Shown piece after piece: positions 1 to 64,000 of a stretch of 64,000 bases of DNA. Position numbers and translations under genes: made by a program. Origin of the DNA: Neelides folsomi (lineage: Eukaryota; Arthropoda; Collembola; Neelipleona; Neelidae). A model generated the notes under the pieces. It was not told where the DNA came from, did no database searches, and worked only from the letters and a program-made list of their open reading frames with translations. Location of the stretch: NCBI GenBank assembly GCA_034687125.1, contig JAQGBZ010000195.1:1-64000 (forward strand). Reading direction: 5' to 3'. Each line of letters starts with the position of its first letter. Positions within the stretch are counted from its first letter, which is position 1.

Positions 1-66
1 TTAATTCAAATGCAATTAATTTTGTTAATCTATTTAATAATTATATATTTAATTTATGAATAAGTT

Positions 67-794
67 TTAAATATAACACATTTTAATCTTCCATTCTCTT
101 TGTTGAAGTTTTGTGAGGTCGGGTTTCTTGTAGTTTTTTATACCCTCCGATTTAACTTCAGGGGTTGCAAATTTAATGCGGATCGGTCTTGAGATGTTTG
201 AGTTTTCAGCAGGAGCTTTTCCGATTCTTTCATAAGTTATTTTATCTTTTATATTTGGACTGAAAGAAGCAAAGAGTTTTTCGATGTTAGCCTTTTCTTT
301 AATTCCATATAGAACACCACAGTTTTTCTTGGCCCGTCTTTCACTATATTCAGTTATGATGTTAATTATTTGCTGTAAATTTGGAGTTTTTTGTTGAGAT
401 TCCATAGACGGTTGAGATTCAGTAAAGTCCATTTGCGAATCTTGAGCCGAAGAAGCACAAACTCTATTGAAGTTTTTTATAATTTCCAATTCTTCCTTTA
501 TCTCACTCAATTTACCTTCAATAGATTTGATTTGTGTTTGGGACTCATTAATAAAAACCTCGTGTAACTTTACAGAATCTGTGATCATCTGATTTAAATT
601 TGCTAATTGCAATAGACTGGGATTGATTTTATCAAAACCAACATACTTTCACTTCAGACAATATTTTTCATTTCTGCATTATTACGTTTCATGGTTTCAA
701 AAACCTCTTTGATTTTATTATCTACATACTCCGTTAATCTAGGAATAATAAGATTTGTAACTTGTTTAAGTTGTTTACTATTAAGTAATGACAT
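67..794 (-). pseudogene. Degenerate LINE-type ORF1 (coiled-coil RNA-binding-like protein), frameshifted
   Basis: An ATG at 794-792 opens a 46-codon ORF beginning MSLLNSKQLKQ that stops with TGA at 656-654. The protein-like sequence then continues in another frame, from about 648 to a stop at 69-67. The second part has a heptad-like coiled coil (IKSIEGKLSEIKEELEIIK). It is followed by a basic stretch (ERRAKKNCGVLYGIKE) and a C-terminal part containing RPIRIKF and a KLQQREWK-type helix. This order (coiled coil, then an RRM-like region introduced by an ERR/K-N-hydrophobic-GI-E motif) is typical of ORF1 of CR1/Jockey-like non-LTR retrotransposons. That assignment rests on motif resemblance only. 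No zinc knuckle is visible. ORF2 (endonuclease/reverse transcriptase) would lie before position 1 and is not in the window. The break near 655-648 suggests a dead copy. A host coiled-coil gene with an unseen intron is the alternative, but no convincing splice pair is present. Confidence 0.5.
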
Positions 795-1175
795 AGTGAA
801 AATTTTAATTACTTAATTGCAATTATTATTATGGTTTTACACTTTGAGTAACAGCCAGCCACATTGTTATTTAAAAATAAAAACAATTTGTTAATTAACC
901 CATAGAAAACATATTTAGGTAGCATGTTTTGAGGCGCCGATGATGAGTCGCAAAAGAGCGGAGCACTAACAAGATTAGAAATCATGTAAAATAGTAATAT
1001 AAGATATTGTGGGAGCATACTTTTTATGATAAAAAGTATTACTATTTATAATAAAATAGACAGGTTATGAACCTTGCCGTCCGAGAAGGGAAATTGTCTT
1101 TGTTCCCTTCCGCAGTTGCATAGGAGCTCTTGAAGCAAGAGAACCTTTCTAAACCAACTCGAAGCGAGTTCCATC
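795..1175 (-). other. Putative 5' leader of the LINE-like element with three stem-loops
   Basis: This stretch is upstream of the minus-strand ORF1 start. It contains three successive inverted repeats. The first has arms GAAGGGAA (1085-1092) and TTCCCTTC (1103-1110). The second has CTCTTG (1127-1132) and CAAGAG (1136-1141). The third has AACTCG (1156-1161) and CGAGTT (1165-1170). The last two share the loop AAG. It is more GC-rich than its AT-rich surroundings. Assignment to the element is inferred from proximity. Confidence 0.35.
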
Positions 1176-4175
1176 ACTTACGGTGAATAAAAGTATTGTT
1201 TGTTCTATTACAACTAAATTCCCTCTGATTCGTACCAAAAGTTAATTGATAAATCGACAGCTTTGTCATTCAAGTTAAGTTCATCTAACACAATAAATAC
1301 CCACTTACTATAATATATACACTGGGTAATACAATATTTATATTAAAAATGAGATTGTCGACAATTTAATAACGATTCATGCATGCTTAATATAATCTCA
1401 CCGATAAGAAAAATAAATATGAAATTCATTCCACTTCCAATCGAATCGCTCGAATTGCTTAAACATAGCCGTTGAAAATCAAGTATTGAGTTTCCTGAGT
1501 GAGTGAGATCATCATCATCTTTACAAGTTGAACAGGTGTATGCAAATGTAAGTGATGTTTTTTTACAATCTTTGCTGCGTGCTCTGTAAATCTCATTCTC
1601 CATTCTCTCCTTTGAAGACTCTGATACATAAAAGGGATAAGATTATGAGTCACGCCGTAATAACTCAGCATTTAATTAAAACTATTAAGGTAAAAGGTTT
1701 TGTTTTTATAATGTTTGACTTTGTTCAAATCACGGATGTTGAATGAACGTGTATTGATAGTATTCAAATGTAAATATTATTTAATCAAATCTTTCGTGTT
1801 TATTTAGTTTGTCAATGACCATATATGGTAGGAAACATTTCAAGTCTTAATGTAAGCATATAATTATTGCAAGATAAATTATGTAATATTTATATTAATA
1901 AATCATAAGTTTTCGCCTTTTTGTACCCAAAAGAAAAATTATATGCATTTACCATTGATGCATAATATATTAAATATATTGTATGAATCATGAATGCAAA
2001 AATGTTTTCTCTTAATTTTTTTATAAATTATTGAAGTTCAATGCATTTTTACCGAATAAACCACAAAGACCGATAATTATGATTAGACTTTTTATTTCAA
2101 TACTTTTAATAATGCGAGATCACAACCACAAGACAAGATAATGTCGTTTTGATATACATACATATTTTATATACATAACTAATTACAATTACACAAATTA
2201 TAATTATTCATTCCTTACATTATACTTTATGCACATCAATTTAAATATATTGTGTCATTATTTAACTAATATTTACATTATACTCTGATATTATAATATT
2301 ATATAATGTACTTTTGACCCTTAGGTTTATTATTACAATAACATATTAACATTCAGTGTCTAAATCTAACTACTTACATAAATTGTTTTTTATTTTATTA
2401 ATACATTTTATATTTCATATAATCGTATCTCTCTCTCACTTTATTGCATGTTTAAGCTGAAATAATAATCTTTGTCTTAATTACTAAAAGTGTAAAAAAT
2501 GTTAAACTATTTCTTAATTACATATTATAGGTAGAACATTTAACTAATATTATTAAAATCTATTTGGTATTTGATCCGAAATAATTTGACCGTGTATAAC
2601 CCATTGATTTTAAGAGTAGTTTATACTCATCGAATATTAAACTCATACTTAAGACTAGTATATAATAAATTAGTCTAAAGGCGCGAGTGTGTAAATTATA
2701 AATAAAATGATTTAAGATTTTATTGAACAAAATTAATCATTTCGTCACTTCTCTGAAATCTTCAAATAAACATGGGAATTAAAGAATTTGGTAGCATTAT
2801 TATTTCGATAAATTGTAAATAAAGTAAAACATTCTCAAACTCCATTTGATAAACAAATTATAATTAGACTAGACGAAAATGTATAAATTAATCCTAACTC
2901 AAAATGAAAGTTTCACTAAAATGTTCACATATTTCTATTGCGGCAAGATTTTCCGAACACCTCTTTATTTCATTTACTAAATACGCAATTTACATCAGTC
3001 TTGGCTTAATTTAAAACTAAATTATTTAATAATGCTTAAAAATTTAAATTCATTGTTGCATGTTTCACAAATATATCAAAATAAGTCTTAAACAATAATT
3101 AACCAAGCATCATAGGCTAAAACATAAATTAAAGAATAAAAAATGATTTGGTAAGAAAAGTTAGGTTTACTATCATAATATATTTTATTGGACATTTCCT
3201 AAACTCGAAAAAATCAACACAATAAAAAGAAAGAATTGATAAATATAAGAAGCGGAAAATTAGTGTCACTTCTTTGAATAAATATTTTAAGTTACCGACA
3301 TATCTATTTATGTGAAATTTACAGACAGAACTTATGTATTTATACGTAAGATAGTAATTATTGATGACTAGTTTTACTAGCACATAATTAATTAGCCCAA
3401 TAAAATTCTAACATAATATTTCTAATTAAAAATTACAATTTAATTCGATACTGTCGAATATCTTAGAAAGCCTCTTTTGTGTTCAATAAAACTATGCTCA
3501 TTCAAAAACGAGTACTACAAAATAACGAGTAATAACAAAGATGCAAAATGCAAAGTATTCAGAACGAAAGGAATTGATTTTGATTAGATAATGAACTGGG
3601 TTAAGTTAAATTATATTCTCCATGTTCCTACCCTATTTCCAATATTTTGGTAAATTACAACAAAATTTCCAACATTGGGCATTCGGAGTCGTAAACTACA
3701 AATCAGAAACTTTAAATTATAAATATACCTTATAGATTAAATAGGTAGAATTTTCTTTTCAAATGAAATTTTAAGTAAATATAATTGAGTTAATTCCGAA
3801 AATTAGCATTTTATTTGCAGTTTGAATGATATTTAAAAAGTTACTCATCTGATTTGATAGCAAAGCTCTCAAGATTAACTTATTAACTTTTTTTAAAACT
3901 TTTGATTGTGGCATTTTAATTAAGCATAAGATCAATGAAGTTAATAAATTAACCCATAAAACCTTATTTATATCCTTATTATATACAAATGCAAAGGTGA
4001 GTGATGAATACTGAATACTAAAAGCAATGAGCAAAATTGTAAATTGTTGATCCTTAAAATTTTTAAATTATACAATTATGCGTGTAAATATTCATAATAC
4101 ATTGTAATGATTTTACCTCTACCTAAACGGTGTATTTACGAGAAGTCAATAATACAATATAAAAAATGCGAAAAA
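1176..4175. other. AT-rich stretch without recognisable genes; includes FAK 3' flank
   Basis: About 3 kb of strongly AT-rich sequence. The short ORFs here have low-complexity, hydrophobic or lysine/asparagine-rich translations and no family motifs. The end nearest 4175 must contain the 3' UTR of the minus-strand FAK gene. A minus-strand AATAAA lies at 3815-3810 and is one possible polyadenylation signal. Confidence 0.6.
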
Positions 4176-20829
<16,654 letters not shown>

Positions 20830-23800
20830 CTGTAAAAAATTACACCTTTAGCTTCCCTTTCATTCTACATTTGAAAAAAAATTACTTTACGATCCCCAAT
20901 TAAACCTCATACATATTTTATCAGTTCTATGTAGATTAATATCTCTGTTAGGTTTAAAGATCCTAAAATGTCATCATGGTCGTATCACTGACTTACACCC
21001 GTGCCCTATTTCGGTGAGGTTAAGCTGCTCAGGCAAGGTTTGAATATTTAAAATATTAATTGGAAAAGTATTTATAAGGGCGTGGAGAATTTTAACGAGT
21101 TATTTATTGGCCTCGTGGCCAGAAGAAGCCATACACAATTGTAAAACCATTAAAAACCAGAGGGAAAAAAGTTAGCCCAATTTGAATTCAGCGTGAGCTC
21201 ATTTGCATTCATTTTCAATGAGAGAGTCTAAAAGTATATGAAACACACTGAGAAAGATCATCTTGAGACAAGTAAAGCTTTTATGACCGCATGTGAACTC
21301 CCGGGCCCACCTGCCGCATATTCTGCTACATATTTTAAAATGGATTTTTCCTATCTCTTTTGTTCAAAAGGATGTGTACAAGAATTCTTTCTGTCTCTCA
21401 CTTCCATTCATCCCTTTCACTCCCGACAACTTCCCATTAAATCAACACTTGAGAAAACTCCTGAACAGAGACATGAGAGGCTCATGTTGAGCCCATACTT
21501 TCCCATACGAATACAAGTCATGGAGTCATACGGATCTTATACAACACGACCAATGGAGAAGAACCCAAAGAAGAAGCTTAGACGCAATGAAGTAAAGGAG
21601 AAGTCAGAGAAGCTATTTCTCTCACATAGAAATTCATCTATGGCTTCTATGGGATGAACGTCTTTGATTCAAATCTTTGACATTCCTCCATTCATCTTCT
21701 CATTCAACCTCATCTCTCAAATTTTGACATTTGGAATGTTTAAGTAAATAAAACATTACAATAAATAATTCAACTTATGAAAGCTCGCAATGATTCTTCA
21801 AAGTTTATTGTTGTGGGATTACAAATATGCCTTGTGTTACAACATTAAAAGTTGAGTTTTTTTAGCTAAAAAATGTGAGGGCAAGCAAATATCTTTGGTA
21901 TTGTGAGTGGTTGGGAAGATAATTTAAAAGTAAATATTTTATATAAGCACTTTAAGAAGTTGATAATGATGAACATGATTTCATCCTTGATTTCACTTTA
22001 TTATAACGATTATGAAGTTAAGATTGAGCATTATTCTTTATAGAGACTAATAGCTCAAATAATTTAGGAAATGTGTAAACATCAGATCGTTGATCCATTT
22101 AACAACTGTAACATTATTTAGCAGCAGAACTCACCAACTTAAGACATCATTAATTGATGTGCTTTTAATGTGAACAATTTGGAACTTTGTGGAATTAAGC
22201 CAAGCAAACGGCTTAAATGCGTAGGGGTATAGACAACACGATTGACAACACAGACAAGACCTTTTGGCTATAGGTGTTGAATTACCAGACAGAAAGTGCC
22301 GGTTCTCACAGTAAAAACGAATTGGCAAAGTTTCATAAAGGAACTTAAATTTTTATTAAAATTTAAACTGATTATCTATTCCTTAAAATAAGGACCATGA
22401 ATTCCAATAAGTAATTGAAATTGATGTTAAAATAAGCCAATAATCATTTTTTATGCCTAAATTCATAATATTTCTTCCAGTAAATATTGAAATTTCAAAT
22501 CCAAGATATTTATTACTGTCAAGTTAAGAATAAACACGGAATCAAATGTAAAATGTCAGCCGACACAAATAAACGGCTATAAAATCAGGAAAGCACACAC
22601 TGGAGGAACCTCATTTATATTTCTTTTATAGTCTCTCGAGAGAGGAAGACTCACGTACAAGGCGGCGTTTGAGGAAAGGTCAAACTTGATACGAAAAGTC
22701 AGGCAATTACTACAAGGCTCAAATACGATCTTAATTCTCTTTGGAACCATTCTTTACTATCTTGTCACTCGCCGTCTCCGAATTTTCCCACTTTACAAGA
22801 AGAATGAGAAAAAAAGACGAGAAAGCAGAAAGTTATTTTGAAGTCTCTTTATCTTCCAAGGACTGAACTTGATCGGTGGTCCCATTTTTATGGCAATGCC
22901 CTTTACTAAAAATACTCTATTTCACGTAACTCGCACTTCGTAACTTCACTACTTGGAGAGCAAAATTGAGAGCAAATCTCGTTTTGTCGAATCTTCAAAT
23001 GCGCCTCTAAAAGTTCAGTAAAAGAGGCTCAAATTTATTTATTGTCTTTTTACCAAAGCTGAACGGAAAGTGAAAAAAAACCACACATGGAACAAACATA
23101 AATTGGCAAAATAATGTTTGCAGAGTAAAAATCCTCTTCACTATAAAATAAATAGGGAAATGATAATGGACATTAAAGTTGATCAAAACTGATTTTTGAT
23201 CCTTTAGCGTGAAATTGACGAGAACGTAACAACTTTTCATGATAAAAATGGATTACTAAAAACTGAAGAACATAATAATACAAGGATTTTTCAGAATCTA
23301 ATCAAGGAAATGATTACATTTTACGCTATTTTATCTTGTTCAATTGTGTATTCTTATAGTCATATAATATATACATATTCATTTCCCCTAGATTTATACT
23401 ACTAAAAGAGTAATCATTGCTTACGTAGACGCTTTTAAATTTTACATTGAAATATGTATTTGCTATGGACGTGTTAATTAGGCTATATCGTGTATACCAA
23501 TTTTGATACAAGCAATGTATTCTTGTTTTTATTAAATTTATCGTTTTACTTTAGCTTAGCTTTAGCCAAAGATTTACATAATTTACATTTTGCTTTCAAA
23601 ATCATGCTGGTACTTTTAGTGAAAAAGCTATACCCAAAACTTCCATTCCATACTTAAGTATTAATATTGTATAGTATTATTTATACCAATTTACCAACAT
23701 TTAATCATATGAGGATGAGGGTTTATGCAACAAAGTACTGTATTTGTCAAACTATAAATACAAGATATAGAGTAAGCTTGTGTGTATGTATAAATAACGT

Positions 23801-26090
23801 AAGATAAGTAATTATTGTATCTTTTGCTAAAAAGGTTTTATCGGAACGATGCGATGCTCTGAATGAATTATGAAATAAAAAAATTGGTTCAATTTATCGC
23901 GCATTCAATAAGTCAATATAACTAATTGTAAGTATGAACATTAAAAGTAATGAATAAATCACATTCATTTTTTTTAATAATACAAAAGCTCTGTTATTTT
24001 AAGTTGTTATTTTAGTCTCGATTTGCAAATAGAGTTGTAATCAAACTGCTCATTATTGACACAATATTGTAAGTCATAAAGTTCTCAATTTTATCAGACA
24101 TATAGGCGTTCGCTGTTTTATTCAATTCAGTGACAGAGTAAAAAAAATAAGTCAAAGGAGTCATTGTAGGTGTTTGAATGACTAAAGAGCATCCGAGTAA
24201 ATAATATTTATATTATAATTAAATATGTGCATATGTCTAGTACATATTACTAAAACTATGTATTAATGATATACAGATATTTATTATAAATATCTCTGTA
24301 ACTTCCACAAATGAATGAATAATCAGAGTGGTAGTGTTCATGAGCTAACAGTAGGTCAGATAGATAAAATGGCAAAATCCCATTACTTTGTTTACTTTGG
24401 CAAAATTAAAACAAAAAGATTGTAAAAGGCCAATATTTTTAGCAGCAAAATATTCCTCCACGTCATGCTATTCATTATTTTTTAAAAAAATACCAAAAGC
24501 ACATTGCTCTTTAAAACGTGTTGTAAAGGCAGCTATTAAAAAGGAAAAATGAGGCATATGGGCGCCATAAGGAGAGATGAATGACACGATGGAGGCTAAA
24601 AGCGTCCAGGAAGACTCTGACCTAAGCTAATATCCAATATTCGCGTTTTAAAAATTGCAGATTTCATACAAGCCTTCTCACTTCATCATCCTTTTTGACA
24701 AAGTTTTAATACCAACTTCCCACTTCTGCATTGGCAAACAAGAGAGAAATGCTTTTTACATTCATTTCTCCTTCTTAATCATCACATAACTCATAATTTA
24801 TATTGATGCGCGATAACTGATAACCTTTTAACTATATCATTTATACATACCCAGTACCCAATATGTTTCACGTGCAATCCTTACCCAACTACATATCATA
24901 TTTATATATTTTGGGATATGTTATATTATAAATATAGATTTAAAAATTAATTGACTTTAAGAAAATATACTGACGTTAATATTTTCAAACTCAAAAAAAT
25001 GATAATTACAGATCACAAGTACAATCAGAATACATTAGAATGATATGAATGAAAAGAATATCGATTTCTGAAATATTAACAGTGAGTATTGTTCACCGTG
25101 AGAAAAAAGAGAAGTCGGGATGAAAATGTGAATATTCGGAGGGTGGGTGAATGAGAAGAATGGAGGGATGAAGGGCGATCCACCCCACCACTATTTCTAC
25201 ATTAACTAATCCTCCACGCATATGCTTTGATGCCAATAAATTTCCCCTGTCTTTCTCTGCTTCTCTCACAAGGATCCAAATCCAATGTGTTTCATATACC
25301 CTTTTGGCCTTTTGGAAAATTACCTTCTTGCCATTTCCCTCTTTTAATCTGGAGAAAAATGGCTTTCCTCCCTCTCCCATTCAAACACATTCATATAATA
25401 CGTAATAATGTGTGCGTAGTCGTAAATGTGGGGTTGCTAAATCCTCATGCGCCTCACTTCCATCCTTTAACTCTCTGATCTCTGAGAGTGAGAGGACACA
25501 AAAGAGTGTCTTGCATCAGGATTACTCAATTGGAGAGAAAAGCCGTATGAGAAAAACAGAGATTCTCCCATTAGATTATTATTAATATCACAAATAACGT
25601 CAATAAGCATATCGCAAACATGTTTACTCGACCAAGGAATATTTTCAAATTTTCCATGTCTTGAACCGGGGATCAAAAAAGTGAATAAGGTTGAATTCTT
25701 CCAAATGTGATTATGTCACATTGGTAGTCCTGAAATGTCCTGCATAAGTGAAAGTCAAAGGGGAGAAACGTGGAATTGTACCGGAGTGAATATCGATTTG
25801 ACCAAATCTTGTTTCCTCTTTCTCATATAATCATCAAGTCGGATCGATCCAATTCCAAAGAGGATTCGGATGAGAAACAATTGTTTTTTCTCCATCTATT
25901 AAATTGTCTTTTCTCGTCTATCTCTATTTTAGATTCCAATTTAATAAAACGTAAATGCGTAAAATTCAATTTATTTTTTCAAACTCATTTATTCTTAACT
26001 CACACAATCCCATTTTAAAAATACTTTAAAGAAAACGCACAATATTATACTAGCATTAAGAGTCGTGTTTGTTTTAAACAGGCAGACCTA
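20830..26090. other. Long non-coding stretch upstream of the first identified FAK exon
   Basis: No recognisable gene. Because the first visible FAK exon is preceded by a splice acceptor (AG at 20831-20830), a 5' exon and promoter of FAK probably lie here or further up. I could not identify them. ORFs such as 21238-21657 plus look like chance frames in patches of higher GC. Confidence 0.5.
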
Positions 26091-26166
26091 TACAGGGTGG
26101 GCCATAAGTATCTTTCTTTTTTAAATAAACAATCATATAAAAAAGATACTTATGGCCCACCCTGTA
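26091..26166. mobile_element. Very short mariner/Tc1-type MITE
   Basis: The sequence starts TACAGGGTGGGCCATAAGTA and ends with its near-perfect reverse complement. Each terminal inverted repeat runs about 27 bases (through GTATCTTT), and the arms are separated by only about 20 AT-rich bases. The outer TA on each side fits the TA target-site duplication of Tc1/mariner elements, and the ends CAGGG...CCCTG fit mariner-family termini. The core between the TA dinucleotides is 72 bp with no coding capacity, so this is a non-autonomous deletion derivative or MITE. Confidence 0.8.
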
Positions 26167-29100
26167 CAAGTAGTCTGGTAGTTTGTCTTATCTCTTACAG
26201 TTATATATTTAATAAAATAAAATAATCGCCTTTAATTATGTAATGCTTTCAACGCCTAGAATCTCAAATCAGAATATATTTCAATATTTAAGTATGGACA
26301 AAGACAAATAATCAGGCGGTTGGCCTGTGTGAATCATGCAAGATGTGCATTAGAAACTAATATACATAGAAATGAGGAAAAGTCTCAACGGTTCAAAAAG
26401 AACAGGTCCGAAAAAATGGAATTGATCCCCGTGTGGACGTGGAGTGAATTGAAAAGTCCACATTAATATTCCACCGTTTTGAGGAACAAAAGTAAAAGAG
26501 CTAAGGCAAAGTGTTGCTCTGGCGTTTCTTGAAGAAATATCGCATCTGTCATCGTCTTCTTCTGATCTCCCACCCCAACCCATTCATTTTACAGCCTTCT
26601 TTTTCGACCCAATGGAACAACTGAACAATGAACTTGTATTTGATATTCCTCCCTCATGCTACAAAAGAACCAGGGAAGTTCAAGAATGATCTCAAACAGC
26701 TAATCGCCATTTTATGGCGGAAAAGTCGGGGAGTAATTGATGATGGCAATTTTGAGGAAAACTACCCCTTTGGTAACATGTAATAAGAAATGTAATGAAT
26801 GGTTTCATTTCACATAATTGGTCCAAGTTAAGGATTCTCCAAACTCACATTTCCAGATATTGGAATCCTCTGTAGACGGGTTTTTTGAAAATAAACATCA
26901 CACCATCCACGCGTTCCATTTTGGCCTTAAGTGTCGATGAAGCGGCGGATCAAAATCAATTTCCCATCCAGAATCACAAAGCGGCCCGACGAACCCTCAA
27001 TGGGTGTTCTCAACGCTCCAAGGGCCAAACCAATTAATGACCAAGGTGTCCCACAGAGTTTTATTTATAGATTTATAGCACTACTGTTCTTCAATATTTA
27101 ATTTCAATCAACAGGGATATGTAGACACTTGGTTTATTATCCTTCCTCCCTTTGCAATTCACATGTAAGCACAATGAATGTTGGACCATCGGCACTCAAT
27201 TGCATTTTACACAATCCGCCTCCTACTCAATTTGCAATTAAGGAGAGGGAAATAAAACTTTTTCTTTTCGTCTGGATTGTTAATGTAATTTACACAGCGA
27301 CGATCACACACAATAAAACTGTCTCGGTCAGTATTTTTAAAATCCACAGCAGTGCAATACAAATGGAATGAGTTCAACAATGCAGTGTTGAATTAACACC
27401 TTCTTCAAAGGTCCAAGTGAGTATTTGACAAACGAACTGGTTTTTAAACAAGGAAAGTAGCCGGAATGGAAAATCCCATTAGTTCTCAATGACTAATGTT
27501 GTTTATAACTAATTAATATTCTTTTTCTAATAAATCTTACAATTGTTTAATGAGTTTAAGCTAATTGATAATGTTTTTAAACCGACCCACGCCACTTTAT
27601 TTTTTTGTAATTTTAAAATTAAAACAATAATCTAATAATTATTAAAGATTATTCGTCTTGAATTATCAGAGTAAACAAATTCCCAATAATAAGGGAAACA
27701 ACAGAAGGGACCACTTGACTGAAATAATTGTCTTTTGATATTTTCATACTTTTAATTTAATTAATATATCGTATCAAAGGCTAAAGAATGTAAATGTTGT
27801 TTGCTAAGGGAGGAAGTGGAGAATGGCCAAACTCCTCTCCCGTTCGCCGAACACTGAAAGGAAAAAGTACGGAGCAACGAAGGGAGACTCCAATTTTCTC
27901 AATGGGTGGGTTTGTGCAGGAGGAGAAGCAGCCCCTCCAAACTCGCTTTTCCTCCTTCCTCTTATTTAACGATCTTCCTAATCCATCATTCATATTCATT
28001 TCTAAATAATTGTACTCCTCCTCTTCCCAATACTTTTTAAACTTCCTCCTTCAAAATAATAAATGAGTAATGAAGTTAACCCAAATCCTCCAATTCCCAT
28101 TCCTCAACCTTTCACTTGTTACATTTCCATTTTTATTCGATGACATCCTTTTCCCTCCAAGTATTATCAAATAGTCTCAAACCACAATTTAAAATTTGAT
28201 GAACCAAAACAACCATTTCCCTTCTACTAACTAACGATAAGTATTTCAGCCACACTAACAAATAGGAAACTTTTTATAAAAGGAGAAGCTTTAATGGAAA
28301 ATAATTGGAAAAAATATTGTTAAAAAGGATGTTGGCGAAAACATCATTTGTCTCAATCTGGAGACTCGATGAGCCCGAGAAGTCTATCACAACAATAAAA
28401 ATAAATTGAATTGATTCTTCTAAAGGAAGTAATGTGAGGGTTGCGGGAGGGAAATAAAAGCCCGTTTTTGTCCAACGGAGCAAATTGGGCCAAAGTGCCG
28501 GTGAAATGGGCGAATGAGAAGATTGAGTATGTTTCGTTCCCAGGATCTTTTCCTTTTTCTCCGCATGAAATAAATAGGAGGTAGATGCAGCTCGGGAGCT
28601 CTTTAAATTCTCGCTCCCATTTTCCTCAACAAAGGTTTTTCGGGTGAAAAGGCATGTTTAAGGGTTTAAGGAGATTCGGAGTCTGAGAGGAATTTAGTGA
28701 ATGCAGTTTCTTCTCATTGAGCTCAACCCTTTTCTCCTTTCCTCCTCATGAAGTAAACGAATGTGGAAAAGGAGAATTGAACAGTGGAACATCTGACGTT
28801 TCCCATTATATTGAGATCCGAGTCTTTCCATTGCAGGTGAACTCCACCTCTCTTTGAGGGTCATGAGACAAATAAAAATATAAAGAAATCCTCCCTTCTC
28901 CTATATAATATGATTATAGCTAGGAATAAAAGTTTTGCAGTCGAGATCACCCTCGTCTTCCCACCCGACAAACCCTCTGGAGCGGATCAGAAAACGACAA
29001 GTTACAAAGCTGAATCCCTACAGTCACCAGCCATTGTTTGATTGAGACCGACAAGAGGAAATGAGAGGGCAGCATGAAAATTACTTTTGAGGGGTTAAGG

Positions 29101-32100
29101 AGTCGAGAACCTAAATGTGCCCTTTATACCCATCCCTTTATATTTCTTTTTTATCCCTTTTGTATTACATCAAGGTATTATAATGCATCAAAGTACAATA
29201 CACCACATACATCAAGGTACATGTAATCATTTCAGGTACTCTACGTTATTAATCTGATGTGTATATAAAGCAGGACAAGGAAAAAATAAGTTCAACTTGT
29301 AAAAACATCAAGTGTATGGCTCTGACTTGGTTGTGAGAAGAATGAGAAAAAAATTGGATTTTTTTTATTCCTGTGTGATTCTAAGAAGGGAGCTGTGGCT
29401 CAGCAAATTTGTCCATATTCTTAAAATAAAAATGGTTAGAATGCCAAGTTGAAGAGAAATGGGGAGAGAGATTGAGAAGGAATCATGAGTAAATTGCCGA
29501 GAAATGTAAAATGAGGATAATTAAGAATTTCTGGCACCGAAGACGACAAAAAGTAATTGAGTCTCATGAACAAATCCGTAAAGAAGGTTCAATTGTAACA
29601 TTGTATTTATTTAAACTTGTCCTATGGGTAAAAAGCCATGTTAGAACAACACAATATTTAATGACTTGGGCTTGCTTTCTGCTCAGGAATTTTGAATAGA
29701 TATTTAAAATCCTTATTTTACACCTTCAGAAATTAATTACACTATAAATCCCTTCTAAATTGCCTCGTACTGAACGTTCCTATGTTCGTGGAAATTTAAC
29801 TCGGAATGGTTACATTTGACTCATTTTTCTTCTTTTCAGTGCAATTGGAAAGGATTGAACTGGAAAATTATGAGACAAGAAATAGCGTTGAACACAAACG
29901 AAAGGAATTTGATAAAAGTTTAAACCTTGAAGGAAAAAGAAAGGAGATGAGTAAGAACAAGACATTTTGGATGAGTAAGGAGACAAAAGGTCTCAGAGCG
30001 GCTATTGAAAATATGTCTGCCAGTGGTTGGAAACTTTTACTGCTCTCAATTACCATAAACATTATGATGAGGATAAGAACAAAGATGAATAATATCTGCT
30101 GTCTTAAAAGTCTTTTTCAATTATAAATAGAGGTTATCTGGGGTCATTTTGCTCCCTCATTCTTTACTTTACTTTAAGAGTGAATTGAAAGAAACAGATC
30201 CAAATATTTCATCGTCTGAGGATTAGCTGGTATTTGCAGATTGTGAAGCTTTAGCTTTTCTCTGACCCAATTGTCATACAGATACAATATCCCTTGTTCC
30301 ATCCTACAGTGTCACATATCCAGTTATTGCTATTTATTTTGTTTTTGTCAACCTACAATAATGTAATGAAGCTGAGAATAAAATTAGGTTTATCTACATG
30401 CACATTATTTTTGTCTAACTCTAATTGTGCAATATTTAATGGTAATGCATAATCATTTTCCTTCTTTTTCCTTTAATGGTTTTGATTGTCTAGTCACAAG
30501 TCACAACTCTAGATTATTAATTATTAAATAAACAAGGAATTCAATGGAATTCACACTTGGAGTTGCAAATTTTCTCGTGAGTTATAAATTATTTTGCTAA
30601 ACTAACAAAATAATTGTTTTTTGTTTGCCGCTCCATAATTTCTACGCCCATCACTTTTCGCTGCTTAATATAGACTATTTAATAGCTAATATACTTCCTT
30701 TTTTGTCCTCCTTAGAGCTTATCATGTAACGTGCTAATGGAGGAAAATAGATATAGATTTTATGCATGCAACAATAATTGAATATTTATTTATTTAACAT
30801 TTATGAGAGGAAAACCTCAGCCTCCCTGACGCTTTATGTGACACCCTTTGTTTTTAATGCTTCATTTTAGCAAATATCGCATTTCTATTTTGAGTGAACA
30901 TGAATTATCATTTCCTTACAATGGTGATAATGATATTCCGAGTTATTTTCCTTTACAACAATATACAAAAATGCAATATCGTATACCTAATAATAACTTA
31001 CATAAAATTATACGTAAATTAATGGGTAAGCATAATAAATATTCTAAACATGCCGATTTATTTTTAAACACCTAAGCATGCTTAAATATGATCATATTTC
31101 AATATAGGTAAATATTTTCTTTTTCGGAGAATGGCAATTTGACATCATGATGTGCATCGTCGCCTTAGTTGATGAATAATAATCTATTCATCAAAAATGA
31201 ATTCAAGTGCTGAATTAATGAATAATTAAGCCCTCAGTGTCAACTTGATATTCCAGATATACAATAAATACATTTGATCAATTTTATAATAAATGTTATT
31301 AAGCATAAAGGCTGACTTCGAGTTGAAACTTGAAATTCTTTAATCAATAATCGTATTGTGTACATTTATTATTTAAATAATTAAAACTGTGGTTGGGAAC
31401 TTTATAAAAAGGAACATGAATTTGTTAATCGGCATGTCCCACTCAAGCAATTAATTTGGTATAAGTATTGCATTAGTAAATAATTCTTAATCAATCAAGT
31501 TTTTCAGTGTCAATCAACCACCAGTTTCTAATCGATAGTGTAAACCACAAGCTTAAGAGCTAAGAAGTTGTTCCCATTTAATTAGTAAATAATATTGAAC
31601 AAGACTTACAAAGAACCATCACGTGAAGTTGAAGAAATCGAACTGCAAGTGTTCCAACTTGTAACTTTAACTCTGTTTCATCACCGATATTTTTAGTTAA
31701 TTTTTCTTGCAAGAGAATGCAACCACGTTGTCGATTCGCCTTCGTCCTTTGAAGAACTGACTCACTCGTCATTCGTTGTCCAACACATCCTCCACGTCGT
31801 AAATCACAAATGAGAAAAGATAATTAAGTGAACCTAAAGGGGTAAATAAAATTGAACAAACAAGTTGTAATATTGGATGTGTGGGAGTGAGAGTAATGTA
31901 GTCACTCCTACAAAGTATACAATTAGTACTTTTATAAAAGGTAATAAGACAAAGTTGCACAAGTTGGTTTGGTTGAGCTGTAACTTGATTGAAAGAGTCC
32001 TTGAGCTGAAATCGAAATTTGGCTTTAAAAACAATTAACTGATTTTTGAATAAACAAAAATGATGTTCAATTCTTGCGACTATTTTGATCACTTGTGGGC

Positions 32101-32760
32101 CTCCACACACCTCTTGAGTGTCTTGAGAATTGGAATTATGTAAATATCAGGAAGCATTGAGGAAAGATTGAGCGTCTGGATGTGAGCAGGGAGAAGTGGA
32201 GGAATCATTCCCATGTTAAGTGGCGACTCGGAAGAGATTCAACCCAAAGCACAGCTGGGGATATTACGCCATCTGAGCGAAGCTAAACTCCGAACTACAA
32301 CGTTAAATTGCAGAGTTAACACTCATCTCAATAAATCCAAACCTTGCACATTATAAAAATATGACCCAATGACATATCGTCCATCCACTGACCTTTTCAC
32401 CCATTTATTAAATTAATAGTAGGGTTAATTGAGTACTAATATTTATTAAGGAAAGTAATAAACTAATAAATAACACAGTGTGGAAACTCAAGTCAGAGGT
32501 TCTATAAAAGTGCATGGAGAGTCATTTAATCTAATTGCATCTTGATTATGTAATGAGTATGAATGATGATATTTGATCCTTCAAGATCCATAATTTAATT
32601 GTCGAAGAGATAAGAAATGAAGGAATGAATGAAAGGAGAAGAAACAAAATGCCCCTTTGGTTTTCTTCAGCCTTTGGCTATCCTGTGCGAAAAGAAGGGA
32701 AAAACAACTTGAATTTCTTTTCTTTACAATTTCTCCATCTCCAATTCCAATTTAATCAGC
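26167..32760. other. Intergenic stretch between the MITE and the Staufen leader
   Basis: Mostly AT-rich with purine-rich patches. No recognisable gene. Two weak possibilities are a charged, coiled-coil-like candidate exon at 29840-29950 on the plus strand (listed separately) and a minus-strand open stretch at 31772-31613 ending at a good GTAAGT donor. Neither has family support. Confidence 0.5.
29840..29950 (+). other. Candidate exon, coiled-coil-like, unassigned
   Basis: A strong acceptor (TTCTTTTCAG) precedes an open stretch ending at the donor A|GTAAGA. The translation is QLERIELENYETRNSVEH followed by a Lys/Glu-rich run, helical and charged. No family is recognised and no partner exons were found. 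A chance open window is the main alternative. Confidence 0.15.
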
Positions 32761-32906
32761 GAGACGTGTGCAATTGCGAGTGTGTAATTTAATCTAATTG
32801 ATATTTAATTTAGTCCAAGTAATTTTAAAGTGAATAGAGACCCAAATAGATATCCTGTAGAACTTTTTCAATAAGTGCAGTTTACGATACGATTCCTCAT
32901 TAACTG
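32761..32906 (+). other. Probable 5' UTR exon of Staufen
   Basis: A good donor (TAACTG|GTAAGAATT, GT at 32907) lies upstream of the Staufen acceptor (TTTTACAG, AG at 33130-33131). If this exon joins the main coding exon, an in-frame TAA at 32901-32903 precedes the coding sequence. That fixes the Staufen start at the downstream ATG. The 5' boundary is not known; 32761 is nominal. Confidence 0.5.
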
Positions 32907-33200
32907 GTAAGAATTACAAAAATATTAAAAAAAATAATTTAGAAAAAATATTTTCATTGACTTTCTTACAAAATAATTTTATACAAGGCTTAAGTTTTCG
33001 TGTGTAGTTTTTATCATTTGATAACACATTTATTTTCTTGAATCGGTCTGTTGGCTATTCAATAAAGTGTTTTAACTTAACATCATTTCTGTGTTATTAT
33101 TAATTTTGACATATTTAATCATATTTTACAGGCTTCAAGTTGTCGAGTAGTGGAATATGGTGGAATAATTAAGGAGAGCAATAATCACCTTATTGTGCCA

Positions 33201-35914
33201 ATGGATCAGAAATCTTGGGGCGGTGCATCAAGACAGACGCAAAGCATGTACCACCCGCAGCAACTTCGCTTTCAGTCAAACTCTTATCAAAGTCATAATT
33301 TTGCAAATGGTGGAACTGGACTATGGGGAAATCCCATCACTTCCTCCGGAAACAATTGGACATCGGTTGGAAGAGTCGAAAGAATTCCGAGAAATTCCTA
33401 CCCGCCAAATAATTATGCTGGAGGTCAATACCAGAAAAATGGTCAAAATGTTAAAGGCAAATATCAAAATAATCCTCATCAGAAGGACAAAGGTGGTTTC
33501 TCTGGATGGCGAGGCGAAAAAGGTCCCAATGGGTCAAATTCCAATACAACGAACAATGCTGCTCAGCCAAGTGAAGCATCAGGGGAAGTGAGCCCAAATT
33601 CAGAACCTCAGTATCGAATCTTTAAACGAGGAGACAGCCTTCCTGGAATTTCTCCATTGAACACCTCAGTGACCGAAGGTTCACTTCAAAAAGACACAAG
33701 TCCACATCGAGATGGAAATGTCAAACCTCACGAATCAGAGAATTCCGATCAGACCAACTTTGCCTTTGAAAATAAGAACCCAACGACGAGAGTGGGCGAT
33801 TTAGCGAAATATCATTCCGTGCAAGCTGAATATAGATTGACGAAAGAAGCCGGCCCTCCACATGCTCCTGTATTTACTGTTAACCTCTTCCTTGGCACGG
33901 AGGAATACGAAGGTCAAGGGACAAGTATCAAAAGAGCCCAACAAGCCGCTGCGGTTCTCGCTCTAAAAAATACATCGTTTACTAAACCGCCAATTCGGCA
34001 TCAACCTAAATACAACCCACGTGGGAAGGGACAAATCAAAGCTCCTCCGACGGCCGTATTGTCAAAACTTCAAACTTTAGCTGATGAATTCCAAGAGACG
34101 CTGACCTTTACGAGTCAACCTGTGACAATTTCGGATCCATTCCTCCGAGTCAATCCCATTTCTATTGTGAATGTTCATTTCGGAAATATGATGTTCACAG
34201 GAGAAGGGCCAAATTTCCACGTGGCTAAAACTTCAGCAGCCATTACTGCTCTCAAGGCTCTCATTCAATTGAAGAAAGAGCGAGAGTTGGAGAAGACGAA
34301 TGGAGGGAATGAAAATGGTGCGGAAGACGACAGTGTCAAAAGTCCAATTTCTCTCGTTCATGAAATGTCACTCAAACGGAATTTAAATGTCACTTTTGAA
34401 ATTGTTGGGGAAGAAGGCCCTCCGCATATGAAACTATTTACATTGGAATGTAAAGTTGGGGAATTTGTTTGTAAAGGAGAAGGTTCCACTAAACAGGTAA
34501 AAAGAATTTTATTTGTAAACTATCACAAGTTGGTATATTCTTATTTCTTATATTCAAAAAATCTATTTCATTATTTATTAGATATTTTTTTATTGCAACT
34601 ATTTTAATAAAAGTGAATCGATTTTTTAGTTGGCGAAAAAATGTGCGAGTGAAGCTATGATATCAAAATTGAAGGAAATTCCAGTTCCTTCCCACGATGA
34701 TCCGAACGCTACTTTTAAATTGATTCAAAAGACTTTGAATCCGAATTTAAAGTCAAAACAAAGTAGAAAAAAGAAATGTCCCGTCGTGAAAGACATTGAG
34801 AAGCAAATCGTGTCCCCGGTCTCCCGACTCATTCAAATTGCTCATGTGAAGAAATACAAAGAGCCCGAGTACGTTTTAATTTCTAAGATCGAACCACCCG
34901 CAGTTGAATTCAAAATGAAGAGCAGGACTAAGAAAATCAAACCGCATTTTATAATTCAAGCCACAGTTGGTCCCCATGTTTGTCAAGGGTCAGGATCGAA
35001 TAAGAAAGATGCAAAAAAGGCTGCTGCTGACGCAGCTCTGGTAGTTATGGGCTATGCTCCTTCTTTACCGCAAATTATTAAACCTCTTAAGCCTGCTGAT
35101 GAATCTACCAATGAGGTGAAACCAGCCGAGAAAGTGACAAATGGACGGGAAAATCCAACAGATTCTCCATCAAAAACACTTCCACTTTCTTCTGAAAAGA
35201 ACGACTCACAAAATGTATTTGCGAGACAAATCGTTCCTGGCGTTCTTGTATTGAAGAGCGAGCCGCAACAACAAAAGGGTAAATTTTAAAACTAAAGGAA
35301 AATATTATTTTATTTAAATAGTTGAAATCATTTACTTTAAATGAAATTAAAATGTTTTTAAGAGAATTTATGGGTTCTAGAATCACCATCAGCTGAAAGC
35401 ACGGACAATAAAGGAACTGATTTACCTAGTGTAATGCAAAAGATGTTGTCAACCAATTGTCGGTTTCTATTACCAGATCAAACGATTGAAAATACGAAGA
35501 AATTGATTATATTGGCAAATCTTTTCAATCTTCAAGTTACGTATTCTGACTTTCCAAAAGTAAGGAATAAGAAACAAAACATTTCATTTTACAAAAGAGT
35601 AATTCTTTTTAGTTTATTGTCATTGATATATTTTTATTACAGAAAAATGAATTTCTGAGCGTTGTGACTTTGAGCACAAATCCGCCTCAAGTGGCTCATG
35701 GTGTTGGAACAACTTTGGACGAAGCTCAAAATCTTGTATAAAATTTAAAATAATATATAAAATTTAATTGTCACACTTAAATTAATTTATTAAATATTAT
35801 AATTACAGTTGATATTTAAACATTATTTTACAGGCGGCTCTTAAAATTCTGGAAGAATGCGCATTACTCGACACGTGGACTCCGAATCAGATTGAGAATT
35901 CGACAATAATTTAA
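33201..35914 (+). CDS. stau: Staufen-type double-stranded RNA-binding protein, five dsRBDs
   Basis: Binds structured mRNA 3' UTRs for localisation, translational control and decay in the cytoplasm. Exons: 33201-34496, 34630-35278, 35381-35559, 35643-35735, 35834-35914, all GT-AG and in phase, giving 765 residues. The start is the first ATG after the acceptor at 33131; no earlier in-frame ATG is visible. Residues 1-195 are Gln/Asn/Gly-rich. dsRBD1 (about 196-257) has YRLTKEAGPPHAPVFTVNL. dsRBD2 (about 281-356) lacks the classical KKxAK-type end. dsRBD3 (about 381-450) has FEIVGEEGPPHMKLFTLECK and is cut by intron 1 just before LAKKCASEA. dsRBD4 (about 494-571) has KKYKEPEYVLI and GSNKKDAKKAAADAALVV. 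A degenerate dsRBD5 (about 663-752) ends the protein. This five-domain order matches Drosophila Staufen and vertebrate STAU1/2. A possible AATAAA lies at 36519-36524. Confidence 0.95.
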
Positions 35915-37123
35915 TCTCTTAAAAGTTTAACGACTCGATGCGCCGATTTACATCAATGGTAATTTAATTCAACTTCATATTAGAAAACTGTTAGGAAACG
36001 TTATATTTGACGATAAGGATAAGTTTGTATTATGTATATTGGTGGTGCTGTTGTTTAAAAAATGACGCGATGTTCGTTTAATGTTTTATGGTTTCATAAA
36101 CCATACAGTCAAATCAATTGACTTTTATACGTACGATTCAAGTTACGTAACTATTTTAATCTGTTGCCATTCTTTTACTATTAATTTGGAATATTATATT
36201 ACGAACATGGAAAGTCTGTAATTATTCAATAATTAGAGAAAATCTTATTTAATGAATTTGTTTACGAATGGCAAAAGTGAAAAGAGAAATTGTTTTGTTT
36301 GTTTGTTTGTTATTGCAAATTGCGATTTATTTGTTAATATTTTTAAAATGGTGAAAATTAAAATGATTTAATGGAAAAGCAATTATATTGTCTAATTCTA
36401 ATCCTATTATCCTACTAATATTTTATTATTAGCATTTTTAGAATTTAATAAGTTAAACTAAAAGTATATTGGATGCTCTATCTGGTCATTTTTTGTGCTA
36501 AAAATTTAACTTATTTTAAATAAACCTGATATATGAGATCAACATTATAAGAATACTTTATTAAATCCATTCTCATGTTTACTGATTATCTTGTCACATA
36601 CTTCAAAATTTGTATTTTCAACATGGTTTAATTTCTTAATACTCGTCCCATGTGGATGCATACGCAGATCAGAAAATATCATACAAATACAAGATTACAT
36701 GTATTGATGGGTATAAATTAGCATAAAATCATAATCATTATTATTAACTAAAAGTAAATTCATTTGTAGAGTTTAGTTTTATTTTTCAAAGAATTTCAAC
36801 TTATAGGTTAGATAAATACAAAAATCGTTAATACTGCAATAATTAATTATAATTTATCTTACTTTAATTTAATTTAAGCTTAATATACTTTATCAAGGAA
36901 CTAAATGTATGTAAGTGTATACAATTGCAATTTCAATTATGATACATTAATATTAAATTACACACAGCGGGGTATACGGGTAAAGATGTTTTTGGTCCAA
37001 TCAAAAATTGAAATTATTTGTTGTTTTTAGTCTAAAAGTTACAAGTAAGTTTATGAGATTTGACATTTGATAATCTATTGTAATCGTAAATTAATTTAAA
37101 GCTTATACACAATTTCAACATGA
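35915..37123. other. Convergent intergenic spacer between Staufen and AA15 gene 1
   Basis: AT-rich spacer holding the 3' ends of a plus-strand and a minus-strand gene. It contains a short palindrome (TATGGTTT/AAACCATA around 36085-36103), a (TTTG)n tract at 36292-36311 and a plus-strand AATAAA at 36519-36524. No ORF with motifs. Confidence 0.7.
36292..36311. repeat. (TTTG)n microsatellite
   Basis: Five consecutive TTTG units, in the Staufen 3' flank. Confidence 0.9.
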
Positions 37124-38650
37124 TTATGATCTAATTGCCACATCTGCACAGGCTCGAAATGTCTGAAAATTATTAATTAATCAATTAAAAACACTATTAA
37201 ATATTAAACAAAAGATTAAATATACTCTAATTATATTTTTATTTAAAAATGCTAATGTATGAAATCATACTTCTTGGTTTCCACATCCCACGGCCCTATA
37301 TTAAATATATCAAAACAATTTTATCAATTTTAAATATTATTAGCCACCAACTTCCCATTAATAACTAAATACTTATTTAATAAAATAAATTAATTATTCT
37401 TAAAGTTTAAATGTCTCTTACCCGGTTCCATTTCCACAGTCTCCCCAATTATTTCCAGCCTTATACTCCCACCGAAAAACCTTTAAACAATTTATCGTAA
37501 ATTATCCAGCCCTTTGATTTTCAAAATAAACCAATTTATAAGAGACTTACACAATGATTACAAGTCATGCCTCGTGGAAGCATATATTGGAGATCATAAA
37601 AGCCAGTTTTGTCTACTGGAAACTTTGTTCCTTGACCATCAGCTCTCTATGTAAATTCCAAGGATAGTTCAATACAAACGGAATAGCAATTTCACATAAA
37701 ATCTAGTATGCCGTATATGGCCGATGGATGGCCGGGGCTATCTTTAAATTTTTTACTCTTTACCCCCTGCTATCTTTCGGAACCCTGCCATCTTTAAATT
37801 ATTCAGCCTAAAATGTAATTAATCAAAATTTTATGGACATATTTTAATGAACAAAGGGTGTTTATTTCTAAACAAGCTACTATCCTTAAACTGTTTCATC
37901 ACATTAATGAGTTGTTTAGATTAATGTTTTACATTTGAACCTAAAAATATAAAGATTTTGCACTAAATATGCAAGGGTGTATATTATGTCCATTATATAC
38001 CCGGCCATCTTTCGGGACCCTGCCATCTTTTAAAATAATAGCCTTTACCCCCGGCTTTCTATCGGACCCTGCTATCTTTCGAACCCCTGCTATCTTTCGA
38101 CCAAATACGGTACATATTTTATGTATGAGCATTATTACGTGAAGCTTGACAAATTTGTTCTCAATTGGCGGATTGTTCTGTGGACATATTTCGAATTCCA
38201 TAAATCCTCTATGAGCTGCTGTGATTTGAACTTGTAAATTGACTTTTTGATTCATTGTAAAATTTGCTGTTTTAATTCCTCTCCCATAATGTCCACCTGG
38301 CTCATTATCTCTTGGTATTGGATCACTATAATCATCCCCACAGATTCCACATCTACCTCCGTTGACTTCATATTGACGCTGCCCATGAAAATAATAGTTT
38401 AATAATAATAGTAATACATATTTGTAATTTGTAATAAATCATATTTAAACGAGTTTACCTGAAATCCTCCACAAAATAACTGATGATCGTTATAATTAAT
38501 GGGAGGATTGTAGTGCTGGAATTCTCCAAACCTCCAAAGTGAAGAAGTTGAAGCTGGTTTTAAAAGTCTCCCATGGCCCTTTACTTCATTTGACAAAAAA
38601 TAAACTCCTAAAATTAAAATAAGTAAAGGAAAGAACTTTGACTTGACCAT
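37124..38650 (-). CDS. AA15 lytic polysaccharide monooxygenase, gene 1 of three
   Basis: Secreted copper enzyme that oxidatively cleaves chitin and/or cellulose (AA15 family). Exons: 38650-38459, 38378-38139, 37646-37551, 37480-37422, 37295-37271, 37162-37124, all GT-AG and in phase, giving 216 residues. Residues 1-25 are a signal peptide ending VKG. Cleavage exposes the copper-binding N-terminal His26 (HGRLLKPASTSSLWRF). The second brace histidine is His120 in TAAHRGFMEFEICP. The C-terminal GCGNQETFRACADVAI carries the probable axial Phe206. Other family marks are NYNDHQLFCGGF and CGICGDD. The start at 38650 is chosen over an in-frame ATG at 38698 because a TATA box (TATATAAA, 38716-38709) predicts transcription from about 38685, downstream of that ATG. 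Intron 2 holds an inverted-repeat element. Chitin versus cellulose preference cannot be read from the sequence. Confidence 0.93.
37711..38110. mobile_element. Inverted-repeat element with internal short tandem repeats, in intron 2 of AA15 gene 1
   Basis: The left end CCGTATATGGCCGATGG and the reverse complement of the right end (CCGTATTTGGTCGAAAG) match at 21 of 27 bases when extended. Inside are about eight direct copies of a 17-19 base unit close to CCCTGCTATCTTTCGGA, in two blocks (about 37733-37800 and 37999-38102) around a 200-base AT-rich centre. It fills about 400 of the intron's 492 bases and is much more GC-rich than its surroundings. The ends suggest a non-autonomous DNA transposon with subterminal repeats. 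No clear target-site duplication is seen and the family is not recognised. Confidence 0.5.
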
Positions 38651-38708
38651 TTTGTACAAAATGTAAAATATGTGAATTGTTGTGATTAACTTACGCATGG
38701 GGTTTTTG

Positions 38709-38716
38709 TTTATATA
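38709..38716 (-). promoter_or_regulatory. TATA box of AA15 gene 1
   Basis: TATATAAA on the minus strand, with a TCACA initiator-like sequence near 38685-38681 at about the expected distance. It lies 11 bases above the in-frame ATG at 38698, so that ATG should not be in the mRNA, supporting the ATG at 38650. Confidence 0.6.
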
Positions 38717-39624
38717 GGTGCCTGTGGTCTGTTAGTAAAGTCAAGTCGATTAAGCATGATCAATGTTAATGATAATGTTTATCAATTAATGCCGGTGTTG
38801 GCTGTGAGCCTGCTACGCAAACGGATATGAATGACTCAAACATTTTTGGGGATTTCATCCTTAATCTCAAAACAAAAATGTAAGAGCGTAGTAAAATATG
38901 ACAGCTGAGACATGTTTCTTTTAATTATTATCAAATAATTGAATTTAGCATGAATTTGAGTTATGAATGAAGTGGGTTTAGATTCTGGAGCTTATGGATA
39001 TACATAAATTAATATAAAAATTGATGACAATGTAGCAATGATTATCAATCGGTATCTAAATGTTGGCTTTTAAGGGCTTCTTTTTATTATCTTGCAATTT
39101 GCTATTCAAATAGAAGTCGGAAATGAATAGTATTTTCAAGTATCAATAAAATACCATATATTGCACTAATGCACGCTGAATGAGCTTCATGTAAAATACC
39201 TGTACCATTAATATTAAATTTATAGTACTGATGTAAATGAAGCATTTGTTATAATATAATCTATTTTCTATTATGAAAAATAGAAATCGTTATTTTATTT
39301 GTTATTGTGAATTGTGACATCATTTTAAATGGTTTAACAAGATTTTTGATAACACCTAATTTTAATGGATGAATAATCAGGAGGAAATGTTATGTTGAAT
39401 TAAATAAGTTGACAGAAATTAATTGATAATTTTACCTTTGATCTCTCAAATTTCAATGAACTTACATTTTAAATAAAGTTCAAATAAAAATCATCAATGA
39501 AATAAAGTACGTACATGAAAACAAACTTTTGTTAAAATTTTTTACCAATATGTATTTTGGCAAACCCGCAATTTTAAACAAGTTAATTTATACAAGTGTA
39601 CCATTTATACATAGTCTTTATTTA
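38717..39624. other. Spacer between AA15 genes 1 and 2
   Basis: AT-rich sequence of about 0.9 kb holding the upstream region of gene 1 and the 3' flank of gene 2. No ORF with motifs. Confidence 0.7.
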
Positions 39625-40614
39625 TTAATTATTTATAATTTCAATATCCGCACAGCTCCTAAATGTCTCTTGGGGGCCGCATCCAACTCTTCCTGTTCCA
39701 TTTGGACAAATCCCCCAATTGTTACCTTTAAAAAATTACATTTAACATTATCTTTAAATGATGACTTATGAAATTGGCAATTGGGCCATGTTGTGAATTA
39801 TGAATTTGTATTCTTAATTTTCCCAAGTTATAAATCAATAATTAATTTTATACCTGCTCTATATTCCCATCTTAAAACGCAGTTACTGCATGTTACACCT
39901 ACAGAAATTTAATGCTTGAGAAAATTAAATCTATAAAATTTCATTAAACTGAAAATTATATATTTTATAATACCAAATGGAAGGATGAGAGTAATTTTAT
40001 GTATTCCTGGATTAGCTTTTTTAACGTAATATTTCGTTTCTCCCTCCTTCTCCGCCAGTTGAAGTTGATAAGTGTAAAAGCATTCTTCAGTTGCATCTCT
40101 TTGTGGGCAAAGTTGAAATTCAAAGTGGCCTTTATGAGGGGCAGTAAGCTCAACGCTCACATCTATAATCTTCAATTAACAACCAATTTATTTGAAAAGT
40201 CCGAATAATTAATAACTACCATATATATTATATTAATAATTAATGTATTACTATTTAAACAGATTTAATCAAAATATGCTGTTTTTGTATAATAAATAAA
40301 AAAAAGTTATTTACTTCTTCAGCATTGTAACTCCTTACGATGATCCCACGCCCAAAAGTTCCACCGTCTTCATTTTTTCTCGGTTTTGGTTGAGAATAAT
40401 CATCCCCACAAACTCCACACAATCCAGAATTGACCACGTATTGGGTATAAAAACCACCACAGTTCAAACCATTGTCGTCGTAGTTGATCGGCGGATTGAA
40501 CCTTTTAAACTCGTTGAATCTCCAAAGCGAAGATCTGCTCGGAGGGTCAATCAATCTTCCGTGAGGCTCAACGTTTAAAATCAAGCCCAACGTTAGAAAA
40601 AGTTTAAGATGCAT
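39625..40614 (-). CDS. AA15 lytic polysaccharide monooxygenase, gene 2 of three
   Basis: Secreted copper-dependent polysaccharide monooxygenase. Exons: 40614-40315, 40169-39974, 39898-39854, 39725-39625, GT-AG and in phase, giving 213 residues. A short signal peptide (1-17, MHLKLFLTLGLILNVEP) precedes His18 (HGRLIDPPSRSSLWRF). The second brace histidine is His112 in TAPHKGHFEFQLCP. Phe202 in GCGPQETFRSCADIEI is the probable axial residue. The first exon spans NYDDNGLNCGGFYTQY without the intron that interrupts genes 1 and 3 there. It shares with gene 3 an intron just before IIxV. AATAAA signals on the minus strand (39626-39621 and 39622-39617) overlap or abut the stop codon, so the 3' UTR may be very short. 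The family assignment is firm; the substrate is not known. Confidence 0.94.
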
Positions 40615-40633
40615 CCCGAGTAAATATTTGATA

Positions 40634-40651
40634 TTGACTCGGAGGAGTCAA
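40634..40651. promoter_or_regulatory. Perfect inverted repeat just upstream of AA15 gene 2
   Basis: TTGACTC and GAGTCAA flank the four bases GGAG, 20 bases above the gene 2 start codon. This could be a dimeric transcription-factor site or a hairpin in the leader. The function is inferred only from symmetry and position. Confidence 0.3.
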
Positions 40652-41906
40652 CACAAATTGGAAAATTAATAATCGAATCCTCTGAAGTGAATGAGTTAAT
40701 TGGACTTTTTTCTCCCAAACCTATTGGCCCTATTTAATTCTGCCCAAATTTATTCTAACGGGAACTGGGGAAGATGAGCAACATACTTTTGGATAATTTA
40801 TGAGATTTTGAACCAGGGCTTCCTGTTTGAAACATTCCTCACGTATTTATATTAATGCCGAAATGTATCGTGATTCTGATTACACATTGACTCTCTGTGT
40901 CATGTCAATCAACGCCTCTAATCTCCGCTCTTCCAAAAAGTTGATAGACCTTAAGGGAAAGATATGACTTGATATTCAATCTGCTTTTCCTTAAAGAACA
41001 ACCCATCTTTTCTTCTCCTATCATATAGCCAACGTGGAGGAACCATCCTTCTCTTCCCGCAGGTCAAAATTGCCTTCAACTAAATAAGGAATTATCGGCT
41101 AATCAGCTTAGCAAATTATGACCCTTCATATTCAGACGAGCACATGGCCTTCTCCAATTTCCCATTTAAAGTGAAACTAGAACTCACTACTTTAATGTTA
41201 ATGTTAGTTAGACTCAAGTTAAATAGAACTACTTGGACTGACTTGGACTAATATTTTAACATGACGAATTATATGAATTTTCACGAGAAAAGATGATACT
41301 AATTTGTCATAAAGAAGTTTTAGCCGACCAATTGATAAACTTTTGTATAATCCATTCATGCATAACTGCATTAATTTAAGAAGTTGAATCATGCATTTGC
41401 ATTGGTATAAACAATTACGTAATTAAAGTATTTAAATAATCTTGAGCAGATAATAAATAAACATAATATCTAAAATATTGAATAATATTGTATTATTTAT
41501 GAATTTATGATTAGGCATTAAATTTAACATGTATTTAATGTTGGAATTTTTTACATTTTTTCTTGTCCATTCAAAGTCCATTTAGTCTGAGAAAGTAATA
41601 GGAGCGTTTAAAACATTTGTAGAAAATATTTATTCAATAAAAAGTTTCTCATACTTAACTCATAGTTATCTCAAATCATATGAATTTTTTAATGTTTTAC
41701 GGCGTTCATTGCAATTACGATATTACGTTAAATCATATTGTGATCTATTACAATGGGAATTATTATCATTAAGTTAGACAATAATTGTTAAAGTAAGAGG
41801 ATTAAAGATAAATTATTAAAGTATAAAATAAACAATATAAAACTATAATTATATAACAAAAATGCAATAAAGATAATATTATTTTCTATTTAATTTTAAT
41901 TAGTAA
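40652..41906. other. Spacer between AA15 genes 2 and 3
   Basis: About 1.25 kb. Moderately GC at 40.7-41.2 kb and very AT-rich beyond. No coding sequence recognised; it should contain upstream control sequence for gene 2 and the 3' UTR of gene 3. Confidence 0.7.
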
Positions 41907-43401
41907 TTAAAGCAATTTTCTTCCACTCGGTCTTGATACACTCGGTTTTCGACTTATAGAAATGTCAGCACATCCCTGCAATGAAATTTTTATATTAAGA
42001 ATCTCAACGCAATTTATTTTAAAAAGTAAAAAAACTTTTAAGACATTAATGAGTTTTTACCCTAAACGTTTCTTGTGGTCCGCAATCAAAATTAATCCCA
42101 TCATCACAAGGGTGCCAAGTATTTCCTGTCAAGCCACACATTAGCATATATGATAAAAAATTGAATATAAACGAAATTCGCAAACCAATTTGCAAGTTAT
42201 CTGTTCGATCAATTTAAGATTTACCCGTACTGAAAATTTAAAAGATTTGTGTTAATTATATTTATAGAACATTCCAAATCGTCAAAATCGTCAACTGATT
42301 AATTTAAAAATTAAAATTTTAATGTTTAAATTCAATTTAAAATATCCAAACGGTATATAGTAAAATTACATGTAATTCCACTGGAAAACACATTGAGAGC
42401 ATTGGAGTCCACTGGGGAGTCTGAACTTCAATTGGTAAAGGGTCCAATGATATCTCTCAGCATCTTTCACAATAACCTTAGGTCCGGAACCTTATGAATG
42501 GCAAAATTGAATATCAAAAGAATCCATTTCATCAAGATGATTTTATGCATGATATTTAATCAAACCGTCTGCTTGTTCCAAAAGATATTTGTCAAGGCAG
42601 GTTTGATTTGCTGGTGTGTGAGGGCTGTTGTGAGGACAAACGCGAAATTCCATGTGACCTTTGTGACTCGTTGTTAAATTGACGGCCACGTTGATAATCT
42701 AAGGACATTTATAATGTCAATCTATTGACAGCTTTATCAGCATTCCGCTAATGACGCTTAATAGTAAATAATAATCTTTTGCCAATAAACTTGTAATCCA
42801 TTAATAAACCCAACATTAATTAGATTGCAAAAACAGTTTCGTTAATATCAACGTTAAATAATGCAGATAATCACTAACAGATCCTTCAGGATAATTTCTG
42901 ACAATGATTCCTCTCCCGTATTTTCCTCCGCCTTCGTTTTCTCTCGGAGTTGGTTGATTCCACGGGTCTCCACAAATCCCGCATTTCCCTAATAAAATGT
43001 CAGAGAAGCCACCCGAGAATGACTTTGGTAAGAAATAACGAACTGTGTGAAATAAAGGAAAAACGAAACCAAACGAATAAAATCAAATGTTCTGACCTCC
43101 GTTTTGATTATGTTGAACCTAAAACAAAGTTGGAAGCTATTATTATTTATTGAAAATTTATAATATAAATGTTTATTTAATTAAAATTTGAATGGAGCCT
43201 CACAGCAACTCCTCCGCAATACAATTCGTTGTCGTCGTAGTTTACCGGAGGATCATACTTTTGAAATTCATGGAATCTCCACAGTGTGGATCTCCCCGGC
43301 GGATCGTTCAATCTCCCGTGACTGTGAACATGGCCGATTTTGAGGGAAATTACGAGAAGTGGGAATGCGAAGAACGACACTTTCAAAGCTCCTTTCTCCA
43401 T
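41907..43401 (-). CDS. AA15 lytic polysaccharide monooxygenase, gene 3 of three, with a 5-nt microexon
   Basis: Secreted copper-dependent polysaccharide monooxygenase. Exons: 43401-43204, 43118-43097, 42988-42879, 42698-42566, 42490-42370, 42229-42225, 42125-42061, 41975-41907. The sum is 723 nt, giving 240 residues. Signal peptide 1-27 ends HVHS, then His28 (HGRLNDPPGRSTLWRF). The second brace histidine is His122 in TTSHKGHMEFRVCP. The probable axial Phe217 is in CGPQETFRGCADISI. Without the 5-base exon TACGG, the reading frame cannot join VFQWNY to NTWHPCDDG. With it the protein reads WNYITGNTW, matching the W-x-Y-x-A/T-G-N-x-W motif of genes 1 and 2. The 22-base exon 2 is also very small. 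The C-terminal tail SRKPSVSRPSGRKLL is longer and more basic than in the paralogues. Confidence 0.92.
42225..42229 (-). other. Five-nucleotide microexon of AA15 gene 3
   Basis: The minus strand reads TTTTCAG|TACGG|GTAAATC, good acceptor and donor consensus around five bases. It joins the phase-2 end ...AAT TAC AT of exon 5 and the GA AAT ACT TGG start of exon 7 to give N-Y-I-T-G-N-T-W. Reading through the donor instead reaches a TAA two codons after GGT, truncating the protein before the conserved GCGPQETFR end. Confidence 0.8.
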
Positions 43402-43540
43402 CACACCAACCGTTTATTTGAGGGAAAGAAAGTAAATGGGAGAAGTGTGCTATTTGGAAAACAATGTGCAAAACAATCTGAATACAATTCTTGTGCAAAA
43501 AATGGTGATTTGGCGTAAACTGATGATGAAGAAATGATGG

Positions 43541-43548
43541 TATTTATA
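43541..43548 (-). promoter_or_regulatory. TATA box of AA15 gene 3 with initiator TCAGT
   Basis: TATAAATA on the minus strand, followed by TCAGT at 43523-43519 with its A about 27 bases downstream of the TATA start. This is an arthropod-style TATA-Inr pair. It predicts a 5' UTR of about 120 bases before the ATG at 43401. Confidence 0.65.
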
Positions 43549-44202
43549 CAAAGGAAAAGTGACGTCGGATTCATTTCCATAATAAAGGAATTTACTATGT
43601 CCCATCTGCCAAAATTGAACTTGACCTCATTACGGAGGCATACAATACATAATTGAATATTATTACTTAGAAGTATGAATATATGACTAAGGTTGGATTT
43701 AGGATGAGACAGGAAGGACCGTAATTTGCAAATTTGCAAAATATGCTCTATTAAACTATTTTCGTCAAAAGGGCTATTATTATCAATAAATAATGCACTT
43801 TTCTACCCTAAAAATAAATTTGAATTTTAGAATTAATAAAAATATACTTAAGTTAACATAACCTCTTATTAAAATTCGAAATTGTATACTCGCAATATTT
43901 TACTCGTAAAACCCTACTTTAAAATTTGGCATCACATTGTTTACTAACAACGGGATTTGTAAAACAATAGCGTAAATTGATGCAAACTCGAAATGTTAAA
44001 ATATAATAAATTAAATACTTGAATACAGAAATGCTTTGTAAATAATTATTATATTCTTTCTATATTATTATAACACTTTCAACGACAAGACAAGAATTCA
44101 TTCTATTAAATATTAATAGAATTTAGTTTAGTTTTAATAAAATTACATTTATGTAACGGACTATAAATAAATAAAACAACAATTGAACTCAAAAGCTATA
44201 AA
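43549..44202. other. Spacer between AA15 gene 3 and the OCIAD-like gene
   Basis: AT-rich, about 0.65 kb. A directly repeated ATTTGCAA pair lies at 43723-43740. Otherwise nothing seen. Confidence 0.7.
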
Positions 44203-45650
44203 TTACTCTGGCTTGTCATCCCACACATCTCCATAAATATTCCTCTTCCTTGGATCTTGAATTTGGGGAGGTTGACTTGGAGGATTTTGATAAACGGGCC
44301 TCGACATTGGTCTAAAATAAATATAATTATTGATTTTAAATTAAGAGACAATTAATTAAATATAACAAATTATCGAAATGATTTGAATTATATTTAACAA
44401 ATCGATAGAATAAATATTAAAATAACTAATGTAGGATACATCAGTTCAGTTATAAACTGGTCATTGCTCAATTACCTAGTTTCTTCTCTGGGAGGCGGAG
44501 GTCTATTACTTTTTTCAAATTCGTTCCTGTTTTGATTTCGAAGATCGTCGTAAGATGTGAAAAACTGAGGTTTTTGTGGCAAAGTGTCCTCGTTTAACAT
44601 TTGTGCAGTTGTATCGAACGCTGAATTTGAAAAACTATCATTCCCTTCCATCGGCCTTGTATCGCCAATATCGGTGTAGTTTGACTGGTACGAAGATTCT
44701 TGCTCTGGAGCATTTATCATCCCAGATGATGAAAAGGATGGGTCCAAAGTAATTCTAAAGAAATGACTGACTTTAATTTTCAAATTGAAAAATAAATTAT
44801 TATAATATCAATTTTCTTCATAATTGTACTATAAAATACAAATAAAATTTTTATGACGTAAGAAGATATTTGTAAGTTATTTATAACATTAACGTACACT
44901 TCATTAAATCCATATTTTCCTTGTCCTTTATTCTTCCTGATCATATCTGCAAGGGGGCTGTTGGGAAGTGCCAAGATTTTCTCTAGACATGTTTTGTGAT
45001 AACTAAATTTTCCTACAAAATATCCAAATCCTAATGCCATGCATATTTTCGGGGCTGCTCCCCATTTCGGAGAAGCGGTGAGAAGTCCTGTAAAATAAAT
45101 AACAGAAATTCATCTTCAGTGATTTTCAAAAATGTTAAATGAGATATAAATGTTTTACAGACAGCAAATTAACAAACAAATAATGATTTATATTTTTATA
45201 TAAAGGGAGAGCTTTACCCTTTTGAATAGCCATGTAGGTAATTCCAGCAAAAGCTGTTCCAATTGGCATAGATCGGTAAAAAAAACTTTCTCTGTTGCAT
45301 TCTTTAATGACTCTTATTTCTTCCGGTGTGAATATATATTTCGCTGGCTAAAATTAAAAAAATTAATTTAAATAAGTTCATTCTTCTTGAATATATATGA
45401 AAGATATTAGACAAAATATTTTGAAAGATGAAATAAATTATATTTTATTCATAAGAATATTTTATTTTAAAAGCTTAATGCTTTTAATATTATAAATTAA
45501 ATAATTTATACCAATAAGACTTAAAATTATAAGTTTGAAAGTAATTAATATTTGTGTTCATACCCTTTGCCCAGGTAGGCCACCTTCTCCGGGTGGTTGC
45601 TGGCCTTTTCCGCAATTAAAGGTCGACGAATCCTGTCCCGCAATACTCAT
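44203..45650 (-). CDS. OCIA domain-containing protein (OCIAD1/2-like)
   Basis: Small membrane protein of mitochondria and endosomes; animal relatives affect electron-transport assembly and signalling. Exons: 45650-45564, 45347-45218, 45087-44898, 44754-44476, 44311-44203, GT-AG and in phase, giving 264 residues (human OCIAD1 has 245). The OCIA domain starts after a short polar N-terminus with YIFTPEEIRVIKECNRESFF. It has two hydrophobic segments, MPIGTAFAGITYMAI and PKICMALGFGYFVGKFSY, and continues to TCLEKILALPNSPLADMIR. A long Ser/Asn/Pro-rich linker follows. The C-terminus NIYGDVWDD matches the KYGDxWDE ending of the family. At the exon 3 end the donor GTACGT (44897) is used rather than the overlapping GTGTAC, because only it keeps the frame into ITLDPSF. 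No TATA box is evident. Confidence 0.93.
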
Positions 45651-47700
45651 TTTCAATTAATTAAATTAAACCACCTTGATTGACTAACGATGAGAGAGAG
45701 GAGAGATGTAATTTTGTGTGAAATTGCGAATATTGGATATTACTCAAATATCCCGTTTTGATTGTGAGTGGGAAGTGGAGCCGCGAAAATCAAAGGTTTT
45801 CGGTCAATGGTTCTCTTTTACTTTATATTTTTCCTATGATCGGAGTTGAACATTGAAGTTTGAAGTTGTTACATATGCTCCAATGTTTTAAATGCAGGTA
45901 CTTCTACAGGTATATCATCCTACTCCCAGAGATTCTCTTGTCTCTGTGCATTGAATTAGATTTGGATATCATTCCCCTTTTATCTCTTATCGTATGATTG
46001 CTTTTTCTCCTCCACATTAAACATTAGAAGTGGAAATTATTTAAATCTTTAATAGCTGATATTGAATTAAAGTTTTGAATCGTTCTTAAATTTAGCCCGA
46101 GTTAAATGTTTTAAATATCAATTAAATTGCATTAGAATTTGAATTCTCGATCTTAAATAATTTATTATTTAAATTTTAAATCATTAACTTCTAAACATTT
46201 AACAACATGCTGCAATGGAAGTTTGGGTGAGGAAAACTTATTAAATATCTACATTATAATCAACATAAATGCCAAACAGTAAACTTTTCATTCATTTTCT
46301 TTATTTCAATTAAATTGGAAACCTACTTATTTGTACAATTAATATATTTAATATTGTTTTTATATTAAAAATAAAGGTAAATATACAAAATGCGAGTAAA
46401 CGTTAAAGTAAGCTCTATTTAAAGTTAATAAATTTAAATAATGGTGTAAACAATTATTTATATTTATTTATATTTTAAAAAGTATTAATTAAATCATTTA
46501 GCTAATAATTAAAATTAAATTAAAATATAGAAGTATTTTTCTTCAAAAATTTAGCGATAAGAAAGAAATAATTTTATTATTGTTTAGAATAGAATATGTA
46601 TATCCCATACATAGTTATTTGAGAATTCATATATTTTTCTAATGTTTTATGTGGAATAAAAATATGGATTGTTCGGGTTTGTATGGCCGATAAAAGTTTT
46701 TGTAGAAATCCAGCCTATATTTTCCTCTTGAACCTTTTTAGTGAATAATAGAATTGGATAATGCATTAGTTTCTGACTCTCCTGAGGGGTCATACTTTGG
46801 AAGTTGAGGGAGAATTGTGGGCCTTATGGCGCCAGGCAGGTAGACCAAAACCAAATCCTCAATAGAATCTCAAATTCTTTCCAAAATGCCTACTTTTACA
46901 TAGCCGCTATCTCCCTATCTAACTAATGGTTTTATGAAAAAGGTACCTTTGTAATAAAAGTGACTTGGTAATATCCAAAGATCCTCAGGTATTATCTTGG
47001 AGTATTCCTAAGTTCAATGTTCATAACAAGTCAGCATCACATTCATCAATATTCCTTCAAATTCCATCGGATTCATAAAAGCCAAAAAATATTTTAATCA
47101 TTTATTTATTATTTCACGAACAATTAACATTCCAAACAATCCACGCTGTACCGATACCTTTGATATCCGACTCTCATTTTAATATTCGACTCGACTACAC
47201 GTACATAAGTATATTTGAACAATTTGAATAATTCAATTCTCCATTGTTCATAGGAATTTAGGACAAAAGGACTGAAGTGTTTTTGAGATGTTAAGTAAAA
47301 AATATAACTTGTAGATATTGGCCCATGAGGGAAATTCACCTGGCAGGGTAATGAGCCAGGTCAATGTGTTTTGGCGAGGAGGAGATGAGCGAGAGAGAGA
47401 GAGAGGCCTTTGGCCTGCCAATTTCCATGAATGAAACTAAAATCTTCTTGCGAAATGCCGAATGGGTTTGTCATTATTAGCGTAACTAAGGTTGGTAAAA
47501 GGTTGGCTCTCTGCGTCAATTTAACCTTGTTTGTCTGAGTCTGGACTGGGAGATATGAATGAAAGTCGGGGAGAAAAAATGCCACCATTGGGTCTGGAGG
47601 GTTGCGGAGCAAATAGACACATTCCTATTCTCATTCCCACTCCTGACAAGCCTTGTGAGCCCAAGACATGTGCATAGGGATTAGTTCACACAAACCCACA
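45651..47700. other. AT-rich spacer upstream of the OCIAD-like gene
   Basis: The promoter of the OCIAD-like gene should lie just above 45650. The rest is very AT-rich (46.0-46.7 kb especially), with a (GA)n tract at 47391-47405. No coding sequence recognised. Confidence 0.7.
47391..47405. repeat. (GA)n microsatellite
   Basis: Seven to eight GA units ahead of the GC-rich island. Confidence 0.85.
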
Positions 47701-47858
47701 CCATACAAAGTTTAGATTCCACATGTCCCAATGGAGGAGAGGCAAATGCGGCGGCTATAGAGTCTCTACACTCTGCGGCGAAATCATATTCCTCTTGGGA
47801 TTGGAAAGGGTTGGGTGGCGGATCTCCATGACCCGTCGATTCCCGCACTTATCCCCGG

Positions 47859-48014
47859 ATGGGTTCTCCGGGTTGGGGAGGAATCGGGAGGGAGGGCGAG
47901 GAGGAGGACGAAGGTTCCCCTGGAACTCCTCGTGCTCGCCATCAAACTCCAACTTCCCTCGCCGGCCTTCTGGGGGCACATGGAAGGGGGCTTCGAGCAA
48001 ATTTCCCTATGGTG
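47859..48014 (+). CDS. Candidate first coding exon of an unrecognised gene in a GC-rich island
   Basis: The segment from about 47740 to 48060 is strikingly GC-rich compared with its AT-rich surroundings and is followed by a pyrimidine tract. An ATG at 47859 opens a frame translating to MGSPGWGGIGREGEEEDEG and then a Ser/Thr/Pro/Arg-rich stretch ending ANFPMV. There a possible donor (GTG|GTAGCT) ends it in phase 0. This phase fits the GC-rich candidate exon at 48610-48726. No domain is recognised. GC-rich DNA has few stop codons, and both other plus-strand frames and one minus frame are also open here. The frame choice is therefore weak, and the island may instead be a promoter or 5' UTR. Confidence 0.25.
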
Positions 48015-48609
48015 GTAGCTGAGGGGATGCATAGTCGGGATAGAGACAGAGTCTAGAGAGAACGTGAGGCCGAATCCTCAATCCATACAAACGAACCCTA
48101 AACTGATCTTGCATATCTCGCTGTGCTTCGCTCCCCTCGCTCTCTCTCTCTGTCTACATTCGATTGATTGGGAATCAAAGGGAATTCTGCCTTATTGCTC
48201 CTCGGACTCTCCTACCTTCACATTGACCCTCACCCAAAGTCGTTCCCACGCGGACTGGAAGTAATTTTCATTTTTACACTTTGGCCCTTAATTCAACATC
48301 CCTGATCCAAGGAGTTTGGGGAAACTGGGGGGTTTGGGGAAATTTAGGTGACCTTTCTTTGTTCTCTCAACCACATACATTGTATGGAGCTATTATAAGA
48401 AGGAGAGCCAATGTGCAAAAAAGTGTCCAAGATAAAGGAAAATGCATAAGGTTTGATTTTGCAAGCCTGACCCTGGGTTTTTGCCTATCTCTCCCCATGA
48501 GAAAAAAAGGAGCAAAGTTGTACATATTTGAAAGTGTGATTAGAAGGAATGACAAAATTCAACGTTGTGGGTTCTTTTTACTCATCTTATATATTTTTTC
48601 TATTTCCAG

Positions 48610-48726
48610 TGCTGGGAAGGGTTAGGAGCAGCGGACGGTGAAATCGCACCAGAGGACAACCACGTGCTCGACGTCATCACCCGGCCCGTCACCTTCCCAC
48701 CGGCCCGGTCAAACCCGGCAGAAAAG
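48610..48726 (+). CDS. Candidate GC-rich internal exon of an unrecognised gene
   Basis: The stretch sits between a strong acceptor (TATTTCCAG, AG at 48608-48609) and a strong donor (AAG|GTGAGT, GT at 48727). It is 117 bases, 39 codons in phase 0, and open in only one frame across its length. It is much more GC-rich than its flanks, especially at third positions. The translation starts CWEGLGAADGEIAPEDNH and ends SNPAEK. I do not recognise the family. The composition change coinciding with the splice sites is the main support. Partner exons downstream were not established; windows such as 49322-49427 (KSSRLEMYNLSEVDG) and 50799-50858 (WRTRLEANEQIAHSW) are open but need not belong to it. Confidence 0.4.
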
Positions 48727-50347
48727 GTGAGTTTTGCGAAGTTCATATGTCATTATGTTTCTTTATATATTTTAGCTATTTTCCTCAAAGGGATGAAACA
48801 GACATTTAAAGAACACGTCAAGTTCAATGGCCACTTGTTGCTCCTCGGAATTTCCGCGAAATGTTATGAATTCCTTTTGGTTGTCGCTTGAACAGCGGAT
48901 TTGGATTTGTGTCTCTTTGCTCTTATCGAATTATTTTGAATATGGAAGATGGAAAAGGAAATCCGGTGGAAAATGTGGATCCACACTGAGAGTCACACTT
49001 GAATGATTTCACATTGTTTCCCATTGACAAATTTATCATATGTGAGAAATGGAATGTCAAAGAGGTCAAATGAGTTTTTCCCCATACATATGTAAAGCTT
49101 GAGTTTTATCCGACGATAAGACGTATCGAATATCAAAAGATTTATATCTTGGAAATATTTATATGTAAATTAAACTTTTATCTTTTAATGCATTGAACGA
49201 CCTCAGAGATATTTGTAATACATAATCCCATGCACCGTCGACGTGGCGCAGTTCCATATGATGAAGGGCCCTTAAGTCGTTTGGTTATTCCTATTATTTT
49301 AATACGGAGGTTCCTAATTGCAGAAAGAGCTCTCGTTTGGAAATGTATAATTTGAGTGAAGTGGACGGGAGAGTCGATTTGGGCCTGGTGGTGAAGGATT
49401 TTTTGTCCCTTGAGGGGCCCTTGAGAAGGGTGAGTTTCGGCCTTTTACATGTCTTAAGGGTAAATTCCAGAGGAGTAATGGAACATTGGACCTTGAGGAA
49501 AGAAAATCCATGGTTCTGATGTAGCCAGTGCTCAACACTTCATCACCCTTAAAATCCATTCCTTAATTTAAAACACTTTCAAAAATAAAATGACCTTTAA
49601 GGGTCGCAAGCGGAGAATGAATGGACAATTCCAAAGAGGGGAGTTGTAGGGACAAGAGAACATTTTGAAATCTGACAAATTCGGGTTAGTTTCCAAATCC
49701 GGGAATCTTTTGATTCAAAATGGTGTTTAACCTTGAATGGAGCGGGCTGATTAGAAATTCAAGATCAAATACCATTTCTAAAAATTGGCAAAATGTCGGG
49801 TTTCAAACGCTCCAGAGGAATTACAAGGAGCGGGGAACAATTTGTGGCGGTTGTCAACTTGAAATTATTTTGTTAATTGAATTTAAATATAATATAAAGG
49901 ATTTAATTGAATCCAACATGGCCGCCATCTCTATGTTCAGCATATGCATTGCATAACACATCCCGGGTTTTGTGTACATTATGGTGGGAAAGAGGAAATT
50001 CAATCGGATTTCTTCTTCGCATTCCCTTCATTAAACTTAGGTGAACATGGTTAAATGTTCAAAGTGAGGAATTTGACTCTCCTTGACTTGTAAATTAATT
50101 TAATAAAAAGAGGAGAGGGCGAAGATGGCCACAATGGATCTCCTAGCATGGAAACTTGAAACATATGGTGAGTTTTTGCGAATCTCCTCAGGTCCTTCTG
50201 GCTATTCTCAATACATTACCTGGCGTTTACCATCATCCAATCATTTCCCACTCTTTGCATGAACTCATTTAAAGGGAGTTTAAAGGTCATGGGATTCAAA
50301 TCAATTGTGCCTTTTTCAATCATTTTCAATTCTATAAGATTTGGAAT
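48727..50347. other. Non-coding or intronic stretch after the GC-rich exon
   Basis: No recognisable gene. One further open window with splice-like ends is at 49322-49427 on the plus strand. It is not in phase with the candidate exon at 48610-48726 and is not called as coding. Confidence 0.5.
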
Positions 50348-50371
50348 AATTTGCAAAAATTTTTGCAAATT
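50348..50371. repeat. Perfect 24-bp palindrome
   Basis: The half-site AATTTGCAAAAA is followed immediately by its exact reverse complement, with no spacer. It may be a symmetric protein-binding site or a chance AT-rich palindrome. Confidence 0.9.
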
Positions 50372-53300
50372 CTCTATATCTCCCATGTACTGAATTAGCG
50401 TGGTTGTAAGGACGTTTATCCATTTTTCTAATCTTTAGCCTTGTTTGGGGCATCGATAGGCCATCAATTTAAATATTATTGGCAAATTGGCAGATAGGTG
50501 AATCTGAATTTATTTATTCAAGGGTAAGTTTGAATCTCGGTCGCAGGAGAGTACTAACGGAGGAATGGCGAAGGGCAAGGAGGAGGGGGATGAGGATCTG
50601 CGAGAGAGAGACGACCGGATTGCTCTTTATTATCCTCTCTCTTACTCATCTCTTATTCACATGCATACCTTCGAGACGTAACATTATCTCATTTGACTGC
50701 CAACGCAGAGTTTAGGTAAAGGTCTTCGTGATTTCATCTTTTTTAGTTTGGCTCCACTAACTGTATCTACAATATTTAGTCATAATGAATGGGGAGACAG
50801 ATGGAGAACGAGGCTTGAAGCAAATGAGCAAATAGCACACTCATGGTTGAAGAGACAGGTGAGGGCCTTCCCATTATTTTGCCATTTTCCCATGGATCCA
50901 CTACTTCCGGTCAACCATGTGGTTCCTACAAACTTTACTCTATACGAGCGAATCTAAAAGGAATAAAAATGAAAGTTTATTAATAACAAGGAGGCCAAGA
51001 GGATCGTAAAAGTGGAAAACTCTCTTATTAATTCTTTTTTGTTTGTGTAGGAAGAGGAATTGGGTCAATTGTAAAGGGGTGGTTAATTAACCATATCAAT
51101 TAAAGACTTGAGAAAATGCTGTGAAGAGTCTTCCATTAAATAGAGACTTAAAGGGGGGAATCACGAAGAGGAACAAGTGTTGGAAATATTTGTCTCATCT
51201 GAGAGGATTTAAGGAGCAGAGAGTTTGATGCGGATGTTGGGTGGATTTATGGTAGCGACAGAAGGGCAATGAAGCCGGCAAGAACAATGAGGTCAGTGTT
51301 TGGCGGGCAAAGGAAACGGAGGAGTTTTTCTCGAGAAACGACGATCTCAAATTGGAGTAAAACTGAGGTTCATATACCTAACAAAACTTTGAAGAACAGA
51401 AGCTTCAATGAGAAGAAAAGCGTATTACTTATTGTTGTATTTAAGTACTTAAGGTAGTATATAGACGTTGTGAAGACACAGGGTGAATTTGAACCCAGTA
51501 TGTGTCTCATATTTATAATAAGGAAAAAGGGCGGTCGGGGCAACCTTCAGGATCGGAGGCAAAAAGTGTGGCCGGAAATCGACCGGGTCGGAGCGAGAGA
51601 GAAAGGGAAGAACCAAAGTCTTCGACAAACAATGTGAAGGACTTCGTTTTCCCACCAACTCCCCATTCATTTCCATTCATTCATGAGGACGAGTTTGGTG
51701 AGGTTGGAAGACCTGAGAGACAGAAGGGACTTCTGGACCCGGCGAATCATTAACATATTATATTGCTTGGATGTAATGGACGGCCTGGACGTCCTTTATC
51801 TTCCAAAGACCCTTCTGGTAATGGATGGCCGGGAGATAAAGGAAAAGAAGCACTTGGCCCGGTTCTGCTTTTTTGACCATCTTCCTCGGCGGTTCTCACA
51901 TTCTCCCATCCACGAGACTCCGATACAATAACGGGGACCTGAGGTGAATGTGGAATGAGGATCTTACACAGATCCTCGTGGGTATATTTATTGGAGATTT
52001 TCTTTTACTACCCTCGCCCTCCTCGGATTAGGTTGGAGATGTAATTAGTTATGTGACTGATGACAGGCTTGGAATTTTTGGAACCTCCGCGTTTCACATC
52101 CGATTCATCACTCTGATACATAGGAATAATAAATTATAAAATCTTATTAATTCTTATTCTTAAGTTGGATTTTCAAGTTTTCTCTCTTTGCTAAATAGAC
52201 AGTGGATGAAAATTGAAAAGTTCCCAACAGCGAGTTCGCAATCCTTCATAATAAAGACAGACAATGAGCATTCTCTTTTTTCCATTCATGCCAGAATACT
52301 GAATGAATTAAAGGGCTTATAAATGGAAGCCGCTAATTGCCTTTAATCCTTTCGTTCACCTACATATTTCTTAATGAATTGGAAAAGGGGAGAATGGAAC
52401 TAGGGGACAAATTGGGAAATGTGTGATTGTAGTTAATTAGTAGTTCAACCACGACTCCGCCTGTCAGCCCTTTTTAAAGGGCCAGAGTTAAAGCCCGGTT
52501 GAGCCAGGATTAGGAAATGTGGGAAGAGGGAGAGATCCGATTGAGAACATCTGTCACCTTTATTCCTCCGGTGCACTTATTATTCTTTGGGAATGGTGCA
52601 ATCGTTGGTTTTTCACCTGAGCAGCGTCGTAATAGGAAAGGGATTGTCAAGTCTCCCCACACCTAATTTATATTATTGGAACATGTGGAGCTCCTGAAAG
52701 GAGAACAAAGCAAGAGGCCTTTAATGTATTATTATTCATGCAGAAATTAATGCCTTCCGAAGTTCCCTCTGGAGAACTTCAGGAGCTTTCGGAGCTCAAT
52801 GAGGGAATTGAGCGAGTGATATCATCACATTTTACTCTTTCTTTTCCTGGCCATTTAAATGGCAGCTGTGGAACATTTGAGCCAACAGGACCTGCTTATC
52901 ATTTACCGGGCTCTTTTCTTCCCGGGCAAGGGGACTTGGTTGTTGTTAGATCTACGTTCATGTGTTTGGATTCGTTTTCAGGTTTTGTAGATGAGGTGAT
53001 TATGGATCTCGTAACAGAGCAGCATAATCAACACATACTGGAACGAATGGAGTTACATAAATACATAAGGTTGGAGTACATTTGTTGGTATTAAATTGGA
53101 ACAGGATATTATTGGAGGTAGATAAGGTCCAAATTGTTATTATTCCTCTTCCCCTTCTCGTGCGAACGTAATCGAAGATCTTGTTAATTTACCGGAAAGG
53201 GATTTTCTACTTCCTTCCTCGCTCATCCGAATTTACCTAACGGCCGGAATGAATTGGAGAGAATGGGAAAAGACAATTGGAAAATTGGAAGTCCAATGCT

Positions 53301-56300
53301 TTTCCACAAATTAAAATTACAAGCTGCATCAACGTGAGGGATAATTCCAAGTCATGTCATGGTGTGTGTACGAATGAAGGGATATGAAAGGAGTTGAAGT
53401 GTAGAGCGGACAGATGTAGAAATTAAGAAGGTCGAAATTTCTAGACGCGTGAAAAGTGGTGAGGATATGGAATTAGTTGTCATTATTATTATATTAAGAA
53501 CCAACTTCCAACACGAAACGGCACGAGAGCTCGCCATACATCCATTACTAGTCATTACTTACAAGGAGTTGAGGAAAAGAGCTAAAAAGAGTCATGGGGT
53601 TATATTTATTAAAATGGGCTGTGTGTGTGATCTCAAGGGTAAGGGATGGGAAATGGTTGAAATGTGTTTAAATGTTAATGAGCTTGCTTAAATGTCCGCC
53701 ATATTTGCTGGCCTCAGACTTGAACAATACTGATGAGAGATTCAAAAGAAGGAAATCACGATTCCTCCCTTTTGGTCTCTCATGAGAATTGGAAATGAAG
53801 ATTATGAACTATGGCTTTGTGGAGAACAAGTTCTTATAATAACATTACATTGTAAAATGAGTAAAACGGACTTTATCTCTTGTTTAACCAAATTGTGATG
53901 AAAACAAAATCTGCGTATTAATGGCTTATGATCTTAAAATTTACATTTTTTTTATTAAACTCCTCTTCCCATGATCATTTTATTAACATTAATCCACCGT
54001 AGTAGAAAGAACCTTGATATTTGGAACATATTGTGGTTTCTTCAATTTTTGCAATATTTAATATATCAAAAATGTTCAATTTCTGCACGCTATATGAATC
54101 TTTCTAGACCAGGTTATCAAATAATAATAAAAAAATTCACGAGTATAGAGAGTTATAAGAAGTAAATTGGAGTACAAGTCTCTTTGTTAACAATTTATGT
54201 GTGAACAGATTTTGAACCTTGCGAAAATCATTCTCTTTATAAAATCTTATAAGAGTTTATTATAGGAGATATAAATAAAGTTACATATAGACGAAACACC
54301 CAAAGACTCTTACCATTATTTATTTATTTTACATCCTATGTATCCACTTACCTTGTGAAAGAAACTGTAGAGTAAGTAACGAATATAATTTATACTACAA
54401 TACTTTACCATATATGCAAGTTGGAATAAATTGGGTTCCAAGTTTTTACGATTTAAAGTTTAAAGCAATTCTGTGGTTCGTTTTTTACTGTCGAAATTAC
54501 CAAATAGTTATGCAATTTTGATAAATATAGCAAAAATCTCTTTTGCTCTCTTTTTGCATTGAAATATTTCACGGATTTCAAACTGGACCTTTCGTGTCCT
54601 TTAATGCCAACAATACATAAATACATAATACAGTTGTAATAAATACATAATATAAAATAAGTTTAGTAGAATTAATTTATAAATTAAATATTATGATGAA
54701 TGATAGTTAATATCACTATTATGTAATGACCATTACCTATAAAAATATAATTATCTTTTAAATATTAATACATAGTTTAATGGTAAATGACGTTATGAGT
54801 TAGCTTTGCATAAGCTGCCATTTTAAATTATGTAATTATCACGAAGCTAACTAGATCAGCTGTCGAGTTTTCATGTAATATTTAGTGAGTCTCAAAGTGA
54901 GTTTGTAAGCTCTATAAAAGGATTTGCTGGTGTGATGTAAAATGAAATTGACATATTTAGATTCGCTGGCGCCGAGAGTCTCCATATTAAGATTTGTTCT
55001 TCCACGCCGGGGTTTGATGGGAAAACATTTGATCAGCCCATTTTGATTAAAATTAATAAATATCCTTCCCAATATTATTCAGAACATGCAAATGACTTCA
55101 TGTGTCTATCTAATCAAGTGATGAAGTGGATTTTTTAGTAGAATTTCCCAAGATTTTTGTTGTATAGCATTACATAGTTAATCATGTCAGATTACTCAAA
55201 AATATTCCTCTTTTACAAAATATGCAAAATAGGTATTCTTTCTTTGCTATTATCTCATGCAAATACTGATTTGGATAAATGTAAGGATAATTAAGAATTA
55301 TTAATAAATCGTAAAATAGTTAATTATTTAATTCGGATCAATCGGAGTATGATTTTATATCAAAATATAACGAATCAAATGTTAATTAAATTATGTATGT
55401 TATGTTAATGTAATTTGTTCAAATGACATCATGGTACAAAAACTTTGGAATTAAACACTTGAAAAAGTTAAAAAAAATTTATGATCAAAGCACTTATGTA
55501 TGAGAGGAAAATCGTAAATACTGATACAATTTCAATAACTCTTGACATGGCCGACATGAGAGAACCAGGTATTTACGTAGCTACATTTTTATATAAGTTC
55601 TTACATATAAAGTTTATTAATCTTTTTTTACAATTACAAATGAAATGAATTACGTATTTGCCCCTATATCCGAGTATCGTGAATTTGAAGATTATTTGCG
55701 AGCTTAACATTTTACAATTTGGCTGACGAAAGCATAGATTCTCGTCGACCCATGGCAAAATTAAGGTGTGGTTTTGTTCAATTCATATGTAACCAATTTT
55801 AGCATGAGAAGGTCAAGTATTATTTAGGATTAAACGCTTCGCAGATTAACATTTCGAGATAGGAATGGATTGAGCCGAGTCAGGAAATTTGAGTCGATGT
55901 TTCTCCAATCCTCCGTGCTTTCACCCCGTCCTTAGAATCAACAACTTCCACATCGGCGTTTACCCTCTTGGACATTTAAACTCTTGTAACTTAACCTCTG
56001 TGAGGACATGTGCATTGTTCTTGTCAAATTGAAATCCAACAAGATTAATTTTTATTTTATTTGCTATTAAATTTGACGGCGATTATCCTCGTACTTGGCA
56101 CATACTTCACAAGCGGAAATTTTTTTGCCAATTTTCCCTTCAGCTATTAATGACTTTAAAAGCCTTGAGAGTCATTTCGCATTTGTATTGCAGTCAATGC
56201 GGAGTCTTCCACTTGCACTTTAACTCATCGAGTCTTAAGAATGTAGAAGAATATTTATATTGGGATTGTATACGTGCAGTAAAATTAACTTGAATTTATG

Positions 56301-59300
56301 ATGCATGATTTTTGAGATTGTTAGGATTCTATTTGAGCAATTATCTCTCTTACAATTTATTTCCTGTATGACATTGCAAATGACAAAGACGGCACTGAAG
56401 AACGCAAAAGAATTACCCAAGTCTGAACCACCCGATTAAATCCAATTAAATCACGATTATCCAACAACAATTTGGTTTATCAAACGACCGCTTTAATAAT
56501 CCAACTTTTAAATCATAAATGTGGTTCTTTCCAAGGAAGACCTTCTTGGACATTTTTTCATAAGTGTTACAAAGTTGTCGAAGCAGTAAAACAAGAATTT
56601 GAGAACAAAGTTGACCATTATCTACACGTATTTCATTTCGGATTAATTTTAAGCGGACAACATTTTCAATTTACGCACAAACCATCTGGCTTCACCTTCA
56701 GAGATCTTCGGATGAAACATGATAAAATAATAAGTGAGGCGAGTAATCTGACCAACTAGTAATATAAAAGTAAGAATGTAAAATTGCCAATTAGGCTCAT
56801 TGGAGTGAAAAAGGGAACTTGTCGTGGAGCCGGGTTTCTTTGTTCCTTCCAAATCTTATGTATAAGTTGACAAGTTTTTCTTTCAAGATTGGAAATTCGG
56901 GACAGAGGCATGAGGACATGCGTTTGTACATTACGACGTGATTTTTTGTCACTCCAAACTAATGTTTTCTTCTTTCTAAGATAATGTCGCTTCGTCTTCT
57001 TCCACTTTTTCCCTATTTGATTCTCCATTCGATTCCCCACATGAACTGAATTTTTGATTAGGCAATGAAATTTTGAGTACTACTTAAAAAATGTTCCATC
57101 TTGAACAAGAATTACAGTACAAGTATTATATGATTGTATTTAATTATCGAAAACTACCCTTGTCATTTTCTTGTACTTACAATTACAATTAGTTTGATGT
57201 TCCATGAACCCTTTGTTTTTGAGTGTTTTGAGAGAAGAATATCCGCAATGATGGGTGTGAAGCGTCAAAGTGAAAGAGTGGTCTTTGAATTAATTAGAAG
57301 AATGTGTAAGGAGGGAGGTAAGGAAGGCGGAACTGTCGTCAAAGTTGGGAATTGTGAAGAGTTACCTCCCTGGTTCTCTTTCTTTTCCCTTCACAATCTG
57401 GAATGATTTGAATTGGTAAATTCCTACTTTGCTCTTAGGGCCAATTCATCTTTATTCGTTTAATTCCTTTATGCAGATGAGTTTAATTAAAATGAGATAA
57501 AGATTGGGAATGAGACGAGGGAGGATCGTCCTCGTAAATTCCCAAATGATAAGATTTACCTATATACCAATTTTTGGTATAAAAGATATACCGAAGAGAG
57601 GTGGAAAAAAGCGAGATGCGTAAACATCTATTTAGTTATATGTTTTGGATCTGTGTGAGTTGCTCGAGCAGGGATGGTCCAACTCGAAATTTAAGTCATT
57701 TGGCCGAGAGAAACAATTATTTAGGTGGAGTAACAAGGAGAGATGAGGAGATGGCGACTCGACTCCGAACGACTCTCAAACTCCAATGCGTGTGTCGATC
57801 CCATCCCCAACAACTGAGGTCTAAATCAATTCAGGTTTCCCTCCGATGAGATCTGATGAGAGAGAACTCGAGGATTTGTGAGAGAAATTCTTAAGCCCTA
57901 TACCAAATAAGCTTAAGAAAAGTTAAGTTGACGAACCGCTGTTATGGCTTTATTTATTTATGCCCCCCTTTCACTATAATTGCGTGATAAGGAGTCATTT
58001 ATTAAGACCCTGGTGGAATTTTGGAAGGATGATCAAATAAACTTTGATGTTAAACCCTGATACTCGAATTCCATCTCAGTATGAGGGAGTGCGTAGGGAA
58101 AAATACAATTTACAATAGGAAGAGTTTTTTGACCAATTACTTGTAATAAGATTCCCCATCCCCATTCAATAGATTCTGGCAGAGGAAGTGATCAATTTTA
58201 CGGAATTACATGAGAGCTAATGGGAGAATAATGAGGAGGTTGATTGAATCCGAGCTTCCCTCCACATTTCCGTCCTCCTATTGGGCCCTAAAGGTGAATT
58301 GGCAATATTAATAAAAATTCCTCAAATTCCGGGGGAGGAACACACGCATTGAGGATCCCCTTCGTTCCCACGCTTCACGCACTCGAGCCGCTATTGAAAA
58401 GGGCAGGGCCTTGTGAATGTCGAGCCATTTTATTATGATTCCCCCGACTTGGCCACAAAAACACTCACAGGGGATGAGAAGCTCCCTGGCCGCCTCATAG
58501 TTGTAAATGTTCCCTGTTGAATGATCATAATCCTTCGTGGATCATTCTGTGAGAGCAATTCTGAGGCATAATATTACAAAGATGCAAATTGAGATGCCAA
58601 TGGGATGATGACTCTTCGATTTCCCCCATTTCTCACCGGCCTTTTCTTCGATTGAGAATTTCATTCTTTCTACAAAAGCAGTCTGCCGCTGGTCCTCTCA
58701 TCATGATCATTGCGGATGAAGCCAGACAAGGTTGCTTGACTTATGCTTCACTTATGCTGCAGAGAGACTCATTGAGATGTTTGTGACTTGACGAAACAAT
58801 TTGCTGTGCTCCGCCTAAATGCCTCCTCACAACCTTTATGTCCTTTGTTTACAATCGAGACGGAATTAAGTATTTATTTGGAATGAAGAGAAACTTGGCT
58901 CACAGTCAGAGGGCAAATCACCTTTGCCTTTTCCCTCTTTTATTTTTAAGTTTCATTCAAAGGGGTTCATTTTAAACTTTACCTAAATAACTTTTAAGTT
59001 GTTTTACCAAGAAGGGAAAACTTAAGAAAAATTTAAGGGAGGTTTATTTGTTGAGCAAGTTCATTCAAATGATTGATTTCTTTTTTGACGTCTTACTTTC
59101 AGTCAGGTTGGGCTTAAAAGTTAAACTCCCCTAGATGGATTTGGTCATTTTTGAATGGGTTTGGGAATCTTTTGACAACAAATGCCAAGCTCGGTTTATT
59201 TTGATCGATGGGATTTTTCAAAGTTCGGTCATCGGGGCATCATTTGCGGAAAGATGAATCGAACGAGGTTGACTTGTATTTGATCAAAGTTGCGTTTTCT

Positions 59301-60450
59301 CACGTAAACTTTTTCTGACGATTTAATGAAGACTTGTAGAGGTGATTGATGTTCCTCTTGTACAAATTTATATATATTGACATTAATTAGGAATTAAAGC
59401 ATGAGAACTGAATGGGCAGAAGGAAGATTTTACAACAGCAGGTCTTGTCGTGCTGGGTCAGAATCACCTCTCGTTCAGATATGGAGCTACGTTGTGGAAT
59501 CGAGGGATGGTCAGGCGGAATTGACTGATTTATAAAGGAGAGAGGAAGAAGTGGCTTAATTGGTGGAAAAAAGTTGTTCATTATTTAGATCGAGTTTGGT
59601 AATTCCTGGATAGATTTTGGTGTGATAGGATCCATTATGAAGTAAACAATGTCGCTGAGCAGATGAGCCCTCAATGGCTTGCTGTTGACTCCAATGAAGC
59701 TCATGAACAATGAACCTGCGGAATAATGGCCTTCTTTGAGCAGGGTGAGAAGAGGATGTTTGACAGAGGAATGTCTGCTCGGCCGGCGGATGGTCAAAAG
59801 AAGATGAGAATTGAGAGCAAGGAGGGATATACTTCTATCACTTGCTCTAAAAGGCAGCTCTGACAGTATAAGGCTGTTGTTAAGACGCTTCTTACTTAAG
59901 ACTCTTAGTTAGATGAATGTTAGAATCAAAGGAGTCTAAGCAGAGGGAATAAAAAGAGAAAGATAAAAAGGTGGAATTCCGAGGGTTAATATTATTACTT
60001 ACTCACGGGAGTCGTCGGCATAATTATACAAATACCCTCAGTACCTTGGGCCTTCCATCATATTGTATGTAAAGTATAGGAATCCTCAGTCTCTGCTGAG
60101 ATACGGACAAGGAGGCGCGGGAGCTCTCATCTCTTTCACTCCCTATGGGAGGCATTGGGAAGTTGATGATTCGGGAGGAATTTCCTCAATGAATATCTCT
60201 CCTTCCCGAATGAATGAGTTGGGTGTGAGAAGGGTATTTTTGGAGGAACATTTGAGCCCCATGGGCCAAGTGGAACCTCCCTCACGACCAAATAAGAAAA
60301 GGGACAAAGCTGAGAGCTTCTTCCCTCACCAGTCAAATTATTGAGGACAGGCAGTGGGTCGGAAATCGAAATGCCTTTACAAACACTCCTTTTAAGCCAA
60401 CTTTATTCCGAAATCCAAACCTAGGTTAATAAGAACTCAATTTCCTCAAA
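50372..60450. other. About 10 kb without a recognisable gene
   Basis: Alternating AT-rich stretches and purine-rich patches (GGAG/GAGA). Many short ORFs exist on both strands (for example 51683-51931 plus and 52738-53094 plus) with mixed, low-complexity translations and no family motif. Some lie between splice-like signals, but no set of phase-compatible exons gave a recognisable protein. The region could be a long intron of the putative plus-strand gene starting near 47.8 kb. Confidence 0.5.
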
Positions 60451-60478
60451 CTCGAGGAATATTTGAACATTCCTCGAG
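60451..60478. repeat. Inverted repeat with perfect 10-bp arms
   Basis: CTCGAGGAAT (60451-60460) and ATTCCTCGAG (60469-60478) are separated by eight bases. Terminator, regulatory or structural meaning is not known. Confidence 0.85.
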
Positions 60479-63400
60479 CTCATCCTCCGGATCAAGAGAT
60501 TCATGTATTTACATACTCAAGCCATTTCTTTACTTTCTTTTATGAGCTATATTAAGTATATACCTCATACAGATATTTATCTATGGTATGTACCGTATCC
60601 TTCTATGTAGGTATTTATGTATTTAAATTGTACATTAAACTCCATACATACCTCTGGTTTCATGAGCCAGAAATTCCAGATAATTATGAACTTGCGCTTC
60701 TGGAAACCCTTTTCATACTTACACGCGTCATACACTTACACGCCATACACGCATATTTTAGAATACTTACCTTTATGGTTAGTTATAATGCACTTACCTT
60801 AATACACACTTATCCTTATCCAATGCGTAGATGTAATAGAACTTGGCCCTACCATTAAATATGGTTCAGGTTTTTCAAGCCCAATATTTTACAGCTCCTG
60901 GCCCTCTCTTTAATGTGGAAGCGGTAAGGAAGAATAAATTGCCTTTGCTCGCCCTTCACTTGGCGAAAATTCTCACACCATTCAGGATTCCAAGATGGAT
61001 TTCTCAACTAACCTTACTTGACTGGTCTGGAGACAGTTTTCCAATGAAAGTATGTAGAATAAGTAGATGCGAAATCTCACATACAGAGGAGCTGAGGAGC
61101 TGATGAATGAGCAGAGACAAGGAACTTGTATTAATTGTAACTGCTCCCTATAAATGTCCAATAACTCGTGAGTAATGAAGGAAAAGATCTTTGCTCTTGT
61201 TTCCACTCAGGTAGTACATTCTTGCCCGACATTTATGCTCTTATTTAGCCATGATTTTGAGAAATGATAACTTCGGCGGTAAACAATTATTGTACAACTG
61301 ATGATCTTATAAGACGCCCTTACAATAACAAAATGGTTAACGTATAAATACAAAAGTAGCCTACCATTATGTACTTACTGTATATGTAAAAGTATGGAGT
61401 GTATAGGAAATATTTATATTTAAGTTCATCCTTGCAAATAATGTTTAGGTTAATTATCATGTTATATTGTATATCAAACAAAGCAATACAAAGCATTAAT
61501 ACCCAAAGTTCCCACATCTCTCCCTTCGTGTCTCTTTGGCCGTTCATCACCATAATAATAATTTATTATATACAATTCTCCCTTTGTTTGAATTCAGCTT
61601 GGATTGAGAAGTTTATGGAGAGATTTATTAAGGGGACCCGATGTTGGGAAAATGGTTCTCATGGACTTCGGCTCTTTCACGCATAAGAGAAAGGGTTAGT
61701 TCACATCTCATGCCCTCCAAACCCTCACCGTAAATGATCATGAATATGACCGCATGCACACGTATTACCTAATGCGTGGATGGTTAAAAAAGGGTCTCGC
61801 GTGTGAAACTGGTGGAATTCGACCCTTCCCGAAACACCGTGTGAATGAATGAGGAGAGCCGGACAGTGACAAAAATACACGTGATTCATGAGAAAACAAA
61901 CATTGGGTTATTTAATGATGGAGCAGAGGAGTCAAATGTTGGCCCTGTTGGGATGATGGCATGTATTTTATCACCATTCCCACCCTCTCCACCCTCTTCA
62001 ATCTTTCACGGAAATATTTGAATTGGCTGAGCAAACTCACACAATGGGCCAATTACCCTATAAATGTACACTTGATGTTTCGTCTCTCCCTCAGACCTGT
62101 AATTATAAGTAGGTGCGTACAAGGGATTAATGGCTTATTTTTCTTTCTCCTTCTAACCAGGTGAAAGTAATGCGTGGGAACCTAAAATTCCATTATTTGA
62201 AGATGGGCCCTTAAGATTAAATACAATAACAAACCCTTTATTGCGTATTTTGTATCTCATGAGAGTTTGAGTTGGTTTTTATTAAACTGCCATTAGTTAA
62301 TTTAGTTGGAAAATAAGATTAGAAATGGAGATTTAGGAGCTGATTAAAAGTTGAGGAAAATGGCCATTTTATGCCAATAGTTAGATTTTGCGGTAAAGTC
62401 AATTGAAAGTGGAAGATTAGTTTGTATGGTTTATTAATGTACTTTATAAGACTTATGATCCTTTGTGGTGTTGACCGAACGGAGGAATGTGCGAACGGCC
62501 CAAGTTCACAGAAAGTAAATACACTTTGGTCTCTGTTTTAAGAAAGGGGCTGTGTACTTAAAATATGGTTTGAATGGAGCCAAAGATATTTCCCCGTGAC
62601 GGCGTTTGGGATCACATAAGATAATGTGTGTAAGCTTGTTTGGCAATTCAGCAAACGTCGGCGTGTTTAAAGTTTATCTAAAACTCTTGGGCATTCATTT
62701 CCATGCTCTGGCACCTGGTTGACAGACACATAATTACTCTCTCCCATTCATCTACATATTTTTGAGGAACGGCTTTGACCTCCCCATGTTAATTCTATCG
62801 TAATAATTAATTAGTATCATAATCAGAGTTAGGTAAAAGTTTGATAGCGATTGTTCAGTCTCCTCCCAAATGAATAGGGACAAGGGAAATGGAAGAGAAT
62901 GAAGTTCATTCAATATCTCTTATTAAAACATTAAAAACAATGGGGGATTTTTTTGGTTAATTCAACTTAAATTGTTCTTTAATCATTCATTTAACTTGCG
63001 GAAAGCATTTGTAACATGAGCCAAATGATGGTGTTTAAATGTTTTAAATGTTCAAATTTGAAAATGATGGATTAAGTGTTGGGGGTGTTCACTGTGTTCA
63101 ATTACGCTGATGCTTGCATGGTTATTTACAAAATCGTTTAGAAGTTTAGATAGAATATCAATGATTGAGTGATATCTCTTTCAATGTGTGGAGTCGACCT
63201 CCTGGAAGTTTCAACTCCGACTTGCTCGGAGAGCTTCTGGAGTGAAAGTGATTTTTTATCAAACTTGCTCAATTAAATCAAGCTGCTGCCTTTTCCTTTC
63301 AATATAAATATCTAATACATTATCAATTCTATTACATAATGTATTCTGATATTAGACGTATATTTAAAAAATTCATACATGGAAAATATACTTATCTTGT

Positions 63401-64000
63401 AGATCTTTCAATATTTTATAATGTAAACGCTGAAGTTCGTGTCCTCCCAATATAAAGAAATAGGGATGCAACAGGTGTGTAATGGCCCTTCATTTCGCAC
63501 AAATGCAGTTTTTTAAGGGAATGGTTCGCGGCGGAGTGTTGCTGGTGGCACGAGTAGCGTGGTTCATTTTTAAGACCTCTTCGTTTCTTTTCTAAAAACA
63601 GATGATCCCGTGAGGAACCTTCAGGAGAGAAAGTGACTAATGAACTTTGCCGACCCTCTTTGCCCTCCCTAACCATCTGCCGTCGTTGAGGTCCTCGATT
63701 GGCTTCTTAAAGACCTCGACGAACCGGACTTGAATTCTACATATTTATTTATCTCTTCCTCTTAGCATCTTTTTCCCCTAAGCGATCGCGTACTTTGAAT
63801 AAAATGTTTAGCAAGTGTCTAATTTGAGTTCTTTGTCCATTTGTCCCTTATCTCTCACCTTCGCCACCAAAAATCTTCTTTTTATAACTCTCCAACTTTG
63901 TCTCGTCGCTCCCTTTGACCATTTTATTTGACTTTGCATGCCGATATCTCTTTTATTGGAAGTGGGACTCTTAAACGTTAATCTGAAGTGGAATTTTTCT
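60479..64000. other. Right end of the window, no recognisable gene
   Basis: A low-complexity TACATA/ACAC-rich patch lies at about 60.5-60.85 kb and an imperfect hairpin at 63201-63240 (core CTCCGA/TCGGAG). Short ORFs have no motifs. Confidence 0.55.

Follow-up and report, generated by a model that had tools for sequence, protein, structure and literature searches.

Exons of only a few bases are known but rare. In plants, a 2022 study reports 2,398 microexons no longer than 15 nt, and describes 1-nt exons in APC11 and VPS55 as well as a 5-nt rice exon that was validated by RT-PCR and is missing from the annotation (PMC8831610). In flies, Drosophila homothorax carries a 3-nt exon (PMC7392893), and a tool has been presented for finding exons of 3-7 nt in Drosophila (PMC8042270). 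A single-base exon has also been reported in the placozoan mitochondrial cox1 gene (PMC5436844). Here we describe g3, a gene of the springtail Neelides folsomi that is very probably an AA15 LPMO gene with a 5-nt exon, TACGG; this exon adds to the exons of 1, 3 and 5 nt known in plants or flies. Like the plant and fly microexons, it is a handful of bases flanked by introns and is easily missed by annotation, and, as in plants, the same bases lie within a larger exon in relatives. It differs from them in belonging to an AA15 LPMO, in having a length that is not a multiple of three, and in being, like its splicing as a whole, a matter of prediction, with constitutive use predicted. Among the literature matches listed, we found none that brings AA15 and a microexon together.

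AA15 LPMOs are copper enzymes that attack tough sugar polymers. Their intron-exon structures are described as analogous in virtually all AA15 orthologues of other invertebrate genomes, and ten cysteines in five disulfides as conserved across the family (PMC5823890). We analyzed a window of 64,000 nt (positions 1 to 64,000 of contig JAQGBZ010000195.1, forward strand; all coordinates are window positions), in which g3 has eight exons, including two of 22 and 5 nt, and is set beside other AA15 LPMOs by its protein only. The gene model is as follows.

43204..43401, minus strand: exon 1, with the ATG start, a signal peptide by appearance and the presumed mature N-terminus HGRL
43097..43118, minus strand: exon 2, 22 nt, encoding VQHNQNG; itself a microexon, needed for the frame
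42879..42988, minus strand: exon 3, encoding GKCGICGD... (gene model)
42566..42698, minus strand: exon 4, with the second copper His in TSHKGH (gene model, alignment)
42370..42490, minus strand: exon 5, ending in phase 2 (sequence, gene model)
42230..42369, minus strand: intron 5, 140 nt, GTAATT...TTTTCAG; missing from the seven other AA15 loci
42225..42229, minus strand: exon 6, the 5-nt microexon TACGG (sequence, frame, splice scores, paralogues)
42126..42224, minus strand: intron 6, 99 nt, GTAAATC...TTGACAG; its phase-1 position is common to five of the seven other AA15 loci
42061..42125, minus strand: exon 7, GNTW...CGPQETFR, with surface Trp173 and axial Phe190 in mature numbering (gene model, alignment)
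41907..41975, minus strand: exon 8, ending TTGCTTTAA and the stop (gene model)

At the protein level, g3 matches Thermobia domestica TdAA15A (PDB 5msz) with an E value of 1.7e-53 over residues 1-198 of the 198 queried and with identity at 92 of the 191 aligned positions, a match close enough to fix the fold. It scores 62.2 bits against Pfam LPMO_10 (cut-off 23). Exon 2 aligns with VQWVKNGGKCG of 5msz. The histidine brace is present, the HGRL His (presumed mature H1, with the cleavage site placed by eye) and H95 aligning with H1 and H91, and the presumed mature protein has ten cysteines; g3 thus has the N-terminal His, second His and ten Cys of the arthropod AA15 LPMOs TdAA15A, TdAA15B and insect LPMO15-1. 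Y166 and Y184 of TdAA15A correspond to Trp173 and Phe190 in g3, and both Tyr replacements, by Trp and Phe, have been reported for insect LPMO15-1 (PMC9156745). A further difference is at Ala89 of TdAA15A, two residues before the second copper His, where g3 has Thr (mature residue 93, 42671-42669, minus strand). The microexon, with its neighboring bases, would supply the Ile-Thr-Gly just before Asn-Thr-Trp173, which by homology probably lies close to the active-site surface. As an AA15 LPMO, g3 has oxidative cleavage of chitin or cellulose as its predicted activity.

The initial annotation had placed TACGG between TTTTCAG and GTAAATC, and we read these three elements directly, in that order, on the minus strand at 42229-42225; the bases before TACGG are TAAATTTTCAG and those after it GTAAATC. 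Its further claims about the junction were borne out. Exon 5 ends TGG AAT TAC AT, in phase 2, and exon 7 starts GA AAT ACT TGG and requires one preceding base, so that the two cannot be joined directly: the joint would read WNYMKYLAPL-stop. With TACGG inserted, the junction becomes WNYITGNTW, keeping the WxYxxG motif, and the coding sequence sums to 723 nt, the 241 codons proposed (240 amino acids and a stop). Because the frame fails without TACGG, the gene would look broken if the exon were overlooked. If a microexon is defined as being no longer than 30 nt and as having on each side an intron whose splice sites are valid, TACGG qualifies at 5 nt with CAG before it and GTAAAT after it, with the caveat on splice sites that the acceptor of the next intron is weak.

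How readily might such an arrangement arise by chance? Considering single internal exons with GT donors and flanking introns no shorter than 30 nt, the 244-nt gap between exons 5 and 7 holds ten AG...GT internal exons, and TACGG alone among the ten is in frame and free of stops. It also has the highest sum of acceptor and donor scores of the ten (15.0), under a scoring scheme trained on 22 introns of six AA15 genes, the two introns flanking TACGG being left out. With 6.2 for its acceptor and 8.7 for its donor, the microexon falls within the family ranges over those 22 introns (acceptors 2.3-12.1, donors 3.2-10.0, both in-sample), as does the upstream intron's donor at 6.0. The acceptor of intron 6, ATGTGTGGCTTGACAG, reaches 0.9, whereas the lowest of the 22 training acceptors has 2.3 (in-sample), and this counts against the microexon model; the same weak acceptor is required by every GT-AG model in which exon 7 begins there. 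Donor and acceptor together, the introns on either side of the microexon score 12.2 and 9.6. Across 20,000 dinucleotide-preserving shuffles of the gap, with its first 6 and last 8 nt held fixed, some AG-N5-GT appeared in 8.7% and an open one in 4.3%; a 5-nt exon encoding [ATSG]-Gly in place appeared in 0.21%, the motif having been chosen post hoc.

Most of the new support comes from the paralogues. With the g3 protein as query, a search of the genome (75.1 Mb in 840 contigs) returned at least 26 exon matches at at least eight loci: three in the window (g1, g2 and g3) and one on each of contigs C102, C284, C365, C3 and C400. A phase-1 intron at the 3' edge of the microexon is found in five of the seven other loci (g2, C102, C365, C3 and C400), within the Gly codon that ends WxYxxG (Ala in C3), while g1 and C284 continue without an intron there. 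The upstream intron, intron 5, occurs in none of the seven. With TACGG spliced in, g3 has exactly the WxYxxG length of its paralogues. As the paralogues match both the intron position and the spliced length, the frame and the 3' edge are supported independently of the g3 sequence itself, a support that the initial annotation, drawn from the window alone, could have only in part. A profile built without g3 scores the protein at 298.2 bits with the microexon and at about 254 when it is skipped or read through. The C284 and C400 loci, being partially modelled or decayed, were used for the junction and kept out of the profile, the splice-site training and the gene tree.

Two of these paralogues have features of their own. 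The C102 paralogue (L005) has Tyr-Gly in place of the expected mature His-Gly, lacks an NxW...C stretch after the junction, and may have lost copper binding. The C400 paralogue (L019) looks decayed by eye, with an apparent frameshift, an altered CxxC and a second exon without a clear acceptor.

The closest competitor to the microexon at the protein level dispenses with it: a single intron would begin with the GTAATT donor after exon 5 and finish in a non-canonical TT, leaving GACAG exonic and giving WNYMTGNTW. This protein is equally good (298.8 versus 298.2 bits). Protein score alone does not decide between the two; the usual splice-site rules do. GACAG reads as the YAG end of an acceptor, and NCAG at the end of a phase-1 intron, followed by GA, yields x-Gly by itself. 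The GT-TT intron also leaves the pairing of CAG, TACGG and GTAAAT unexplained, all 22 training introns are GT-AG (though they were modelled so), and GT-TT introns are not known to form a regular class. We consider this reading very unlikely. Nor does recourse to another canonical splice choice between exons 5 and 7, or to an assembly indel, help much. Four open single-intron combinations with GT/GC-AG ends do exist, the best of which has a donor and acceptor sum of 1.2 and puts one Arg in place of the 17 residues SGLQCSQCVFQWNYITG; the other three lose some of those residues and bring in translated intron sequence. If the assembly had an indel here, one would not expect an AG-N5-GT that fits to stand at the shared intron position, and we give this pair of explanations the least credence of all.

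It is also conceivable that the gene simply ends after exon 5, through truncation or a retained intron, or that the microexon is usually skipped to give a truncated product. Exon 5 does run directly into TAC ATG TAA (a transcript retaining the intron would contain TTACATGTAA), and recognition is believed to become harder when exons are very small (PMC4317164). Drift would be expected in a decayed tail, however, and exons 7 and 8 are still open, conserved and mutually in frame, and hold F190 and the conserved cysteines; we judge this explanation improbable. The microexon interpretation of the initial annotation is therefore upheld: it is the sole canonical GT-AG solution tried that preserves the conserved motif as well as the frame, and the paralogues independently support its 3' edge and the spliced length.

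On the sequence evidence, we regard it as highly probable that g3 is an eight-exon AA15 LPMO gene (43401-41907, minus strand) whose sixth exon is TACGG and owes its existence to a gained intron. The microexon is best read as the final 5 nt of an older exon, severed by an intron private to g3: a new intron would have entered five bases upstream of the older phase-1 intron and left TACGG as an exon of its own. That the upstream intron was gained, rather than repeatedly lost, is suggested by parsimony, none of the seven other loci having it. The direction rests on parsimony because the gene tree (seven rows: g1, g2, g3, C102, C365, C3 and TdAA15A) has no supported inner branch and its bootstrap did not settle. 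The age of the downstream intron is not fixed, as g1 and C284 lack it.

As for the source of the private intron, a genome-wide search with 139 nt of it, by a method that skips simple repeats and very common words, matched only the intron itself and a 32-nt piece of its own opposite strand; a repeat or introner origin, for which no second copy was found, thus has no support. A direct duplication of the target site, considered by eye because TAC flanks the intron on either side, was likewise set aside, since its removal misses the length of the paralogues.

The 22-nt exon 2 of g3 looks similar in kind to the severed microexon. Its 5' intron shares codon and phase with one in g1, and its 3' intron has no counterpart at that place in the five other modelled paralogues. 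By eye, an intron of C284 lies four bases beyond the position of this 3' intron, close to it and not identical. In the same cluster, g1 (38650-37124) likewise includes an exon of 25 nt, at 37295-37271 on the minus strand.

How might an exon of five bases be spliced? The introns on either side of TACGG are short (140 and 99 nt) and have GT...AG ends. Because both are short, they are likely removed one after the other by intron definition, and whichever left first, the microexon would become the end of a normal-sized exon. Once joined, the microexon would complete an Ile codon with its third base, encode Thr and open a Gly codon with its final base, and the frame would thereby be restored for exons 7 and 8 with the axial Phe and the last cysteines. 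If it were skipped, the computed product reads WNYMKYLAPL-stop, with 201 amino acids and without Trp173, Phe190 and the last cysteines; reading through past exon 5 gives a computed 195 amino acids. One could imagine the exon as an on/off switch, regulated skipping yielding the 201-residue precursor or mRNA decay, in a lineage that repeatedly makes such exons, the 5-, 22- and 25-nt exons of two cluster genes all stemming from introns gained near old ones; we consider this combined reading unlikely.

Several other features of the window and assembly were recorded. Rfam and tRNA scans of the window gave no match. For viral contigs, five stretches matched the pattern for relatives and none was confirmed. 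The large intron 2 of g1 (37700-38110) contains a repeat with two copies of 95-97% on C522 and C590, and there are at least 17 further partial matches, five of which lie no more than 20 bases from where a contig starts. At about 45347-44200 on the minus strand, upstream of the AA15 genes, lie exons that we take by eye to be OCIA-domain-like. Contig C742 carries mitochondrial genes in the order ND2-COX1-COX2-ATP6 under code 5 (names assigned by eye), which fits an arthropod.

The g3 gene suggests that an extremely small exon can arise in a simple way, namely by the gain of an intron a few bases from an existing one. A standard gene predictor would probably call this gene for a presumably working enzyme truncated, and a family-wide search for exons cut in the same manner could bring to light LPMOs, and other genes, that have been missed in small arthropod genomes.
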